Part shown: positions 1 through 64,000 of the stretch, piece by piece | Position numbering within the stretch: position 1 is the first letter of the stretch | How the letters are laid out: each line of letters begins with the position of its first letter | From: Halalkalirubrum salinum | GTDB taxonomy: Archaea > Halobacteriota > Halobacteria > Halobacteriales > Haloferacaceae | Assembly (NCBI RefSeq): GCF_005543295.1 | Contig: NZ_SRSG01000059.1 | Coordinates: 1 to 64,000, forward strand | Direction of reading: 5' to 3' | DNA length: 64,000 bases | Program-made: the position numbers and the translations under genes | Notes under the pieces: model-generated | The model's input: only the letters and a program-made list of their open reading frames with translations | What the model was told of the DNA's origin: nothing | The model's database searches: none

Positions 1-1
1 C

Positions 2-71
2 CCACGGGTCAGGTGTTGAGCAAATCAAAGATTTGCGAAAGCCGAAAACGGACGTTTTCGGAAACCCGTGG
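2..71. ncRNA. Possible structured RNA or mobile-element end (three-way junction)
   Basis: Three perfect stems nest into a three-way junction. The closing stem is 8 bp (2-9 with 64-71). Inside it are a 7-bp hairpin with a 3-nt loop (20-26 with 30-36) and an 8-bp hairpin with a 4-nt loop (42-49 with 54-61). Perfect complementarity in all three stems is unlikely by chance. It may be the 3' hairpin end of an IS200/IS605-type element or an RNA encoded beyond the left edge. I see no protein gene here, so identity and strand are open. Confidence 0.4.
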
Positions 72-194
72 TACTCTGCCTCGAAACCGTATAGATCCGC
101 CGGGAACAAAATAGTATATAACCGTTTCCACCCGGCCAACCGCAGAGATCGCCCGATAGCTATACGATCGGAATGGGCCTGGTGCCACAACGCC

Positions 195-202
195 TATATA
201 TG
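195..202 (+). promoter_or_regulatory. TATA box for the XRE-family regulator
   Basis: TATATATG is centred about 26 bp before the ATG at 224, the spacing of a leaderless haloarchaeal promoter. It favours 224 over the in-frame ATGs at 173, 200 and 203. A second TATA-like stretch lies near 112-119 and would give a transcript starting near 143. Confidence 0.5.
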
Positions 203-223
203 ATGAGCCGCTTACCTTCGGAT

Positions 224-1192
224 ATGTCTCGGTCCGCTCTCGTCGGAAACATCGCCGCCATGCTCGACGACGCAGGCTTTCTCGTGAGCGATCGGTGTGC
301 GCTCCGGCCGAAGAGCTTCGACCTCGCGGCTCGCCGCGGCGAGGACCTGGTGTTGCTGAAGATCCTCGGTAACATCGACGCGCTGGACGCCGAAACCGGT
401 GCTGAGCTGCGCCGGCTCGGAGAGTATCTTTCGGCGACGCCGATGGTGATCGGTCTGCGCACTCGTGACGAGGACCTCAATCCCGGTGTCGTCTACTTCC
501 GCCACGGCGTCCCGGTGTTTCACCCCGACACCGCGTTCGACCTGTTCGTCGAAGCGGTTCCGCCGCTCATCTACGCGGCCCCTGGCGGACTGTACGTGAG
601 CATTGACGGCGACCTGCTGGCTGATGAACGCGAAGAACGCGGGTGGAGTCTCGGCCGGCTCGCAAGCGAGCTTGGCGTCTCCCGTCGGACGGTTTCGAAG
701 TACGAAGACGGTATGAACGCCTCGATCGACGTGGCGATTCAGCTCGAAGAACTCTTCAACAAGCCGTTTTCGAACCCGGTGTCAGTGCTCGATGGCACCG
801 ACGAGATCCGCGAGGCCGATCCGACCCCTGAGGATCCAGCAGTCGACCCTGACGACGAACATGTCCTCACCGTCCTCACACGGGCGGGATTCGAGGTTCA
901 CCCGACCGTTCGATCGCCGTTCAAAGCCGTCAGCGAGGACAGCGACAGCCGCGAGCGAAACGTCCTCACCGGTCACTCGACGTTCACAAAGACGGCCGAA
1001 AAGCGCGCGAAGCTCATGTCGTCGATCGGCTCGGTCACGCAGACGCGGTCGGTGTACTTCACCAAAGAGCAATCGAAGCACGAGTCCGTCGATGGGACTG
1101 CGATCGTCTCCTGTGAGGAGTTGGCAGCGATCGACGATCCCGACCGAATCCGTGAGTTGATTCGCGAGCGAGCAGCCGAGCCCGATCGCTGA
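224..1192 (+). CDS. HTH-type transcriptional regulator of the COG1395 family
   Basis: A 322-residue protein of an archaeal regulator family. An N-terminal domain of about 120 residues opens [10 protein letters not shown], includes a [17 protein letters not shown] segment and looks like a nuclease-fold or ligand-type domain. It is followed by a Cro/XRE helix-turn-helix at about residues 134-178 ([20 protein letters not shown]) and an acidic-linked C-terminal domain. Family members are annotated as putative transcription factors, and no target is known to me. I chose ATG 224 because family proteins start this way and a TATA box lies 26 bp upstream; the frame is open back to 173. The gene stands alone, with its end 31 bp from the opposing glutaredoxin gene. 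Target genes cannot be read from the sequence. Confidence 0.8.
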
Positions 1193-1223
1193 GGTCGGCC
1201 CGTCTCAACGCGGGTAAAAAAGA

Positions 1224-1478
1224 TTACGCGGCGCTGCCATACGTCTCTTCGAGATACTCGACGATATCGCCGCTTTCGGGCATGCCGTCGATTCCGTTGG
1301 CCTCGTCGATGAGCACCGGTACACCGGTTTGGCCGCTGACATCCTTGACTTCGGTTCGTTCGCCGTGCGATCGGGGCACCATCCGTGATTCGTAGTCAAG
1401 TCCAAGCGCTTCGAGTTTGCTTACGACTTTCGCACAGTACGGACAGCCTTCGAGTTCGTACAGAATGAGGTCTGACAT
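1224..1478 (-). CDS. Glutaredoxin-like thiol-disulfide protein
   Basis: An 84-residue thioredoxin-fold protein with a CPYC active site at residues 12-15 and the conserved TGVPVLID segment (cis-proline) characteristic of glutaredoxins and GST N-terminal domains. It probably exchanges disulfides in the cytosol, perhaps with gamma-glutamylcysteine-derived thiols, which haloarchaea use in place of glutathione (family knowledge). I set the start at 1478 (MSDLILYELE); three extra in-frame codons lie upstream. A TTAAGG-like TATA element about 27 bp upstream suggests a leaderless message. It is divergent from the TauE permease gene. Confidence 0.85.
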   Translation of the reverse strand: MSDLILYELEGCPYCAKVVSKLEALGLDYESRMVPRSHGERTEVKDVSGQTGVPVLIDEANGIDGMPESGDIVEYLEETYGSAA

Positions 1479-1581
1479 CAACAGCAAGTACGCGCCGGAC
1501 CAACCTTAATGTCGTGGGGACGTGTTCGTCGAGTGCACACCCCCAGCGCCATTTATCACGCAGCCCGTAAACGGATTGGGT

Positions 1582-2346
1582 GTGCTTCCTGTCGGATCGA
1601 CGATGGCGATCGCCGTCGTCCTCTTGGGGGTTGCAGGGCTCGTCACCGGGATCGCGGGATTCGGCTTCGCGCTCGTCGGCACGATGGGGCTCGCAACGGT
1701 CATCGGCCCGCGAGCGGCGGTCCCGTTCATGTTGCTGCCGATCGTCGCGGCAAACGCGTCGCTGCTTCGCGAACTCGATGCCGGCGAGCTACCCACCTGT
1801 GCTCGACGATTTGGGCCGTACGTTCTCGCGACGCTCGTGGGGACGATCGCCGGCATGGTCCTTCTCGATCGACTGCCGGCGCGGCCGCTCACGATCGGGC
1901 TTGGAGTGTTGACCCTCGGGTACGTCCTCGCGAGTCAGGACGCGATCGAGGTACCCGGCCTCGAAGCGCTCACCGAGCGGTGTTTCGTGTCGAGCCGGCG
2001 AGGAACGATCGCGCTCGGAGCCGTCTCAGGGATCGTCTTCGGGGCGACGAACGTCGGCGTCCAGATCATCGCGTACCTGCAGAGCCGCGATCTCTCACAC
2101 TCGGTGTTTGTCGGCGTCATCGGCATGACGTTTCTCGGCATCAACGGCGTTCGCGCCTTTGCGGCCGGCGTACTCGGGCTGTACCCCTCACTCGAATTTG
2201 TGGGGCTCTCGCTTGCGGCGATCGTGCCGGGGCTCGCTGGCGTCGCAGTTGGCAAACGGATCCGAGTGGCGATTCCCGCCGAACGCCGAGAACTGCTCGT
2301 CTTGGGACTGTTGACCGTAATCGGAATCAGGCTCCTTGTCGGCTAA
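1582..2346 (+). CDS. TauE/SafE-family membrane permease
   Basis: An integral membrane protein of the sulfite exporter TauE/SafE family with about eight hydrophobic segments. The family's internal repeat is visible as VTGIAGFGFALVG near the N-terminus and a second glycine-rich half (GAVSGIVFGATNVGVQ). Family members move sulfur-containing or other organic anions across the membrane; the substrate here is unknown. GTG at 1582 is preferred because ATTTATCAC, centred near 1555, is a TATA box at leaderless distance. The frame is open upstream to ATG 1522, and ATG 1603 is a later alternative. The gene is convergent with the purine permease gene, 33 bp apart. Confidence 0.75.
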   Translation: MLPVGSTMAIAVVLLGVAGLVTGIAGFGFALVGTMGLATVIGPRAAVPFMLLPIVAANASLLRELDAGELPTCARRFGPYVLATLVGTIAGMVLLDRLPARPLTIGLGVLTLGYVLASQDAIEVPGLEALTERCFVSSRRGTIALGAVSGIVFGATNVGVQIIAYLQSRDLSHSVFVGVIGMTFLGINGVRAFAAGVLGLYPSLEFVGLSLAAIVPGLAGVAVGKRIRVAIPAERRELLVLGLLTVIGIRLLVG

Positions 2347-2379
2347 GAGTCCGCGCGTCCCGCAGCTACCAGTGTTTGC

Positions 2380-3777
2380 TCACGCGAGCGTGCCGAACCG
2401 GATCGCGAAGTACGCGACACACGCAAGCGCCATGACCCACTGGAACGGGTGGACCTGATCGGTTCGACCCGCAGCCACGGAGACGATCGGATAGCTGAGC
2501 AGTCCAGCCGCGATCCCGTAGGCGATGCTCGAGGTCAGCGGCATAATCATGATAGTCAGTCCTGCCGGAATTGCGTGGGTGATGTCGTCCCAGGCGATCT
2601 CGACAACATTTCGGAGCATCATCACGGCCACGACGACGAGCGCCACGTACGGTGCAAACGAGGGGATCGCCCCCAGAAGTGGCACGAACGGCAGCGCGAG
2701 GAGGAAGAGTCCGGCGACGACGAGCGCGGTCAGGCCGGTCCGGCCGCCCTCACCGATGCCTGCGGCCGATTCGATATACGTAGTCACCGTCGAGGTCCCC
2801 AAGATACCGCCGACGGTCGTCCCCACAGCATCGGCCATGAGCGGTTTGTCGATGTCCGGGAGGTCCCCAGAGTCGTCGGTCATTCCCGCGGCCTGGCCCA
2901 GCCCCGTCAGGGTACCAGCAGTGTCGAAGAAGTCGACAAAGAAGAACGTGAACACGACGAGCGCGAAGGTGAGCGCCTCAACGTTGGCAAAGCCTGTGAT
3001 AAACGCACCCGCGAGCGGCGCGATATTGAACGCCTCCGCACCGTAGGTGATCGAATCGAATCCGGGCGCGAACGTCGCGGTCTCGACGAGGCCGAGATCG
3101 CCACCGCCGGACTGCGGGGTGACGCCGATCGTCGAGCCGAGATACGCGACGGCACTCGTCACGAGGATGCCGATCACGATTGCCCCACGAACACCGCGGG
3201 CCCACAGCGCAAACGTCAGCAAGATTCCGATAACCGCAAGCACCGCGACCGGATCGGTCGCAATAATCGGATTGATACTGACCTCCGCGGTGATGATCCG
3301 CATCTGTTCGAGCCCGATCAGCGCCAGAAACAGCCCGATCCCGGCGGCAACCGAGAGCTTCACCGGCTCTGGGAACAGCCGGATCACGTACTCGCGTGCA
3401 CCGATCGCCGTCAGAACGATGAACAACACACCTTCGAGGAAGACGGCGGCCAGTGCCGTCTCCCACGGGATCCCCAGTTCGAGAACGACCACAACAAAGA
3501 ATGCGTTCAGCCCCATCCCCGGCGCTAATCCAAAGGGCAGATCCGCGTAGAAGGCCATAACGAGCATCGCGGCGACCGACGCAAGGATCGTCACGACAGC
3601 TAAGAGTTGGAAAGTGTTCTCACCGGCGTCGATCGCCGCTGAGAGGATCGCCGGGTTCACCACGATGATATACGACATCGTGAGGAACGTTGTCAGGCCA
3701 GCGATTGCCTCGGTTGCAACGGTACTGTCTCGCTCGGTTACGTTGAAATATGCTGATAGGCTATCTGTGAGCCCCAT
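2380..3777 (-). CDS. NCS2-family purine/pyrimidine permease (AzgA-like)
   Basis: A 465-residue membrane transporter with about 12-14 hydrophobic segments, opening with SLSAYFNVTERDSTVATEAIAGLTTFLTM split over the first 35 residues, typical of the AzgA-type guanine/hypoxanthine permeases of the NCS2 family. Conserved features include the VNP segment near residues 40-42 and FVDFFDTAGTLTGLG in the middle of the protein. It probably imports a nucleobase in symport with a cation. An HTH-phosphoribosyltransferase gene lies directly upstream on the same strand. The promoter contains an inverted repeat around the TATA box, and one half is shared with that gene's upstream region, which suggests purine-responsive control. 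Substrate specificity is inference. Confidence 0.85.
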   Translation of the reverse strand: MGLTDSLSAYFNVTERDSTVATEAIAGLTTFLTMSYIIVVNPAILSAAIDAGENTFQLLAVVTILASVAAMLVMAFYADLPFGLAPGMGLNAFFVVVVLELGIPWETALAAVFLEGVLFIVLTAIGAREYVIRLFPEPVKLSVAAGIGLFLALIGLEQMRIITAEVSINPIIATDPVAVLAVIGILLTFALWARGVRGAIVIGILVTSAVAYLGSTIGVTPQSGGGDLGLVETATFAPGFDSITYGAEAFNIAPLAGAFITGFANVEALTFALVVFTFFFVDFFDTAGTLTGLGQAAGMTDDSGDLPDIDKPLMADAVGTTVGGILGTSTVTTYIESAAGIGEGGRTGLTALVVAGLFLLALPFVPLLGAIPSFAPYVALVVVAVMMLRNVVEIAWDDITHAIPAGLTIMIMPLTSSIAYGIAAGLLSYPIVSVAAGRTDQVHPFQWVMALACVAYFAIRFGTLA

Positions 3778-3781
3778 GTTA

Positions 3782-3831
3782 CACGTATGGGCATAACTTC
3801 GAAATTTTACTTAAGCGTTCCCATAAACGTG
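3782..3831 (-). promoter_or_regulatory. Inverted-repeat operator around the purine permease TATA box
   Basis: CACGTATGGG (3782-3791) and CCCATAAACGTG (3820-3831) form an inverted repeat with a 2-nt indel. Between them lies an AT-rich TATA region (3800-3813 on the minus strand) about 27 bp before the permease start at 3777. The 10-mer CATAAACGTG (3822-3831) recurs upstream of the neighbouring HTH-phosphoribosyltransferase gene at 4705-4714. Confidence 0.45.
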
Positions 3832-3928
3832 CGTAAAATTGTGCATCAAATAGCAATTTATACCGATTATATACACATATGTGCTTATTCTCGGTGGTGA
3901 AGCGGCGGGTTGGCGGCGAGGTGTCCAA

Positions 3929-4642
3929 TCACTCGAATCGCGACAACGCGCCGACCGGCGCGTCGGTCATCTCTTTCGCCCGATCGATTCCTTCGTCGCC
4001 GACCGCAATGAGTGCGAACACGCCGGCGACCTCGGTGTCGGCCTGTTCGGCGATATCCAAAAGCAGCTCTTGGGTTTCGCCCGATCGAATCAGGTCGTCG
4101 ACAACTAACACCGTGTCGTTCGCCGACAGTGCTCGTGCGGGGAGGTAGTACGTGAGCTCAATCCCCGAAGCGAGCCGCTGGCGGGCCTCAATAAAGTCCT
4201 CGACCGCCGTCTCTTTCGACTTTTTTCCGTACGCGAGATTGGCATCGAAGTAACTCGCCATCGCTGCGCCAAGTGTGATGCCGTCGGTCGCCGCGGTGAG
4301 AACCACGTCGGGGCGATCGAACGCGAAGCTATCGGCGGCGACCGGTGCAACCAGATCGAGAAACGACTGATCGAAGACGACGCCGGAGTTGTCGACGTAC
4401 CCCTCGTCGTCGACGGTGATCCGCGATTCGAGCTCATCAGCAAGGGCGTCGCGACCGATTCCGTCAACCACTTCCCGGGCACGGTCAGCCCCTGGTAAGA
4501 CATGGCCATTGACATAGCGGTTCAGATCACCCGCAGGGAGCCCTGTAACCGCCGAGAGCTCGTCGTACGTTCGCGTCTGTTTCAACATTCGCAGGACGGC
4601 GACCGCTTGCAGTTGGAGGGCGGCCTTCTCTGCTCTGTTCAT
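3929..4642 (-). CDS. HTH-domain phosphoribosyltransferase, probable purine regulator
   Basis: A 237-residue protein. The N-terminal helix-turn-helix (about residues 15-50, TYDELSAVTGLPAGDLNRYV) is followed by a type I phosphoribosyltransferase fold with a clear PRPP loop, VLVVDDLIRSGET, at about 178-190. In archaea and bacteria, such HTH-PRTase fusions (PurR or GfcR type) often act as PRPP-sensing regulators rather than enzymes. It sits upstream of the purine permease on the same strand, 151 bp apart, and the two promoters share a 10-bp motif, so autoregulation and control of the permease are plausible. It differs from the usual GfcR N-terminus, so I do not use that name. The start at 4642 (MNRAEKAALQ) is chosen over an upstream in-frame ATG at 4666. 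Confidence 0.75.
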   Translation of the reverse strand: MNRAEKAALQLQAVAVLRMLKQTRTYDELSAVTGLPAGDLNRYVNGHVLPGADRAREVVDGIGRDALADELESRITVDDEGYVDNSGVVFDQSFLDLVAPVAADSFAFDRPDVVLTAATDGITLGAAMASYFDANLAYGKKSKETAVEDFIEARQRLASGIELTYYLPARALSANDTVLVVDDLIRSGETQELLLDIAEQADTEVAGVFALIAVGDEGIDRAKEMTDAPVGALSRFE

Positions 4643-4704
4643 ACCATGGGTTGACGAATTACGCAAATATGAACACTTCGATATCTACTATGGGGTGAGA
4701 TACG

Positions 4705-4714
4705 CATAAACGTG
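4705..4714. promoter_or_regulatory. Copy of the CATAAACGTG motif upstream of the HTH-PRTase gene
   Basis: CATAAACGTG lies 63 bp upstream of the start codon at 4642 and is identical to 3822-3831 in the permease promoter. A TATGGGG word nearby (4689-4695) resembles the other half of the permease inverted repeat. It is a candidate binding site for the HTH-PRTase itself. Confidence 0.4.
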
Positions 4715-4753
4715 GTAACTCATGTACACCGCAGATGAGTGCTCAAGGGAGAG

Positions 4754-5596
4754 TCAGCGCTCACGGACGACGACAAACTCCGCAAGATCGCGGAGGTATC
4801 CGCGTGCTTCAGTGTCGGGAATGCCAGTTGATTCCAGCGCTTCGAGCGCGCGATCGGACTCCCTACGGGCCCGTTCGTTCGCTTCCTCGGGGGTCAGATT
4901 CGTGACCTGCACGAGTGAGGGGCGTTCCATCGCTTCGTCTTGGCCGGCGGGTTTGCCGAGTTCGACAGCGGTCGCGGTCGCATCAAGCACGTCGTCGCGG
5001 ATCTGAAAGGCGATCCCGACTCGCTCAGCGTACTCACCGAACCCTTCAATGACGTACGGATCAGCGCTACCAGCGACCGCACCGAGCTCCGCGGCGGCTC
5101 GAAACAGCGCGCCAGTCTTCCGGCGGGCGAGTGTCATGTACTCCTCCTCGTTAGTCGGCCTCGCGACGAGTTCAGTGGCCTCGCCTTCGCCTAACTCGAT
5201 CATCGACTCCGCAACGATCTGCATGGCCTGTTCGTTCTCCGAAAACAGCGAGAACGCCTCACCGAGAAGCCCGTCACTCGCGATGATTGCCGGGCCGTAG
5301 CCGTATTGGTTCCAGGCGCTTGGTGTGCCACGACGGACATCCGATCGATCGATGATATCGTCGATAACGAGTGAGGCGTTGTGGACGAGTTCGATACCGG
5401 CCGCAAAATCCACTGCGTCCGCCGACCGGCCGCCAACGGCCTCACACGCCAGAATTGTCACCGCTGGCCGGACTCGCTTGCCGCCCGCGAGCACGACGTG
5501 TTCGAGCTCCTCGGAGAGCTCGTCGGGGTCGACGGCGTCGATGACCGCTCGGAGGCGATCGTTCACCATCGCGACCCGCGACTCCAAATACTCCAT
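4754..5596 (-). CDS. Polyprenyl diphosphate synthase (GGPP/FGPP synthase family)
   Basis: A 280-residue trans-prenyltransferase that condenses IPP with an allylic diphosphate, in archaea mainly to C20 for membrane lipids. Visible motifs are GGKRVRP (38-44), the first aspartate-rich motif DDIIDRSDVRRG (79-90) and the second, DDVLD (201-205). It is shorter than the usual 320-350 residue geranylgeranyl diphosphate synthase, so this could be a second, accessory synthase; chain length cannot be decided here. The gene seems monocistronic, with 111 bp to the HTH-PRTase gene and 78 bp to etfA. The start is the first ATG (MEYLESRVAM). Confidence 0.85.
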   Translation of the reverse strand: MEYLESRVAMVNDRLRAVIDAVDPDELSEELEHVVLAGGKRVRPAVTILACEAVGGRSADAVDFAAGIELVHNASLVIDDIIDRSDVRRGTPSAWNQYGYGPAIIASDGLLGEAFSLFSENEQAMQIVAESMIELGEGEATELVARPTNEEEYMTLARRKTGALFRAAAELGAVAGSADPYVIEGFGEYAERVGIAFQIRDDVLDATATAVELGKPAGQDEAMERPSLVQVTNLTPEEANERARRESDRALEALESTGIPDTEARGYLRDLAEFVVVRER

Positions 5597-5674
5597 TACC
5601 CCTTGATACGGCTGTGAGCCAGAAGTAGGTGACGAATCCCCGATCGACCACCGCGGGCCGACAGACGAGCGTTC

Positions 5675-6631
5675 CTACTCGTCGAACTCCGCAATCAGTG
5701 CCGGCACCACGTCGAAGAGGTCGCCGATGATCCCGTAGTCGGCGATATCGAAAATCGGTGCGTCGGGATCGGTGTTGATCGCCACGATCGTCTCGGAGCC
5801 TTTCATGCCAGCAACGTGCTGGACAGCCCCCGAGATGCCGATCGCAATGTAGACATCAGGGGTGACGACCTTCCCAGACTGGCCGACCTGACGGTTCTTC
5901 GGCAGCCAGCCGTTGTCGACAATCGGTCGTGAGGACGACAGCGTCGCCCCGAGCGCATCGGCCAGCCGCTCGACGAGCTCAATGTTCTCTTCCTCCTCAA
6001 TCCCACGGCCCACCGACACAAGCACGTCTGCGTCAGTGATATCCACGTCGCCGCCGCCGACCTCCTCGAAGCCGGTGACAGTCGATCGCATCGCCGATTC
6101 GTCGACCGAGACCTCGAACGGCTCGATCGTTGCACCGCCGGTCCCCTCGGCTTTGGCCCATTCGCTGCCGCGGACAGTTACTGCGAACGGCTCTTCGGAG
6201 ACGGTGACAGTCGTTTCGACCTTCGAGCCGTACATCTCACGGGTGACCGTGAGTGTCTCGTCGTAGGAGAGTTCGATCGCGTCAGTCACGAGCGGCATGC
6301 CGAGGCGTTCGGCGATCGCCGGCGCATAGTCGAGCCCGTTGACGCTGTTTGGCATGAGGAGCGCGGTCGGGGCCAGTTCGTCGTACAGTGCCTCGATCGA
6401 CTGGACGTACACGTCGTGGTTGAACTCCTCACCGTGATCGACAGTGTAGATCGTGTCGATCCCGTCGCGATCGAGCGTCTCGGCGAACTGATCGACATCC
6501 CCAGAGATGACCGCGAGTGCAAGCGTGCCACCCATCGCATCGGCCAGGTCGGCGCCGGCAGTGATGAGCTCGTAGCTGACGTCCCGTAGTTGACCGCGTC
6601 GATGGTCGATGACCGCGAGCACGTCGCTCAT
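5675..6631 (-). CDS. etfA: Electron transfer flavoprotein alpha subunit
   Basis: A 318-residue EtfA. The C-terminal FAD-binding domain contains [21 protein letters not shown] and [17 protein letters not shown], the classic alpha-subunit motifs, after an N-terminal nucleotide-binding-like domain. With EtfB it accepts electrons from dehydrogenases such as acyl-CoA dehydrogenases and passes them towards the quinone pool. Its start overlaps the end of etfB by 4 bp, so the two are co-transcribed and probably translationally coupled. No partner dehydrogenase or ETF:quinone oxidoreductase is in the window. Confidence 0.93.
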
Positions 6632-7422
6632 TCTGCGCCCACCCCCTTCTCGCGGAGAAGCGTCGCAAGGTTTCCAGCAGCCGCATCGGCGTCGCCGTCG
6701 AACAACTCGACATTGGATTCGCTTTCTGGCTCGTACATAGCGGTGAGTTCGATCGGGCTGTCAACGATAGCTGCGTCAAGTCCGAGATCTTCGAGCGTCT
6801 GTACGTCGATCTCTTTTCGCTGAGCCATGCGAATCCCCCTGAGGCTCGCGTATCGTGGCTCGTTGATCCCCGTCTGGATCGTCAACACAGCCGGCAGCTC
6901 CACGTCAGTGAGTTCCTCGACGCCGCCTTCGAGTTCTCGGCGAACGTGTGCAGTCCCCGCGTCAGCGTCGAGATCCAGCGCGTTAACCACCGCTGCGTGG
7001 CCGAAGCCGGCGGCCTCGGCGACCGCAACACCGGTTGCGCCAAAGGAGTCATCGTGGGCCTGCACGCCGGTCAACACCATATCGGGCGCTTCAGCCTCGA
7101 TGACGGCTTCGAATAGCTCGGCTTTCGTTCGGACATCGAGTAGTTCGGCCTCAGCCAGGGTGTCGTCCCACACCCGGATCGCCCGATCGACGCCCTTCGC
7201 TAGCGCCATCCGAATCGTCTCTTCTGCGCGTTCGGGCCCGATCGAGACAGACACGACCTCAATGTCGTCGTCGGCCTCCGCGAGTTGAACGCCGGTCTCG
7301 ATCGCGTAGTCGTCCCACTCGTTAAGGTCGTACTCGAGATATCGATCGTCAATCGTCGTGCCGTCGAGTTCGAAGCCCTCCTCGACCGTCGCGACCTCTT
7401 TGACCGCTACGAGAACTTTCAT
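6628..7422 (-). CDS. etfB: Electron transfer flavoprotein beta subunit
   Basis: A 264-residue EtfB opening MKVLVAVKEVATVEEG. It has the adenine-nucleotide-binding fold and the GVQAHDDSFGATGVAVAE signature region. It forms the alpha-beta heterodimer with the overlapping downstream etfA product. A TTTACA-like TATA element about 30 bp upstream (7450-7455) is consistent with a leaderless promoter for the etfBA operon. Confidence 0.93.
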   Translation of the reverse strand: MKVLVAVKEVATVEEGFELDGTTIDDRYLEYDLNEWDDYAIETGVQLAEADDDIEVVSVSIGPERAEETIRMALAKGVDRAIRVWDDTLAEAELLDVRTKAELFEAVIEAEAPDMVLTGVQAHDDSFGATGVAVAEAAGFGHAAVVNALDLDADAGTAHVRRELEGGVEELTDVELPAVLTIQTGINEPRYASLRGIRMAQRKEIDVQTLEDLGLDAAIVDSPIELTAMYEPESESNVELFDGDADAAAGNLATLLREKGVGAE

Positions 7423-7462
7423 TATTATCTGGGTACCTCTCCGCCGATGTAAACAGTTTCGA

Positions 7463-7489
7463 AAACCGCACCCCCGTGGTCGGCGGTTT
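7463..7489 (-). terminator. Hairpin after the membrane HTH protein gene
   Basis: A 7-bp stem (7463-7469 with 7483-7489) with a 13-nt loop lies 59-85 bp beyond the stop codon of the minus-strand gene that ends at 7548, and is followed by a short T run on that strand. It may be a transcription end signal before the etfB promoter. Confidence 0.3.
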
Positions 7490-7547
7490 CTGTCGACGAA
7501 GTGGCGATCATCGTGTACCGTGCTGGCGGCAATCCAAAGAGCGCCTC

Positions 7548-8798
7548 CTATCGGCTCCCAGGCCCGTTTTCATCGCCCTCGGTTCCGTTCGCAGCGTCTG
7601 CATCGGGTTCGTCGCCGGGGTCCGCCGGCGAGGTCTCCGGCAAGGAAATCAAGTTCTCTCGGCCCAGCCGAAGCTTCTCAACCCGATCGTCGGCCGCCAT
7701 TGCCGACAGCAACTGAGAGACTTTTGCATCGGACCACTCGGTTTCGGCGACGATCGCTGCCTGTTTCATCCGCCCGCCGTTCCGTTCGAGCAGCCGCTCG
7801 ACGCGCTCCTCGTCGGAGAGCAACGAGAGGTCTTCTGCAGTGTCAGCTTCGGATTCTGCATCTATGTTCTGTGCCGGAGTGGACTCATTCCCTGGCTGGC
7901 TTCCCTCACGATCGGCAGTGGTTGTTGCCGTACCGCCAGCAGCAGTGGTGGCCGAGTCGGTTCGTCGCCGCCACAAAAACACCCCGATCGCTAGTGCACC
8001 GACGACCACCGCAGCACCAGCAATAACAGCGAGTAACCTACCCAAGTCCCCGTTGGTATCACCGGGAATGCCTGAATCCACGTCATCCGGTGTTGACGGT
8101 TGGGATTCCTCGAATGTCATCGAGATGTGTTCTTCGGTGTCAAATCGATGGGGTCCGCGCTGGACGACAGTGTTCTCTTCAAACGAGACAGTAGAGCTTT
8201 CGATCGAGTATCCATCAGGGGCGCGGATTCGAAGCACCTGTGACTCTGACAACGATCGGAGCCATCGCTCGTCTTCACCGACGACGAACACGTCACCGAG
8301 TGAGAGTCGCCCCTCCTCCCGAGAGAGAAATTGCGACCACGTAAACGACAAGCGCAACTCACCGGCTGTCTCGTTAACTGTTGCCTCCCGAGAGACACCG
8401 GTGAGCTCCATTTCGCGATCTGTCGTTTCACTCGCCTGCACTGCGATGTTTTCGAACGGCTCAATCCGTGGACCAGCCGCGCTATCTCCGGCTTCATACT
8501 CCTGGGCGGTTGTTTCAAACGCCTCGCGCTGTTCGGCGTCTGCAAACTCATACGACGTTGTGACCGTCCATTCAGCGCTTTGGTCCGGCTGGAGTTCGAT
8601 GATCATTTCAGTCTGATACGCCTGCTCGGGCGCTTGGATCTGCCCAACCGGTCCAGCGGGTTGGTCTGTCCCCATATGGATGGCAGTTTGATCGGTAACC
8701 GATGCAGTCGCAACACCCCCGATGAGACCGAGGGTTACCGCGGCCGCGAGGAGGCACAAACCGATAGAGAGGGCAACGAAACCGGAGACATACCGCAT
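7548..8798 (-). CDS. Membrane-anchored protein with cytoplasmic winged-HTH-like domain
   Basis: A 416-residue protein. An N-terminal signal or anchor (about residues 5-32) is followed by a beta-rich extracellular region of some 200 residues, a second membrane segment (about 257-276, LLAVIAGAAVVVGALAIGVF), a charged linker, and a C-terminal HTH-like domain (LSDEERVERLLERNGGRMKQAAIVAETEWSDAKVSQLL). The architecture fits a group of haloarchaeal membrane proteins with cytoplasmic MarR-like or winged-helix domains, possibly one-component sensors. Ligand and targets are unknown. The gene is divergent from an exported protein gene 122 bp away, which suggests a functional link. I recognise no formal family name with certainty. 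Confidence 0.7.
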   Translation of the reverse strand: MRYVSGFVALSIGLCLLAAAVTLGLIGGVATASVTDQTAIHMGTDQPAGPVGQIQAPEQAYQTEMIIELQPDQSAEWTVTTSYEFADAEQREAFETTAQEYEAGDSAAGPRIEPFENIAVQASETTDREMELTGVSREATVNETAGELRLSFTWSQFLSREEGRLSLGDVFVVGEDERWLRSLSESQVLRIRAPDGYSIESSTVSFEENTVVQRGPHRFDTEEHISMTFEESQPSTPDDVDSGIPGDTNGDLGRLLAVIAGAAVVVGALAIGVFLWRRRTDSATTAAGGTATTTADREGSQPGNESTPAQNIDAESEADTAEDLSLLSDEERVERLLERNGGRMKQAAIVAETEWSDAKVSQLLSAMAADDRVEKLRLGRENLISLPETSPADPGDEPDADAANGTEGDENGPGSR

Positions 8799-8920
8799 GT
8801 TTCCACCGTCTCATCCGCTTGGCAAAACGCTTTCCATCTCCCTTTTCTTGTTGGTTCGTTGAAGCCCGATACAATCGAGTCGATGCGTTTTTTGTGGCTG
8901 CTCTGTGAGCAGACGGATAG

Positions 8921-10276
8921 ATGAAATCCCTCCCGCTTGTCGTTGCTGTCTTCCTCCTCACAGCATCCGTCGGGATCGGTGCGATCTCGCCGGCAGACAT
9001 GTCGACTGAGACACCGACCGAACGGCCTCCCGACACGTTGACCGAGACCACCGACCCCAACACCGAGTTCATATCGCCTGATTGGGACGTGTTTAGCGCT
9101 GCGGGGTCCGAGCGACCGCCTCACCAGTTACAAACGGACGGTCCAGAACTCCGGCCGCCATCAGAGACACAAACACGGACGCTGGCGAACAACGCGAACG
9201 CCGTTGAGCGTTACGACCTCGATCGTGAACACGTCGATCTCGGCCCAGCAGTCTCAGTTGATACGGAGCGAACCGCTGGGACCCTAGAGACCGGTGCGGT
9301 CGAACGCCGGATCGAAAAAGCCGGCTCGGATGGGGAAACCCAACGACAGGTATTGGACGAACTCAATACGATTGAACAGGCGATCGTCACACTTGAAGAA
9401 CGGCAACAGCAAGCCATCGAGCAGTACAATGCAGAAGAGATCGACAGTCACGAGTTAGTCATCACGCTCGTCACAATCCAAGAAGACGCGTTGCTGCTCG
9501 AAACACGCCTCGACACGATTACCTCGGGTGCTGAGGAGGGTGGATACACGGTAAATGCAAACCGACAACAGGAGATTCGATCAAGTCTTCAGCTGTTCTC
9601 GGGGCCCGTTCGAGGCTACGCCGCGTCGCTTCTCTACGGTGACAGCGACCCCGATCGGATCTACGTCGAAACGACCGAACGGGGGATCGTCCTAAGTGCG
9701 ATCGACGGGACGACGTATCAACGCGAGGTTCTTCGCCCAGATCGACGAGAGCCAAGCGGCGGGACGGTCTCGCTTGAGGACGCCGAGTCGATCGTCGAAG
9801 CGAACTATCCCGAGATATTCAATCAGAGCACGACAGTCCGAGTCAGCGGATCTGAGTCAATCGTCCGCGTCACAATTGTTTACGACGGGGGCGAGCTGAT
9901 CGCGTTCGTCGACGGCGGCTCCGAACAGGTTTTCAAAGAGCACCGCTCGGCCAGACTCAGTGGAGTAGTCGCATCGAATGAACGCTCGCGCACGCAAAGC
10001 GGCCTCGATGTCCGCGTCAGACAGACGTACGGGGGTGGACCGTTCGAGGTAGCGGTCGTCGATTCAGACGATGGTTCGCCCGTGTCGAACGCGACCGTCA
10101 CTGTCGGACAGGGAAGCGAAGAGAGCGATGTCATTGGAACAACCAACGAGAACGGCATCGTCCACGGAATCGAGCCGCGTGGCTCGTACACGGTTTCGGT
10201 GCTACGCGGGACGAATACCGCGTTCCTTGAACTCGAGGCTACTGAACCGTCCCCACTTGCGGAGCCTGCGGAGTGA
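8921..10276 (+). CDS. Exported haloarchaeal protein with C-terminal beta-sandwich domain
   Basis: A 451-residue protein with an N-terminal signal peptide (MKSLPLVVAVFLLTASVGIG). A low-complexity threonine/proline-rich stretch and a helical region (about 115-200, many Glu/Gln/Leu, probably coiled coil) follow. The C-terminus resembles a carboxypeptidase-regulatory-like sandwich (VSNATVTVGQG and NENGIVHGIEPRGSYTVSV). It probably acts outside the cell or at the outer membrane face. It is conserved-looking but of unknown function. It is divergent from the membrane-anchored HTH protein and is followed within 6 bp by a strong hairpin. The start at 8921 is the ATG directly before the signal peptide. 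Confidence 0.7.
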   Translation: MKSLPLVVAVFLLTASVGIGAISPADMSTETPTERPPDTLTETTDPNTEFISPDWDVFSAAGSERPPHQLQTDGPELRPPSETQTRTLANNANAVERYDLDREHVDLGPAVSVDTERTAGTLETGAVERRIEKAGSDGETQRQVLDELNTIEQAIVTLEERQQQAIEQYNAEEIDSHELVITLVTIQEDALLLETRLDTITSGAEEGGYTVNANRQQEIRSSLQLFSGPVRGYAASLLYGDSDPDRIYVETTERGIVLSAIDGTTYQREVLRPDRREPSGGTVSLEDAESIVEANYPEIFNQSTTVRVSGSESIVRVTIVYDGGELIAFVDGGSEQVFKEHRSARLSGVVASNERSRTQSGLDVRVRQTYGGGPFEVAVVDSDDGSPVSNATVTVGQGSEESDVIGTTNENGIVHGIEPRGSYTVSVLRGTNTAFLELEATEPSPLAEPAE

Positions 10277-10281
10277 CTTCT

Positions 10282-10301
10282 CCCACGACTAGCGTCGTGG
10301 G
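10282..10301 (+). repeat. Perfect hairpin resembling the 3' end of IS200/IS605-type elements
   Basis: CCCACGAC (10282-10289) pairs with GTCGTGGG (10294-10301) around a TAGC loop and is followed by CTTTCTC. The same kind of CCCACGAC/GTCGTGGG hairpin commonly closes TnpB-type elements in haloarchaea (my recollection of the family). No transposase gene is adjacent, so it is either a relic end or a plain terminator for the gene ending at 10276. Confidence 0.45.
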
Positions 10302-10376
10302 CTTTCTCATCGAATCTCTGTAATCGATACCGCGTACCGCCAGAGTTTTTATCCAATAACGCGGCCACAGCCTCGC

Positions 10377-10862
10377 ATGTTGGATCGCGGAGCGGTTCCG
10401 ATCGTCGCACACGTCCTCCTCGTGGGCCTTGTCGTCATTACCGCCGCGTCGGTCGGGGGGATGATGTTCATAACGGCAGATACTGTTCCGTCCGCACCGA
10501 CGTTCGAACCGGATCGTCCCGCAGAGTCGGCACAGATCGACCTCGAAGCCGATCGGGCTGAATTCACTCTCACACACCAGGGGTCCGAACCGATCGACCT
10601 CGACGCAACGGCGGTGGAGATTACCGTCGAGGACGAGCCGTTGCGATTTCAGCCGACCGTGCCGTACTTTTCGATCGTCGGCTTTCGGCCGGGGCCGAAA
10701 GGTGCGTTCAATGTCGCCGGAGACGACCAGTGGAAGCCGAACGAGACGACGACGATCGAGGTCGTGCCGCCGAACGCTCCGATTCCACAGGCCGGTGCGG
10801 AGGTTACTGTGACTGTACACGTCAACGGCGATCGGTACGCAACAGCTAGCGATACCGCCTGA
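10377..10862 (+). CDS. Archaeal type IV pilin-like membrane protein
   Basis: A 161-residue protein whose N-terminus (RGAVPIVAHVLLVGLVVITAASV) is a single hydrophobic helix preceded by a short charged stretch, as in archaeal type IV pilin N-terminal domains. The rest is a beta-rich extracellular domain. It may be a minor pilin or a pilin-like surface protein. The stretch before the helix (MLDRG-A) gives a plausible prepilin peptidase site. A TATA box (TTTTTATCC, 10344-10352) is centred 28 bp before the ATG, so the message is probably leaderless. The gene is alone, with no pilus assembly genes nearby. Confidence 0.65.
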   Translation: MLDRGAVPIVAHVLLVGLVVITAASVGGMMFITADTVPSAPTFEPDRPAESAQIDLEADRAEFTLTHQGSEPIDLDATAVEITVEDEPLRFQPTVPYFSIVGFRPGPKGAFNVAGDDQWKPNETTTIEVVPPNAPIPQAGAEVTVTVHVNGDRYATASDTA

Positions 10863-10894
10863 TCGATCGGACTGTCCTGCGTGTAGCCAGTAAG

Positions 10895-11515
10895 CTACTC
10901 TGGGGCACGCGCGATCGTCGTAATCGCCTTCGGACTTCCGGGATACGCCTGCTGAATGTGGTGTTCGATGTCAACGAAGCCGGCCTCCTCGAACATCCGA
11001 TCGGCCTCCTCGGCGTCATAAAACAGCATGATCGAATCCGCGACGGCCTGCATCGCCGACGATCGCGGATAATCGGGACCAACAACGAGCACCTTGTTGC
11101 CCGGTTTGACGACCCGTCGGAACTCCTCGAGGGCGTCGACGGGGTTCGGCCAGTATTCGATCGATCCCGAAGACCACACCACGTCGAAGCTGTTGTCTTG
11201 GAACGGGAGCCGCTCGGCGTCGCCGCGATAAAACCGGACGCGATCGTGTTTGCCGAACTTCTCGAACGCCTTCTGCATCTGGTGGATGCTCTGGTCGAGT
11301 CCGTGGACATCGTCGGTGTAGCGAAGCAACCCTTCGGTCGCAAAGCCAGTGCCACATCCCACGTCGAGAACCCGAGCACCCTCTGGGATATCGAGCAGCG
11401 ATAGCGCCTCATCGCGCATCTCGTCGTTCCAGATGAACGGGTTGATCGTGTCGTACACCTTCGAGAGATATTTGTAAAAGAGCCGGGCCCGGGCTTTGTT
11501 CTCTAACACACCCAT
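10895..11515 (-). CDS. SAM methyltransferase resembling MPBQ/MSBQ (VTE3-type) methyltransferase
   Basis: A 206-residue class I methyltransferase. After a short N-terminal stretch (ARLFYKYLSKVYDTINPF) come motif I (VLDVGCGTGFAT), a GLDQSIHQMQKA segment, GDAERLPFQDNSFD and the unusual SSGSIEYWPNP. The last two resemble plant and cyanobacterial 2-methyl-6-phytylbenzoquinol methyltransferases more than UbiE/MenG. In a haloarchaeon this suggests ring methylation of menaquinone or a related prenylquinone; that role is inference. I set the start at 11515 (MGVLENKARA), matching the family's N-terminus, although the frame is open upstream to 11656. It is divergent from the ATP synthase operon. Confidence 0.75.
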   Translation of the reverse strand: MGVLENKARARLFYKYLSKVYDTINPFIWNDEMRDEALSLLDIPEGARVLDVGCGTGFATEGLLRYTDDVHGLDQSIHQMQKAFEKFGKHDRVRFYRGDAERLPFQDNSFDVVWSSGSIEYWPNPVDALEEFRRVVKPGNKVLVVGPDYPRSSAMQAVADSIMLFYDAEEADRMFEEAGFVDIEHHIQQAYPGSPKAITTIARAPE

Positions 11516-11621
11516 TGGTACTGATAGTAACGGGTCCGCGGACATAATCCTGCGGTTTCGTTCCGGTCGAAGGCAGACCAGACCGAAAGATCTCCAGTCG
11601 ATCGGTGCGTTCCGCAAACAC

Positions 11622-11628
11622 CTTATAC
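11622..11628 (+). promoter_or_regulatory. TATA box of the A-ATPase operon
   Basis: CTTATAC lies about 37 bp before the atpH ATG at 11662, predicting a transcription start near 11650 and a leader of roughly 10 nt. No comparable box is seen between atpH and atpI, consistent with one operon. Confidence 0.5.
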
Positions 11629-11661
11629 AGCGGTCGTACAATGTTGGAATGATCAACGAGT

Positions 11662-11991
11662 ATGGCGAGACCAGAGGTTCTCGAACGGATACAATCGGCC
11701 GAGTCGGAGGCCGAAGAGGTAATCGCGGCGGCAGAGGCCGACCGCGAGGAACGCATCGCCGAGGCCCGCCAGGAGGCCGACGAGATACGCGAATCGGCCC
11801 AACAGGAGGCCGATGAGCTCGAGGCCGATCGGCTTGAAATCGCCCGCGAAGAGATCGACGCCCGGCGCGAGGAGATCCTCGAGGAAGGAGAAGCCAAACG
11901 AGAGGCCTTGGAGGCCGAAGCCGAGGATCGAATCGACGACGCCGTCGACGTCGCGATCGAGCGGTTCAAAGCCGAAATCACAGGCAACTGA
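11662..11991 (+). CDS. atpH: A-type ATP synthase subunit H
   Basis: A 109-residue, almost wholly helical, Glu/Arg/Ala-rich coiled coil (AESEAEEVIAAAEADREER and onward), typical of the peripheral-stalk subunit H. It pairs with subunit E to form the stator linking A1 to the membrane subunit I. First gene of the atpHIKECFAB operon, 3 bp before atpI. Confidence 0.88.
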   Translation: MARPEVLERIQSAESEAEEVIAAAEADREERIAEARQEADEIRESAQQEADELEADRLEIAREEIDARREEILEEGEAKREALEAEAEDRIDDAVDVAIERFKAEITGN

Positions 11992-11994
11992 GAA

Positions 11995-14166
11995 ATGAGC
12001 GTGCTTAGACCAGAGCGGATGAGTAAGGTCTCTGTGACCGGCTCGAAGCGGGTGCTCGACACCGTAATCGAGACCGTCCACGGGCTGAATCTCGTCCATC
12101 TAAACGACTATGACGAGTCCTGGGAAGGGTTCGAAGCCGGTAACTCGCTGGAGGGCGCCGACGAGACGGCCGAGCAGCTCGTTACCGTCCGATCGATCGA
12201 GAGCATCCTTGGCCTCGATGAGGCCGACGCGGCTGGCGGGAGTCGCCTCGCAGATGCCAACATCGCCGATCGGATTGACGATATCAGATCACGCGTCAAC
12301 GAACTCGACGACGAACGCAATGAGCTCGACGGGCAGATCCGCGAACTAGATGAAGAGATTGAGGCGGTCAAGCCCTTCGCCGAGCTCGGAATCGATCTCG
12401 ACCTGCTTTCAGGCTACGACAGCCTCGACGTTGTCGTCGGCCGCGGAAAGGCCGAAGCGGTCGACGCGAAGCTCGCCGGCGCTGAGGAGATCGACACCTA
12501 CGAGCTCTTTGTCGAAGGCCGCACTATCGCTATCTTCGCTGCACCCGTTGCGGGTGTCGATAACCCCCTTGCAGATGCGCTCGTCGGCGTCGACTTCACG
12601 ACATATGAGGTCCCGGACTCAGAGAAGAGTCCTGACGCGTACATCCAAGAGCTCGAACAGGAGAAGCGCACGCTGCAATCGAAGCTAACCACTGTCGAGA
12701 GCCGCCTCGAGGAGACCAAAATTGAGGAGGCCAACTTCATCCTCGCCGCCGAGGAGGCACTAACGATCGAGGCCCAAAAGAAAGAAGCGCCGCTTTCGTT
12801 CGCGACGACAAAGAACGCGTTCGTCGCCGAGGGATGGATCCCGACAAAGCGCTTCGATGAACTCGAATCCGCACTCGACGCCGCAGTTGGCGACAGTGTG
12901 CTGGTCGAAGAGCTCGAAATCGCGAGCTTCGGGGCAGACGGAAGCCACGCACACACCGAACACGTCACCGACAGCGGCGAGTCGGTTGCGACTGACGGCG
13001 GTCATGCGACTGAGGCGGACACGCCGCCGGTTGTGCAGAAATCCCCAACGGGCGTAAGATCGTTTGAGCTGTTGACCGAGGCCGTCAGCCGGCCAAAGTA
13101 CAAAGAGTTCGATCCGACAATCCTCGTCTTCCTGACGTTCCCGCTCATGTTCGGCTTCATGATCGGCGACGTTGGTTACGGGGCGTTGTACCTCGCGATC
13201 GGCTACTTCATGTACAGCAACTACGAGTCTGCGGGAATCAAAAGCCTCGGCGGCGTAGCGATGTGGGCCGGCGCGTTCACGGTGTTGTTCGGTTTCCTCT
13301 ACGACGAGGTCTTCGGACTGCACTTACACGACTACACATCGCTCGTCTCACAGCCCCTCCCGGAGTATGTCGGCATCCATTACATACACAAAGGAATCTA
13401 CCCCGGAGACATCGACTGGGCGATCGGTTGGCTCGTCGTGAGTGTGCTTTTCGGAGTCTTGCACCTGAATATCGGCTATGTCCTGCAGTTCTTCGAGGAT
13501 CTCGAGTTCCACGGCGTGAAGGATGCGGTACTCGAGTCCGGCTCCTGGATCCTAATGCTCAATGGGCTATGGGTGTGGATTTTCAGCGATCACGTCCGTG
13601 GTTCGAAACCAGACTTCCTCTTTGAGACGTTCGCTGCCGACAGCGTGGGGCCACTTGCGATCGGCTTTAGCGGATTCACAGAAACGATTGGGCTCATCGG
13701 GCTCGGGCTCTTTGGACTGGGTGTGGTTTTGTTGGCGCTTGCCTCGCTGGCGGAGGCGATCGAGTTCTTGAATGTCCTCGTTAACGGCCTCTCGTACACC
13801 CGGATCGCTGCGGTCCTGCTCGCAAAAGCAGGCATGGCATTGGCGGTGAATCTGTTGGCCTTTGGCGCATACCTCGAAGACGGAAGCTATTACTTCCTGA
13901 TGACCGGAAGCGAACTCGAAGCCGCTCAAGCTGCGGGCCGAGAGGTTGTCTTCCCAGGGCTCATTACCTCCGGAAGTGCAGCCGGACTCATTGGCGGCCT
14001 GCTTGTACTCATTTTCGGACACATCATTGTCCTTGCGCTTGGCATCACAAGCGCCGGGCTACAGGCGATCCGCCTCGAGTACGTCGAGTTCTTCGGGAAG
14101 TTCTTCGACGGGGGCGGCGACGAGTACGATCCGTTCGGCTACGAGCGCCAATACTCGTCAGAGTAG
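11995..14166 (+). CDS. atpI: A-type ATP synthase subunit I (membrane stator)
   Basis: A 723-residue subunit homologous to the V-type a subunit. The N-terminal half is cytosolic with coiled coils (about residues 90-125 and 215-250); the C-terminal half (from about residue 375) has roughly eight membrane segments forming the ion half-channels beside the proteolipid ring. FLTFPLMFGFMIGDVGYG near residues 380-400 is the conserved entry segment. An acidic, His-containing loop of about 30 residues (near 318-348) precedes it, probably a halophilic insertion. It directly follows atpH and is separated from atpK by 181 bp. Confidence 0.93.
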   Translation: MSVLRPERMSKVSVTGSKRVLDTVIETVHGLNLVHLNDYDESWEGFEAGNSLEGADETAEQLVTVRSIESILGLDEADAAGGSRLADANIADRIDDIRSRVNELDDERNELDGQIRELDEEIEAVKPFAELGIDLDLLSGYDSLDVVVGRGKAEAVDAKLAGAEEIDTYELFVEGRTIAIFAAPVAGVDNPLADALVGVDFTTYEVPDSEKSPDAYIQELEQEKRTLQSKLTTVESRLEETKIEEANFILAAEEALTIEAQKKEAPLSFATTKNAFVAEGWIPTKRFDELESALDAAVGDSVLVEELEIASFGADGSHAHTEHVTDSGESVATDGGHATEADTPPVVQKSPTGVRSFELLTEAVSRPKYKEFDPTILVFLTFPLMFGFMIGDVGYGALYLAIGYFMYSNYESAGIKSLGGVAMWAGAFTVLFGFLYDEVFGLHLHDYTSLVSQPLPEYVGIHYIHKGIYPGDIDWAIGWLVVSVLFGVLHLNIGYVLQFFEDLEFHGVKDAVLESGSWILMLNGLWVWIFSDHVRGSKPDFLFETFAADSVGPLAIGFSGFTETIGLIGLGLFGLGVVLLALASLAEAIEFLNVLVNGLSYTRIAAVLLAKAGMALAVNLLAFGAYLEDGSYYFLMTGSELEAAQAAGREVVFPGLITSGSAAGLIGGLLVLIFGHIIVLALGITSAGLQAIRLEYVEFFGKFFDGGGDEYDPFGYERQYSSE

Positions 14167-14273
14167 CCCTGTTCGATCGCTGCGTTCGTCGATAGTATGA
14201 TGGTGTATAGGAGTCTCACGAGCAGCCGCGATAGAGAGCGGTTGGCTCGACCGGGCGCTCGAACGTTTTGGGA

Positions 14274-14283
14274 AGTTTTATGA
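14274..14283 (+). promoter_or_regulatory. Possible internal promoter before atpK
   Basis: AGTTTTATGA in the 181-bp atpI-atpK gap resembles a TATA box and would start a transcript about 40 nt before atpK. Extra transcription of the proteolipid gene would fit its high copy number in the complex. Evidence is only the motif and the unusually wide gap. Confidence 0.25.
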
Positions 14284-14347
14284 TGACTCTGGGGCCAAAT
14301 ACGAACTGTTCGGAACCAACCACCCGAAAACGGACTGACTACCTATA

Positions 14348-14596
14348 ATGATTGAAACCACGACGGAATTCGCGAACGTTGTACTGCAGGAAGGCACACT
14401 CACAGACCCATCAGCCGCCGCCGCCCTTGGCGTCGGCCTTGCGGCACTCGGTGCAGGCTATGCGGAACGGGGAATCGGTTCCGCGGCGGTCGGCGCGATG
14501 GCCGAGAACGAGGACCTGTTCGTTAACGGACTGATTCTCACTGTCCTACCGGAAACCATCGTCATCCTCGCACTGGTCGTCGTATTCTTGGTCTAA
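14348..14596 (+). CDS. atpK: A-type ATP synthase proteolipid subunit K
   Basis: An 82-residue two-helix hairpin proteolipid (c subunit). The first helix is alanine/glycine-rich (AAALGVGLAALGAGYAERGIG); the second carries the ion-binding carboxylate in LTVLPETIVILALVV. The MAENEDLF segment forms the polar loop. It builds the rotating membrane ring. The N-terminal stretch before the first helix may be a short leader that is removed. It is 20 bp upstream of atpE. Confidence 0.93.
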   Translation: MIETTTEFANVVLQEGTLTDPSAAAALGVGLAALGAGYAERGIGSAAVGAMAENEDLFVNGLILTVLPETIVILALVVVFLV

Positions 14597-14616
14597 CGAC
14601 CGACGAGTATCAACCA

Positions 14617-15198
14617 ATGAGTTTGGAAACAGTTGTTACGGACATCAAAACGGAGGCCGAAGCGCGCGCAGAGGAGATCCGCGAAGCGGCTGAATCGGAG
14701 GCTGAATCGATCGTCGAAGCCGCCGAATCAGATGCCGAGGAGCTCCTTGAGGAGCGTGAAGCTGCAGTTGAGCGGCAGATCGCCCAAGAGCGCGAACAGA
14801 CACTCTCAAGTGCGAAGCTCGAAGCCAAACAGGCACGCCTTGAGGCGCGACGGAACGTCCTTGAGGAGGTCCGCGAGACAGTTGAATCGCGGCTTATGAG
14901 CCTCGATAGTGACGATCGCGAGGAGCTCACGCGTGAGCTCCTCGACGAAGCCGCCGAAGAGTTTGAAGACGTAAACAGTGTCTCAGTGTACTGTCGGGCC
15001 GACGATACGGAGCTGCTCGAGGAAATCCTCGCCGATTACGACGGCTTCAGTATTGCAGGCACTCGTGAGTGTCTCGGCGGTGTCGTCGTCGAGAGCGACG
15101 AATCTCGCGTTCGCGTCAACAACACCTTCGACTCCGTACTAGAGGATGTCTGGGACGATAATCTAAAAACGCTCAGCGACATCCTGTTCGACCAATGA
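14617..15198 (+). CDS. atpE: A-type ATP synthase subunit E
   Basis: A 193-residue peripheral-stalk subunit. A long N-terminal helix rich in Glu/Ala/Arg (to about residue 100) is followed by a compact C-terminal domain with a conserved-looking GGVVVESDESRVRVNNTFD segment that contacts the catalytic head. It partners subunit H. Its stop overlaps the atpC start by 4 bp. Confidence 0.92.
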   Translation: MSLETVVTDIKTEAEARAEEIREAAESEAESIVEAAESDAEELLEEREAAVERQIAQEREQTLSSAKLEAKQARLEARRNVLEEVRETVESRLMSLDSDDREELTRELLDEAAEEFEDVNSVSVYCRADDTELLEEILADYDGFSIAGTRECLGGVVVESDESRVRVNNTFDSVLEDVWDDNLKTLSDILFDQ

Positions 15199-16241
15199 AC
15201 ACGAGCGGCACATCGAACCCGGAGTACGTCAACGCCCGCGTTCGTGCACGTCGCGCAGCGCTTTTTACCGACGACGAGTACCGAAAACTGGTTCGGATGA
15301 GCCCTGCTGAGATCGCCCGCCGGATGGAAGAGACCGAGTACGAAGCCGAGATCAACGCGCTCGGCACGCGACACTCCGGCGTCGACCTCATCGAGTACGC
15401 TCTCAACCGAAACCTCGCAAAGCATTTTGATGATCTGCTCGACTTCTCGGAGGGGAAGGTCTATGACCTGATTGCACGATATCTCCGGAAGTTTGACGCG
15501 TGGAATGCCAAGACGATAATTCGAGGATTGTATGTCGGTGCGGACCGCGACTCGATCGAGACGGACCTCATTCGGGCTGGCGAGTTCAGTGATCGCATGA
15601 TTTCGCGGCTGCTGGATGCCGGCACGATCGAGGACGTGGTAACGATTCTCGAGGGGACGATTTTCGGCGAGGGTCTCACAGAAGCGTACACAGACTACGA
15701 AGAAACCGATCTGTTGGTCCCGCTCGAGAACGCGATCGATCGCGGCTTCTATGGGCACCTACTCGACGACCTCCCGAATACGGAGCCGGTGCAGCTGTAC
15801 CGGGAGTTCCTGGTTGCCGAGATAGACTTCCGGAACGCACGGAATGCGCTCCGGTTGGCCCGAAGTGGCGCAGACATCGATCCGGCCGCGTACTACATCG
15901 ACGGCGGGAAGCTCTTTAGCCCGAGCGAACTCAACACGCTCGTTCAGGATCAAGAAGAACTCGTATCCCACATCCGCGAGAGCAGCTACGGACGAGAGCT
16001 CACAGACGTCCTCGACGAGCTAGAGGATGTCGATAGTATGATCTCGTTCGAGCGCGGGATCGAGAAGGTACTTTTAGCCTACTCGAAGCGGCTCGGCAAC
16101 GTCTACCCAATGTCGATCGCACCAGTGATCTCGTACATCCTCGCAAAAGAGCGCGAGGTCGAGAACATTCGGGCGATCGCTCGTGGGCGGGAGGCCGGAT
16201 TGAGTCAATCAGAGATTGAATCGGAGTTGGTGATCCTATGA
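15195..16241 (+). CDS. atpC: A-type ATP synthase subunit C
   Basis: A 348-residue helical subunit of the V-type d/C family, which couples the central rotor stalk to the proteolipid ring. It opens with YVNARVRARRAALF and contains repeated helical units, including EGTIFGEGLTEAYTDYEET. It overlaps atpE and atpF by 4 bp on each side, showing tight translational coupling. Confidence 0.92.
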   Translation: MNTSGTSNPEYVNARVRARRAALFTDDEYRKLVRMSPAEIARRMEETEYEAEINALGTRHSGVDLIEYALNRNLAKHFDDLLDFSEGKVYDLIARYLRKFDAWNAKTIIRGLYVGADRDSIETDLIRAGEFSDRMISRLLDAGTIEDVVTILEGTIFGEGLTEAYTDYEETDLLVPLENAIDRGFYGHLLDDLPNTEPVQLYREFLVAEIDFRNARNALRLARSGADIDPAAYYIDGGKLFSPSELNTLVQDQEELVSHIRESSYGRELTDVLDELEDVDSMISFERGIEKVLLAYSKRLGNVYPMSIAPVISYILAKEREVENIRAIARGREAGLSQSEIESELVIL

Positions 16242-16564
16242 GCCAGGAGATCGCAGTTATCGGCAGCCCAGATTTTACGACCGGCTTTCGGCTCGCCGGT
16301 GTGCGTAAATGCGAAAACGTCCCAGACCACGAGAAGGACGAACGGCTCGACGATGCCGTCGAACGCGTACTCGAAGACGATGATGTCGGGATCATCATCA
16401 TGTACAACGACGATCTCGATCACCTCTCGCGATCGGCCCGAAACGCAGTCGAAACGAGCATCGAGCCGACGCTCGTCACCCTTGGCGGTGGCGCGGGCAG
16501 CGGCGGGCTCCGCGACCAAATTAAGCGAGCCATCGGAATCGACCTGATGGACGAAGAAGACTAA
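16238..16564 (+). CDS. atpF: A-type ATP synthase subunit F
   Basis: A 108-residue Rossmann-like subunit that binds the central stalk (with subunit D) and regulates catalysis. It opens [20 protein letters not shown], with [16 protein letters not shown] in the middle and an acidic C-terminal helix. It overlaps atpC by 4 bp and lies 2 bp before atpA. Confidence 0.92.
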
Positions 16565-16566
16565 CT

Positions 16567-18332
<1,766 letters not shown>

Positions 18333-18333
<1 letters not shown>

Positions 18334-19742
18334 TGAAAGAATACCAAACCATCACCGAGATCAGCGGACCGCTCGTGTACGCCGAGGTCGACGAACCGAT
18401 CGGCTACGACGAGATGGTCGAGATCGAAACGCCAGCCGGCGAGACGCTCCGTGGGCAGGTGCTCGAATCCTCCGACGGCGTCGTCGCTATTCAGGTGTTC
18501 GAAGGGACCAGCGGGATCGACCGGAATGCGTCGGTTCGGTTCCTTGGAGAGACCCTGAAGCTCCCCGTGACCGAGGATCTGCTCGGCCGCGTCATGGACG
18601 GGTCGGGCCAGCCGATCGACGACGGGCCCGAAATCGTTCCCGACGAGCGCCGTGACATCATCGGCGCGGCGATCAACCCGTACTCGCGAGAGTACCCCGA
18701 GGAGTTCATCCAGACCGGCGTTTCCGCGATTGACGGGATGAACACCCTTGTCCGCGGCCAGAAGCTGCCGATCTTCTCGGCGTCTGGGCTGCCGCACAAC
18801 AACCTGGCGCTGCAGATCGCCCGGCAGGCGACGGTGCCAGAAGACGACGAAGAAGGCGGCTCGGAGTTCGCAGTGGTCTTCGGCGCGATGGGGATTACTC
18901 AAGAAGAGGCAAACGAGTTCATGCAGGACTTCGAGCGCACCGGCGCGCTGGAGCGCTCTGTGGTCTTCATGAACCTCGCGGACGACCCTGCTGTCGAGCG
19001 GACGGTCACCCCGCGGCTTGCACTCACCACTGCAGAGTACCTCGCCTTCGACAAGGACTACCACGTCCTTGTTATTCTGACGGACATGACCAACTACTGT
19101 GAGGCGCTGCGTGAGATCGGGGCGGCTCGCGAGGAGGTCCCCGGACGGCGTGGGTACCCCGGGTACATGTACACCGACCTGGCGCAGCTGTACGAGCGTG
19201 CGGGTCGAATCCAGGGCCGTGCAGGGTCGGTGACGCAGATTCCGATTCTCACGATGCCCGGCGATGATGACACGCACCCGATTCCGGACCTGACCGGCTA
19301 CATCACGGAGGGGCAGATCTACATCGATCGCGCCCTCAACAGCCAGGGTATCCAGCCGCCGATCAACCCGTTGCCGAGCCTCTCGCGGCTCATGGACGAC
19401 GGGATCGGCGAGGGACTCACTCGCGAGGATCACAGTGACGTCGCAAACCAGATGTACGCGGCGTACGCCGAGGGTGAGAACCTGCGAGACCTCGTGAACA
19501 TTGTCGGCCGTGAGGCCCTCTCAGAACGGGACAACAAGTATCTCGACTTCGCGGATCTCTTCGAAGCGAATTTCATCCAGCAGGGCTACGACACCAACCG
19601 ATCGATCGAGGAGACGCTTTCGATCGGCTGGGAGCTTCTGAGCACCCTGCCAAAATCTGAACTCAACCGCGTCGACGAGGAGTTCATCGAGAAGTACTAC
19701 GTCGAGGAGGACGCCGAAACTGCGGAAGTCACAGCCGACTAA
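18333..19742 (+). CDS. atpB: A-type ATP synthase regulatory subunit B
   Basis: A 469-residue non-catalytic nucleotide-binding subunit. It has the ATPase fold with [20 protein letters not shown] in place of a canonical P-loop, as expected for B subunits, and [20 protein letters not shown] towards the C-terminus. It is the last gene of the main operon; atpD lies 5.4 kb downstream. Confidence 0.96.
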
Positions 19743-19983
19743 TCGGTAGTAGTCGATCGAACGGGAGGTCCTTAGCCGAAATCGTATCACGTGCTGTTTT
19801 TGCGATCGCTGGCGCGCCGAACCATGTATCCAATAGTAGCGCTGCCATCGTTGGTAGGAAGTCGTCACCTACCCGCCTGCCACCGCCGCTAAGGAGTGGG
19901 CACCTTTGTACGATAGCACAGTATTTTTGAACGCTGACAGGTGCCGCAAACGCTAATACGTAATTAACGAATATTACATACGT
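19743..19983 (+). other. Intergenic region between atpB and acoA
   Basis: 241 bp with no recognisable gene. A minus-strand reading frame here has protein-like stretches but no identifiable family. The last 30 bp are AT-rich and hold the acoA promoter and a pair of TACGTA palindromes. Confidence 0.5.
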
Positions 19984-19984
19984 A
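19957..19984 (+). promoter_or_regulatory. Paired TACGTA palindromes at the acoA promoter and start
   Basis: TACGTA occurs at 19957-19962 and 19979-19984, exactly 22 bp apart (about two helical turns). The first overlaps the TATA-like CTAATACG region about 27 bp before the acoA ATG at 19984; the second ends on that ATG. This is a plausible operator for a dimeric regulator. Confidence 0.35.
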
Positions 19985-21027
19985 TGGTAACAATTGACAT
20001 CGAAACAGACGATGGCCAGCGTGAGATATTGCGCCGGATGATGCTGATACGAGCCTTTGACAACGAGGCAGGAGATCGGTTCGCCGACGGCGAGATCCCA
20101 GGGTTCGTTCACCTGTATATCGGCGAGGAGGCGGTTGGTGTTGGGGCGTGTTCGGCTCTAGAGCCCGATGACTACATCACGAGCACACACCGTGGGCACG
20201 GTCACTGTATCGCGAAGGGGCTCGAGACCGACAAGATGATGGCCGAATTGTACGGCAAACGCGAGGGGTACTGTAACGGCAAGGGCGGCTCTATGCACAT
20301 CGCGGACGTCGACGCCGGGATGCTTGGGGCAAACGGCATCGTCGGGGCCGGCCCGCCACTGGCAACGGGTGCGGCACTGTCGGCGGCACAGAAAGGTGAA
20401 GACCGGGTCGCGCTCGCGTTCTTCGGCGACGGTGCGGTCGCACAGGGACAGGTTCACGAGGCGATCAACCTCGCGTCCACGTGGGGGCTTCCAGCGATCT
20501 TCCTCGTGGAAAACAACAAGTTTGGCGAAGGAACTCCGGTCGAGAAGCAACACAACCTCGAAAACCTGAGTGAGACCGCCGAGGCGTACGACATCCCCGG
20601 GTTTACCGTCAACGGAATGGATGTCACCGCGGTATACGAAGCGGTCGAGGCCGCCCGGGAACGAGCTGTCAACGGCGACGGACCCACCTTTATTGAGGCT
20701 GACACCTACCGCTACCGCGGCCACTTCGAGGGTGACCACCAGCCATATCGTGACGATGACGACATCGAAGCCTGGCAGCGCCGGTGTCCGATCGACGCGT
20801 TCGCCAATCGGCTCGTCGACGCGGGTGTGTTGACCGAGGATGAGGTCGACGAACTCCGCGCGGCCGCCGAGGCAGAGATCGAAGACGCCGCGGCGTTTGC
20901 TGAAAACGCCACCGATCCCGATCCGAGCGAGGCCTACGAAGACATGTACGACGTATCGGTACCCGAACTCTCCACGTACGCCGGCGGCAGCCTGCGCGCT
21001 GACGGCGGCAGCACCACAGACCAATGA
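19984..21027 (+). CDS. acoA: Acetoin/2-oxoacid dehydrogenase E1 component, alpha subunit
   Basis: A 347-residue thiamine-diphosphate-dependent E1 alpha subunit. The segments GFVHLYIGEEAVGVGACSAL, THRGHGHCIAKG and GGSMHIADVDAGMLGANGIV are those seen in acetoin:DCPIP oxidoreductase alpha subunits. The thiamine-diphosphate motif runs from GDG at residue 148 to VENN near 178. It most likely cleaves acetoin (or oxidises a 2-oxoacid) and passes the acyl group to E2 lipoyl groups. Its stop overlaps acoB by 4 bp. AcoX downstream supports the acetoin reading over pyruvate or branched-chain substrates, but substrate is inference. Confidence 0.82.
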   Translation: MVTIDIETDDGQREILRRMMLIRAFDNEAGDRFADGEIPGFVHLYIGEEAVGVGACSALEPDDYITSTHRGHGHCIAKGLETDKMMAELYGKREGYCNGKGGSMHIADVDAGMLGANGIVGAGPPLATGAALSAAQKGEDRVALAFFGDGAVAQGQVHEAINLASTWGLPAIFLVENNKFGEGTPVEKQHNLENLSETAEAYDIPGFTVNGMDVTAVYEAVEAARERAVNGDGPTFIEADTYRYRGHFEGDHQPYRDDDDIEAWQRRCPIDAFANRLVDAGVLTEDEVDELRAAAEAEIEDAAAFAENATDPDPSEAYEDMYDVSVPELSTYAGGSLRADGGSTTDQ

Positions 21028-22031
21028 GCACAGATACATCCACCAGCAACGTCTCTGGCACCGAATCGATGACCGTTCGCGAAGCGATCCGCGAGGCCAT
21101 GCGCGAGGAACTTGCCCGCGACGAAGACGTCTTCCTCATGGGCGAGGACGTCGGACTGTTCGGCGGGGTCTTCGACGTGAGCGACGGACTGCTTGCGGAC
21201 TTCAGCGAGGACCGAATCCGCGACACGCCGATCAGCGAGGCGGGGTTCCTTGGCGCGGGCGTTGGAGCCGCCGCGACCGGATCGCGGCCGATTGTCGAAA
21301 TAATGTTCTCGGACTTCCTCGGCGTATCGATGGAACAGACGATGAATCAGATGGCAAAGATGCGCTACATGTTCGGCGGGAAGACCGAAATGCCCATTAC
21401 GATCCGAACAACCGAGGGCGGCGGGATGGGCGCGGCGAGCCAACACTCAGGGACCGTCCATACGTGGTTCGCACACTTCCCGGGGCTCATCGCGGTCGCA
21501 CCCGGCACCCCAGCAGCAGCCAAGGGGCTGTTGAAATCGGCGATTCGGTCGAACGATCCAGTGTTCTTCTTCGAGAACAAGATGATCTACGAACAGACCG
21601 GCGAGGTGCCGACCGACCCGGACTTCACCCTGCCGATCGGCGAGGCAAGCGTAGAGCGTACCGGCGAAGACGTGACCGTCATCGCCACACAGCGGCTTGT
21701 CGGCGAATCGCTCGACGCGGCCGAGGAGCTCTCTGATCAAGTGAGCGTCGAGGTGATCGATCTCCGATCGCTGTACCCACTTGACACCGAAACGATCGTC
21801 GCAAGTCTTGAAAAGACCGGCCGCGTCGTCGTCGCTGACGAGAGCCCGCTCTCGTACGGCGTACACGCCGAGGTCGTTACACGGCTCGTTGAGAATGGGT
21901 TCTATTCGCTGGATGCCCCGCCAGAGCGGGTTGGGGTTCCAGATACCCACATTCCGTTCAGTCCATCGCTCGAGCAGGAGGTCCTCCCAGACGCTGCTGA
22001 CGTGACCGCTGCGATCGAGCGGCTGGCCTGA
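21024..22031 (+). CDS. acoB: Acetoin/2-oxoacid dehydrogenase E1 component, beta subunit
   Basis: A 335-residue E1 beta subunit beginning, after a short linker, with MTVREAIREAMREELARDEDVFLMGEDV split over residues 14-41. It has the TPISEAGFLGAGVGAA and EVIDLRSLYPLD segments of the transketolase C-terminal family. It forms the alpha2-beta2 E1 with AcoA. The gene is overlapped by acoA and is followed directly (no gap) by acoX, so all three are in one operon. Confidence 0.85.
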   Translation: MSTDTSTSNVSGTESMTVREAIREAMREELARDEDVFLMGEDVGLFGGVFDVSDGLLADFSEDRIRDTPISEAGFLGAGVGAAATGSRPIVEIMFSDFLGVSMEQTMNQMAKMRYMFGGKTEMPITIRTTEGGGMGAASQHSGTVHTWFAHFPGLIAVAPGTPAAAKGLLKSAIRSNDPVFFFENKMIYEQTGEVPTDPDFTLPIGEASVERTGEDVTVIATQRLVGESLDAAEELSDQVSVEVIDLRSLYPLDTETIVASLEKTGRVVVADESPLSYGVHAEVVTRLVENGFYSLDAPPERVGVPDTHIPFSPSLEQEVLPDAADVTAAIERLA

Positions 22032-23042
22032 ATGGCTGATTCCGGCCGATCCGACCCGGTCGTCGGGGTGATCGTAAACCCCGCCGCCGGACGCGACATC
22101 CGTCGGCTCACCGGCGGTGCGAGTGTGAGCGATAACTACGCGAAGCGCCGGACAGCCGCCTGCGTGCTGGCGGGACTTTCGTTGGCCCGCGAGCCGGTCC
22201 GGGCGATCGTGATGCCGGACGCTTCGAATCTCGGTCAACGGATCGTCGACGACGCCGAGGATGAGGCGGTCTCGCTGCTCGATATGCCCGTCAGCGGCAG
22301 TGCCGAAGACACCCGCCGTGCTGCCGAAGCCTTCTCGTCGATCGCCGACTGCGTGGTCGTCTTAGGTGGCGACGGGACGAACCGAGACGTGGCGACTGGG
22401 ATCGGCGAAACACCCGTCGTGAGCGTCTCGACGGGCACAAACAACGTAGTTCCCACGCCGATGGACGGGACTGTCGCCGGGGGAGCTGCTGGGCTGGTCG
22501 CCGCCGGTGCGGTCGATCGGTCGGCAGTCACCTACCAGCACGGAACAATCACCGCCGAGATCCACGGCTCTGCCGGATCGGAAACCGTCTCGGGGCTTGC
22601 GACGATGGGCCTGCTTGATCGGCCGTTCGTGGGTACCCGTGCGGTGCTCGATGTCTCGTCGTTCGTCTGTGGTGTTGTCTCTCGGGCATCTCCGGCAGAG
22701 ATCGGGATCTCAGGGGTTGCCGGTGGGCTCGAAACACATGCACCCGACTCGGCCGGCGGTATTGCAATGGAGTTCGGCGACGGCGGACAGACGATTCGAG
22801 CAATGACGGTCCCAGGGATTGTCGAGTCAGTCTCGATCGCCCGCTGGTCGAGGCTTGCGCCCGGCGATCCGTACACCGTGGAGATCGATCGTGGGGTCGT
22901 CACCGCCGACGGCGAGCGCGAATATGAGGTCGCCGACGCCTCAGTCAGCTTTATTATCGCCGACGATGGGCCGCGTCTCGTTGATGTGGACGCGGCGTTC
23001 GGCGCAGCCGCCGAGCGTGGGCTGTTCATCGACAGCTCCTGA
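22032..23042 (+). CDS. acoX: AcoX-like ATP-NAD kinase family protein
   Basis: A 336-residue protein of the NAD-kinase/diacylglycerol-kinase fold. VVGVIVNPAAGRDI lies at the N-terminus and the nucleotide-binding GGDGTNRD at about residues 115-122. Proteins of this type are encoded in bacterial acetoin catabolic operons as AcoX, whose biochemical role is not settled. It starts one base after the acoB stop, so it is part of the same operon. An authentic NAD kinase is less likely given the context and the diverged C-terminal half. Confidence 0.78.
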   Translation: MADSGRSDPVVGVIVNPAAGRDIRRLTGGASVSDNYAKRRTAACVLAGLSLAREPVRAIVMPDASNLGQRIVDDAEDEAVSLLDMPVSGSAEDTRRAAEAFSSIADCVVVLGGDGTNRDVATGIGETPVVSVSTGTNNVVPTPMDGTVAGGAAGLVAAGAVDRSAVTYQHGTITAEIHGSAGSETVSGLATMGLLDRPFVGTRAVLDVSSFVCGVVSRASPAEIGISGVAGGLETHAPDSAGGIAMEFGDGGQTIRAMTVPGIVESVSIARWSRLAPGDPYTVEIDRGVVTADGEREYEVADASVSFIIADDGPRLVDVDAAFGAAAERGLFIDSS

Positions 23043-23055
23043 TCGGAATTCTTTC

Positions 23056-24897
23056 TCACGTCGTTTTCCAGGACAGAGATACCTCGACCTCCTCGGCAAG
23101 CAGCTCTGCGACGTGACAGGTCCGCTCGCCGGCTTCGACGATTCGTTCGAGGACGCTAGTTTCGACCGCATCAATACCACCCAGTTCGACCTCAATTTCG
23201 ATCGATTCCACGGAGCCTTCCTCGGGAGCACTCGTCACCGACACGTCGATCGACTCGAAGGTGATGTCCCGCATGTCTGCCTGTATCCCGATGCTCGCGG
23301 AGAGGCACGCTGCGAGGGCACCGGTGAAGTAATCCACTGGCGTTGGGTCTGCGCCGCCGCCGAATGACGGGCTCACATCGTATGGCCACTCGTATCCTCC
23401 CGCAGTGATCGTCCCAGAGAGATCCCTCGATAGCTGTGCGGTCACGTGGCGGTTCGGAAGCGGTTGGGCCGCGCTATCGCCCGTCTTGTTTGGGATGTCC
23501 CGCGGGGTGACGCCTGCAAGGAGCGGCCATGGATTTTGTATGTTGTCGACGAGTGATCCAAGGAAGCGTGCAGCGTCCGCACCGTCGACGATTCGGTGAT
23601 CGAACGAGAGATCGAGCGGTAGCACCCGCTTGACGACCACGTCCCCGTCGACCGCCACTGGCCGCTCGGTCATAGCATTGACGCCCAAGATCGCGATCTG
23701 CGGTGGATTGATTATCGGATCGAACGACTCGACACCGAGCAGCCCGAGGTTTGACACGGTAAACGTCCCGCCGGTAAGATCGTCCATCGTGTACTCCCCT
23801 GAGAGTGTCTTCTCGGTGACCCGTTGCCGCTTGGCGGCGAGTTCTGCGATCGACATCGAGTCGACTCCCCGGATCACAGGCGCAACGAGGCCATCATCGA
23901 CATCGATCGCAATCGCGATGTTTCGCTCGCCGTAGATGCGGTGCACGTCGTTTTCGAACGTGCCATTGAATTCTGGGTGTTCACCCAGTGCAGCAGATAT
24001 CGTCGTAAGGAGCACGTCAACCACTGAAATATCCTCGCCAGTGACAGCGCTCGATGCGGCTGCCGCGTCGACGAGCGGATCGGCAATCGCGGTCATGTGT
24101 TCGGTGACGTGGACCGCGTTTCGGTAGCTCTCGCCCAGTCGCGAGCTGATTGTCCGGCGCATCCCATCGAGCGGTCGCTCGGCTAGTATGTCCCGTCGAT
24201 CGGTGTCGTCGAGTTCGCTCGCCTCGTCGCCGCCTGTTTGGCTGTCAGCCGCCGCATACGCCTCAATGTCTGCCTCCGTGATCGCCCCGTCAGGTCCTGA
24301 ACCAGAGATTCCGGCGGGATCGACGCCAAGTTCATCCGCGCGTTTTTTCGCCCGCGGAGAGATTCGGACTGGTTCCTGGCTAGCAGTCGTCTCTGTAGCC
24401 GCCTCAACGTCGGCTTCAGTGATTGCACCACCCGGCCCAGTGCCCTCGACCGATTCGAGAGATACACCCAGCTCGTCGGCTCGCCGCTTCGCCCGCGGAG
24501 ACGCCCGCACAGTGGCAGAATCAGTGGTTGATGCGTCCGCCTGGGATTCAGGGTCGTTCTGACTCACGTCACCGGTTTGGCCCGCTGGCTCATCTTCAAC
24601 CTGATCGCCAGAGGATCCGTCAGTATCGATCGACGCGAGTAGTTCCGTAATATCCGCCTCAGGATCGGCCACGATCCCCATCGGATCGCCCGGTGGGGCG
24701 TCCTCGCCGACATCAAGAAATACCTCCCTGAGTACCCCGTCTTCCCGAGCGTCAACCGAAGCGGAAGTCTTCTCAGATTCGATCTCGGCGATCGGTTCGC
24801 CCTCGGAGACGGCTTCGTCTTCATCGACGTACCACTCGACCACGGTCCCGCTATCCATCTCCAAGCCGAGTTTCGGAATCTTGACGATGTATGCCAT
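23056..24897 (-). CDS. Lipoyl E2 acyltransferase fused to an OsmC-like domain
   Basis: A 613-residue multidomain protein. The lipoyl domain is residues 1-80, with the lipoyl lysine K43 in ESEKTS. Two nearly repeated peripheral-subunit-binding domains lie at about 130-165 and 177-213. The catalytic acyltransferase domain is about 235-465, with the active-site HxxxDG as H434/D438. The C-terminal 130 residues (about 483-613) read as an OsmC/Ohr-type domain: TGALAACLSASIG with C531 and ERTCHVAELL with C594. These are the only two cysteines in the protein. The E2 part serves the convergent acoAB E1, whose operon ends 13 bp away. OsmC/Ohr proteins reduce organic hydroperoxides and can use dihydrolipoyl groups as reductant, which makes the fusion meaningful. 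A minus-strand TATA (ATCTATATTG, about 24921-24930) precedes the ATG. No E3 gene is nearby. Confidence 0.85.
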   Translation of the reverse strand: MAYIVKIPKLGLEMDSGTVVEWYVDEDEAVSEGEPIAEIESEKTSASVDAREDGVLREVFLDVGEDAPPGDPMGIVADPEADITELLASIDTDGSSGDQVEDEPAGQTGDVSQNDPESQADASTTDSATVRASPRAKRRADELGVSLESVEGTGPGGAITEADVEAATETTASQEPVRISPRAKKRADELGVDPAGISGSGPDGAITEADIEAYAAADSQTGGDEASELDDTDRRDILAERPLDGMRRTISSRLGESYRNAVHVTEHMTAIADPLVDAAAASSAVTGEDISVVDVLLTTISAALGEHPEFNGTFENDVHRIYGERNIAIAIDVDDGLVAPVIRGVDSMSIAELAAKRQRVTEKTLSGEYTMDDLTGGTFTVSNLGLLGVESFDPIINPPQIAILGVNAMTERPVAVDGDVVVKRVLPLDLSFDHRIVDGADAARFLGSLVDNIQNPWPLLAGVTPRDIPNKTGDSAAQPLPNRHVTAQLSRDLSGTITAGGYEWPYDVSPSFGGGADPTPVDYFTGALAACLSASIGIQADMRDITFESIDVSVTSAPEEGSVESIEIEVELGGIDAVETSVLERIVEAGERTCHVAELLAEEVEVSLSWKTT

Positions 24898-25182
24898 GTG
24901 GTACCATCACAGTTAATCAATATAGATTTGTATGTTCGTACTTGGGTTACTCAGCGACTAATGGTACTGTATTGCATCAACCGCGTGACGGAGCCACCAA
25001 GTCAATCGCCACCGGAGCTCTGCCCTGATTTCTGATGAGATACACTCACGGTTCAGATAACTTGTGGGACACTGTCTTGACGCTGATAGACGCCAGCCGA
25101 ATTTGGACCGCTGATAGACGCCAGCCGAATCGAGACAACTGGAAACCTTTAGGCACCTCCCAGCACAATCAGCCGCTAAGAG
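24898..25182. other. Intergenic region between the E2-OsmC gene and atpD
   Basis: 285 bp without a recognisable gene. It holds the minus-strand E2 promoter, a 22-bp direct repeat (25081-25130) and a CTTTAGG TATA-like box near 25146-25152, about 34 bp before atpD, giving atpD its own promoter. Confidence 0.5.
25081..25130. repeat. 22-bp perfect direct repeat upstream of atpD
   Basis: Two identical 22-bp copies at 25081-25102 and 25109-25130 (sharing the core CTGATAGACGCCAGCCGAAT) are spaced 28 bp start to start, with a 6-bp spacer. They lie 50-100 bp before atpD. It could be a recent tandem duplication or a pair of regulator sites. Confidence 0.7.
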
Positions 25183-25878
25183 ATGGCCGAGGACGTCAAA
25201 CCGACCCGAAAGAACCTGATGGCGATCGAGGACCGCATCGAGCTGTCCGAGCGGGGTCACGATACCCTCGAACAGAAGCGAGATGGGCTGATCATGGAGT
25301 TCATGGACATCCTCGATCAGGCCCAGGACGTGCGATCGGAGCTGAGCGACGACTACAAAACCGCTCAACGGAAGCTCAACATGGCCCGGGCAATGGAAGG
25401 CGACGTCGCTGTTCGCGGGGCGGCCGCCGCGCTGCAGGAACACCCCGAAATCACGACCCAGTCGAAGAACATCATGGGCGTGGTCGTTCCGCAGATCGAG
25501 TCCACAAAAGTCAAAAAGAACCTCGGCGAGCGCGGGTACGGACTGCTCGGCTCGTCCGCACGGATCGACGAGGCCGCAGACGCCTACGAGGAGCTCTTAG
25601 AGACGCTCATTCTCGCCGCAGAAGTCGAGACGGCGATGAAAAAGATGCTCGAAGAGATCGAGACCACCAAACGCCGTGTCAACGCCCTGGAGTTCAAGCT
25701 CTTGCCCGAGCTGTACGACAATCAAGACTATATCGAACAGAAACTCGAAGAACAAGAGCGCGAGGAGATCTTCCGGCTGAAAAAGATCAAGGGCAAAAAA
25801 GAAGAAGAAGAGCGCGAGGAGCGTGAGGCCGAACAAGAAGCCGAAGAAGCCGCAGAGACCGTCCCGGCCGACGACTGA
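25183..25878 (+). CDS. atpD: A-type ATP synthase subunit D (central stalk)
   Basis: A 231-residue central-rotor subunit, opening [19 protein letters not shown], with long N- and C-terminal helices forming the antiparallel coiled coil that turns inside the A3B3 head. The C-terminal 35 residues are a lysine/glutamate-rich tail, longer than in non-halophiles. In this genome it is separated from atpHIKECFAB by the aco-type cluster and has its own promoter region. It is followed 21 bp later by a small zinc-ribbon protein gene. Confidence 0.93.
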
Positions 25879-25899
25879 CCCGTTTTTATTCTGGTCGCT

Positions 25900-26292
25900 A
25901 TGGCATGTCCGAACTGTGGAGCCGACCAAATTTTGTTTGTGATTCCCGCAGATCTTCGGTCGATCGCCGACAGTGACGCCGCGGCGATCTGTCCGCACTG
26001 TCTGGCGGTCGATCCGCTCGAAGATTCAGCAGAAATCGGTGCGGACGCGGACTTTTCGGCGATCGAGGCGTCGTTTCCGGACGGAGAGCCGGGCGTTGCG
26101 ATCGCGTTGATCCTCGTGCGGCTCGATAGCCTCGCGCTTCACCGCCAGTCGGTCGTCGAACTGTTCGACTATGCGGAAGCAAATGGCGCAGACGTATTTT
26201 TGACGCTCGATCGGCTCATCGAATCAGACTCGGTTGAGCCGTGGTTCGATCTCGCGCGTCGGCGATCGCAGCTGGACGCGTGGGTGCAGTAG
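25900..26292 (+). CDS. Conserved haloarchaeal zinc-ribbon protein (DUF6276-like)
   Basis: A 130-residue protein with an N-terminal zinc-binding pattern, CPNCG at residues 3-7 and CPHC at about 31-34, and an acidic C-terminal helical part. It resembles a haloarchaeal family often found next to atpD, with no assigned function. The 21-bp gap from atpD on the same strand suggests co-transcription. The DUF number is recalled, not searched. Confidence 0.65.
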   Translation: MACPNCGADQILFVIPADLRSIADSDAAAICPHCLAVDPLEDSAEIGADADFSAIEASFPDGEPGVAIALILVRLDSLALHRQSVVELFDYAEANGADVFLTLDRLIESDSVEPWFDLARRRSQLDAWVQ

Positions 26293-26319
26293 TGCTTGCA
26301 GTCAAAAAACAAAATAGCG

Positions 26320-26526
26320 TTATCGTTCTATCGTGCGTCGATCACGACGCTCTTGTATTGCATCGCGAAGTGCATCTGCCTCGTCGTCACTCAAAATCCC
26401 TGCCAGTTCGAGTAGCGATCGCTCGGCAGTCAATCGGAGAATAACCGCAGAAAAGGTTTCATCAGGAGATCGACGAGCATCAAGACGTTCGTATGCTTCC
26501 TCAGATATCTCGATTCGTTTCGACAT
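26320..26526 (-). CDS. VapB-type antitoxin, orphaned by an IS insertion
   Basis: A 68-residue protein (SKRIEISEEAYERLDARRS) of the archaeal antitoxin family that pairs with PIN-domain VapC toxins (DUF217-like). It has a DNA-binding N-terminus and a charged C-terminal toxin-binding tail. No toxin gene follows. Its ATG (26524-26526) lies inside the left 8-bp target duplication of the IS, 5 bp from the element's end. Before insertion this ATG stood 8 bp after the prf1 stop, so the gene was probably co-transcribed with prf1. It may now be silent or driven from the IS. Confidence 0.7.
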   Translation of the reverse strand: MSKRIEISEEAYERLDARRSPDETFSAVILRLTAERSLLELAGILSDDEADALRDAIQERRDRRTIER

Positions 26527-26530
26527 GAGA
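26523..26530. repeat. Left target-site duplication ACATGAGA
   Basis: Identical to 28117-28124 on the other side of the mobile element. A perfect 8-bp duplication indicates a fairly recent insertion; 8 bp is the size known for the ISH1 subgroup of IS5. Confidence 0.88.
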
Positions 26531-26606
26531 GGCTCTGTTGAAGTCCTTCAGCGTTGACATTGAACAGAGCCAAAATTATATGTATTGACAGAATTCAACT
26601 TTCCAT

Positions 26607-27221
26607 ATGAATAAGAGAATCCCCGTGTCGGTATTTTTGGCTACTCTATTATATCAGTTTATTGATGCTGGTGCTGAACTGTTTTTACCGTTCTATGATC
26701 GGGGCGGAATAGTTGCACTACTTTTGTTCTGGTTGATCCCGGGAGGAACCGCGTTCATTCTTGGATATAGGGAGACTTGGCAACAGGCGATGGATAGTCA
26801 AAGACGCAAACAAGTGTATGTCTCAACCGTATTTGGCGCAGTTGCCGGTCAATTCTTGGGTCTCGTGGTGCTGCTTCCGACACCAGCCTTACCGGATATG
26901 ACGCTTATCGGGGCCATAATCTTGGCGGGGATTACTGGTATGTTTGTATTGATCGCAGTAGGTGCAGGGGTTATGCTCGTCTATGCTGCTAATGGGAATG
27001 ATGAATTCGTGACCTATCGTCAATCACTGATCTGTAGCGTACCATTCCTATTAATCGGATTCATATATCTGTTTATTACATTGAGTGATTTGTCCAGTCC
27101 CTATATCTCTGGAAATGATACGGTTATCTTCACTCTCGCAGGCATCTGGCTCCTGATATATGCACGAACCCTCAAACAAAACAATGATGATGGCAATGAA
27201 GGAAAACCTTCCACGGCCTAA
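26607..27221 (+). CDS. Passenger integral membrane protein within the IS
   Basis: A 204-residue protein with about six hydrophobic segments and a polar C-terminal tail (KQNNDDGNEG). No family was recognised. It is much less acidic than normal haloarchaeal membrane proteins, and AT-rich codon use (many ATA, TTA-type codons) differs from the surrounding genes. A TATA-like AATTATAT is centred about 29 bp before the ATG and lies just inside the IS left end, so the gene carries its own promoter. Lying between the inverted repeats, it should move with the element. It converges on the transposase gene with a 21-bp gap. Confidence 0.6.
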   Translation: MNKRIPVSVFLATLLYQFIDAGAELFLPFYDRGGIVALLLFWLIPGGTAFILGYRETWQQAMDSQRRKQVYVSTVFGAVAGQFLGLVVLLPTPALPDMTLIGAIILAGITGMFVLIAVGAGVMLVYAANGNDEFVTYRQSLICSVPFLLIGFIYLFITLSDLSSPYISGNDTVIFTLAGIWLLIYARTLKQNNDDGNEGKPSTA

Positions 27222-27242
27222 TTACTCCATCTATACTGGTTT

Positions 27243-28064
27243 TTAGAGAGTGCGGTCAAGATTGTGGACGATGCAGGCAAGAGCGAGTTCACGAAACTGC
27301 TTCCACCAGTGTCGTGAACGGACGAATGCACCGGATTTTCGCTTGATACGTGAGTTCACTGTCTCGCTCTGGCTCCGTTGACCGTAGAGTTCAGTATCCA
27401 ACCGGGCGTTCCACGCTTTCTGCAGTGATGAGAACTCACGGTGTTTGATCAAAGGACGAATCAAATTTTCACGGGCCATCTCCCGAATTTGCTGATCGTC
27501 ATATCCCTTGTCTCCAAGCAGAACTTCGACTTCAGATGCGTTGCGGTTGATGAGCGAAGGTGCGATCTGCGTATCGTGTTTACGGGTCGTTGTAATGTGG
27601 AGATCGAGGATAGCGTTTGCTCTGGTATCGACTAAGAGAGTGACCTTCAGCTGCTGAATCGTCAACTTCGCCCGTTTTGTGTAGTGCTTCGAGGCGTGGC
27701 TACGGTCAAAGCCCGAGGCGTCGATCCCCGCAACACCGTTAGTCGGGAGCAGTGAAACAGAGAGATTGAGAAGCACTCGCCAGACGGCCATATCAAGTCT
27801 GTCGAACGCCTTGCAGAGTGTAGACGGCGCAGGGAGTTCAGTAAGGTTGATTGCACTCCGTATGCGGGGCATCTCGATGAGTTCGTCGAGAAGTGTTCGA
27901 TAGGTCGTGTTCTTCCGAACTTTGAGACACAGGAGTACGATGTGCTGATGAAGCGTGTAGCGTTGTTTCGAGAATTTTGAGGAGTATCGTGAGACTGCTC
28001 GCTGGGCTAAATGAAATGCTTGCTCGACAAAGCGGAGTAACTGCGATTTCGGGAGGGTCTGCAT
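27243..28064 (-). CDS. IS5-family DDE transposase
   Basis: A 273-residue, apparently intact transposase. Catalytic residues appear as D115 (GIDASGFD), D185 (VLLGDKGYD) and E234 (SQSETVNSRIKRKSG), the IS5-type DDE pattern with the usual YREK-like C-terminal segment replaced by ETVNSRIKRK. It starts 35 bp inside the right terminal repeat. It contains no frameshift, so the element may be active. The target duplication size suggests the ISH1 subgroup. Confidence 0.9.
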   Translation of the reverse strand: MQTLPKSQLLRFVEQAFHLAQRAVSRYSSKFSKQRYTLHQHIVLLCLKVRKNTTYRTLLDELIEMPRIRSAINLTELPAPSTLCKAFDRLDMAVWRVLLNLSVSLLPTNGVAGIDASGFDRSHASKHYTKRAKLTIQQLKVTLLVDTRANAILDLHITTTRKHDTQIAPSLINRNASEVEVLLGDKGYDDQQIREMARENLIRPLIKHREFSSLQKAWNARLDTELYGQRSQSETVNSRIKRKSGAFVRSRHWWKQFRELALACIVHNLDRTL

Positions 28065-28116
28065 CCACTCACACTATCGACTGAATCTGTAACTCTCCAA
28101 GGATTTCAACAGAGCC

Positions 28117-28124
28117 ACATGAGA
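28117..28124. repeat. Right target-site duplication ACATGAGA
   Basis: Matches 26523-26530 exactly. It lies 5 bp before the prf1 stop codon on the opposite strand and contains the former antitoxin ATG position (28118-28120). Confidence 0.88.
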
Positions 28125-28128
28125 TTAT

Positions 28129-29373
28129 TTACACACCTGTCGAGTACCGCAAAATCCCGGCAATCCCGCCAAAGGCGTCGTAGAGCTGTTCGCCCTTCTC
28201 GAAGTCCGTCGAGATGAACTTCGTCTCCGTCCCGCGCTGTTCGGCGATGTTGATCAGATGATCGATCACGTCTTCGCGTTCTTTGACCGTGGCCTCCGAG
28301 CCGTCCGCACAGTCGTGGGCGGGGGTCGAGTGACGGCGATCGATCACTTCGAACTCCTCGGTGCCGTTGCAGTCGTAGATGACGACGTCTTTCCGGAGGT
28401 CTTCGGAGATGAGCAGCCGATCGACCGAACCCATGATGAGGTTCTCACGGGTGGCCTCGAAGCCGTAGGTTGCCTCCTCGCCGGTATGGAGGTTCTCGAA
28501 GAACTCCTCCATCTCGTGTTTGTCTTTGACGATCTCCTGGTCGGCGAGCACGTCGCTTGCGCGATCGACGAGATCCTTGAGCCCGGACTCGTCGGTGTAG
28601 GAGACGTCGAACTTGCCGAGCACCTTGTCCTGGAGTTCGTGGTGGAGGTAGCCGCCGTCGAGGAACTCGTCTTTCGTTGGAGACGGGCCGCCAACGAGGA
28701 TCCCGTCGAGTTCGTGTCGCTTCGACACAAAGAGATCGTTGGCCATCCCGGCGACCTCCTGATAGAAATTGTCGATCGCCTCGAGTCGCAGCCGGGCGAA
28801 CCGCTGGGCTGACTGGCCGCCTTTGCGCTGCTTGCCAGGGACGAGCGAGGAGGCTGATTTAACGGCTTCGACGCGCTTGCCCTTGAGCCAGCCGACGTTC
28901 GCTTCCCGGCGATCGAGGACAATGAGCCCGAAGAGCCCCTTGTCCGAGAGCATGTGTTCGAGGGGCTCTGTGAGGAAGTCCGAGTCGCAGTGATAGCGGA
29001 AGGACTCGATCGGCTCTGGCGGCCGTTCGAGCACGCGGGTGACCATGTCGGTCTGGCCGCCGCCGCTGTCGACTGCGCCGGAGAACAGGACGATTCCGTT
29101 CTCCGGTGGGTACGTGTCGTAGTATCGCAGTCGGTCTTTGATGCTCGTCAGCGCGTCTTGGACGTTCGTCCGAGTCTGTTTGGACTTGATGTTCGCCGCC
29201 TCAGAGTGTTCTTGGGTAACGTGGGCAACGACGTCAGAGACTTGTTTGTCGTCGGGGATGTAGATTGTGACGAGTTGTGTGCCGGAGCCCTCGTACTCTT
29301 GGAGCTCTTCGATCACCTTCTTAAATTCGTATTTGCGGCGATCGGCGCTCGCCTCGTCGGCCTCGGTACTCAT
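28129..29373 (-). CDS. prf1: Peptide chain release factor aRF1
   Basis: A 414-residue archaeal/eukaryotic-type class I release factor. The N-terminal stop-codon recognition domain carries NIKS at residues 61-64, and the middle domain carries the peptidyl-tRNA hydrolysis motif GGQ at 185-187. A C-terminal domain for aRF3/EF1A-like partners follows. It recognises all three stop codons. The start at 29373 (MSTEADEASA) is chosen over an in-frame ATG three codons upstream. The IS lies directly beyond its 3' end and its coding sequence is intact. Confidence 0.95.
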   Translation of the reverse strand: MSTEADEASADRRKYEFKKVIEELQEYEGSGTQLVTIYIPDDKQVSDVVAHVTQEHSEAANIKSKQTRTNVQDALTSIKDRLRYYDTYPPENGIVLFSGAVDSGGGQTDMVTRVLERPPEPIESFRYHCDSDFLTEPLEHMLSDKGLFGLIVLDRREANVGWLKGKRVEAVKSASSLVPGKQRKGGQSAQRFARLRLEAIDNFYQEVAGMANDLFVSKRHELDGILVGGPSPTKDEFLDGGYLHHELQDKVLGKFDVSYTDESGLKDLVDRASDVLADQEIVKDKHEMEEFFENLHTGEEATYGFEATRENLIMGSVDRLLISEDLRKDVVIYDCNGTEEFEVIDRRHSTPAHDCADGSEATVKEREDVIDHLINIAEQRGTETKFISTDFEKGEQLYDAFGGIAGILRYSTGV

Positions 29374-29501
29374 TACCCCCATATGGCCGTGCAGCGGGTA
29401 AGTAAGCTTTGACCTGTGACGACGCCCGGTTGTGCGTTGGGTGGCAATCGCGGTCCCGTCGAGAGCGTAGTTTTATACTTCAGTCAGGGTTTGTGAGATG
29501 T

Positions 29502-30695
29502 ATGGCACAGGTGTACGCGATCGCCAGCGCGAAAGGCGGCGTTGGCAAAACGACGACGACGGCGAACCTCGGGGCGGTGATCGCCGACGCCGGCGCGTCG
29601 GTCGTCGTCATCGACGGTGATATCGGGATGGCGAACCTCGGCGGTGCCCTTGGGGTCACCGACGTCTCGCCGACACTGCACAACGTGTTGGCGGGCGAAG
29701 CCGATCCAACCGACGCGGCCTACGAGGTGCCGAACGGGAGTGGACTTCGGGTCGTACCGGGCGATACTGCGCTTGATTCGTTCGCATCGGCAGATCCCGG
29801 ACGGCTGGAGGACGTGGTCGACGCCTTCGCAGGTGCAGATTTCGTCTTTATCGACGTTGGGGCGGGCGTGAGCCACGAGACGAGCATCCCGCTGTCGATC
29901 GCCGACGGGGTCGTACTCGTTTCAACCGCCGAACGAGATTCACTCATCGACACCGAAAAGACCCGCCAGCTGGCCGATCGGCTCGGCGGTACCGTGGTCG
30001 GGGCGATCATCACCCGTGTTGATCCGGGCGTGCCGGTCGCAGACATGGTGTCGACACACCTCAATGCAGAGATTCTTGGGACAGTCCCTGATGACACCGT
30101 CGTGCGTGAGTCGGTTGCCGCCGCAGAGCCGCTGTCGACGTATGCGCCCTACAGCGCGGCCGCCGGTGCGTACCGAACAATCGCCGGCGCGCTGACCGGA
30201 TTAGAGATTCCCGAACCGCCCGAACCGCCGGCTGCGTTCACGAAAGGGTCAGCCGACGCAGGTACAGACGATCCAGAAGGCGATCTCGAGGCGGCGACGA
30301 CAGCCGAATCAGTCGCAGCCCGATCGATCGACGCCGGCGACAGTAGCGATCGGCCCGACAATCCCCAGAGGGCAACAGATGGTGAGGCCGGCGAGGGGGC
30401 GTGGGCAGATGCCGCGGAGAACCGCCCGATCGGCGACGAAGACCCAGATTCTGAGGGGCCGGTCGAACATACCAATACCCATACCGAGACCGATACCACT
30501 GCGGATCAAGACGAGGACGACGTGCCCGAAGACGCGATACCGTTCCAGGGCGGATCGGACGAAGAAGACGAAGAGCCGCCAGAGATACCCGACGCCGAGG
30601 GTGGATCTGCGACCGAGACAGCCGAAGACGAGTCAGCCGAGGAAGACAACGGAAAAAAGAAGAAACGCGGTCTGTTCAGCCGGCTGTTTCGGTGA
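29502..30695 (+). CDS. minD4: MinD-family ATPase with long acidic tail (MinD4-like)
   Basis: A 397-residue protein. The N-terminal 235 residues are a MinD/ParA ATPase with the deviant Walker A KGGVGKTT at 11-18 and DGDIGMANLGG following. A 150-residue acidic, low-complexity region comes next and ends in KKKKRGLFSRLFR, which reads as a basic amphipathic membrane-targeting helix. Haloarchaeal MinD4 has such an extended tail and positions the motility and chemotaxis machinery; the neighbourhood prf1-minD-argS agrees with what I recall from Haloferax. The start at 29502 has a TATA box (TTTTATACTT, about 29471-29480) 27 bp upstream, so it is probably leaderless. The exact paralogue is inferred. 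Confidence 0.75.
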   Translation: MAQVYAIASAKGGVGKTTTTANLGAVIADAGASVVVIDGDIGMANLGGALGVTDVSPTLHNVLAGEADPTDAAYEVPNGSGLRVVPGDTALDSFASADPGRLEDVVDAFAGADFVFIDVGAGVSHETSIPLSIADGVVLVSTAERDSLIDTEKTRQLADRLGGTVVGAIITRVDPGVPVADMVSTHLNAEILGTVPDDTVVRESVAAAEPLSTYAPYSAAAGAYRTIAGALTGLEIPEPPEPPAAFTKGSADAGTDDPEGDLEAATTAESVAARSIDAGDSSDRPDNPQRATDGEAGEGAWADAAENRPIGDEDPDSEGPVEHTNTHTETDTTADQDEDDVPEDAIPFQGGSDEEDEEPPEIPDAEGGSATETAEDESAEEDNGKKKKRGLFSRLFR

Positions 30696-30744
30696 TCGCG
30701 TAGGTTCATCGACAGAACGGCCACGGACGATCGCGTGGCGGCGC

Positions 30745-32502
30745 TTACATCGAGTCAGGCGCGGCGACCCCGATGATCGACAGCGCGTTTGCGACTGTGT
30801 GTTTCGATGCCGATACGAGCGCGAGCCGTGCATCTCGTACCGCCGGATCGTCCGCAGAAAGTACAGGACACTCGCGATAGAAGCCGTTGAACGCCTCGGC
30901 AAACTCGCGGGTGTACGTTGCGACAATGTGTGGTTTGTGCTCGTCGGCGGCCGCCTCGACAACTGCTGGGAACCGAGCAATCGTCCGAAGTAGGTCGATC
31001 GCGGCCGGATCAGATAGCGCAGCCGGATCGATCGCCCCCAACTCCGGCATCGTGTCTGCCTCGTCGAGAATTCCACAACAGCGCGCGTGGACGTACTGGA
31101 CGTACGGCGCGGACTGTGCCTCGAAGTCGAGCGCCCGATCCCATTCGAAGGTGATCGCCTTTGTCGGCTGTTTCGAGACGATGTCATAGCGGACCGCGCC
31201 GATGCCGACCTGGTGGGCGATTCGATCGATGTCGTCCGCGTCAAGATCGTCGTTGCGAATCCGATCGTCGAGACGAGATTCGACCTCCTCGCGGGCCCGG
31301 TCGATCGACTCATCCAGCAGATCGTCGAGCATGACGCCGGTCCCCCGGCGGGTCGACATCTTCCCCTCCGGGAGGTTCACGTACGAGTAGATCACGTCGT
31401 CAAGGCGATCGGTGTCGTTGCCGAGGATCTCGAGTGCGGCCTGTAGCTGGCCGGCCTGGAGTTTGTGGTCCTCGCCGAGGACAGTCACCGCGCGATCGTA
31501 GTTGTCGAACTTCCACTCGTGGTGGGCGAGATCGCGGGTGGTGTAGAGGCTCGTCTCGTCCGAGCGAAGGAATACGAGGTTCTTCTCGAAGCCGTGCGCT
31601 GAGAGATCGAGCTGCCAGGCATCCTCCTCGTAGACAGCGTACTCGCTCTCTTTGAGCCGATCGGCAACCGCGGTGGTCGAGCCGTCCCGCATAAACCGGG
31701 TCTCTTTGACGAATTCGTCGAACGCCGCGGGAAGCCGCGCCAGACAGTCTTTCATGCCGCCGAGGACCTGATCGACAACGGTTCCGACCCGCTCGTAGGC
31801 TGCCTCGTCACCCGCTTCGAGCCCCTGGAGGATCGACGTGATCTCGGCTTCTGCAGCCTCAACCTCGGCTGGCTCGGCGTTTTCGAGGAAGTGGTTACCC
31901 TTGCGGTAGTACCGCACGAGATCGTACTCGACCCGATCACGGGCGGGTTCATCCTCGAGCGCAGTCTCGTCGAAGGTTTCGTACGCCCAGGTGAACACGG
32001 CCATCTGCCGGCCCGCATCGTTGACGTAATAGTGTCTGTCCACGTCGTAGCCGGCAAAATCGAGCAGGTTCGCGACCGCGTCACCGACAATCGGGTTGCG
32101 TGCCCGCCCGACGTGGACCGGACCCGTCGGGTTCGCGCTCGTGTGCTCGACGACGACACTCGTCTTTTGATCCTCCAACCGGCCGTACGAGTCGGCCTGT
32201 GCTGTCTCGAGCGTGTCTGCGAGGTAGGCGTCGTTGGTGTGGAAGTTGACATACGGTCCCTGGGTATCGACGGCCGAGAGATAGTCGACGCCATCGGGAT
32301 CGATCGCATCTGCGACCGTTTGGGCCACCTGAGGTGGTGCTGCGCCCATCTCACCGGCGAGCCGGAAGGCAACGCTCGAAGCGAGCGTCGCCGGGAGGTC
32401 CTCGGGCGGTTCCTCAATGCCGAGATCGGCGCTCGGCAATTCGAGCGATTCGAGCGCCTCGGTCAGCGCCACGGCGACCGAATCGCGAAACTGTCGAAAC
32501 AT
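30745..32502 (-). CDS. argS: Arginyl-tRNA synthetase
   Basis: A 585-residue class I synthetase. It has an N-terminal Arg-tRNA-specific domain, [14 protein letters not shown] as the HIGH-like motif near residues 123-136, and KMSTRRG as the KMSKS-like motif. The all-helical anticodon-binding domain is C-terminal (DALRP). It charges tRNA-Arg in the cytosol. It is convergent with the MinD gene, 49 bp apart. Confidence 0.95.
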
Positions 32503-32647
32503 GTGGGTTCGTTGCGGTGGGCTCCTAAAGGTCCTTCCGAAGCGGGCCGATTCGATCGCGGGCGGTGCTCGATCGACGGCTCTTTGTTCGATGGGTGCTG
32601 AGTGCTAATACGGAAATTCGAATTCTGCGAACACCCATTCCACTTCT

Positions 32648-32664
32648 GATATGCATTCCATATC
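32648..32664. promoter_or_regulatory. Palindrome upstream of the riboflavin kinase regulator
   Basis: GATATG (32648-32653) and CATATC (32659-32664) form a 6-bp inverted repeat with 5-bp spacer, just upstream of a TATA-like CTTATT at 32670-32675 that is about 28 bp before the ATG at 32702. RbkR proteins are known to bind operators in riboflavin gene promoters, so this is a candidate autoregulatory site. Confidence 0.3.
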
Positions 32665-32701
32665 CGGCATGCTTATTCAGCCGGAGTGTCAACCAATACA
32701 T

Positions 32702-33406
32702 ATGCAAAACGCAGCGACTGCCGTCGGACACGACGAGCTCGCGACGCTAAAGCTCGTCGCGCTCGAGGGGGGGCTTACCCAACCGGCGAAGGTCTCGTGT
32801 TCGGGGTTGGCCGATCGGCTCTCGGCGTCGAACCAGACCGCATCGCGACGACTTCAGCGGCTCGAAGCGGCCGGATATGTCGATCGCGAGGTTGTCAGTG
32901 ACGGGCAGTGGGTGACGATCACCAATGCGGGCGAGGCCGCCCTCAGGCGAGAGTACAGTGACTACCAACAGATCTTCGAGCCGGACAGTTCGCTGTCGCT
33001 GTTGGGGACAGTGACAAGCGGCATGGGCGAGGGCAAACACTACATTTCGCTGCCCGGATACATGGAGCAGTTCACCGCAAAGCTCGGCTACGAGCCGTTC
33101 GCCGGCACGCTGAATATTGAGTTGGACGATCAAAGCGTTCGGGCGCGAGCGAGGTTGCCCTCGATCGACGCGGTACCGATCGACAGCTGGGAGAGCGACG
33201 ATCGAACCTTCGGTGCAGCAACGTGTTATCCTGCCCGAATTGAGACAGTCGACGGTGACGCCTATGAGCCGACCCACATCATCGTCCCCGATCGGACCCA
33301 CCACGATGAGGAGAACATCGAGCTGATCGCGCCGGTCAAGCTCCGAGACAAGCTGTCGTTGAACGACAAAGAGCAGTTGACCGTCCACGTGGAGGAGGCC
33401 AACTGA
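32702..33406 (+). CDS. rbkR: CTP-dependent riboflavin kinase with HTH domain (RbkR)
   Basis: A 234-residue fusion of an N-terminal winged helix (about 1-90, CSGLADRLSASNQTASRRLQ) and an archaeal CTP-dependent riboflavin kinase domain (GTVTSGMGEGKHYISLPGY, PFAGTLNIEL). The kinase makes FMN from riboflavin and CTP. The HTH lets the protein repress riboflavin synthesis and transport genes. The ribB gene overlaps its last base. ATG 32702 is chosen from the family N-terminus and the TATA spacing; in-frame ATGs exist upstream to 32651. Confidence 0.9.
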   Translation: MQNAATAVGHDELATLKLVALEGGLTQPAKVSCSGLADRLSASNQTASRRLQRLEAAGYVDREVVSDGQWVTITNAGEAALRREYSDYQQIFEPDSSLSLLGTVTSGMGEGKHYISLPGYMEQFTAKLGYEPFAGTLNIELDDQSVRARARLPSIDAVPIDSWESDDRTFGAATCYPARIETVDGDAYEPTHIIVPDRTHHDEENIELIAPVKLRDKLSLNDKEQLTVHVEEAN

Positions 33407-34122
33407 TGTACGACACCAACTCTACGACCAGCAGCGTCCCGACTTCCGCCGCAGCCGATGATGCAATCGACGCCGCGATCGCGGCGTTGCGAGACGGCGA
33501 GGCGGTGCTTGTCCACGACTTCGCCGACCGAGAGGGCGAAACAGATATTATCTACCCTGCGGGCGCAGTCGAACCCAAAGACGTCGTCCGGCTCAGAGAA
33601 GACGCTGGTGGGCTCATCTGTGTTGCCGTCTCCGATACGGTTGCAGATGCGTTCGGGCTGCCGTTTCTCGAAGACGAGATCGACCACCCGAGCGCTACAA
33701 GCCACGATCTCGCCTACGACAGCCGATCGTCGTTCTCGCTGCCGGTGAACCACCGCGAGACGTTCACAGGAATCACTGACGTCGATCGCGCGCTTACGAT
33801 CACCGAACTCGCTGCAGCGGCCGATCGGGCGGCGGACGACCCAGAGACGTATACACCGGAGACGTTCGCCGAATCGTTCCGCTCGCCGGGGCACGTCCAC
33901 GTGCTCCGTGGCGCACCCAGCCTGTTAGCGGATCGAACCGGGCACACAGAACTGGGGCTCGCGCTCGCATCAGCAGCCGGGCTCCCGCCCGCTGTCGTCG
34001 TCTGTGAGATGCTCGACGGCGCAAGTGGCGTCGCGAGGACGCCGGCAGACGCCGCGGCGTACGCTGACGCCCACGATCTGATCTACCTCGAAGGCGAAAC
34101 GATCGTCGATCGGCTGGGATAA
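33406..34122 (+). CDS. ribB: 3,4-dihydroxy-2-butanone-4-phosphate synthase
   Basis: A 238-residue RibB, which converts ribulose 5-phosphate into the four-carbon precursor of riboflavin. DFADREGETDIIYPAG is the metal- and substrate-binding loop, and RTGHTELGLALASAAGLPP with CEML follows at the C-terminus. It carries an N-terminal Ser/Thr/Ala-rich extension of about 15 residues. One-base overlap with rbkR gives a two-gene riboflavin operon. Confidence 0.92.
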   Translation: MYDTNSTTSSVPTSAAADDAIDAAIAALRDGEAVLVHDFADREGETDIIYPAGAVEPKDVVRLREDAGGLICVAVSDTVADAFGLPFLEDEIDHPSATSHDLAYDSRSSFSLPVNHRETFTGITDVDRALTITELAAAADRAADDPETYTPETFAESFRSPGHVHVLRGAPSLLADRTGHTELGLALASAAGLPPAVVVCEMLDGASGVARTPADAAAYADAHDLIYLEGETIVDRLG

Positions 34123-34230
34123 CTGCTCGCACGTAGTCGACTTGTGGTGTACAGTGATCGGTTGCGATCGCATGTCACCGCTTGGCATCAATCTCGTAAA
34201 TTTATACCACCCAGCGACGAACGTGTGCGT

Positions 34231-35160
34231 ATGGGATTCGACGAGATGGATGTCGACACGATCTGGCAGAACGGTGAGTTCGTCGACTGGGCGGACGCGA
34301 CCACACACGTCCTCACACATGGGCTGCACTACGGAACCGGGATTTTCGAAGGTGCGCGGGCGTACGACACCGAACAGGGATCCGCAATCTTCCGCTGGGA
34401 GGAACACCTCGATCGCCTGTTTGCGTCCGCAAAGCCATACGAGATGGACATCCCCTACACTCGCGAGGAACTCACCGACGCAACCCTCGAACTCCTGCGT
34501 CGACAGGACCTCGAAAGCGCGTACATCCGGCCGATCGCCTACTACGGCTACGACAGCCTCGGGGTGAGCCCACGCGATTGCCCGACGGACGTGGCGATCG
34601 CCTGTTGGCCGTGGGGTGCGTACCTCGGCGAGGACGCGCTCGAAAACGGTATTGAGGTGATGGTTTCCTCCTGGCGCAAACACGCGTCCAGTCAAATCCC
34701 AACGAATGCGAAAACCACCGGCCTGTACGTCAACAGTCTCCTTGCCGGCGAGGAGGCCCGTCGAAACGGTTACGCGGAGGCGATCGTGCTCAACAAAGAA
34801 GGCCAGGTTGCGGAAGGCCCCGGCGAGAACATTTTCCTCGTCCGCGACGGCGAAATCTTCACTCCCGGACTCTCACAGAGTATCCTCGACGGCATCACCC
34901 GCGACACCGTGATCACGCTCGCCGAGGAGCACGGCTACACAGTGCACGATCAGGCGGTTATCAGTCGCGGTGAACTCAACACCGCCGACGAACTGTTCTT
35001 TACCGGCTCGGCCGCAGAGGTCACCCCGATTCGGAAGGTCGACAACGTCGTGATCGGTGAGGGCACACGCGGACCAGTCACCGAAGAGCTTCAGTCAGCC
35101 TTTTTCGATCTGGTCGAACGTCGCACGGACGCCCACGACGAGTGGTTCACGTACGTCTAG
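34231..35160 (+). CDS. ilvE: Branched-chain amino acid aminotransferase
   Basis: A 309-residue fold-type IV PLP aminotransferase that interconverts Val, Leu and Ile with their 2-oxoacids. It has the THGLHYGTGIFEGAR entry loop, the PLP lysine in TNAKTTGLYVNS, and EGPGENIFLV downstream. The start at 34231 (MGFDEMDVDT) has a TATA box (ATTTATACC, near 34199-34207) about 28 bp upstream; the frame is open to 34144. It appears monocistronic. Confidence 0.93.
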   Translation: MGFDEMDVDTIWQNGEFVDWADATTHVLTHGLHYGTGIFEGARAYDTEQGSAIFRWEEHLDRLFASAKPYEMDIPYTREELTDATLELLRRQDLESAYIRPIAYYGYDSLGVSPRDCPTDVAIACWPWGAYLGEDALENGIEVMVSSWRKHASSQIPTNAKTTGLYVNSLLAGEEARRNGYAEAIVLNKEGQVAEGPGENIFLVRDGEIFTPGLSQSILDGITRDTVITLAEEHGYTVHDQAVISRGELNTADELFFTGSAAEVTPIRKVDNVVIGEGTRGPVTEELQSAFFDLVERRTDAHDEWFTYV

Positions 35161-35202
35161 TCGGGTTCGACCGGCAACCCGCGGCAAGAGACAAGAGGCC
35201 GT

Positions 35203-35898
35203 TCAGTCGTTCGAAGAGGACTGCTCGCGATTGGTCTCTTTCCGCGTAACGCTCGGTCGGTTCTTTGAGTCGCCGTCGGTCTCGCTGATGTGTGTCTCTT
35301 CTTCGACTGGTATCTGATGGGCGGATTCAGCGAATCCAGCGCTGAGTACCCTGGTCAAGGCTTCTTCAACCCGCTCGCCGGTGTCCTCGACGCGTTCTGG
35401 TTCGACCTCGATGACGAAGCCGGTCGTGATGTTGGGCGCGGTTGGCATGAACAGCACGATCTTGCCGTCCTGCGTTCGTTTGCCGGTTTTGAACGCGGTC
35501 ATTCGGATACCGGGCCACGTCTCCAGTCGAACAGGTTCCTGTAGGTCATCGGTCCCCGACAGTGCCGTCTCGACTGCGAGTTTCGACGCGTTGTAGATCA
35601 CTCTGAGCACGGGTACCCGATTGATCGCGTTGTCGATCAGCGACTCCAAGACCTTCCCGCCGGTGGTCCGCATCAGATACCCTACCGCGAGGATGAGCGT
35701 CGAAACGACCGCAAGTGCGAGCAATGCACGGACGCCCGGAACGAGACTCGCAGGGACGTTGAAAATCGTAAGATCGAGCGTAGAGATGAGCGGCAGCGAG
35801 ACGATTCTGACGTAGAGCCAATTGATGATAAAAAGCAACACTGCAAGCGGGACAATAACGACGAGGCCGCTCGCGAAATCACGCTTCCACGTAGACAT
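35203..35898 (-). CDS. DUF502-family membrane protein
   Basis: A 231-residue protein with two N-terminal membrane segments (about 10-30 and 55-75) and a soluble region (RVPVLRVIYNASKLAVETAL and FMPTAPNITTGFVIEV) matching the DUF502 family found in bacteria and archaea, function unknown. The C-terminal 40 residues are a polar, acidic tail likely specific to halophiles. It is downstream of the proline dehydrogenase-like gene on the same strand but 86 bp away, so co-transcription is uncertain. Confidence 0.8.
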   Translation of the reverse strand: MSTWKRDFASGLVVIVPLAVLLFIINWLYVRIVSLPLISTLDLTIFNVPASLVPGVRALLALAVVSTLILAVGYLMRTTGGKVLESLIDNAINRVPVLRVIYNASKLAVETALSGTDDLQEPVRLETWPGIRMTAFKTGKRTQDGKIVLFMPTAPNITTGFVIEVEPERVEDTGERVEEALTRVLSAGFAESAHQIPVEEETHISETDGDSKNRPSVTRKETNREQSSSND

Positions 35899-35984
35899 TC
35901 GATCGTTGATACGACGGGCAGGCCCTTAGGTGATTCCAATGTCTGCCGGAGCAGATCCCTTCTGGCAGCTGAGTGCGACAGCCA

Positions 35985-36824
35985 CTACCGGCCGAGGACG
36001 GCACGAACCGCAAAGAGTGCGTTCTCTTTTCGCTCGCGGACGCGCCGGTAAAAATACGAGAACCACTTCTCCCCGTAGGGCGCGTACTGCCATACCTCGA
36101 CGCCTTCAGATGCGAGCGATCGCTGTGCGTCCTCGCGAACACCCATCAGCATCTGGATTTCGTAGTCTGCGCCGTGTTCGTCAGCCAGCGATCGCGCGTG
36201 ATCGATCATTTCAGGATCGTGGCTGCCGATCGCGATCCCTCGATCGCGGTGCTCGAAGAGAAACGAGATATCCTCGCGATACTGCTCGTTCACCTGCGAT
36301 TTGTTCTTGAACGCGATCGATCGATCCTCGTCGTAGGCACCCTTGACAACACGGATCGTGCCGGGCACGTCGACCAACCGTTCGAGATCGTCCGCGGTTC
36401 GCTTGAGGTTCGATTGGATACACTGGCCAACCTGCCAGGGGTATGTCTCAGCCATTGACTCGAATACATCGAGGGTGATGTCGGTGGTCTCGGCGTCTTC
36501 CATGTCACACCACACGAACACGTCCTTCTCGGCGGCGTGCGCCACTATACGCTCGTAGTTCTCCGCGAAGACCTCATCCCCGATGTCAAGGCCGATCTGT
36601 GAGGGTTTCACCGAAACAGCGCCCGCAAGTTCTGTGGCTGCAATCTCATCGATCAGCTGTCTGTAGGTCTCGGCGTCTGCGTCGGCTTCCTGGCGATTGT
36701 CGTAGTGTTCCCCAAGGAGGTTGAGGATAACTTTCACGTCCGATTCGTTCAGCTCTCGGGTGTGATCGAGCGCGGCCGCAATCGATTCACCCGCGACGAA
36801 TCGGTCGGCGATCGGCGGAATCAT
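35985..36824 (-). CDS. Proline dehydrogenase-like protein
   Basis: A 279-residue TIM-barrel protein of the FAD-dependent proline dehydrogenase family. Characteristic pieces are SVKPSQIGLDIGD, RVVKGAYDED, GSHDPEMIDHA and YGEKWFSYFYRRVRERKEN; the last is the conserved proline- and FAD-binding C-terminal motif. It would oxidise proline to pyrroline-5-carboxylate, feeding electrons to quinone. No P5C dehydrogenase is adjacent. The start at 36824 (MIPPIADRFV) was chosen over an in-frame ATG nine codons earlier. Confidence 0.85.
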   Translation of the reverse strand: MIPPIADRFVAGESIAAALDHTRELNESDVKVILNLLGEHYDNRQEADADAETYRQLIDEIAATELAGAVSVKPSQIGLDIGDEVFAENYERIVAHAAEKDVFVWCDMEDAETTDITLDVFESMAETYPWQVGQCIQSNLKRTADDLERLVDVPGTIRVVKGAYDEDRSIAFKNKSQVNEQYREDISFLFEHRDRGIAIGSHDPEMIDHARSLADEHGADYEIQMLMGVREDAQRSLASEGVEVWQYAPYGEKWFSYFYRRVRERKENALFAVRAVLGR

Positions 36825-36950
36825 ACAACACAGTAGCGTGTATCCGTACAAGATTGTTCACCCGTCTTTGGTCGGGTTCGACAGCCACACCGTCACCGCA
36901 TCGATCGAAACCGCGGGGAGTTAAGCCGATTCCCTGACGAGGGTTCTCGT

Positions 36951-37493
36951 ATGGTATGGTCTGTTATTGCGGTTGCATTCTGGGCGATGTTGCCTGCCTA
37001 CGTTCCGAACAACGCCGCAGTGCTCGCTGGTGGGGGTGCGCCGATCGACGGCGGTCGAATGATGGGCGACTCGCGGTTGCTCGGTGACGGTAAGACGTGG
37101 CGAGGAACCGCTGTTGGGACGGTGATCGGCTTTTCGCTGGCAATGGTGCTCAACGCGATCAACGATCCCGCAAGCGCGGCGATCGGCGTGCAGTTCCCAA
37201 CATTTCCACTCTTGACTGCGCTGGGACTGGCATTCGGTGCGATGCTCGGCGACATCACGGCGTCGTTCATCAAACGGCGGAGCGGCCGCGAGCGCGGCGC
37301 GGCGTTCCCCGGACTCGACCAACTCGACTTCGTGATCGGTGCGCTCGCGCTGGCGTTTCTCACATCACCAATGTGGTTCCTCGAAACATTCACGCTCGAG
37401 GTGTTGCTCGTCGTCGCGATCATGACTCCCGCACTCCACGTCACGACGAATATCGTCGCCTACGCGATCGGCGTGAAGAACGAGCCCTGGTGA
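36951..37493 (+). CDS. carS: CDP-archaeol synthase
   Basis: A 180-residue membrane enzyme with about five hydrophobic segments that activates digeranylgeranylglyceryl phosphate with CTP (2.7.7.67), a core step of archaeal phospholipid synthesis. Conserved cytosolic loop segments are DSRLLGDGKTWRG (near 40-52) and KRRSGRERGAAFPGLDQLDF (about 104-123). A GAGTTAAGC TATA-like box lies about 30 bp before the ATG. The last eight codons are followed directly by a second, synonymously different copy. Confidence 0.93.
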   Translation: MVWSVIAVAFWAMLPAYVPNNAAVLAGGGAPIDGGRMMGDSRLLGDGKTWRGTAVGTVIGFSLAMVLNAINDPASAAIGVQFPTFPLLTALGLAFGAMLGDITASFIKRRSGRERGAAFPGLDQLDFVIGALALAFLTSPMWFLETFTLEVLLVVAIMTPALHVTTNIVAYAIGVKNEPW

Positions 37494-37516
37494 TCGGCGT
37501 CAAAAACGAACCGTGG
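37466..37516 (+). repeat. Duplicated carS 3' end with synonymous differences
   Basis: 37466-37490 and 37492-37516 are 25-bp copies differing at four positions, all third-codon positions. Both encode IGVKNEPW. The first copy ends the real gene with TGA; the second runs on without a stop. It looks like the remnant of an older allele's terminus. Confidence 0.75.
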
Positions 37517-37608
37517 TACCCAACTGCTGAACCAGCCGCGAAGTGCTCGAATCCTGTGGACAGACAGGCTCAAACCGCAGGAACCCGTATATTGACCGTG
37601 AGCCGGCC

Positions 37609-38250
37609 ATGATTGACACCGACACGCGATCGGCGACCCGCCTCGATCGCCCTGACCTCCCAGCCGGTGCGCTCGCCGGTCGACTCCGCAGAGCGTACCT
37701 CGAAGCGATGACCGTCCGACCGCTCGGTGCGGATCGCTACATCGTCGAAACCGAGGGCGGAACGTACGTCGTCGACACGGCCGAAGGAAGTTGTACGTGT
37801 CCCGATGCGGCGATCCGCGGGGTTCGCTGCAAACACCGCTGGCGGGTGACGATCGACGAGCGAACCGGCGCGATCGGCACCGATGAACGAGTCTGCGGCG
37901 TCTGTGGAGAGCCGCTGTCGGCGTCGAACCCGACACTGCTTTGTCCGCAACACCGCCCCGAACGCGGCGAGTTCGTTCGCGACCGCGAAACCGGGGGGAT
38001 CGCGATCGTCATTGCCGTCACGCCGTTTCTGGCCGAGGAGTACACGACGCCAACCGGCGAGCCGATCGCGACGTATCCCTCGAACGCCAACTACGGCGAT
38101 CACGAACCGGTCGTTCTGGCGTCGTACACGGGTTCGATTGGTCCGGATACGTCGATCGAAGACGCGCCACGGTACGCGTTTCCGGCCTCGCGGCTCGTCC
38201 GTTTTGCGGACGAACGCCAAGCCATGCGGTTTCCGGGATTCACGGAGTGA
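37609..38250 (+). CDS. SWIM zinc-finger protein
   Basis: A 213-residue protein with a SWIM-type zinc finger (CTCPDAAIRGVRCKH, about residues 63-77), followed by a second possible zinc site (CGVCGEPL and LCPQH) and a C-terminal beta-rich domain of unknown role. SWIM domains bind DNA or proteins. The conserved-looking C-terminal part contains TYPSNANYGDHEPVV. The start at 37609 (MIDTDTRSAT) follows the carS remnant; the frame is open upstream into it. Function unknown. Confidence 0.75.
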   Translation: MIDTDTRSATRLDRPDLPAGALAGRLRRAYLEAMTVRPLGADRYIVETEGGTYVVDTAEGSCTCPDAAIRGVRCKHRWRVTIDERTGAIGTDERVCGVCGEPLSASNPTLLCPQHRPERGEFVRDRETGGIAIVIAVTPFLAEEYTTPTGEPIATYPSNANYGDHEPVVLASYTGSIGPDTSIEDAPRYAFPASRLVRFADERQAMRFPGFTE

Positions 38251-38280
38251 TCGAGCAGACCTGTGCAGTCAGCGGCGTAG

Positions 38281-38778
38281 TCAGGACGTGTCGCCACCGA
38301 GCATCTCGGTCGCCTCCTCGACCGTCAACAGCCCTTCCGCAAGCGCAACGAGCACATCCCGAATCGACTCCGACTCGGCCGTGTCAGCGTCGCGAAGCGC
38401 CTCAAGCGGCGTTCCAGATTCGATCGCCGTTTCTTTTTTGACGCGATAGTTCCCGCCGTCGGTTTGGTACAGCGTGGCTGGGTGAAAACAGTACCACGCT
38501 TCGCGATCGAACCGAGCGGCCACGAGTGGCTTCGCTCCGAAGTTCTGTGCGAAGTAGATGAGCGCTTCGATCTCCTCGCCGGAGAGGTAGATCGGCCGCC
38601 CCGCAGAGGCTTTCGCCTCGATCGCGTAGAAGGCGGTCCCGTCGCCGGCGAGGACATCTGGCAGCTCTCGTTCGGTCGCGCTGCCGCTCGCTGGGGCGCG
38701 CATGACGGCAAACCCAAGCTCGTCGAGGCGGTTGACGAGTTCGCGCTCGCGGCGATCGCCTTTCGCGTTCGAGCTCAC
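38281..38778 (-). CDS. hjc: Holliday junction resolvase Hjc
   Basis: A 165-residue archaeal resolvase of the nuclease superfamily that cleaves four-way junctions during recombination. Active-site elements are visible: RERELVNRL (glutamate at 11 or 13), LPDVLAG with D41, and IEAKAS with E54 and K56. The C-terminal 40 residues extend beyond the usual approximately 130-residue enzyme. Its start overlaps the ahcY stop by 4 bp, an operon typical of haloarchaea. Confidence 0.92.
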
Positions 38779-40064
38779 GTGCCGTGATCCCAGCTGTCGA
38801 GATACTCCGCCTGCGTGTCCGAGAGCGTGTCGTGGTCGACCCCCTCAGCGTCGAGTTTGATCGACGCGATATCGCGGTCGAGTTCGTCGGGCACGTCGTG
38901 GACGCCGGCGTCGTACGCGTCGCCGTTTTCGGCGAGTTCGCGGACGCAGGCGGCCTGGACACCGAACGATTGGTCCATGACTTCGACGGGGTGCCCCAGC
39001 GCGATCGGGCTCGCGAGGTTGACGAGGCGCCCCTCTGCGAGGACGTTCAACCGCCGGCCGTCTGCGAGTTCGTAGGCCTCGACGCCGTCTCTGGCCTCGT
39101 AGCGATCGACCGCCAACTCATCGAGTGCGTCGAGGTCGATCTCGATGTCGAAGTGACCGGCGTTCGCGAGCAATACGCCGTCGTTCATGACCTCGAAGTG
39201 CTCTTCGACGACGACATCGCGGTTGCCGGTGGTCGTGATGATCACGTCGGCCTTTGCGGCGGCCTCCCGCATTGGCAACACCTCGTAGCCCTCCATGTGG
39301 GCTTCGAGTGCCTTGCGTGGGTCGACTTCGGTGACAATCACGTTCGCGTTCTGGCCGGCTGCCTTCTTTGCGACGCCCCGGCCGCAGTAGCCGTAGCCGG
39401 CGACGACGACGTTCTTGCCGGCGTACGAGAGGTTCGTCGTCATCGCGATCGTTGCCAGCGAGGACTCGCCGGTGCCGTGGACGTTGTCGAATAGCGTCTT
39501 CATCGGCGTATCGTTGACCGCGAACACCGGATATTCGAGCGCCCCGTCGGCGTCCATCGCACGCAGGCGGTGGACGCCGGTGGTCGTCTCTTCACAGCCG
39601 CCGACGATCGACTCGAGCAGTTCGGGATGATCCTCGTGGATCGCCGCGACCATGTCCATCCCGTCGTCGACGGTGATCGTCGGGTTAATCTCGAGGGCCG
39701 CGTCGATCGCCGCGTAGTAGCCCTCCTCGTCAACGCCGCGAACCGCGTAGGAGGTGATGTTTTCGTGGGTGTCGAGCGCCGCGCTCACGTCGTCGTGGGT
39801 CGAAAGCGGGTTGCAGCCGGTGATCGTAACCTCCGCACCACCCAGCGCGAGTAGCTCGACGAGGTTTGCGGTCTTTGCCTCGACGTGCATTGCCATCGCG
39901 ATCCGCTGGCCCGAAAGCGGCTTGTCGGCTTCGAACTCCTCACGAAGCGCCTCCAGAATTGGCATGTGTTGGGCCGCCCAGTCCATCTTGCGTCGTCCCT
40001 CTGTCCGGGCAGCCTCGACATCGTCGAGGTGCGCAGACACCGGCGGGTACGCCGTTTCGCTCAT
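38775..40064 (-). CDS. ahcY: Adenosylhomocysteinase
   Basis: A 429-residue NAD-dependent enzyme that splits S-adenosylhomocysteine into adenosine and homocysteine. It has the [11 protein letters not shown] region, the [19 protein letters not shown] substrate segment and the NAD-binding GYGYCGRG. It clears the product inhibitor of the several methyltransferases in the window. It lies 4 bp into hjc and about 0.9 kb from the SAH/MTA-deaminase-like amidohydrolase gene. Confidence 0.95.
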
Positions 40065-40132
40065 ACGCTTCGTTCGGGAACGCGAGCAAAAACCCTACCG
40101 AAGGGGGGACGCGATCGGTGACGGATGATTTT

Positions 40133-40157
40133 TGTGTACATACAACGTGTGTACACA
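40133..40157. promoter_or_regulatory. Operator-like direct repeats before the RHH antitoxin
   Basis: TGTGTACA occurs at 40133-40140 and 40148-40155, 15 bp apart, and the second is part of the palindrome TGTGTACACA. They end 2 bp before the antitoxin ATG at 40159. Ribbon-helix-helix antitoxins bind such repeats to autoregulate. Confidence 0.5.
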
Positions 40158-40158
40158 C

Positions 40159-40470
40159 ATGGGAACAAAACGGGTCAACTTTCGGATTCCAGATGAGTTG
40201 ATCAAAAAAGCCGACGTCGCGGCGAAGGTAACACACAAGAATCGAACCGAACTCGTGACGGAGGCGCTCAGGACGTATCTACAGGAGGTCGAAGATAAAG
40301 CAGGCTTCAAAGAGGATGTGGTCGAGCTCTATTTAGACGATGAGATCGACTTCGAGACGCTTCGGGCAGTGATCGGCAGGCAGGACGCAGCGTCGGTCCG
40401 AGCCTCGAAAACGCTCTTGGATACCGGCGAGGAGTTGGCAGACGAGCTGGCGTCGCTTGCTCGAGAATGA
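40159..40470 (+). CDS. Ribbon-helix-helix antitoxin
   Basis: A 103-residue protein with an N-terminal ribbon-helix-helix DNA-binding domain (KRVNFRIPDELIKKADVAAK). A helical C-terminal part (EDVVELYLDDEIDFETLRAVIG) resembles antitoxins that cap PIN toxins. It overlaps the toxin gene by 4 bp. ATG 40159 is preferred because the RHH strand begins right after it and operator repeats precede it. Confidence 0.82.
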   Translation: MGTKRVNFRIPDELIKKADVAAKVTHKNRTELVTEALRTYLQEVEDKAGFKEDVVELYLDDEIDFETLRAVIGRQDAASVRASKTLLDTGEELADELASLARE

Positions 40471-40958
40471 TCGTTGTCGACACGAGTGCATTCATTTCGA
40501 TCGAAATCGGCGATGCCCTCGATCTCGTTCTCTCGACGTACGAGGTCCACACGACGACAGTCGTCGTCGACGAACTTCGCTCGACTGCTGCGTACGACGA
40601 CAGTCACGGGCGCGCAGCCGACGAAGTGCTCGGCTCGATCGAACGGATTTCGGTTCACGATCAGTCGCCGTCAGGAGCGACGACCACCCGTATCGATGCA
40701 GGAGAGGCCAGCTGTGCACAGGTCGTCCAAGATATCGATGCTGAGTTCCTCATTACAGACGACCTCAGGGCACTGCCGGAACTCGAGGCGCTCGTCGATT
40801 GCCGGGTCGCCATCTCGCCAATCCTGCTTCGGGCGCTGGTCACGAACGGTCTGCTCTCGAACACGGAGGCAAAAAGGCGATTGGAGGCGATCGCACACAC
40901 CCGTGACTGGCTGGGTGCACCAATATACCGCCACGCCACGGAGTTATTTGATACCTAG
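40467..40958 (+). CDS. PIN-domain toxin-like nuclease
   Basis: A 163-residue PIN-fold protein. It opens with MIVVDTSAFISIE (first acidic residue D5), has VVVDELRS in the middle with a further acidic residue, and ITDDLRALPELEAL with the third and fourth acidic positions. Together with the overlapping RHH antitoxin it forms a toxin-antitoxin pair; PIN toxins are usually RNases of tRNA or rRNA. The C-terminal extension past the PIN core is about 40 residues. Target unknown. Confidence 0.8.
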   Translation: MIVVDTSAFISIEIGDALDLVLSTYEVHTTTVVVDELRSTAAYDDSHGRAADEVLGSIERISVHDQSPSGATTTRIDAGEASCAQVVQDIDAEFLITDDLRALPELEALVDCRVAISPILLRALVTNGLLSNTEAKRRLEAIAHTRDWLGAPIYRHATELFDT

Positions 40959-42268
40959 CCGTACTGTGCCCGATCGACGAGCGCCGCCGCGTGCTCGCGA
41001 GCAGCCGACAGGACCGCAGGTTCATCGAGCGTCTGGACGACCCCATCTCGCAGCAGGAACTGCCCGTCACAGATCGTGTGTCGAACATCCGATCCGCGGG
41101 CGGCGTACGCGAGGTGGCTCACGGGATCGTGCGCCGGCGTGAGGTGGGCAGCGTCGAGGTCGATCACCGCCAGATCAGCGACTGCACCCGGTTCGATCGC
41201 CCCGCCTGGCAGGCCGATCGCCGCCGAACCGCCCTGCGTCGCCATCTCGACGACCGCGGCAGCGGGGACCGCAGACGCATCACCGTCGGCGAGTTTACCG
41301 ATCATCGCGGCGTCGCGCATCTCATCGAAGATGTCGAGGTCGTTGTTCGAGGCCGCGCCGTCGGTTCCCAGTCCGACCGTGACGTCAGCCTCGCGGAGCC
41401 GCTGGATCGGCGCGATCCCGCTCGCGAGCTTCATGTTCGAGGCTGGACAGTGGATCACACTCGTCTTCGTTTCGGCGAGCAACTCGATCTCGTTGTCGTC
41501 GAGATGGACGCCGTGTGCGAGAAACGTCTCTGGGCCGAGTAGTCCGAGCTCGTCGGCGTACTCGATCGGACGCATCCCACGCTCGTCGACGATCGGCTCA
41601 ACCTCGTCGACCGTCTCGTTGGCGTGCAGATGCAGTCCGACTCCGGCGTCGCCTGCGGCCTCGGCCGCCTCGCGGAGGTACGCCTCCCCGACGGTCGTGA
41701 GGCTGTGTGGCATGATCGCCGTCTCGATCCGGCCGTCAGCCGCGCCGTCGAGTCGCTTCGCGACCGCGATGCTCTCTTCGAGATCCGCCCACGCGTCGTC
41801 ATCGCTCTTGGCAACCGTGACGACACCGTGGCCAAGTCGGGCACGGAGCCCGCTTTCATCGACGACATCAGCGACTCTGTCCTCGGCAAAATACATGTCG
41901 GCAAAGGCGGTAACACCCGATCGGATCATCTCGACGGCGGCCAGTTCGGTCCCGACGCGGATGTCTTCGGGCGTGAGTTCGGCCTCGATCGGCCAGATGT
42001 CCTCCTGCAGCCACGCCTCGAGCGGCTTGTCGTCGGCGTACCCACGAAGCAGCGTCATCGCCGCGTGGCCGTGGCCGTTGACGAGCCCTGGGGTGATGAG
42101 ACACCCAGAGACGTCGACAATCTCGTCAGCGCCTCCGTCGTCTCCGTCGTCTCCGTCAGTCCCTATCGACTCGATCGTCCCCGTGTCCCGGTCGATCACG
42201 ACATCCGCGTCGACGACTGTTCCGTCAGGACGGAGAACCGAGCCGCCGACAAGCGAAAACGTACTCAT
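40955..42268 (-). CDS. Amidohydrolase, probable MTA/SAH deaminase family
   Basis: A 437-residue metal-dependent amidohydrolase. The HxH metal motif is NGHGHAAM. HLHANE, FLAHGVHL and GTDGAASNNDLDIFDE complete the metal and substrate site of the 5-methylthioadenosine/S-adenosylhomocysteine deaminase subgroup. Such enzymes deaminate the adenine moiety of SAH, MTA or adenosine, which fits its place near ahcY. The N-terminal region contains an acidic Asp/Gly tract. It overlaps the toxin gene end by 4 bp in opposite orientation. Substrate is inferred from family and context. Confidence 0.83.
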   Translation of the reverse strand: MSTFSLVGGSVLRPDGTVVDADVVIDRDTGTIESIGTDGDDGDDGGADEIVDVSGCLITPGLVNGHGHAAMTLLRGYADDKPLEAWLQEDIWPIEAELTPEDIRVGTELAAVEMIRSGVTAFADMYFAEDRVADVVDESGLRARLGHGVVTVAKSDDDAWADLEESIAVAKRLDGAADGRIETAIMPHSLTTVGEAYLREAAEAAGDAGVGLHLHANETVDEVEPIVDERGMRPIEYADELGLLGPETFLAHGVHLDDNEIELLAETKTSVIHCPASNMKLASGIAPIQRLREADVTVGLGTDGAASNNDLDIFDEMRDAAMIGKLADGDASAVPAAAVVEMATQGGSAAIGLPGGAIEPGAVADLAVIDLDAAHLTPAHDPVSHLAYAARGSDVRHTICDGQFLLRDGVVQTLDEPAVLSAAREHAAALVDRAQYG

Positions 42269-42362
42269 GCGGTCTGATTTCGGGCATTCGGACTTAAGCG
42301 GACGGTGTTCGATCGCGATCGATCACTGTCGGGGTGGTGAGCGACGATCGCTCCCAGCGCTT

Positions 42363-43022
42363 TCACCGTTCCCTGAGCCGATCGATCCGCTGGCCGAGTG
42401 GCGGCTGAATCTCGACCCACGTTCCGAGACTCGCCTCCCCGGGAGTGACGCCGCGGATGTCGGCGACAGCCTCGAATGCGTCGGCCAACGTCGCAGCACC
42501 GACCCGATCGCCGGCCCGACGATCCGCAAGGAACTGCAACCGTCGCCCAAACCAAAACAGCACCAGCGCGGCCACAGCGATCGCGAATAGGCCGTCACCG
42601 AAGTCGAGCCAGCCGGCGAACATCGCCGTCGCAATCCCGAGAACGGCCGCTGCCGCGGCGATTCGGTACTCGAGGTACAACAGTCGGGCCCGTTCGACCT
42701 CGGCGGCCACCAGTGGGGTCGCAATCTCCGGATCGAGCGTCTCCAGCACGTAATCGCTGACGAGCAGGTAGCGGTAGCCGGGCGGCCCGCGGATCGTGAC
42801 CGAAATCGACGCCTCGCCAACGGTGTCGAGCACCCGAACCGCTGCAGGAGAAAACTCTGCTGGGCCAAGGAGGTTCGAAACGATCGCTGCCTCGTCTTCA
42901 GTCGTCTCTCGGGCATCCCGGACACGGAGCAACGCCAGCGGGCCGACGGTCGTCGCAACAAACAACAGCGCCACCGCGGCGAGCACGAAGACGATCGGAT
43001 CGAGCTGGACCTGCAGGAGCAT
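42363..43022 (-). CDS. Membrane protein resembling an M48 peptidase without its zinc motif
   Basis: A 219-residue protein with an N-terminal membrane helix (about 8-32) and two central ones (about 115-150). YLLVSDYVLETLDPEIATPLVAAEVERARLL aligns by eye with the region of HtpX/M48 peptidases that reads LxxTxxLLxxLxxxExxxVLAHExxH, but the HExxH zinc motif is replaced by AAEVERA. It may be an inactive peptidase homologue. The start at 43022 (MLLQVQLDPI) is set by the membrane helix; the frame is open further upstream. It is divergent from the esterase gene. Confidence 0.55.
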   Translation of the reverse strand: MLLQVQLDPIVFVLAAVALLFVATTVGPLALLRVRDARETTEDEAAIVSNLLGPAEFSPAAVRVLDTVGEASISVTIRGPPGYRYLLVSDYVLETLDPEIATPLVAAEVERARLLYLEYRIAAAAAVLGIATAMFAGWLDFGDGLFAIAVAALVLFWFGRRLQFLADRRAGDRVGAATLADAFEAVADIRGVTPGEASLGTWVEIQPPLGQRIDRLRER

Positions 43023-43087
43023 TCGAGCGTGGTTTCGGGGCGATCGGCGAAAGGATTTCGCTCGCGATCGTTCGGTTCGATGGGAGC

Positions 43088-43139
43088 CAGCGAACCACGC
43101 AGGCGTGCGGCCCCTGGCAGTCAGCGAACCACATAGGTG
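43088..43139. repeat. Imperfect 18-bp direct repeat between two divergent genes
   Basis: 43088-43105 and 43122-43139 share CAGCGAACCAC and then diverge at 3 of the 18 positions; they are 34 bp apart. They lie in the 139-bp divergent promoter region before the esterase gene and could be regulator sites. Confidence 0.4.
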
Positions 43140-43161
43140 GCTCCGTCTCGTTTGCACATGT

Positions 43162-44103
43162 ATGCACGCCGACAGCCTGGACCCGCAGGCGAAACGAGCC
43201 GTCGATCGGCAGGATCGAATCCCGTTCCCACACAGCCGCCGCGCGTTGCCAGTCTTTCGCCTCCTCGAGCGCATCTTTACTCGTCTCGAAAACAGATCCC
43301 TCCCGAGCGTTGGCCGGACAGTCGATCGAACGATCCCCGGTCCTGCTGGCGACATCGACGCACGGTTGTTCCTGCCCGAGGGCTCTGGTCGGTTTCCAAC
43401 CGTCGTCTTCTTTCACGGCGGCGGGTACGTCTTCGGGAGCATCGACAGCCACGCGTGGCTCTGTCGGCACCTCGTCCGCGAGAGCGGTTGTGCAGTGCTG
43501 TCGGTTGACTACCGGCTTGCTCCCGAACATCCGTTTCCGGCCGCGGTCGAGGACGCGTTCGCCGCCGTCGAGTGGGCCGCCGCAAACGCTGATTCGATCG
43601 CCGGGACCGGAACGATCGCCGTCGCGGGCGACTCCGCGGGCGGGACGCTCGCTGCTGTGACCGCGCTCATGGCCGCCGAACAGGACGGCCCAGACATCGC
43701 GTATCAAGCACTTTTGTACCCGGCGATCGGGGCCAAACCAGACCATCCCTCGATGGAACACGCGGGGATCATCCTCAGCGAGGCCGACTTGCGGTGGTTC
43801 CGCGAGTGCTACTACGATAGCGAGATACACGAGCGAAATCCCTACGGAGATCCGTCAAACGCAGTTGATCTCTCCGGGCTCGCTCCTGCGACGGTGTTGA
43901 CCGCAGGGTTCGATCCGCTGCGAGACGGCGCGCGAGCCTACGCCGAACGGCTTGTCCGCGACGGTGTCCAGACGCGCTACGTGAACTATGAGGCGATGCC
44001 GCACGGCTTTTTGACGTTTCGGGAGGTCGATCGCACGCGAGAGGCGATCGCCGACATCGGCGACGATCTAGCCGATGCGATCGTCGACAAGCCGCGACAC
44101 TAG
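43162..44103 (+). CDS. Alpha/beta hydrolase (hormone-sensitive lipase-type esterase)
   Basis: A 313-residue esterase. The oxyanion-hole motif HGGGYVFG and the nucleophile motif GDSAGG are clear. The catalytic aspartate is likely in GFDPLRD and the histidine in [24 protein letters not shown] is typical of the HSL family. It probably hydrolyses short-chain esters in the cytosol; physiological substrate unknown. The start at 43162 ([10 protein letters not shown]) matches the family cap region. It is 32 bp upstream of hisG on the same strand. Confidence 0.88.
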
Positions 44104-44135
44104 TTCTTATACGTCGGTGCGGCGAACTGCCGGGT

Positions 44136-44981
44136 ATGCGCATCGCAGTGCCCAACAAGGGCCGCCTGCACGAGCCGACGATCGAACTGCTAGAGCGGGC
44201 GGGCTTACACATCGAAAACGGCGCAGACCGCAAGCTCTACGCGGAGACCGTCGATCCCGACGTCACGGTACTGTTCGCCCGCGCCGCTGACATTCCCGAA
44301 TACGTCCACGATGGGGCCGCAGAGATGGGGATCACCGGGCTCGATCAGGTCCGCGAATCGGGCCGCGAGCTGGCAGAGCTGCTGGATCTCGCGTTCGGCC
44401 GCTGTCGGCTCGTCCTCGCCGCGCCTGAGGACGGCGACATCGCCTCGCCGGACGATCTGGCCGGCAAGACCGTCGCGACGGAGTTCCCACGGATTACGCG
44501 GACGTACTTCGACGATCGAGGGATCAAGCCGTCGATCGTTGAGGTCACCGGCGCGACCGAACTTACCCCGCACGTCGAGATGGCCGACGCGATCGTCGAC
44601 ATCACCTCCACCGGAACGACACTTGCGGTCAACCGACTGGCGATCATCGATGAGGTGCTGTCGAGTTCCGTTCGGCTGTTCGCTCGTCCAGACGTGGTCG
44701 ACGACGGGAAGGTCCAACAGGTGACGACCGCGCTGTCGTCTGTGCTGGCTGCCAGCGGCAAACGATACCTGATGATGAACGTCGCCAGCGAGGACCTCGA
44801 TGCTGTTAGAGACGTAATCCCAGGAATGGGCGGCCCAACTGTCATGGACATTGCCGGCACCGATGACGTCGCCGTCCACGTGGTCGTCGACGAACGAGAG
44901 GTGTTCGAGGTTATTACGGATCTCAAGTCGGTCGGCGCGAGCGACATCCTCGTGACGGAGATCGAGCGGTTGGTCGAGTGA
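44136..44981 (+). CDS. hisG: ATP phosphoribosyltransferase (long form)
   Basis: A 281-residue HisG, first enzyme of histidine synthesis, joining ATP and PRPP. It opens [11 protein letters not shown] and has the [12 protein letters not shown] segment, the PRPP-binding loop [12 protein letters not shown] and a C-terminal ACT-like regulatory domain (about 210-281). The long form lets it be feedback-inhibited by histidine without HisZ. The stop codon at 44979-44981 lies inside a 27-bp tandem repeat. Confidence 0.95.
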
Positions 44982-45068
44982 GTCCAGTTCGAGCGATCGG
45001 TCGAGTGAGTCCAGTTCGAGCGATCGGTCGAGTGAGTCCGGTTCGAGCGACTGGTCGAGGGAGTCCAG
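44974..45068 (+). repeat. 27-bp tandem repeat spanning the hisG stop codon
   Basis: Units at 44974-45000 and 45001-45027 are identical, 45028-45054 differs at two positions, and a partial fourth unit follows to about 45068. The 27-bp length preserves the hisG frame, and the TGA stop recurs in frame at 45006-45008 and 45033-45035. Confidence 0.88.
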
Positions 45069-45092
45069 AACGAAACAGTATTCCGATCTCGA

Positions 45093-45473
45093 TCACAGCG
45101 GGGCAGACGCAATAAGCGCGACAACACCCACCAAGATCGCCCCAAGGAGGATCGTCACGACGACGTGGATGGCCGTAATGTACGCCGAGAGCCGACGATC
45201 TTCGCCGTAGAGATACGAAATTGCAGCAAAGTCAATGGCGAGTGCAACTGGCAGCGCGATCGCCGCAGAGATCTCAAACACCTGTGACGTTGTGGAGATG
45301 ACCGCAGGAAGCGGGCCAACGCCGAGTGCTGAAATGAACTTGACGTCCCCGAGAACGTTTCTCGCGGCGATGTGGGCAGTAATCGAAAGAAACAGCGCGA
45401 GTAACCCCACCGTGCCAAGAACGGCAGTCGTCGACGCGTCAGTCTGCAGTGCGATCGACGCAAACAGCTCCAT
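45093..45473 (-). CDS. Small four-helix membrane protein, unknown function
   Basis: A 126-residue protein with about four hydrophobic segments and few charged residues except GEDRRLSAY near residue 90. The genomic place between hisG and tbp seems conserved in haloarchaea as I recall, but I know no function. Its start (MELFASIALQ) lies 62 bp downstream of the tbp stop on the same strand. Confidence 0.6.
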   Translation of the reverse strand: MELFASIALQTDASTTAVLGTVGLLALFLSITAHIAARNVLGDVKFISALGVGPLPAVISTTSQVFEISAAIALPVALAIDFAAISYLYGEDRRLSAYITAIHVVVTILLGAILVGVVALIASAPL

Positions 45474-45535
45474 AGTGTGGGTTCGTTCTAGGCGACACTA
45501 TCGGTTTCGATCCGAGAATACCCAGACGTGCGTCC

Positions 45536-46093
45536 TCACAACAGGCCGAGATCGCCGAGTTTCTCCTCAATAACGGCGATCGCTGCGGCAGCGTCGCCGG
45601 TGTCCTTACCGCCGGTGATGACGACTTTGCCGGAGCCGAACAACAACGAGACGACCTCCGGGTCGTCGAGCCGGTAGACGAGGCCGGGGAACTGTTCGGG
45701 TTCGTACTCGATGTGTTCGAGCCCGAGACCGATCGCGATCGCGTTGAGGTTCAACTGCACGCCAAGATCTGCGCTTGCGACGATGTTTTGGACCGTGATC
45801 TCTGGAGTACCTTCGATTGGGATGTCGAGCGCGCGGAGCTTTCCGAAGACGATATCCAGACTCTCGTGGACTGCGTCGGGTGAGCTTGCACCAGTACAGA
45901 CGATCTTTCCGGAGCGAAAAATAAGCGCTGCGGACTTCGGATCGGTCGTCCGGTACACCAACCCGGGAAACTGTTCTGGATCGTAGTTCGCACCGTCGAG
46001 GTCCATCGCGACGTTCTGGAGGTCAAGCTCAATGCCGATATCCGTCGAAGCGACGACGTTCTCGATCGAGATCGACTCCGCTGAATCGCTCAT
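45536..46093 (-). CDS. tbp: TATA-box-binding protein
   Basis: A 185-residue TBP built of two imperfect repeats. SIENVVASTDIGIELDLQNVA and ITVQNIVASADLGVQLNLNAIA open the halves, and each half contains EQFPGLVYR. The C-terminal acidic tail is short. It nucleates archaeal transcription with TFB. The start at 46093 (MSDSAESISI) is chosen over an ATG two codons earlier. Two TATA-like boxes lie upstream. Confidence 0.95.
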   Translation of the reverse strand: MSDSAESISIENVVASTDIGIELDLQNVAMDLDGANYDPEQFPGLVYRTTDPKSAALIFRSGKIVCTGASSPDAVHESLDIVFGKLRALDIPIEGTPEITVQNIVASADLGVQLNLNAIAIGLGLEHIEYEPEQFPGLVYRLDDPEVVSLLFGSGKVVITGGKDTGDAAAAIAVIEEKLGDLGLL

Positions 46094-46116
46094 ACTCACT
46101 GGTTGGGGAGGCCGCC

Positions 46117-46138
46117 GTATAAAACCGACTTATATACT
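46117..46138 (-). promoter_or_regulatory. Two TATA-like boxes upstream of tbp
   Basis: On the minus strand, GTTTTATACG (46116-46125) is centred about 28 bp before the ATG, and AGTATATAAG (46129-46138) lies 13 bp further up. The arrangement could give two start sites or TBP-sensitive autoregulation. Confidence 0.4.
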
Positions 46139-46144
46139 AGCTGC

Positions 46145-46462
46145 TCAGCACGCCCCGTCTCGACGGCGGAGCGTACGGACGTTTGCGATGGTGACACCCG
46201 CGCCGAGGACGGCGAGAACGATCGGAATCCCGACCGCGATCGAACTCTCGCGAATGAGCAGGTAGCCGCCCGCACACACCCCGAGTGCGCTGAGCTTGAG
46301 GACTGCAAAGCCGATCGGCGTGGGACGATCTGAGAGAAGATACCGGACGGCCGGGTTAGCCTCGACGACACCGGTACGGCGGACCGCGAGCACCGTCGTC
46401 AGATAATCGCCGACACCGTAGCAGCCGATCGCCGCGATCCAAGCCAACAGATCGAGGGACAC
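46145..46462 (-). CDS. Small membrane protein of unknown function
   Basis: About 105 residues with three hydrophobic segments. It reads LLAWIAAIGCYGVGDYLTTVLAVRRTG, then VVEANPAVRYLL, a pattern seen in a family of small archaeal membrane proteins (DUF5658-like, uncertain). The start is unclear: GTG 46462 is chosen, GTG 46477 is possible, and no ATG fits. It lies upstream of tbp on the same strand, 51 bp away, and is divergent from trmG10. Confidence 0.5.
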   Translation of the reverse strand: MSLDLLAWIAAIGCYGVGDYLTTVLAVRRTGVVEANPAVRYLLSDRPTPIGFAVLKLSALGVCAGGYLLIRESSIAVGIPIVLAVLGAGVTIANVRTLRRRDGAC

Positions 46463-46548
46463 GGTCGATACGAGCACGGATGCAGCGATGGTGGGAAGAC
46501 ACTCGTCGGTTTCGATACGCTCATACCCGTTCTGGCCGACCCACCGGT

Positions 46549-47541
46549 GTGTACTGTCTCGAACTCGTCGGCGAGGAGGATCGCTTTGCCGCCCGCGAAG
46601 CCGAGGCCGCAGCGACGGCGATCGAGCGAGTCGCACCGGGAGTCGCGACTGCCAGAGGAATCGATCGTGAGCGAGCACAGGGGCTTGCGTACACCCGGTT
46701 CATCTCCGAACTGGTTGGGAAATCAACCGCCGATATCGAGGCCGCTCGATTGATACTCGAGGCAGCATCGTTCGATCGAACCGGCTCGATCGCCGTCAGA
46801 GCTCGCGACGTACGCGCCAGCACCGAAATCGATACCCAGACAGTCGAACGGGTGCTCGGGAGCGTGCTGGTCGATCGCGGCTTCACCGTCGATCTCGACG
46901 ATCCTGATCACGTGCTTCGAGCAGTTTTTTCGCAGGGAGCCCTCGACGGTGGGGAGCGATCGACCTGTCTGCTCGGCTGGCTATCCGTCGAAACCGATCG
47001 GGATTTCACCACCCGCAAGCCGACTGACCGACCCTTCTTTCAGCCCGGCAGCATGGCCCCGATGGACGCACGAGCGTTCGTCAACCTCGCCGGTGGCGGC
47101 CCAGATACAACGGTGTTGGATCCGATGTGTGGCACGGGTGGTGTGTTACTCGAAGCGGGGTTGCTCGGCGCGCGGCCGATCGGCGTCGACGCCCAGGCGA
47201 AGATGGTTCGCGGCGCACAGACGAACCTCGCGGCGTACGTCCCCGACTGCGAGGCGGCCGTGATCCGCGGCGACGCAACTGACCTGCCGCTTCGCGACGG
47301 ATCGATCGACGCGGTCGTCTTCGATGCGCCGTACGGCCGACAGTCGAAGATCGCCCGCCACGGCCTCGCTGAGTTGGTCAGCGGTGCGCTCACCGAAGCC
47401 CGTCGGGTCGCGCCTCGGGCGGTGATGATCGCGGACCGCTCGTGGGCAGACGCAGCCGAGGCTGCCGGCTGGACGCTCGAGGATCGGTTCGTCCGGCGGG
47501 TTCACCGATCGCTCGATCGGCACGTCCACATCCTTCGGTAA
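46549..47541 (+). CDS. trmG10: tRNA (guanine(10)-N2)-dimethyltransferase
   Basis: A 330-residue archaeal Trm-G10 (Trm11-like) enzyme. An N-terminal THUMP-type domain (to about 140) is followed by a Rossmann methyltransferase with LDPMCGTGGVLLEAGLLGAR as motif I and DAPYGRQSK as the target-base motif IV. It makes N2,N2-dimethylguanosine at position 10 of tRNA. The start is probably GTG 46549, because the family opens with this YCLELVGEED segment and CTCATACC lies about 27 bp upstream; the frame is open to ATG 46480. Confidence 0.88.
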   Translation: MYCLELVGEEDRFAAREAEAAATAIERVAPGVATARGIDRERAQGLAYTRFISELVGKSTADIEAARLILEAASFDRTGSIAVRARDVRASTEIDTQTVERVLGSVLVDRGFTVDLDDPDHVLRAVFSQGALDGGERSTCLLGWLSVETDRDFTTRKPTDRPFFQPGSMAPMDARAFVNLAGGGPDTTVLDPMCGTGGVLLEAGLLGARPIGVDAQAKMVRGAQTNLAAYVPDCEAAVIRGDATDLPLRDGSIDAVVFDAPYGRQSKIARHGLAELVSGALTEARRVAPRAVMIADRSWADAAEAAGWTLEDRFVRRVHRSLDRHVHILR

Positions 47542-47602
47542 GAGTGGCCGACGTGTGTACTGTTGTTTGGTAACCAAACAGCAAATATACTACTCTACCG
47601 AG

Positions 47603-48004
47603 TTAGTTGGTGGATTCAGATTCTAGGGGTATGCGATCGAGGCCAACAGTATCGTAGTCTTGTTCCGTCGAAAGAACGCGCGTTTTTGTTGTCGTGACGA
47701 ATCCAGCGTGAAGCGCATCAAACGGGGTCAGATCGTATTCATCAATGAACGCTGCAGCGGCCAGCACTACATCCTCATGTGTGTTCGGTCGGATCGGAAC
47801 CAGTTCGAGAAGGTTAGTAATCGCCCGCGGCACATCAATGTCGTACGCAGCAGCCTCGCGGTCGTAAAACAATACCAAGACCTCGGCGTATGCGAGTATT
47901 GAGGTATGGATATCCTCGTGCTCTTCGAGCGCGTGGATAGCAGCATCCTGAAGCCAATCGTCGTCTTTCACCAGCGCAGTGAGAAAGTCAGTTTCGACAT
48001 ACAC
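47603..48004 (-). CDS. PIN-domain VapC-type toxin
   Basis: A 133-residue PIN nuclease. It opens MYVETDFLTALVKDDDWL with the first acidic cluster, has AYAEVLVLFYD and ends with FDALHAGFVTTTKTRVLSTEQDYD, where further catalytic aspartates sit. It is preceded 3 bp upstream by an AbrB-type antitoxin gene, so the pair is a VapBC-like module. The RNA target is unknown. Confidence 0.85.
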   Translation of the reverse strand: MYVETDFLTALVKDDDWLQDAAIHALEEHEDIHTSILAYAEVLVLFYDREAAAYDIDVPRAITNLLELVPIRPNTHEDVVLAAAAFIDEYDLTPFDALHAGFVTTTKTRVLSTEQDYDTVGLDRIPLESESTN

Positions 48005-48007
48005 GGT

Positions 48008-48274
48008 TCACTCCTCGCTATCTTTCGACCGATCTTGTGCTTCCGCTCGAGCCTCTTGGGCGATCGATTCGCGTACGCCTGTTTTCAGTTCATCGACATC
48101 TGTCTCTGCGAACGCATCGCCAACGGCTGCTCGGAGGCCTTCCACTGGGTCTGCGTCGACTGGAAAGAGCGCAACGTGGCTTGGGAGTTCGACAATTCGA
48201 TACTGGTCACCGAATCGGTCACGAATCTCCTTTGGGAGGTAGATCCGCCCCCGTTCATCTGTCGACTTCGACAT
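48008..48274 (-). CDS. AbrB/SpoVT-type antitoxin
   Basis: An 88-residue protein with an N-terminal swapped-hairpin AbrB DNA-binding domain (STDERGRIYLPKEIRDRFG) and an acidic helical tail (DVDELKTGVRESIAQEARA) that would bind the toxin. The start at 48274 has a minus-strand TATA box (near 48296-48307) about 27 bp upstream, inside an inverted repeat. It is followed 3 bp later by the toxin gene. Confidence 0.85.
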   Translation of the reverse strand: MSKSTDERGRIYLPKEIRDRFGDQYRIVELPSHVALFPVDADPVEGLRAAVGDAFAETDVDELKTGVRESIAQEARAEAQDRSKDSEE

Positions 48275-48292
48275 AGCGTGTATATGTGTCAT

Positions 48293-48318
48293 ACGGGAAA
48301 ATATATGAATATTCCCGT
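48293..48318 (-). promoter_or_regulatory. Inverted repeat flanking the vapBC-type promoter TATA box
   Basis: ACGGGAA (48293-48299) and TTCCCGT (48312-48318) are perfect inverted arms around the AT-rich TATA core. Antitoxin binding here would block TBP/TFB, a classical autoregulation layout. Confidence 0.5.
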
Positions 48319-48381
48319 GTCCCTGATCGATCGCAGCAGCGATCCGTTCGTTTAACCGCCTGGACTGCGCTGTGATTCCTA

Positions 48382-48906
48382 ATGGTCGACAGCGAACTGA
48401 TCGCAGCACTTCGGGACGCAGAGGCGGTGCAGTACGGCGAATTCGAACTCTCTCACGGCGGAACGAGCAGCTACTACGTCGACAAGTACCTCTTCGAGAC
48501 TGACCCGGTCTGTCTGGACCTGATCGCAGCGGCGTTCGCCGATCGCATCGGCGAGGAGACGCTTGCGGGCGTCGCCCTCGGGGCCGTCCCACTCGTTTCC
48601 GTCACCGCTGTTGAGACGGGAAAGCCGTACGTGATCGTCCGCAAGAAAACAAAGGAGTACGGGACCGCAAACCGGATCGAAGGCCGCCTCTCGGCGGGCG
48701 ATCAGGTCGTTGTCCTCGAAGATATTGCAACGACCGGCCAGAGCGCCCTCGACGCGGTTGAAGCGCTCCGTGCGGCCGGGGCGGTCGTCGATCGCGTGCT
48801 CGTCGTCGTCGATCGTGATGAGGGTGCCGCCGAACTGCTCGCAGACCACGACGTGCAACTCGAAGCACTCGTGACAGCCGAGGATCTCTTGGACGCTGAT
48901 GCGTAG
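48382..48906 (+). CDS. pyrE: Orotate phosphoribosyltransferase
   Basis: A 174-residue PyrE that adds orotate to PRPP in UMP synthesis. It has [17 protein letters not shown] at the N-terminus, the hood region [11 protein letters not shown], and the PRPP loop [20 protein letters not shown]. The gene appears monocistronic. Confidence 0.95.
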
Positions 48907-48983
48907 GCAATCTGAACTATCATATTCTCGGCTGATCGGCCGATACTGAAGCGTTTAAGCGACCACCGGATGTGGGTGTACGT

Positions 48984-49073
48984 ATGAGCAAAGCAACCAA
49001 GATCACAGTCGGAACGATTGCGGTTTCGGCGATTCTCGTGATCGCGATCGTCCTCTCGTTCGCACTGGCATAG
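48984..49073 (+). CDS. 29-residue membrane microprotein
   Basis: ATG at 48984 and TAG at 49071-49073 encode 29 residues: a short polar start (MSKATKIT) and a single hydrophobic helix (IAVSAILVIAIVLSFALA). A TTTAAGC TATA-like box lies about 27 bp before the ATG, and the next gene begins at the very next base, so it heads a two-gene operon. I infer it is real from promoter, spacing and a clean transmembrane helix. Function unknown, perhaps a small membrane adaptor. Confidence 0.6.
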   Translation: MSKATKITVGTIAVSAILVIAIVLSFALA

Positions 49074-49859
49074 ATGTTCACTGAGCGATCGTTATCGCCC
49101 CGCGTTGGAGCGGTCCGAGACGAGTACGCGCCCGACGCACTCACGTTTACGATGGAGTCGGACGCCGAAACGCTGCCGCCGGCCGCCGCCGAAGAACTCG
49201 GGCTGGTTGTCGACGCGCTCGATCCGACGACCTATCCCGAGGAGTGGCTGCCCGACGACGCCCCAGCACTACTGCGGCGCTACGCCGGCGGCGACTTCAC
49301 AATTGGCATGCCCGGCGACGGGACCGTGATCTGGACCCGTCAGACTGAACCCCCCTGCGTCTTTGTCAAACACCGTGGGACAGGAACGCCCGAGGCCTTC
49401 CTCGAATTCCTGCTCGCGGAGGCGTACGTACAACTGAACCGCGGGGTCCCAGAGCACTTTTTGCCGTTCTTCGGAGAACGGTATCAATCGCTCGCCACGG
49501 CCGCGAAGCTCGGTCCAGGCGACACCTACCAGCTTGCGGCTGCGCTGTTCGACGCGTGGGTGGGCCTCCAGACCCGCGAGGTCTTTGCCGACTGGGACGA
49601 TACCCACCCCGAGATCTACGACGCGTGGCTCGACGCCGGCTCGCGGCTCGACGGACGACTCGGCGACCTCTCCGGAGAGGTTGCCCGCGGGTCGACCAGC
49701 TTTGCGGAGGCGACTGAATACGCCTGCTCGGCGGTGAAACACGATCTGGATCTTCCCGCCCCGTTCGCCGCGCTCGACACACAGGTGTACCACGAGCATG
49801 GAGCGAGCTATGCGGTTCGGTGGACCGAAAAGACGTTCGATCAGCTCAGAGATACTTGA
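49074..49859 (+). CDS. Conserved haloarchaeal protein of unknown function
   Basis: A 261-residue soluble, acidic protein (DUF7089-like as I recall). No catalytic motif was recognised; SDAETLPPAAAEELGLVVDALDP and TPEAFLEFLLAEAYVQL suggest mostly helical structure, and a tryptophan-rich stretch follows. It starts one base after the stop of the 29-residue microprotein gene, implying translation from the same message. Function unknown. Confidence 0.65.
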   Translation: MFTERSLSPRVGAVRDEYAPDALTFTMESDAETLPPAAAEELGLVVDALDPTTYPEEWLPDDAPALLRRYAGGDFTIGMPGDGTVIWTRQTEPPCVFVKHRGTGTPEAFLEFLLAEAYVQLNRGVPEHFLPFFGERYQSLATAAKLGPGDTYQLAAALFDAWVGLQTREVFADWDDTHPEIYDAWLDAGSRLDGRLGDLSGEVARGSTSFAEATEYACSAVKHDLDLPAPFAALDTQVYHEHGASYAVRWTEKTFDQLRDT

Positions 49860-49886
49860 CGGTTGCTGAACGGACGCTTGAGGCCG

Positions 49887-50471
49887 CTACTCGTTCATTT
49901 CGACGCGCACACCGCCGTCACCGTCGAGGGTGACGACGCCGTCGAACAGCGATTTGAACCGATCGATCGTCGCCTCGTCGTGGACCTCGACCGAGAGGTG
50001 GAACAACCCGACTGCGTCATGTTCGTCCAACAGGTCGAGGAATGATTTCGTTGCCTCGTAGACGCCGTCTTCGTCGGCGTAGTACGCCATCTCGGTGAGC
50101 GAGTCGACGCTGATCCGGCGTTTACCCTCGTGGCTTTCGAGAAATCGGCGGGTCTGTTCAACAATTCCGTCGAGGTCGTCCGGCGAGGAGACGTAGTGGA
50201 CGTTCTCCGAGGATCGCCGCGAGTAGCCGCGCTCAACCGAGAGGGTATCGAGGATAACCGCACGAGACTCGTCGACATCGTAGTGTTCAAGCTTTTGTTC
50301 GACCTCGCGAGCGGTCGTTCGTGTCGAGACGACGAGGAAGCGATCGGTGTCTGTTTTCAGAAAGTCAGTGTCGATCCGATCGGTTTCACCGATGCTCGGG
50401 TGAATCAACAACAAGCCCGTCCCGCCCGGAAACGAGTCGGGGGCGTTCTCGATTGCCAACGAATACTCCAT
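49887..50471 (-). CDS. KaiC/RecA-fold-like protein lacking a Walker A motif
   Basis: A 194-residue protein with the overall pattern of haloarchaeal KaiC-like or RecA-superfamily proteins. There is an N-terminal GGTGLLLIHPSIG where the P-loop would be, a SVDSLTEMAYYADEDGVYEA strand resembling a Walker B-region, and LFHLSVEVHDEATIDRFKSL. No GKT/GKS is present, so ATP binding is doubtful. Such proteins are common in haloarchaea with unknown, possibly signalling, roles. It is convergent with the DUF7089-like gene. Confidence 0.6.
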   Translation of the reverse strand: MEYSLAIENAPDSFPGGTGLLLIHPSIGETDRIDTDFLKTDTDRFLVVSTRTTAREVEQKLEHYDVDESRAVILDTLSVERGYSRRSSENVHYVSSPDDLDGIVEQTRRFLESHEGKRRISVDSLTEMAYYADEDGVYEATKSFLDLLDEHDAVGLFHLSVEVHDEATIDRFKSLFDGVVTLDGDGGVRVEMNE

Positions 50472-50558
50472 ATCAGAGGCAACCGCCCTGTACCCTTAAT
50501 CCTTGATGCCACGGCAGAACAGCGGATGCCCGACGCCGACTGTCCTCGCAGCCGTCGA

Positions 50559-51023
50559 TCAGTATACGCTGTCAGCAGTCGCTGCGCCGACAACACTGAA
50601 CACCGCGCCGACGCTCACCGCTTTGAACGTCACAGCCGTCATCTCCACGGTCGTGAGACCGTTCTCACCGAGGAACGTTTCGGGCGCGTTGAACGCCAAC
50701 GCGAGAACGGTAACCGAGCCGAACGAAACGATCATTAACGAGAGGAAGCGAACGGGAATCCCGGCGACCTCAACCTCGTGATCGGCGTCACGCTTCGTGT
50801 CGGCCTTGTAGAGGGCCGCGTAGCCGATCGCGGCGACGATCCCGACAGTGGCAAGTGTCTGCCAGATGTTCATTGCCCCTGCAAGAACCCACACCTCCTC
50901 GGTGACGACGAACGGCCCAGCCAACAGGAAGCCGCCGACGATCTGTTGGGCCGAATCGGCGAGTCGGAACTCCGGCTTGAGCCGCCTCGCCGTGTCCAGT
51001 CGAAGCCGTGGTCGTGATCTCAT
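50559..51023 (-). CDS. DUF2391-like integral membrane protein
   Basis: A 154-residue protein with about four hydrophobic segments. It has an arginine-rich N-terminus (MRSRPRLRLDTARRL), IVGGFLLAGPFVVTEEVW and a C-terminal pair of helices. It resembles the DUF2391 putative membrane protein family. Start 51023 is chosen by the positive-charged N-terminus; the frame is open further upstream. It is divergent from the methyltransferase gene at 51131. Confidence 0.6.
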   Translation of the reverse strand: MRSRPRLRLDTARRLKPEFRLADSAQQIVGGFLLAGPFVVTEEVWVLAGAMNIWQTLATVGIVAAIGYAALYKADTKRDADHEVEVAGIPVRFLSLMIVSFGSVTVLALAFNAPETFLGENGLTTVEMTAVTFKAVSVGAVFSVVGAATADSVY

Positions 51024-51130
51024 ACCGGTGGCGTGGTTCCCGGCGGTGTTAGGCGCACCGATCGCGGCCCAAAGCAGTGCTCGCGTCCCCAGACCGAACT
51101 CGTTTACTCGATGCCGAACCACTGACGTGT

Positions 51131-51811
51131 ATGAGCGTTCGCGAGGAGTTCGACGAGTGGGCTCGGACGGGCCGCGATCGGGGGATGGAAGCGCGCCACT
51201 GGCACACCGCAAAGCACGCGCTCGCACGGATGCCTGTGGAGCCAGGTGAAACAGTCCTCGACCTTGGCACCGGCAGCGGCTACGCGCTGCGGGCGTTAGC
51301 GGAGACGAACGAAATCGGCCGGGGCTACGGTCTCGATGGGGCCCCCGAGATGGCACACAACGCGGCGGGATACACCAACGATTCGAACGTCGCGTATCTC
51401 GTCGGTGATTTCGACGCGCTGCCGTTCGACGATAACAGCGTTGACCACGCGTTTTCGATGGAAGCGTTCTACTACGCGGCCGACCCCGAGCACACCCTCT
51501 CGGAGTTAGCCCGTGTGCTTCGCTCGGGTGGCGCGTTCTACTGTGCAGTCAACTACTTCGAGGAGAACGAGGCCTCCCACGCGTGGCAGGACAACATTAG
51601 CGTCGACATGACGCTGTGGAACCGCCGTCAGTACCGCGACGCCTTTCGATCGGCAGGGTTTCACGTCGCTGAACAGGACACAATTCCCGACCAAGAGATC
51701 GAAATTCCACCGGAATCGGCGTTCCCGATCGACGGCTGGGAAACCCGCGAGGCGATGGTCGATCGCTACCGCACTTGGGGGACGCTGCTCACCGTCGGGG
51801 TGGTGCCATAG
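51131..51811 (+). CDS. Class I SAM-dependent methyltransferase
   Basis: A 226-residue methyltransferase with motif I VLDLGTGSGYALRAL, VGDFDALPFDDNSVDHAFS as motif II/III, and AFYYAADPEHTLSELARVLRSGG. The fold matches the UbiE/COQ5 general group, but the target is unknown. The start at 51131 (MSVREEFDEWA) is typical for the family. It is followed 3 bp later by a small Cys-containing protein gene, so the two are probably co-transcribed. Confidence 0.85.
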   Translation: MSVREEFDEWARTGRDRGMEARHWHTAKHALARMPVEPGETVLDLGTGSGYALRALAETNEIGRGYGLDGAPEMAHNAAGYTNDSNVAYLVGDFDALPFDDNSVDHAFSMEAFYYAADPEHTLSELARVLRSGGAFYCAVNYFEENEASHAWQDNISVDMTLWNRRQYRDAFRSAGFHVAEQDTIPDQEIEIPPESAFPIDGWETREAMVDRYRTWGTLLTVGVVP

Positions 51812-51814
51812 CAG

Positions 51815-52183
51815 ATGATCGACGAGGAACCTCCCGCAGAGCCGCCACACGAAGTCGACGACGTGCCGACCATCAGCTGTTCGATCTGCGATCGCGAGTG
51901 GCAGCTGACGTACGAACTCGACGAGCTTCGGGTCGGCAACCGCGCGGTCGAGCAGTTCGCGCTCGATCACAAGCGCCATACCGGGCACTTCCCCGATGAG
52001 GTCATGCCGTGGGTCGTCACCTGTACGGAGTGTCCAGACGGCGAGGCGTATCTCGAGGAGCGACCCGCCGATCGGTGGGCACACGCTCATGCCAGACACG
52101 CCCGCCACGCGGTCATCGTCGAACACGAGTCGATCGACGGCGAGCGGACGATCGAGCCGCCCGAATCAGACAGCCTGGGGTAA
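51815..52183 (+). CDS. Small zinc-finger-like protein, unknown function
   Basis: A 122-residue protein with CSIC near residue 22 and CTEC near 70 (two CxxC pairs), plus a His-rich stretch (AHAHARHARHAV). These could coordinate zinc. It shares an operon with the methyltransferase upstream. I do not recognise a family. Confidence 0.6.
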   Translation: MIDEEPPAEPPHEVDDVPTISCSICDREWQLTYELDELRVGNRAVEQFALDHKRHTGHFPDEVMPWVVTCTECPDGEAYLEERPADRWAHAHARHARHAVIVEHESIDGERTIEPPESDSLG

Positions 52184-52186
52184 TCT

Positions 52187-52591
52187 CTAAGAGCGCTCCG
52201 GCAACGTCAGAACCGCGACGATCGCGGGCGGGACGTGCAGTGCCATCAAACCAATAGCTTCGCTCGTTGTCACACTCTCACTAGCAAACAAAAGTGCGAT
52301 ATCTGGAATGAATGACAGTACTAAAACAGCTGCGGCAACGCGGACAAATGTCCGGTCTGGAGTTGCAACACGCTGGCTAAGTAACCCGTAGACGACCGTT
52401 GCACCACCGATTCCGAGGGACGTCCAGACCGCAATAGCCGGATATCGGAAGAACGCTGTCGACCCGATGAGATCTTGACTTAGCGCGATCCAACCGAGCA
52501 CGAAGTTGATCAAAAGCGCAATGACAAGCGCACCAAGTCCTCGGGTTACAAGTGTTCCGATGGGGACTGGGGTGTGATTACTTATAGACAT
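52187..52591 (-). CDS. DUF6069-like membrane protein
   Basis: A 134-residue protein with four hydrophobic segments, resembling small DUF6069-type membrane proteins of actinobacteria and haloarchaea. Its start adjoins the stop of the upstream YgaP-like gene, so the two are co-transcribed. The region is less GC-rich than its neighbours. Function unknown. Confidence 0.6.
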   Translation of the reverse strand: MSISNHTPVPIGTLVTRGLGALVIALLINFVLGWIALSQDLIGSTAFFRYPAIAVWTSLGIGGATVVYGLLSQRVATPDRTFVRVAAAVLVLSFIPDIALLFASESVTTSEAIGLMALHVPPAIVAVLTLPERS

Positions 52592-52828
52592 CTACGATCC
52601 AGACGGGCCAGAGTCACGTGGGCAGGAAGTAACACCCAACAGTGAGTACAGCGGGCAGTTTCCAGTCGCTGCTGTGGCGAGCATCATGACTGCAATGAGA
52701 CCGAGTAAGGGCGAAAGTACTGCTGGGAGTGAGATAGCTCCAAGAAGGATCGCTAGTGAGGCAGTTCCGGCAACTGCACCGACGGCTATTCTGACGTTCT
52801 GGTCTACTGACCCGACGTTTTGTTTCAC
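52592..52828 (-). CDS. YgaP-type transmembrane domain protein (DUF2892)
   Basis: A 78-residue protein with two hydrophobic segments in the DUF2892 pattern (KQNVGSVDQNVRIAVGA at the N-terminus and GNCPLYSLLGVTSCP at the C-terminus). The conserved CPLY-L-G signature is typical. In YgaP it anchors a rhodanese; here it stands alone. A CTTTATAC TATA-like box lies about 27 bp upstream on the minus strand. Confidence 0.75.
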   Translation of the reverse strand: MKQNVGSVDQNVRIAVGAVAGTASLAILLGAISLPAVLSPLLGLIAVMMLATAATGNCPLYSLLGVTSCPRDSGPSGS

Positions 52829-52990
52829 AGTACCGTTATGTCCGCCAGCCGTATAAAGTCAGTGTTGTGTTTGACTAGCACAATCTAACCCCAGATACCA
52901 CACTATTCGCCGTAATTTGAGAATTTTAGATTTTGATATAGTTTAAATATCACAATATTAATACTCTTCCGGGCCATAAATTTAGTTGTA
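52829..52990. other. AT-rich divergent promoter region
   Basis: 162 bp, clearly AT-rich, between the YgaP-like gene and a small membrane protein gene. It contains TATA-like sequences for the minus-strand gene near 52849-52858 and for the plus-strand gene (ATAAATTTAG, 52976-52985, rather close to the ATG). Confidence 0.45.
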
Positions 52991-53284
52991 ATGGATTGTC
53001 AGAAAGGTCGGCTGTTTGGTTCGGTGTTCGTGCTCTTGCAGGGATTAGTGACTGCGTTGTTCCCTCAGTTGAGCGTAAGGCTCACGAAAAAAATGATCGG
53101 CAGGAACTTTACCAACGCTTCTGATCTTGAGGCAACGCCAGCATATCTCCACCAGTTACGCGCGATCGGCGTCGGCATGGTCGCCGCGAGTGGTACGCAC
53201 TTACTCTTAGAAAGTATTGAGGAGAAAGATACAGAGCCGTCTGCGATCGGCAACTCCGATGACCTCTCTACCAATGATGACTAA
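52991..53284 (+). CDS. Small haloarchaeal membrane protein, unknown function
   Basis: A 97-residue protein with an N-terminal hydrophobic segment (FGSVFVLLQGLVTALF) and a second (AIGVGMVAASGTHLLLE), plus an acidic tail. The LSVRLTKKMIGRNF stretch lies between them. Similar short proteins occur in haloarchaea, and no function is known to me. Confidence 0.6.
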   Translation: MDCQKGRLFGSVFVLLQGLVTALFPQLSVRLTKKMIGRNFTNASDLEATPAYLHQLRAIGVGMVAASGTHLLLESIEEKDTEPSAIGNSDDLSTNDD

Positions 53285-53386
53285 ACGGTAGTCTCCGACC
53301 AAATTCTCGCGTTATGTTCGACGCAAACAAAAGCAGAAATAGAGACTCGTCGGATTCAAAGACGTGAATCCGAGGCGTCAAACCGC

Positions 53387-54478
53387 TTACTGACGATCGG
53401 CCGACACAATCCGGACAACTTCAGGGTCGAACGCGAGTGTCACTTGCCCGTCGATCGGATCGGTTGTCCGCACGAGGAGTTCGGTTTCGCCCCACGAGAC
53501 GTGAACTCGAGTCGTCTCACCGAGAAACTCGGAACTGACGACCGACCCAGTCAGTCGGTTCAGCGCTCTGCCCGACTTTTGACCGCGGCCATCTTCACCG
53601 GATGTCACCGACACGTATTCCGGACGGACACAGATCGTTACGGCATCGCCGCGTTCGATCGATCGATCCGCCGGAATCGCCGCGCGAATGGAAGCGCCTT
53701 CGATGTCGATCGTCGCCGTCTCACTATCCTGCTCAATCGCCGTCACGCGGCCGGAAAATACGTTGTTGTCACCGACGAACCGTGCGACGAACGGCGTGTC
53801 TGGTCGCCGATAGATCGCCTGTGGGGTCCCGATCTGTTCGATCGCACCCCCCGAAAGTACGGCGACGCGATCGGAGACAGACAGCGCCTCTTCTTGATCG
53901 TGCGTGACGTAGACAGTCGTGATTCCCAGTTCAGACTGAATGCGCTTGAGCTGGAGTCGAAGCGACTCCCGAAGCTGGGCGTCGAGCGCGCTCATCGGCT
54001 CGTCAAGCAACAGCACTCGCGGTCCCGGGGCGAGTGCTCGCGCGAGCGCAACTCGCTGTTGTTGCCCGCCGGATAGCGAGTCGGGCTCGCGATCGTCCAT
54101 TCCCGCCAGATCAACGAGCGCCAACAGCTCCTGAACTCGTTCGTCCGGCGACAGATCGCCCGGAGGATCTGTGAACTGGAGGCCGTAGCCGACGTTTTCG
54201 GCAACAGTCATGTGCGGAAACAGCGCGTAGTTCTGGAAGACGACGCCAACCCCGCGGTTCTCCGGCGGAACACCCGCAACGTCCTCGTCATCAAAGCGGA
54301 TCGCCCCGCTCGTCGGCGCCTCGAATCCGGCGATCAGCCGCAGCGTCGTCGTCTTCCCGCAGCCAGACGGGCCCACGAGCGTAAAGAACTCGCCGTCGGC
54401 GATCGACAACGTTGCGTCGGCGATTGCAGTTGTCTCTCCATACCGCTTTGACACGCCGTCGAGTTCGATCGTCGTCAT
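53387..54478 (-). CDS. ABC transporter ATPase, probable thiamine importer
   Basis: A 363-residue ABC ATPase. Walker A is GPSGCGKTTT, the signature LSGGQQQR, and Walker B VLLLDEPMSALDA. A C-terminal TOBE-type regulatory domain (about 250-363) resembles Pot/Fut/MalK-type importers. It powers import with the upstream permease and binding protein. I prefer ATG 54478 because GGAGG stands 9 nt upstream; two in-frame ATGs at 54508 and 54529 lie within tandem repeats and would add repeated MDCEIRR units. Confidence 0.88.
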   Translation of the reverse strand: MTTIELDGVSKRYGETTAIADATLSIADGEFFTLVGPSGCGKTTTLRLIAGFEAPTSGAIRFDDEDVAGVPPENRGVGVVFQNYALFPHMTVAENVGYGLQFTDPPGDLSPDERVQELLALVDLAGMDDREPDSLSGGQQQRVALARALAPGPRVLLLDEPMSALDAQLRESLRLQLKRIQSELGITTVYVTHDQEEALSVSDRVAVLSGGAIEQIGTPQAIYRRPDTPFVARFVGDNNVFSGRVTAIEQDSETATIDIEGASIRAAIPADRSIERGDAVTICVRPEYVSVTSGEDGRGQKSGRALNRLTGSVVSSEFLGETTRVHVSWGETELLVRTTDPIDGQVTLAFDPEVVRIVSADRQ

Positions 54479-54487
54479 CGATTGTGT

Positions 54488-54550
54488 CCTCCGTATCTCA
54501 CAGTCCATCCTCCGTATCTCACAGTCCATCCTCCGTATCTCACAGTCCAC
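54488..54550 (-). repeat. 21-bp tandem repeat at the permease-ATPase gene junction
   Basis: Three near-perfect 21-bp units at 54488-54508, 54509-54529 and 54530-54549. On the minus strand each carries a TGA that is in frame with the permease stop (54540-54542) and a GGAGG, and two carry an ATG in frame with the ATPase gene. Confidence 0.88.
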
Positions 54551-56402
54551 CACCTCGTTCTTCAACATCGCCGCCGAAGCGATCGACGACGACGAAACTC
54601 GCCGCCGTCACAACCAGTAAAACACATCCCATCGCAGTCGCCGGACCGAGCCGCCGACCGAGGTATCGTTCGATCGCGACTGGCATCGTGTACTCTCCTG
54701 AGCCGGTCGCGAGCACGATCGTCGAGTTGAACTCGCCGATGCTAATCGCGACGGCGAAGGCCGCCCCGGCAACGACGCCAGCCCGGACCAACGGGAGCTC
54801 AATGTCGAGGAGCGTTCTCGTGCGTGTCGCCCCGAGGCTCCGTGCAGACTCAATCATTGATCGATCGATCGCCGCAAGTCCGGGCGTCACGTTACGGGTA
54901 ACGAAGGGATACGCGCTTACGGCGTGGGCGGCGACGATCGCCAGCGAGCCGCCGACCGCGATCCGCCAGCCGGCGATCTCGACGCCAAACACCAGCCCGC
55001 GAAGCAGCCCCAGCCCGACGATGATCCCCGAAACCGCGAGCGGGGCCATCGCGATCGCGTCAACGAGCTTCCGACCGCGGTACCGCCGCGTGGTCACCAC
55101 CGAGACGACGACGCCCATCGGCACAGCGACCGCGAGGGTTCCAAGTGCAAACATGAGCGAGTTTCGAATCGCGCCAAGCGGGCGGACCTGAAAGCTCGCG
55201 CCCGTCGCCTGTCGTTCGAGTAAGAACGCGTAGTGTGCCAGCGTAAACGAGCCGTCGCTGGCGGTCACGCTCGCAAGAATCATGCTGACGATCGGGCTGA
55301 GGAAGACGAATGCCGCGATCACGGCGTAGCCGGCGATCGCGAGCCGAGTCATAGCTGCCTTTGGTGTCCACCGATCAGGCAGTAACGACCGTCGAGGCGG
55401 TGGGTGGACACCGCGGCGAGAGATCCGTTTGGCGTCCTCGTAGCGGAGGTACCCGTACAGCAACCCAAGAGAGATAACGAGCTCAATAATTGCAAGCGCC
55501 GCGGCTTCCGTGTAGTTGAGATTGATAAGCTGGCGGTAAATGAACACCTCAATCGTTGCCAGCCCGTAGCCGCCCAGCGCGAGGACGATCGGAAACGACG
55601 CGAAGGTGAAAATGAACGTCAGCGCCGATCCCATCAAAATCGCGGGCATGAGTTGGGGAACGACCACATCGAGTGTGGCTCGCAGCGGCGATGCGCCGAG
55701 ACTCCGGGCGGTTTCGATCGCTCGAGCGTCTACTGACTCCCAGGCGGCGGTCACGATCCGCGCGACGAGCGGCGCGTTATAGAACGCATGGGCGATCAAA
55801 ATCGCCTTGAGCGTGAACATGAGTTCGACGGGACCGAGCCCGATGATCGCGAGCGCGCTGTTGAGCGTGCCGTTCGCGCCGAAGGTTGCGACGAAGCCGA
55901 CTGCGACCATGATCGACGGTAGCACGAACGGCAAGATCGTCAGCGACCGCAGGGTTCGCCGGCCCGGAAACTCGAACCGCGCGAGCAGCCACGCCGCGGG
56001 CAGCCCGATCGCGACGCTGAGCACCGTCGAAAGCGCGGCCTGATAGGCCGTAAACGCGAAGATGTCGAGGTAGAACCGATCGGAGAGGATGTCAACAAAC
56101 GCCGAAAGCGTGGGCGATCCGTCGACGATCACCGCCTCGACAAAGACAGTCGAGACCGGATAAAAAAAGACCACAACCAGGAGGGCTGCGGTCACGATCG
56201 CACCCGCCTGGAGCGCGCGGGCTTCCGTCCCGCGGACGAGCCGGCCTCGGCGATCGTCAGACCGGCCTATGGAGCGAGAATCCTCGTCAGACCGGCCTGT
56301 GGAGCGAGAGGCCTCGTCCGGGGTATCCGCGTCGCTTACGGGGGTGTCAGCTCCCCCATCAGTTGCCGGCGAACTGTCGGTTCCAGGCGTCGACCCAGTC
56401 AC
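54540..56402 (-). CDS. ABC transporter permease, ThiP-like double-length protein
   Basis: A 620-residue protein with about 12 membrane segments, formed by two fused permease domains. EAA-type cytosolic loops appear as ARAIETARSLGASPLRATLDVV in the first half and RSMIESARSLGATRTRTLLDIEL in the second, as in ThiP/FbpB-type permeases. It opens with a 50-residue polar, acidic, repeat-bearing cytosolic segment that varies in haloarchaea; the start at 56402 overlaps the binding-protein gene end by 44 bp and could be later. Forms the thiamine-type importer with its neighbours. Confidence 0.85.
   Translation of the reverse strand: MTGSTPGTDSSPATDGGADTPVSDADTPDEASRSTGRSDEDSRSIGRSDDRRGRLVRGTEARALQAGAIVTAALLVVVFFYPVSTVFVEAVIVDGSPTLSAFVDILSDRFYLDIFAFTAYQAALSTVLSVAIGLPAAWLLARFEFPGRRTLRSLTILPFVLPSIMVAVGFVATFGANGTLNSALAIIGLGPVELMFTLKAILIAHAFYNAPLVARIVTAAWESVDARAIETARSLGASPLRATLDVVVPQLMPAILMGSALTFIFTFASFPIVLALGGYGLATIEVFIYRQLINLNYTEAAALAIIELVISLGLLYGYLRYEDAKRISRRGVHPPPRRSLLPDRWTPKAAMTRLAIAGYAVIAAFVFLSPIVSMILASVTASDGSFTLAHYAFLLERQATGASFQVRPLGAIRNSLMFALGTLAVAVPMGVVVSVVTTRRYRGRKLVDAIAMAPLAVSGIIVGLGLLRGLVFGVEIAGWRIAVGGSLAIVAAHAVSAYPFVTRNVTPGLAAIDRSMIESARSLGATRTRTLLDIELPLVRAGVVAGAAFAVAISIGEFNSTIVLATGSGEYTMPVAIERYLGRRLGPATAMGCVLLVVTAASFVVVDRFGGDVEERGGGL
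56254..56313 (-). repeat. Two 30-bp tandem units in the permease N-terminal coding region
   Basis: 56254-56283 and 56284-56313 are 30-bp copies with a few mismatches. They encode near-identical decapeptides of Asp/Ser/Arg/Gly near the permease start. Confidence 0.75.
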
Positions 56403-57528
56403 TGAGATTCCCTTGGAGTTCGTCGTATGTGAACGTCACTGGTTCTGGCGGTTCGTGGGCGAACTCGTCGTATTCGGGATCGAGTTCTGCGGTCGTCGTG
56501 GCCGGGAAGACGACGTTTCGCTCGGCAATTTCACCCTGAACGTCCGGCCGAAGCACGAACGACATGAACGACTCGGCGAGATCGATCGCCTCGCTGTCCG
56601 CAAAGCGTGCCATTCCTTCCGGGTTCGCGTACGCCTGATCGTTGAGGAACCGGATCTGGTGTTTACTGAGGTCTGCGTCCTCCATGTTTGCGAACACCTG
56701 ATCGGTCGAGTACGAGACGACCATCGGCGCTTCACCCTCCGTGTACGCCGCGTACGAGTCCGACCACGATCCAAGGACCCGAACGTCGTTGTCCTGTAGC
56801 TCTGCCCAGTAGTCGAGGTACTCCTCTTCACCGATCGTGTGGATCGTGTGCAACAGAAACGCCCGGCCCGTCTGGCTTTCGGGACTCTGTGCGAGCAGCT
56901 CTCCGCGGTGGTCGTCCGCAAGTAGCCCCTCGAACGTCTCCGGGGCCTCGGTCTCGTTCTCGTCGTATACGAGGCTGATGTAGCCGGTTTCGAACGGGAC
57001 TGCTCGGTTGTCTGGATCGAACACCAACTGTTCGCGAATGTCGGCCGCACCCTCGATCTCTCCTGCGGCCGCAAATAGCGACTCGTCGGCGTTCTCGTCA
57101 ACTCGAATCAGATCGTCTGTTGTGACCCCGAGGTAGAGGTCGGCCTCGATCGTCGATCCGGCGTTCGATCGCTCAATATAGTTGTTGAGCCCGTTCGAGG
57201 GCGTCTCCCAGACGAGTTCGACGTCGTATTCGTCCTCAAACGCCTCCTTGAGCCACTCGCCGGGACTGGTGCTTGGGGCGTCCAGGAATGATTCGTACGT
57301 ACCGACAGTCAGCGTCGTCGGCTCGTCATCGCCATCGCCGTTTGCGGTGCCGTCGTCGCTGCCGTTGCCGTTTCCGTCGTCACCGCCGTTGCCGCCGTCG
57401 TCTCCGTTCCCATTGCCATCATCACCGTTTCCGTTGCCGGTCCGCTCAGCGGAACAGCCTGCAAGCAGCACTGCCGTCCCGGCCGCGCCAGCCGATCGGA
57501 TGAACCGTCGCCTGTCTATGTTTGTCAT
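56359..57528 (-). CDS. ABC transporter substrate-binding lipoprotein, thiamine-type
   Basis: A 389-residue secreted lipoprotein. A twin-arginine signal (RRRFIRSAG) precedes a lipobox (LLAGC, cysteine at about 25), so it is exported folded and lipid-anchored. An Asn/Gly/Asp low-complexity linker (about 30-68) follows. The solute-binding domain resembles E. coli TbpA/ThiB, including the C-terminal TFTYDELQGNLSDWVDAWNR. It probably captures thiamine or a derivative. No TPP riboswitch core was found upstream. Confidence 0.85.
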   Translation of the reverse strand: MTNIDRRRFIRSAGAAGTAVLLAGCSAERTGNGNGDDGNGNGDDGGNGGDDGNGNGSDDGTANGDGDDEPTTLTVGTYESFLDAPSTSPGEWLKEAFEDEYDVELVWETPSNGLNNYIERSNAGSTIEADLYLGVTTDDLIRVDENADESLFAAAGEIEGAADIREQLVFDPDNRAVPFETGYISLVYDENETEAPETFEGLLADDHRGELLAQSPESQTGRAFLLHTIHTIGEEEYLDYWAELQDNDVRVLGSWSDSYAAYTEGEAPMVVSYSTDQVFANMEDADLSKHQIRFLNDQAYANPEGMARFADSEAIDLAESFMSFVLRPDVQGEIAERNVVFPATTTAELDPEYDEFAHEPPEPVTFTYDELQGNLSDWVDAWNRQFAGN

Positions 57529-57741
57529 TACTGGATGATCACACCCAGTGGTACTTATGCCATCCGATCGGTGACCACACAGTCTTCAAGCAGCGATCGT
57601 CGGCGATCGGGTCAAAACGCCAAGTCGGGTTTTCGGGCGGAGCTGTCGGAGTCCTCTCGATCGTCGGTTCAACCCCGAAACTGTTGACTCACAGAGGTGT
57701 CTTCTTGGGCTCTGTAAACAAGCCTACTTTCTATTCAAAAA
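57529..57741. other. Intergenic region between thiamine transporter and eutB
   Basis: Upstream part of the 280-bp divergent gap, with no gene recognised. It holds the minus-strand transporter promoter (CATAAG TATA-like near 57555-57562) and AT-rich sequence leading into the eutB leader. Confidence 0.4.
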
Positions 57742-57808
57742 CTTTTCTTGAGTAAGAACCCACAAAATTTGAAGACTGTGGGCGAAGATTTCACACATTG
57801 AAGAAAAG
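57742..57808 (+). promoter_or_regulatory. Nested hairpin leader directly before eutB
   Basis: An outer 8-bp perfect stem CTTTTCTT (57742-57749) with AAGAAAAG (57801-57808) ends exactly at the eutB ATG. It encloses a 6-bp stem CCCACA (57759-57764) with TGTGGG (57777-57782). If transcribed, this leader could gate translation; a ligand is unknown. Confidence 0.35.
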
Positions 57809-59173
57809 ATGGTAATTACCTCTGCAATCGGTAGGGAACGCACAACATTCGACTCGGTGACAGAGGTACTCGCAAAAGCCAACGAGCGCAAGACTGGCGA
57901 CGAGCTTGCGGGTGTCGCTGCCCGATCGGATGCCGAACGCGTTGCCGCCAAAGACGCACTGAGCCAGCTCACACTTGAAACACTCCGGGAGAATCCAGTT
58001 GTTCCCTATGAAGATGACGAGGTAACCAGAGTGATCCAGGATGCCGTCCGCGAGCCGGTCTACGAGCGAATCCGCGACTGGACAGTCGGTGAACTCCGCG
58101 AGTTCCTCGTCGACAGCACCACGACCGACGAAGACATTAGCGCCATCCGACCGGGATTGACGAGCGAGATGATCGCGGCGGTCGCGAAACTAATGTCGGA
58201 TATGGATCTCGTCTTGGTTGCCTCGAAACTGACGGTGACCGCTCGCTGTAACAACACAATCGGCGAGCCCGGCCGGCTCTCGTTTCGCTTGCAACCGAAC
58301 GATCCGGGCGACGACATCGAGAACATCCTCGATTCGACTCGTGAGGGACTCGCCTACGGCGTTGGCGATGCGGTTATTGGCGTTAATCCAGTGACTGACA
58401 ACGTCGCAACGACGACCGAGATATTGGAAGCGACCCGCGGAATCATCGACGAATACGAGATTCCGACCCAGAACTGTTGTCTCTCGCACGTGACAACCCA
58501 GATGGATGCCATCCGTGAGGGGGCACCGGCGGACCTGATCTTTCAGAGCCTCGCGGGCACTGAAGCCGGCAACGACGAGTTCGGTGTCGACGTGGCGATG
58601 CTTGATGAGGCCTACGAACTCGGAACGCGCCGGTGCAGTTCTGCCGGTCCGAACGTTATGTACTTCGAGACCGGCCAGGGGTCTGAGCTCTCAGGGGACG
58701 CCCACCATGACGTCGACCAGGTAACGCTTGAAGCGCGGTGTTATGGCCTTGCCAAGCGGTACGATCCGTTCATCGTCAACACCGTTGTTGGCTTCATCGG
58801 CCCCGAATATCTCTACGACGGCAAGCAGGTAATCCGCGCTGGACTCGAAGATGTCTTCATGGGAAAGCTGCACGGCATTTCGATGGGCATCGACGCCTGC
58901 TACACCAACCACATTCAGGCCGATCAAAACGATATCGAGCGACTGGCGATGTTGCTCGCAAACGCCGCGAACTACTTTATTACAGTTCCGATGGGCGACG
59001 ATGTGATGCTCAACTACCAATCCAACAGCTACCACGACGCCGCCTCACTCTGGGAGTTACACGACCTTCGGCCGGCGGCTGCCTTCGAAGAGTGGCTCGA
59101 AGAGATGGGCATCATGCACGAGGGGCGACTCACGGAGAAGGCGGGCGATCCAACGCTATTCGCTGGAGGCTAA
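57809..59173 (+). CDS. eutB: Ethanolamine ammonia-lyase large subunit
   Basis: A 454-residue EutB, near the 453 residues of the E. coli enzyme. Segments shared with it by eye include SHVTTQMDAIREGAPADLIF, MYFETGQGSELS and NTVVGFIGPEYLYDGKQVIR. With EutC and adenosylcobalamin it converts ethanolamine to acetaldehyde and ammonia. It is the first gene of eutBCA, with 4 bp before eutC. Haloarchaeal eutBC genes are uncommon to my knowledge, but composition is not obviously foreign. Confidence 0.93.
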   Translation: MVITSAIGRERTTFDSVTEVLAKANERKTGDELAGVAARSDAERVAAKDALSQLTLETLRENPVVPYEDDEVTRVIQDAVREPVYERIRDWTVGELREFLVDSTTTDEDISAIRPGLTSEMIAAVAKLMSDMDLVLVASKLTVTARCNNTIGEPGRLSFRLQPNDPGDDIENILDSTREGLAYGVGDAVIGVNPVTDNVATTTEILEATRGIIDEYEIPTQNCCLSHVTTQMDAIREGAPADLIFQSLAGTEAGNDEFGVDVAMLDEAYELGTRRCSSAGPNVMYFETGQGSELSGDAHHDVDQVTLEARCYGLAKRYDPFIVNTVVGFIGPEYLYDGKQVIRAGLEDVFMGKLHGISMGIDACYTNHIQADQNDIERLAMLLANAANYFITVPMGDDVMLNYQSNSYHDAASLWELHDLRPAAAFEEWLEEMGIMHEGRLTEKAGDPTLFAGG

Positions 59174-59177
59174 CCCA

Positions 59178-59927
59178 ATGACAACCACCAATCCACCGGA
59201 CGACCACGACGACCGTCTCGATCGCATTGCCGACCGCAACCCCTCTCGGCTTGGCGTGGGGCGGGCAGGGTCACGACCGCGAACCCAGACGCTTCTCGAA
59301 TTCCGATCAGACCACGGGATCGCTCGGGATGCAGTCCAGAGCCACGTCAGCGACGCACTCGTCGAGGAGATGGGGCTCTTTGCCATCCAGACACTCGTCG
59401 AAGACAAAGATGCGTATCTCGCCCGACCCGATAAGGGCCGAGAGATTGCCGCGGAGACTGCCGAGTTGCTTCGCGAGGAATGCCAACAATCACCGCAGGT
59501 TCAGTTGATCGTCGCTGACGGGCTGAGTTCGACGGCGATCGAGAAGAACATTCCCGATCTCCTGCCGATTCTCCTCGATGGACTCGACCAGCGCGGACTC
59601 GACGTCGGGACGCCGATTTTCGTGACCTACGGCCGGGTTGACGTCATGGATGCAATCGGCGAGGAGCTCGACGCCGAGTCCTGTCTGGTCCTGATCGGCG
59701 AGCGGCCCGGATTGGCAACTGCCGAAAGTCTGAGTGCCTACATGGTCTACGGCCCCGAACGCGGGACGCCGACAGCGAAAAAAACGGTGATTTCCAATAT
59801 CCATGCTGGTGGGCTGCCACCGGTCGAAGCCGGCGCTGAAATTGTCGATCTGATTGCCGAGATGTGTGACAAACAGGCCAGCGGCCTCGATCTTACTGCC
59901 GCAGACCGTGAGTTCGCGAAGGGATAA
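59178..59927 (+). CDS. eutC: Ethanolamine ammonia-lyase small subunit
   Basis: A 249-residue EutC, shorter than the E. coli protein (about 295), mostly at the N-terminus. SRLGVGRAGSRPRTQTLLEF, RADGLSS-like VADGLSSTAIEKN and LIGERPGLATAESLSAYM are recognisable. Together these contribute to the cobalamin-binding interface. Lacking the E. coli N-terminal extension matters little here, because no microcompartment genes are present for it to target. It is 27 bp upstream of eutA. Confidence 0.92.
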   Translation: MTTTNPPDDHDDRLDRIADRNPSRLGVGRAGSRPRTQTLLEFRSDHGIARDAVQSHVSDALVEEMGLFAIQTLVEDKDAYLARPDKGREIAAETAELLREECQQSPQVQLIVADGLSSTAIEKNIPDLLPILLDGLDQRGLDVGTPIFVTYGRVDVMDAIGEELDAESCLVLIGERPGLATAESLSAYMVYGPERGTPTAKKTVISNIHAGGLPPVEAGAEIVDLIAEMCDKQASGLDLTAADREFAKG

Positions 59928-59954
59928 AGCTGCGGACACCGAAGCGCCGTAGCA

Positions 59955-61412
59955 ATGGTGTTCAACCCGCCCACGGATGCTGGGACACTCACAAGCGTCG
60001 GGATCGACGTTGGGACCACAACGACCCATGTCGTCGTCAGCGAGTTGGCGGTCGAATCCGCTGGCGCTTCCGGATCGGAGAAGCTCGCGATCGGCGATCG
60101 GACAGTTCGCTTTCGCGGCCCAGTTCACGAAACGCCACTTATTGACCCAGAAACCGTGGACATCGACGCGGTGGCCGAACTCATCGCGTCTGACCTCAAG
60201 ACCGCTGGCGTGGCACCTGAGGCAATCGATACAGGTGCAGTTATCGTGACTGGTGAGACGGCCCGTACCGCGAACGCCGAGCCGCTGGCGTACCAACTCG
60301 CCGACGAGAGCGGGAGCTTCGTCGTTGCCACCGCCGGCGCAGCGCTTGAGGCAATCCTGGCTGGGCAGGGGGCTGGATCGGCCGCCTATGCAGCCGACTC
60401 GGGAACAACAGTCGCGAACGTGGATATCGGCGGTGGCACGACCAACACCGCCATTTTTGACGCCGACGGCGTGGTCGAAACCCGATGTCTCGACGTTGGT
60501 GGACGACTTGTCGGCGTTGCCGACGGAAAAGTCACAAAACTGGCCGATCCAGCCTGCACGGTTAGTGAGGCCCACGGCCTCGGTCTTGCAGTCGGCGACC
60601 CGGTCGATCGAGAGACCCTATCTGCGCTTGCAACGGCGATGGCTGGCCTCGTGATCGACTCGCTGCTCGGACCGCCGTACGACCCACTCACACGGCAGCT
60701 ATCGATCGGCTCGCTCCCAGACGAGCCACAGGCGATCGATTCGATCGTCTTTACTGGCGGGGTCGGCCGACTGATTGGTGAGTATACTGCGGCTGCCGAG
60801 GACGATCCGTTCGCCTACAACGATCTCGGGCCATTGCTTGCTGGGGCACTCTCCGACGCGGCCGCTGACACAGGGATGACAGTAACACGGCTCTCGGAGG
60901 ATTTGCGTGCAACTGTCATCGGTGCGGGAACGCACACAACACAGCTCAGCGGTCGAACCGTCTTCATCGACCTCGATCTGTTACCGCTTCGGAATCTTCC
61001 TGTGGTCTCAGCTGGCTCGCTGGCCGACATTGATGACAGCGATCTCACGGCGGCGTTTTCGACGGTGCTCTCGCAGGCGACCCAGCGGTATGACGTTCGA
61101 GATGTCGGCGGCGTTGCAATTGCGATCGACGACGTGGGTGATCTCTCGTACGATCGGCTTCGGGCGGTTGCAGCGTCGTTTGCAGCGGCACTGCAGGACG
61201 GCTATTCCGCATCGGTTCCGATTGTCGTCGTTACTGAGCAGAACTGCGCGAAGGCGCTTGGCCAATTGCTGCGTGCTCGCTGTGCAGACTGGCCACTCAC
61301 AGTGATCGACGAACTCGCCGTTAGCACGGGTTCGTATCTCGATATTGGCGAGCCAATTGCGCACGGTGAGACGGTTCCGGCAGTCGTAAAGACGCTGGTG
61401 TTTGGGTCATAA
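59955..61412 (+). CDS. eutA: Ethanolamine ammonia-lyase reactivase EutA
   Basis: A 485-residue actin-like ATPase. VGIDVGTTTTHVVVSEL at about 15-31 is the phosphate-1 loop, and NVDIGGGTTNTAIFD is the phosphate-2 loop. It removes damaged cobalamin from EutBC so the lyase can be recharged. It completes the eutBCA unit and supports authentic, adenosylcobalamin-dependent activity. Confidence 0.92.
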   Translation: MVFNPPTDAGTLTSVGIDVGTTTTHVVVSELAVESAGASGSEKLAIGDRTVRFRGPVHETPLIDPETVDIDAVAELIASDLKTAGVAPEAIDTGAVIVTGETARTANAEPLAYQLADESGSFVVATAGAALEAILAGQGAGSAAYAADSGTTVANVDIGGGTTNTAIFDADGVVETRCLDVGGRLVGVADGKVTKLADPACTVSEAHGLGLAVGDPVDRETLSALATAMAGLVIDSLLGPPYDPLTRQLSIGSLPDEPQAIDSIVFTGGVGRLIGEYTAAAEDDPFAYNDLGPLLAGALSDAAADTGMTVTRLSEDLRATVIGAGTHTTQLSGRTVFIDLDLLPLRNLPVVSAGSLADIDDSDLTAAFSTVLSQATQRYDVRDVGGVAIAIDDVGDLSYDRLRAVAASFAAALQDGYSASVPIVVVTEQNCAKALGQLLRARCADWPLTVIDELAVSTGSYLDIGEPIAHGETVPAVVKTLVFGS

Positions 61413-61471
61413 TTACGATAATCCCTCTCAGTCCCAGGAATATTTAGGTGCGTTCGGCCTGTCGTGCTCGC

Positions 61472-62596
61472 ATGGTCAGCCGTGGGCAGGTCGTCGGTGC
61501 CGTGTTGATTGCGGCTGCAGCGTTTTCGGTGCTCGCGCTGTGGAACGTATTGGGGACGGTACTGTTCGCGATCACGATCGCGTACGTGCTCACACCGCTT
61601 CGAAAGCAGTTTCGCGCTCGTGGCGTCCCGAAACAACTCGCAAGTGTCGCGACAACGGCGTGTGCGGTGCTCGCGGTCGCGCTGGCGCTGGCGCCGATCG
61701 CCTATCTGCTCGTGATTCGCTTCGGTGATGTCGTCACCGCGATCGAAACCCTACCGGATTCGATCCCGCTCGAATTTGCCGGCTTCACGTACACAGTGTT
61801 GCTGTCGGATCTCACCACATTTGCGATTGCACAGGCTCAGCAGCTCGGAACGGCACTCGCCGCGTCGCTGCCAGTCTTATTGATAAAGTTCGCGCTGTTT
61901 GCCCTGTTGCTCTTTGCGCTGTTAGATAACGAACAGAACATCCAACAAGCCCTTCTCGGCAGTGTTCCACCGGAGTACCACGATATCGTTGAATCGCTCG
62001 CAGAAAGCGCCCGCGAGACGCTGTCGGCGATATACATTTTACAGGCGGCGACCGCATTCGGCACGTTTCTCATCGCCTTGCCGATCTTTGTGGCGTTCGG
62101 CTACGACGCGGCGATCGCACTGGCGACGATCGCCGGCATCTTGCAGTTCGTGCCGATCGTCGGACCAACAGTGTTGCTTGTCGCCCTCGCTGGAGTCGAA
62201 CTACTCGCGGGGGATACGATTGGTGCCGTGTTGATTCTCGTCGGTGGGGGCGTGCTCATTGGATGGCTCCCGGATCTGTTGATCCGTCCGCGGCTCGCGG
62301 CGTACACCACTGACATACCGGGGAGCCTCTACTTCATTGGCTTCGTCGGCGGGCTGCTCACGGTCGGGTCAATCGGTGTCATCGTCGGCCCGCTCGCGGT
62401 TGGGTTGTTGGTCGAGTCGGCGTCGATCGCCGCCAGCGAGTACAACGGCGGTGAACAACGACAGCTCTCAGACGTGTACGATGAAACGCGTCAGACAAGC
62501 GATCAGGGGCCCTCAGCGACCGGTGAGGACGACCTCGGCGATGAAGGGAGTGAGGAACGCCTCGATGAATCCAGCGATCACGAAGACGATCGCTAA
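61472..62596 (+). CDS. AI-2E/PerM family membrane transporter
   Basis: A 374-residue membrane protein with about eight hydrophobic segments and the conserved FVPIVGPTVLL and GFVGGLLTVGSIGVIVGPL segments of the AI-2E (PerM) exporter family. Its substrate in archaea is unknown; some relatives export autoinducer-2 or exchange sodium and protons. An acidic 40-residue tail ends the protein. The start at 61472 has an AATATTTA TATA-like box about 29 bp upstream. Its 3' end overlaps the opposing SpoIIM-like gene by 84 bp. Confidence 0.85.
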   Translation: MVSRGQVVGAVLIAAAAFSVLALWNVLGTVLFAITIAYVLTPLRKQFRARGVPKQLASVATTACAVLAVALALAPIAYLLVIRFGDVVTAIETLPDSIPLEFAGFTYTVLLSDLTTFAIAQAQQLGTALAASLPVLLIKFALFALLLFALLDNEQNIQQALLGSVPPEYHDIVESLAESARETLSAIYILQAATAFGTFLIALPIFVAFGYDAAIALATIAGILQFVPIVGPTVLLVALAGVELLAGDTIGAVLILVGGGVLIGWLPDLLIRPRLAAYTTDIPGSLYFIGFVGGLLTVGSIGVIVGPLAVGLLVESASIAASEYNGGEQRQLSDVYDETRQTSDQGPSATGEDDLGDEGSEERLDESSDHEDDR

Positions 62597-64000
62597 CCCC
62601 AGAAGAACCCGGTAGACAAGTCGGAGGGCAGTATTGAGATCCTCTCGGGGTCGCTTCCCGCGAGCCGCGCCGATCGTCACCGACGCAAGATGAAATCCTG
62701 CGCCACAGGCGACGAAGATCGCCGGCAGTTCAATGATCCCATGGGGCGCAACAAGCGCGTAGAACACGAGCGGATCGCTGATGCCGAAGATTCCCCCGAC
62801 GAGCGCGCCGTTGAACAGCAGACTGACGATCGTTGGAACGCCAACGACGATACCGCCGAACGCTGCACCCGCGGCGACGAGCCAGTTGTTGATTGAAAGC
62901 GAAACAAACGTTCCGACGGGGAACGTCCCGAAGACTTCGCCGATGTTCTCGGGCCCCTCGAATGGGATCGACGTGCCGGCGGTCAGCGACAGCCCAAAGG
63001 CGACCCCACCGGCAAAGACACCGAGTGCAGCGAGGTTGGCGATCGGATGATCCCGGATAAATCCGCCGAGTGATCGGACGCCGCCTCCAAACGCGGCGAT
63101 CACGCGATCGCTCGTGGCTGGCCGGTCGATCGGCGTCTCGGTCCGGTCGGCGTAGAGCGCGGTTTTGAACGCGTCGGTAAATGGCAACAAAACCAGCGGC
63201 CCTGCGAGGCCGGTTACCTGTGAGACGCCGAGAAGGCCGAAAATCGCTGAAAGCGTTCCTGAGACGGCGAGGATCGCGATCGCAACGAGCAGGTAGCCGC
63301 CAAACGCCGCCGGGCGATTGATAATAAGCCCGAAGCCGCGGCGAATCCCGCCGAACACCCCAACGTCGTCGATGACGATCGCTTGCCCAGCAAACGCCAG
63401 TCCGAGGATTGCGAGGAGACCGATCGCCGCACCAACAACCAACGAAAGGACGATCAACAGCAGGCCGATCGGCGACGCGAACACGAGGGTGATATATATT
63501 GACACGGCGAGCGGAACGATCGCAATCAAGAACAGCCCAAACCGCACGAACGCCAACGCAACGAACGATTGCCAGCGATCGGCCATCCCGTCGACAGCCG
63601 CACGGACCCCGTCACCGCCGTCGAGCGCCGCGTACACCGCACTCAGCGTTGCCGCCGCGGACACCCCGCGTGCGACGATGCCGACGATCGTACTCGCGAA
63701 GATCCCGAGCACGAACAACGCGACCACCGCCGGTGTGAATACGTCGAGCAGCGCGGCCTCGAGGCCGGGTGGAATCCCTTCGGCTGCGCCGGGGTTCGCC
63801 GGGTCGAACGTCCCGGGATCGACGGCCTCGAGTTCGGCTATCAGTCGTTCGAGCGCGCCGCTTCGAATGAGGAGGTACGCGATCGCGCCGCCAGCTACCA
63901 ACACAGGGACCTGTGCTGTCAAGAGCAAGCCGGTCGCGAGCAGGTACACGGGGAGGATATCCGTCGGGCGATCGACGAGCAGTCGGCCGCCAGCGCGGAG
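62513..64000 (-). CDS. SpoIIM-like membrane protein, 5' end outside the window
   Basis: At least 478 residues with many hydrophobic segments. The C-terminal half, with LAPHGIIELPAIFVACGAGFHL-type sequence near residue 420 of the visible part, is the Stage II sporulation protein M (DUF95) domain known also in archaea. The N-terminal half is a YIP1-like or uncharacterised membrane domain. The frame stays open to base 64000, and the codons there look coding, so the gene is truncated by the window edge; the first in-window start-like codon is the GTG at 63949. Function unknown in archaea, and it overlaps the AI-2E gene tail-to-tail. Confidence 0.8.
   Translation of the reverse strand, partial: LRAGGRLLVDRPTDILPVYLLATGLLLTAQVPVLVAGGAIAYLLIRSGALERLIAELEAVDPGTFDPANPGAAEGIPPGLEAALLDVFTPAVVALFVLGIFASTIVGIVARGVSAAATLSAVYAALDGGDGVRAAVDGMADRWQSFVALAFVRFGLFLIAIVPLAVSIYITLVFASPIGLLLIVLSLVVGAAIGLLAILGLAFAGQAIVIDDVGVFGGIRRGFGLIINRPAAFGGYLLVAIAILAVSGTLSAIFGLLGVSQVTGLAGPLVLLPFTDAFKTALYADRTETPIDRPATSDRVIAAFGGGVRSLGGFIRDHPIANLAALGVFAGGVAFGLSLTAGTSIPFEGPENIGEVFGTFPVGTFVSLSINNWLVAAGAAFGGIVVGVPTIVSLLFNGALVGGIFGISDPLVFYALVAPHGIIELPAIFVACGAGFHLASVTIGAARGKRPREDLNTALRLVYRVLLGLAIVFVIAGFIEAFLTPFIAEVVLTGR

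Follow-up and report, generated by a model that had tools for sequence, protein, structure and literature searches.

Introduction

Transporter insertion sequences (ISs) are usually described as IS derivatives that happen to bear passengers, and among the known IS families the IS1595-type elements include some members that bear varied passenger genes. Reviews define the transporter IS (tIS) as a single IS that has ends and a transposase of its own and bears passenger genes unrelated to transposition, a description that the element reported here shares (PMC9330008). In Halorubrum lacusprofundi, the passenger gene Hlac_3088 has been described with the transposase Hlac_3078 (PMC10544981). Our literature search, with ISfinder and subscription reviews outside its scope, did not turn up any haloarchaeal IS5 clade described as having a cargo slot throughout.

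In this study, we followed up an earlier note on a 64,000-nucleotide stretch of DNA from Halalkalirubrum salinum (hereafter the window), which had proposed, from the sequence alone, a cargo-bearing element of the IS5 type. The joint explanation that we favor, with a probability of roughly 80%, is that the 1586-bp unit represents a complete IS5-family tIS that has been active recently, and that it comes from a clade of elements built around a cargo slot.

Results

Boundaries, genes and insertion of the element

The 1586-bp IS5-family element spans positions 26531–28116 of the window and carries two intact genes between defined ends and target duplications. Its left terminal inverted repeat (GGCTCTGTTGAAGTCCTT, 26531–26548, + strand), whose motif recurs in other clade members, matches the right repeat (28099–28116, − strand) at 17 of 18 positions, as the earlier note had reported, and the perfect 8-bp direct repeats ACATGAGA that it had described lie at 26523–26530 and 28117–28124, a length that presumably fits the ISH1 subgroup of the IS5 family. 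The repeat recurs as a second copy facing inward (TTGAACAGAGCC), which completes a near-palindrome of 41 bp, the left-end module (26531–26571, + strand); in other clade members this module measures approximately 60 bp, and the left end of the window element departs from the clade consensus past its first ~25 bp.

The two enclosed genes, both with intact open reading frames (ORFs), are convergent, tail to tail, with the passenger gene (26607–27221, + strand) encoding a 204-aa multi-helix membrane protein (P0001), and the transposase gene (27243–28064, − strand) encoding a 273-aa IS5-family DDE transposase. The latter scores 219.7 bits against NF033579 transpos_IS5_2 (5.5e-65; curated cut-off 140) and also matches DDE_Tnp_1 (1.2e-16), which, together with the repeats and the 8-bp duplication, places the element in the IS5 family. 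The passenger has no significant match in Pfam or NCBIfam, and its structure prediction (AlphaFold2 on two sequences) reached a mean pLDDT of 44. It is AT-rich, as had been claimed, with a GC content of 45.0%, compared with 51.7% for the transposase gene and 60.5% for the window. The passenger had also been credited with its own promoter; a TATA-like box, TTATAT (26576–26581, + strand), does lie about 28 bp before its ATG, a spacing that fits haloarchaeal leaderless transcripts, and the promoter function read from it is putative.

In a genome of the same genus (G001) we found the exact empty site, with one ACATGAGA and joined flanks identical at 1146 of 1196 bases; the membrane gene is absent there, contrary to the occurrence apart from IS ends that the earlier note had named as telling against its own reading. 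Natrinema limicola JCM 13563 also carries a complete 1586-bp unit, 98.6% identical, at a site unrelated to this one, thus supplying the further full copy for which the earlier note had proposed a search; no matching target duplication was found at that site. Differences between the two units are unevenly distributed, with 20 in positions 1–690 and 2 in positions 691–1586 (p = 7e-6), a contrast which suggests a mosaic ancestry.

Since N. limicola has the complete unit at a different site, the passenger moves with the element, which is a tIS: a gene unrelated to transposition, and not itself a transposase, lies within the IS ends and duplications and is shared as one unit by unrelated sites in two genomes, one with an exact empty counterpart. 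The proposed cargo-bearing IS5-type element is therefore in agreement with the ends, the duplication, the empty site and the second full unit alike. The window left end, being unlike the clade consensus past ~25 bp, could instead be taken for a solitary second repeat that mimics an IS end, with an ordinary IS having come to lie beside a resident gene by chance; we give this arrangement virtually no credence, as it is at odds with the perfect 8-bp duplication and the recurrence of this 1586-bp unit at a second locus, and is refuted by the exact empty site in G001. A composite transposon was also considered and rejected, there being one transposase only and no two complete flanking IS copies; within the window, the end motif (up to three mismatches) was found only at the two element ends.

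The element sits directly upstream of a solitary VapB-type antitoxin gene (PF02697; 26320–26526, − strand), whose start codon falls within the left duplication and which has been cut off from its original upstream DNA by the element. Elsewhere in the window, a 613-aa protein (23056–24897, − strand) combines lipoyl, E3-binding and 2-oxoacid dehydrogenase acyltransferase domains with a C-terminal OsmC domain, a fusion that is unusual.

A cargo slot in every resolved member of the clade

DNA matches to the element were present in 116 of 197 related haloarchaeal genomes, and nearly all of them span the transposase half only. At these loci the two ends are 1.2–4 kb apart, are flanked by a perfect 8-bp duplication and enclose differing DNA. 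The earlier note had suggested looking for shorter versions without the passenger; the resolved copies hold other DNA in the slot, and none is free of cargo. In our census, a copy was counted if its left repeat had no more than three mismatches and its duplication no more than one; 38 of 78 copies passed, while duplications swapped between elements matched in 5 of 6157 cases. Eight further copies brought the resolved set, with both ends and a duplication (at most one mismatch), to 46 of the approximately 100 related copies fetched from haloarchaea; about half of the clade copies lack a resolvable left end or matching duplication, their ends being unresolved or recombined. The slot, measured from the left end to the transposase stop, is 320–3095 bp long in all 46 resolved copies, and no cargo-free member was found among them. 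A clade-wide slot with swapped cargo is an extension of the single passenger-bearing IS that had been described earlier.

Most slots hold one ORF that covers much of their length, and the cargo differs between most lineages. Pfam matches include Redoxin, TauE, GNAT, an Antibiotic_NAT fragment, Pyr_redox_2 with Peripla_BP_2, PAS/HisKA kinases, HTH_10/BAT, DUF4870 (twice), TrkA_C, a formate/nitrite transporter, HD_4, TehB/methyltransferase, SnoaL, RibD_C (RibD-like), DUF1801 and an archaeal pilin, and ten other cargo proteins, mostly short membrane proteins and lipoproteins, have no Pfam match; no single function explains the slot. Nor is the cargo always a gene, as some slots hold no good ORF. 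A 1193-bp clade member (L122–L126, L162, L165) has a 320-bp slot with no ORF of at least 60 aa; G021 carries at least five copies, and the element recurs in G143 and in G104, where contig 1 holds one such resolved member. The slot is possibly a cargo remnant kept as a spacer. The genome of the window itself carries a second, decayed clade member (L002, G000:C12:24121-27953) of 1827 bp, with a duplication matching at 7 of 8 positions and a slot containing fragments of an aminoglycoside 3-N-acetyltransferase gene.

Sister transposases, at 44–49% aa identity, belong to ordinary haloarchaeal IS5 elements of 919–940 bp (L132–L141, located with a similar end-finder). These resemble the clade in their terminal repeat, GGCTCTG(T/G)TGAATCG, their 8-bp duplications and their gene order, but differ in that only 30–41 bp separate the left end from the transposase stop, leaving no cargo. 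In a maximum-likelihood tree, 48 cargo-bearing transposases are split from the cargo-free ones by a branch with 100/100 support, the sister sample being small (eight transposases, two rows with long branches).

Relatives of the passenger

Among 392 genomes of the order, relatives of the passenger were found at 96%, 65%, 63% and 55% aa identity, the first of which appears to be the copy in the N. limicola element. The 55% relative lies on a plasmid of Natribaculum luteum, the only relative found among the plasmids searched, next to a transposase that is 94% identical in DNA, with the left end present; the viral contigs searched held no relative. Around the 63% and 65% relatives the IS ends are gone, and 9–24 C-terminal codons of the transposase are kept in the same relative position, so that these homologues (in G249 and G021) stand beside transposase remnants and are still intact after decay of the IS. 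The earlier note had proposed looking for the passenger next to other transposases, and every relative above 50% identity does adjoin this transposase type or its C-terminal remnant. With dN/dS ratios of 0.20–0.37 among five homologues, the passenger is under purifying selection.

That constant linkage, as well as the frequency of membrane proteins among the cargo, could mean that the 204-aa protein is not cargo but serves the element itself as an accessory factor, regulating transposition or assisting it. We consider this improbable, because redoxin, TauE or kinase genes, all wholly different, travel with close relatives of the transposase, and because the 1193-bp form, which lacks a sizeable ORF, spreads nonetheless. 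As relatives move without this passenger, the membrane protein is most likely a cargo gene, either beneficial to the host or neutral, and not a transposition factor.

The same data bear on what the slot is for. The absence of a convincing ORF from some slots (L020 and, in the 1193-bp element, the 320-bp slot) and of a common theme from the cargo functions would suit a neutral spacer, arising from sloppy choice of ends, in which the cargo ORFs confer no benefit and are mostly decaying. This is a possibility that we take seriously but judge unlikely, given that one ORF fills much of most slots, and that the P0001 homologues combine the low dN/dS ratios with survival as intact genes in decayed elements.

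Unrelated cargo on near-identical backbones

The clearest comparison is that of L072 with L073, whose hosts belong to different families; their transposase genes are 99.77% identical in DNA and their left 60 bp are 100% identical, yet their cargo is unrelated. L073 is a fusion of two tandem cargo units with a left-end remnant between them, and each unit has a close relative that occurs separately elsewhere. A second left end lies inside the slots of L099 and L060, and L017 and L053 share their cargo but sit at two sites whose duplications differ. As judged from such comparisons, the cargo turns over faster than the transposase, so that the backbone is conserved while its cargo can be exchanged.

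The 8-bp duplications of L051 and L052, a pair of copies in opposite orientation in G182, are reciprocally exchanged; this points to an inversion between them and is the trace of inter-copy recombination. The L038 slot contains two inward-facing right-end repeats; the left end, which is 161 bp away from one of them, looks as though a small non-autonomous copy had supplied it.

Two processes may underlie the turnover of cargo. The transposase could pair its own right end with a left end lying further away, in a neighboring or decayed copy, and thereby capture the DNA between; and one cargo may be swapped for another when copies recombine homologously via the left-end module and the transposase gene. 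Taken together, the L072/L073 pair, the internal left ends, the mosaic divergence and the duplication exchange in G182 support both capture from a distant left end and recombinational exchange, as processes that we infer from these patterns. When an element subsequently decays, a useful cargo gene may remain under selection.

A native chromosomal source was identified for none of the cargos; for L073 the best matches were other units, one of which retained 14 bp of left-end sequence from the element, and for L061 only matches of ~70% were found.

Because the cargo sits between fixed modules, and 17-bp imperfect inverted repeats flank it in L072/L073 and in L014, we also considered that it might be a discrete cassette, entering through a dedicated recombination site of an integron-like kind or through nested inverted repeats. 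Such a mechanism is very improbable in our estimation: the examined slots contain no integrase gene, and across 38 elements the inner inverted repeats have a median of 7.0, compared with 6.5 in mismatched pairs. Nested inverted repeats as cargo boundaries were rejected on that comparison, as was an integron cassette for the window element, which also lacks an integrase.

Discussion

Beyond the tIS in the window, the broader proposal would be that of a haloarchaea-wide IS5 clade with an obligate cargo slot, which always bears additional DNA, mostly one gene, swaps its cargo through recombination between copies and the use of distant left ends, and leaves genes behind on decay, thus acting as a miniature system for gene capture and delivery; the odds on this larger picture seem to us evenly poised. 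The clade provides a natural experiment in the acquisition, exchange and delivery of genes by an IS, as well as a simple route of gene transfer in haloarchaea. It also raises a testable question, namely why this lineage needs or tolerates a gap of at least 300 bp from left end to transposase gene, compared with ~40 bp in its sister group.

With regard to described systems, the Hlac_3088 case resembles the window element in being a haloarchaeal transposon with a surface-protein passenger, and differs in that the paper concerns one gene, not a family-wide slot, and the transposon is at most a candidate member of the present clade (PMC10544981). The IS1595-type elements belong to another transposase family, and are set beside the window element by description. 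The tIS is the class to which the element conforms, with the difference that here the passenger is not an occasional derivative: a slot is present in every resolved member, its cargo is quickly exchanged, and the clade as a whole appears never to be without cargo, near-identical backbones bearing unrelated genes.

What the first reader, a model, noticed from the sequence alone, without database searches (positions are those of the whole stretch)
57809..61412. eutBCA in a haloarchaeon without microcompartment genes
A full adenosylcobalamin-dependent ethanolamine ammonia-lyase plus reactivase is present, but no shell proteins, EutE, EutD or EutH are seen. Free acetaldehyde would have to be handled in the cytosol. 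Ethanolamine could come from phosphatidylethanolamine of bacteria or algae in brines.
Basis: partly seen in the sequence, partly recalled or inferred. Interest (0 to 1): 0.55.

Follow-up and report, generated by a model that had tools for sequence, protein, structure and literature searches.

The report
Haloarchaeal ethanolamine ammonia-lyase without microcompartment
A salt-loving archaeon carries an intact set of genes (enzyme plus repair factor) for splitting ethanolamine with vitamin B12, most like bacterial versions that work inside protein shells, but no shell genes were found, and some relatives pair the same genes with what may be an ethanolamine uptake system.

Summary
In detail: eutB (57809-59173), eutC (59178-59927) and eutA (59955-61412) are intact and under purifying selection; 17 of 18 inspected EutB positions equal E. 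coli's. 40 of 391 haloarchaeal genomes carry eutB (19 of 86 genera); none of the 40 matches the BMC shell family or EutH, all 40 have a cobalamin adenosyltransferase. Haloarchaeal EutB is one clade on the side of BMC-type (mostly Firmicutes) EutB, apart from the BMC-free eutBC-eat type; whether it nests inside the BMC type or is its sister is not settled. An EutC N-terminal helix pattern found in 57 of 57 bacterial relatives is absent in 61 of 61 haloarchaeal EutCs. So this is most likely a cytosolic lyase. BMC-free EutBC is already known in bacteria; the archaeal EutBCA form is a variant. The neighbouring ABC transporter looks like a thiamine system. An aldehyde:ferredoxin oxidoreductase beside eut in 13 of 40 genomes is positional: the site exists without eut. 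A more telling link: in 6 eutB+ genomes eutBCA sits beside a transporter, an HTH_10 regulator and a glutamine-synthetase-like amine ligase; in 11 eutB-less genomes that ligase stands with dehydrogenases and (10 of 11) a hydrolase, fitting a gamma-glutamylethanolamide-to-glycine route, though a polyamine route is not excluded. No function was tested.

The parts
57809..59173 (+). eutB, ethanolamine ammonia-lyase large subunit (454 aa)
   Evidence: PF06751 685.6 bits; PDB 2qez and 3abo relatives, E 2.6e-176 and 3.6e-170; of 18 positions read, 16 equal E. coli in 62 of 62 haloarchaeal rows, the window differs only at 392
59178..59927 (+). eutC, ethanolamine ammonia-lyase small subunit (249 aa), without the N-terminal helix pattern of BMC-type EutC
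   Evidence: PF05985 270.2 bits; PDB 3any E 2.4e-65; helix pattern 57 of 57 bacterial, 0 of 61 haloarchaeal
59955..61412 (+). eutA, reactivating factor of ethanolamine ammonia-lyase (485 aa)
   Evidence: PF06277 456.4 bits; best NCBIfam EutA model 384 bits, under its cut-off of 598
57529..57808 (.). divergent intergenic region (280 bases) between the thiB-like gene and eutB; probable promoter region (inferred)
   Evidence: Rfam scan of the whole window 0 matches; the stretch next to eutB is largely shared with the genus relative L120
56359..57528 (-). neighbour, not part of the system: thiamine-type substrate-binding protein, first gene of a divergent ABC transporter (permease 54540-56402 -, ATPase 53387-54568 -)
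   Evidence: TIGR01254 134.6 bits over cut-off 93.4; closest solved structure thiamine-binding protein 2qry; relative in 102 of 129 family genomes; beside eut in 2 of 62 loci, the window and its genus relative

Best explanation
The three genes make a working adenosylcobalamin-dependent ethanolamine ammonia-lyase (EutBC) and its reactivase (EutA) that operate free in the cytosol of a haloarchaeon. EutBC splits ethanolamine into ammonia and acetaldehyde; EutA exchanges damaged cofactor; the genome's cobalamin adenosyltransferase supplies AdoCbl. Ammonia feeds nitrogen assimilation; acetaldehyde is oxidised by ordinary aldehyde dehydrogenases or aldehyde:ferredoxin oxidoreductases encoded elsewhere. 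The set most likely entered haloarchaea once, from a donor related to the BMC-type eut operons, and spread patchily by lateral transfer and loss. Shown: gene integrity, selection, residues, absence of PF00936 and EutH, one haloarchaeal EutB clade on the BMC-type side, EutC without helix pattern. Inferred: activity, substrate, acetaldehyde fate, direction of transfer, whether a compartment was lost or never there.
For: Family matches and solved relatives. EutB positions R160, Q162, N193, E287, D362 and 11 others identical to E. coli in 62 of 62 rows, 49 of them distinct (which are catalytic is recalled). dN/dS 0.045-0.26. eutB in 40 of 391 genomes of the class, one copy each, six families; PF00936 in none of these 40, 1 of 391 overall and that one marginal and eutB-less; EutH 0 of 40; cobalamin adenosyltransferase 40 of 40. 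Haloarchaeal EutB one clade (SH-aLRT 100; 100/100), parted with BMC-type EutB from the BMC-free type by a 100/100 branch. 54 of 58 bacterial relatives have a shell-protein hit in the fetched locus, 0 of 62 haloarchaeal loci do (queries EutK, EutL, EutM, EutN of E. coli). EutC helix pattern 57 of 57 against 0 of 61. Discrete module: two genomes of one genus differ by a clean 3.9 kb eutBCA stretch.
Against: No activity, growth or expression data. No ethanolamine transporter identified in this genome. The aldehyde-handling enzyme is unidentified; none lies beside eut here. EutA scores under the NCBIfam cut-offs. The place of haloarchaea relative to BMC-type EutB is unsettled: in one tree E. coli alone stands outside the pair haloarchaea + Firmicutes type (80/78), without E. 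coli four BMC rows fall on the haloarchaeal side, and a single BMC clade is not rejected (p-AU 0.21 and 0.58). The helix pattern was written after seeing the bacterial sequences; an earlier pattern and motif gave 16 of 17 and 0 of 59.
Confidence: 0.68

Rival explanations
1. The enzyme serves mainly nitrogen scavenging at low flux, as reported for Acinetobacter baumannii at native expression, so acetaldehyde never builds up and no dedicated aldehyde enzyme or transporter is needed.
For: No linked aldehyde enzyme or ethanolamine transporter at the window locus. Acinetobacter precedent: sole nitrogen source without compartment or an identified EutA (PMC9426561, abstract and passages). A Ugp-type transporter with a glycerophosphodiesterase lies elsewhere in the genome (L177).
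Against: A UgpB relative (E <= 1e-60) is not enriched with eutB: 8 of 40 eutB+ against 118 of 351 eutB-. In some relatives eutBCA sits in a larger catabolic neighbourhood.
Confidence: 0.45
2. Haloarchaeal EutBCA works with aldehyde:ferredoxin oxidoreductase (AOR), which oxidises acetaldehyde to acetate and reduces ferredoxin, replacing EutE.
For: An AOR gene lies within 5 kb of eutB in 13 of 40 genomes of two families; 38 of 40 eutB+ genomes have an AOR.
Against: The AOR-thiolase site exists without eutBCA: of 16 eut-less AOR sites that I picked from the best matches (two of them in genomes with eutB elsewhere), 13 keep the same small protein and thiolase; a match to that AOR at E <= 1e-150, paralogues included, is in 73 of 91 genomes of that family; same-genus empty site. 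In the window genome the AOR, acyl-CoA ligase and thiolase site is on another contig without eut (L178).
Confidence: 0.15
3. The transporter-ligase module seen in relatives handles polyamines such as putrescine, not ethanolamine, so its link to eutBCA says nothing about ethanolamine.
For: Its permease is closest to PotB, under cut-off; its GS-like protein scores 305-336 bits with gamma-glutamylputrescine synthetase, under the cut-off of 650; a haloarchaeal GS paralogue, GlnA-2 of Haloferax mediterranei, is a glutamate-putrescine ligase (PMC8394153, abstract start and passages).
Against: In 11 of 11 eutB-less loci the partner is an iron-type alcohol dehydrogenase, which a hydroxyl substrate needs and putrescine does not; glycine cleavage genes follow in 3 of 11; 6 of 17 carriers have eutBCA beside it.
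Confidence: 0.35
4. Haloarchaeal EutBCA comes from a lineage that never had a compartment; the shell and EutC helix arose later in bacteria.
For: Five BMC-free bacterial EutCs also lack the helix pattern; a BMC clade excluding haloarchaea is not rejected (p-AU 0.21 with E. coli, 0.58 without).
Against: BMC-type EutB is one clade without the haloarchaea in only 2% and 1% of 200 bootstrap trees; no EutA is annotated beside the BMC-free eutBC in five regions read, whose gene tables may be incomplete.
Confidence: 0.3
5. The lyase acts on another short amino alcohol, such as 2-aminopropanol, rather than ethanolamine.
For: Sequence cannot separate these substrates; bacterial EutBC is known to turn over 2-aminopropanol (recalled).
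Against: Of 18 positions read in EutB, 16 equal E. coli in 62 of 62 rows.
Confidence: 0.1

Closest known systems
Eut BMC operon of Firmicutes and Enterobacteria (EutBC, EutA, shell proteins, EutH, EutE, EutG, EutD)
   Same: EutB, EutC and EutA are the same families; haloarchaeal EutB lies on the side of this type, bacterial hits at 59-65% identity
   Different: no PF00936 shell gene, no EutH, no EutC helix pattern; no EutE, EutG, EutH, EutJ or EutD hit above 60 bits in the haloarchaeal loci except one weak EutG hit in L143
BMC-free eutBC of Acinetobacter, other Proteobacteria and Actinobacteria, often with the eat permease (PMC9426561, PMC6529630, passages seen)
   Same: EutBC without compartment; EutC without N-terminal helix pattern (5 of 5)
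   Different: different EutB clade; haloarchaea keep EutA; no eat-like permease beside eut in the window locus
Gamma-glutamylethanolamide route of Streptomyces coelicolor (GlnA4) and Phaeobacter sp. MED193 (PMC6529630, PMC10132767, passages seen)
   Same: 11 eutB-less haloarchaeal loci have a GS-like ligase, Fe-alcohol dehydrogenase and aldehyde dehydrogenase, 10 of 11 a hydrolase and ABC transporter
   Different: M81/MlrC-family hydrolase in place of the amidohydrolase proposed there; Pot-like ABC transporter in place of a TRAP transporter or permease; HTH_10 regulator; not present at the window locus
Glutamate-putrescine ligase GlnA-2 of Haloferax mediterranei (PMC8394153, abstract start and passages seen)
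   Same: a haloarchaeal GS paralogue that ligates an amine
   Different: not compared by sequence here; no link to eut is described in the passages seen

Membership tests
Ethanolamine ammonia-lyase EutBC | EutB and EutC profiles over curated cut-off, side by side | tested here: met
Ethanolamine ammonia-lyase EutBC | substrate contacts of EutB (R160, Q162, N193, E287, D362; roles recalled) | tested here: met
   identical in 62 of 62 rows
Ethanolamine ammonia-lyase EutBC | AdoCbl-dependent release of NH3 and acetaldehyde | not testable with these tools
   only the adenosyltransferase gene is shown, 40 of 40
EutA reactivase | EutA profile beside eutBC | tested here: met
   Pfam 456 bits, cut-off 27; below the NCBIfam equivalog cut-offs
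Eut bacterial microcompartment | BMC-domain shell proteins | tested here: not met
   PF00936 0 in own genome, 0 of 40 eutB+ genomes; PF03319 not searched genome-wide, E. coli EutN gave no hit in 62 loci
Eut bacterial microcompartment | N-terminal targeting helix on EutC | tested here: not met
   pattern in 0 of 61 haloarchaeal, 57 of 57 bacterial EutCs
Eut bacterial microcompartment | EutH permease | tested here: not met
   0 of 40
Eut bacterial microcompartment | EutE acylating acetaldehyde dehydrogenase | tested here: inconclusive
   4 of 5 Aldedh proteins scanned, no EutE model among the 25 shown of 40-44 each
Eut bacterial microcompartment | EutD phosphotransacetylase | not tested
   no genome-wide search; no hit above 60 bits in 62 loci
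BMC-free eutBC-eat type | eat permease beside eutBC | tested here: not met
   neighbours are thiamine-type ABC and AI-2E-family genes; a genome-wide search for eat was not made
BMC-free eutBC-eat type | EutB in the same clade | tested here: not met
   6 non-BMC rows form their own clade, 100
Gamma-glutamylethanolamide pathway (other haloarchaea, not the window) | GS paralogue that is not a plain glutamine synthetase | tested here: met
   Y179 to S and E327 to W in 11 of 11 aligned rows, from 6 eut-linked rows (two of one genome) and 5 of the 11 eutB-less loci (roles recalled)
Gamma-glutamylethanolamide pathway (other haloarchaea, not the window) | activity on ethanolamine | not testable with these tools
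   -

The most novel reading that the evidence does not exclude
Haloarchaea use two exchangeable catabolic modules behind one ethanolamine uptake and control module (Pot-like ABC transporter, HTH_10 regulator, gamma-glutamyl ligase): either a cytosolic EutBCA related to compartment-type bacterial enzymes but without the targeting helix, or a gamma-glutamylethanolamide to glycine route feeding the glycine cleavage system. This would be archaeal ethanolamine catabolism in two forms, and a natural case of a compartment-type lyase with its reactivase working without a compartment.
Probability: 0.4. Interest if true: 0.65.

Novelty: new variant of a known kind. Interest (0 to 1): 0.45.

Why it matters
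If EutBCA works free in haloarchaea, it shows that a compartment-type lyase with its reactivase can be run without a shell, and its EutC offers a natural helix-less form to compare with encapsulated ones. It extends the AdoCbl-dependent lyase to archaea, where a 2009 survey of 47 archaeal genomes (5 of Halobacteriales) found none (PMC2667541, passage seen). The linked transporter-ligase module in relatives gives direct, testable candidates for ethanolamine uptake and a second route in brines, where phosphatidylethanolamine from bacteria and algae could be a nitrogen source.

Tried and rejected
1) The divergent ABC transporter as an ethanolamine carrier: rejected as most likely. It matches thiamine-type families, its nearest solved relative is a thiamine-binding protein, and a relative at E <= 1e-40 is in 102 of 129 family genomes; in eight other eutB+ genomes whose coordinates I compared (G054, G056, G082, G100, G122, G258, G261, G379) it lies on another contig or over 200 kb from eutB. 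2) AOR as the partner for acetaldehyde: looked strong at first (13 of 40), then the empty sites showed it to be positional. 3) Glycerophosphoethanolamine import by Ugp plus GDPD as the source: a candidate locus exists in the own genome (the Ugp matches are under the NCBIfam cut-offs, GDPD is over Pfam's), but UgpB is not enriched with eutB (8 of 40 against 118 of 351, Fisher p 0.11). 4) A riboswitch or other known RNA near eut: none in the window. 5) tRNA-linked insertion: no tRNA in the window. 6) Early gene calling by longest ORF was dominated by antisense frames and was redone with a codon-usage score trained on the eut genes; the neighbour clusters rest on the second version. 7) First EutC motif searches missed many rows; the counts given are. 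8) My first reading of the reduced tree, that haloarchaea branch inside BMC-type EutB, did not hold: the drawn topology showed that only the long E. coli row stood outside. 9) Literature: seven searches of the held open-access library listed no paper whose title or abstract start concerns EutBC in haloarchaea; lists were cut (20 of 30; 15 of 53; 15 of 21). Papers opened, passages only: PMC12542753, PMC10132767, PMC6529630, PMC2667541, PMC5821096, PMC9426561, PMC8394153, PMC13256939. Subscription journals are not held.
Full report
What is there. They match Pfam EutB, EutC and EutA over nearly the whole profiles at 685.6, 270.2 and 456.4 bits; NCBIfam confirms EutB and EutC over its cut-offs, while EutA matches four EutA models below their cut-offs. 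The nearest solved relatives are ethanolamine ammonia-lyase heavy chains 2qez and 3abo and the light chain 3any. Between the window and five relatives dN/dS is 0.045-0.13 for eutB, 0.06-0.21 for eutC and 0.13-0.26 for eutA; dS is high (over 1) in several pairs. GC3 of the three genes (0.64-0.70) is at or below the low end of the local genes (10-90% range 0.69-0.78, n=35), a weak hint of foreign origin.

Catalytic parts. Against E. coli EutB I read 18 positions in 62 haloarchaeal rows: 16 equal E. coli in all 62; position 257 is E in 49, S in 9 and G in 4; position 392 is I in all where E. coli has M. The window differs only at 392. That R160, Q162, N193, E287 and D362 are substrate contacts is recalled.

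Distribution. In 391 genomes of the class, 40 carry eutB, one copy each, in 19 of 86 genera and six families. The shell family PF00936 is absent from the window's genome and from the 40 eutB+ genomes; 1 of 391 has a marginal partial match (G097, 25.6 bits, cut-off 24.5) and is not among the eutB carriers. EutH is absent from 40 of 40. A cobalamin adenosyltransferase (PF01923) is present in 40 of 40. Of the 60 rows shown out of 149 plasmid records with a match, two are haloarchaeal, Natronorubrum aibiense and Haladaptatus pallidirubidus, both annotated as EutB-EutC-EutA.

Origin. With K-12 EutK, EutL, EutM and EutN as queries, 54 of the 58 bacterial loci have at least one shell hit; the four without are L078, L091, L097 (contigs of 3.6 to 7.4 kb) and L110 (14.5 kb); none of 62 haloarchaeal loci has one. 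In a tree of 113 EutBs the 49 haloarchaeal rows form one clade (SH-aLRT 100), apart from six BMC-free bacterial EutBs. Careful trees of 55 and 54 rows agree (100/100). How the haloarchaea attach to the BMC type is not settled: with E. coli included, haloarchaea and the other BMC rows are sisters and only E. coli stands outside them (80/78); without E. coli, four BMC rows fall on the haloarchaeal side (96/89), yet a tree with BMC rows held together is as good (p-AU 0.58; 0.21 with E. coli). I take one transfer from a donor related to the BMC-type operon as most likely; whether that donor had a compartment is open. Inside haloarchaea, families are mixed on the tree, which points to later lateral spread.

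EutC N terminus. Each of 57 bacterial EutCs that could be read carries an amphipathic helix pattern upstream of the conserved domain (one further locus had no eutC), E. coli too; none of 61 haloarchaeal EutCs does when the longest open frame is searched (one could not be read), nor do five BMC-free bacterial EutCs. The pattern was written after seeing the bacterial sequences; an earlier one gave 16 of 17 and 0 of 59. That the N terminus of Salmonella EutC carries the compartment signal, and that Acinetobacter EutC lacks it, is stated in PMC9426561 (passages).

Neighbours at the window. Upstream and divergent is an ABC transporter whose binding protein belongs to the thiamine subfamily and is closest to a thiamine-binding protein. 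It has relatives in 102 of 129 family genomes and stands beside eut in 2 of 62 loci, the window and its genus relative G075. Downstream are an AI-2E-family membrane protein and a SpoIIM-domain protein. None of these suggests ethanolamine metabolism.

A false lead worth recording. AOR lies within 5 kb of eutB in 13 of 40 genomes (11 of family f4, 2 of f9). But AOR of this kind, paralogues included, is in 73 of 91 f4 genomes at E <= 1e-150, and of 16 AOR sites without eutBCA that I picked from the best matches (two in genomes with eutB elsewhere), 13 still have the same small protein (a membrane protein by eye) and thiolase beside it. G262 (with eut) and G032 (without), of one genus, are collinear at 80-94% except that 3.9 kb with eutBCA in the first is 0.34 kb in the second. 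So eutBCA is a discrete block, and the AOR is simply the address.

A better link, in relatives. The presumed binding protein is weakly supported: no Pfam match in L145, an SBP match under cut-off in L169; it is so named from its place and lipoprotein-like start. The permease matches PotB under cut-off. The GS-like orthologue (52% identity or more, next listed 41%) occurs in 17 of 391 genomes; 6 of them have eutB, and in all 6 the two genes are within 8 kb. Counted over genomes this is 6 of 40 against 11 of 351 (Fisher p 0.004; related genomes are not independent). Against E. coli GlnA, 11 aligned rows keep the metal-binding residues and R321, R339, R344 and R359, but have S for Y179, W for E327, A for G265, D or A for N264, and vary at D50 (roles recalled). 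So it is more likely an amine ligase than a glutamine synthetase.

In the 11 eutB-less genomes the ligase and regulator (11 of 11) and the four transporter parts (10 of 11) stand with an aldehyde dehydrogenase (11 of 11), an iron-type alcohol dehydrogenase (11 of 11), an M81/MlrC-family hydrolase (10 of 11) and, in 3 of 11 within the stretch fetched, glycine cleavage T and H proteins (families named from L169, the others by similarity to it). Read in order these would turn ethanolamine into gamma-glutamylethanolamide, then the aldehyde, then gamma-glutamylglycine, then glutamate and glycine: the route proposed for Streptomyces coelicolor (PMC6529630) and seen by proteomics in Phaeobacter (PMC10132767) (passages). 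None of the eutB-linked loci has these dehydrogenases or the hydrolase in the stretch fetched, at the identity limits used (45%; 35% for the hydrolase). The boldest simple reading is one uptake and control module with two exchangeable catabolic modules. Against it: the transporter and ligase also resemble polyamine systems, and GlnA-2 of Haloferax mediterranei is a glutamate-putrescine ligase (PMC8394153). The window's own locus lacks this module, and its genome's best match to the ligase (E 1.2e-68; identity not listed) is in the range of the other paralogues.

How it most likely works here. EutBC with AdoCbl makes ammonia and acetaldehyde in the cytosol; EutA rescues inactivated enzyme. The genome offers four strong aldehyde dehydrogenase genes, one resembling betaine-aldehyde and ExaC types under their cut-offs, beside an iron alcohol dehydrogenase and a Ugp-GDPD locus, and three AORs; which one takes acetaldehyde is unknown. 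Entry of ethanolamine is unexplained for this genome.

Known or new. BMC-free EutBC is established in bacteria (PMC9426561). Archaeal EAL was reported absent from 47 genomes in 2009 (PMC2667541, passage). Seven searches of the held library listed no paper on haloarchaeal EutBC. I rate it a new variant of a known kind.

Noticed in passing
L166-L176 (11 eutB-less haloarchaeal genomes), e.g. L169 769-13072: Conserved cluster of Pot-like ABC transporter, HTH_10 regulator, GS-like ligase, aldehyde dehydrogenase, M81/MlrC-family hydrolase, Fe-alcohol dehydrogenase and in 3 of 11 glycine cleavage genes: a candidate gamma-glutamylethanolamide to glycine route in archaea.
   Followed up: partly
L044, L051, L052, L118, L123, L140, L145, L047: The eutB-linked loci keep the GS-like amine ligase next to EutBCA, so the substrate would have two fates in one locus; why both are kept is unexplained.
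   Followed up: no
L129 7819-11747 against L191 11190-11531: Clean empty site: eutBCA present or absent as one 3.9 kb block between an AOR gene and a small protein in two genomes of one genus.
   Followed up: yes
L040, L042, L043: In these three Halorubrum loci eutA is inverted relative to eutBC, so it is likely transcribed separately.
   Followed up: no
L177 69-8108 (own genome contig C3): Ugp-like ABC transporter, glycerophosphodiester phosphodiesterase, GbsB-like iron alcohol dehydrogenase and betaine-aldehyde-like dehydrogenase side by side: possible glycerophosphocholine or -ethanolamine use.
   Followed up: partly
window 27243-28064: 273-aa ORF that looks like an IS5-type transposase (by eye, no family search) in the window's lowest-GC 2 kb block (GC 0.50 at 26001-28000).
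   Followed up: no
G097 contig C11 89663-89821 (L151): Single marginal BMC-domain match (25.6 bits, partial) in a eutB-less haloarchaeal genome; probably chance.
   Followed up: no
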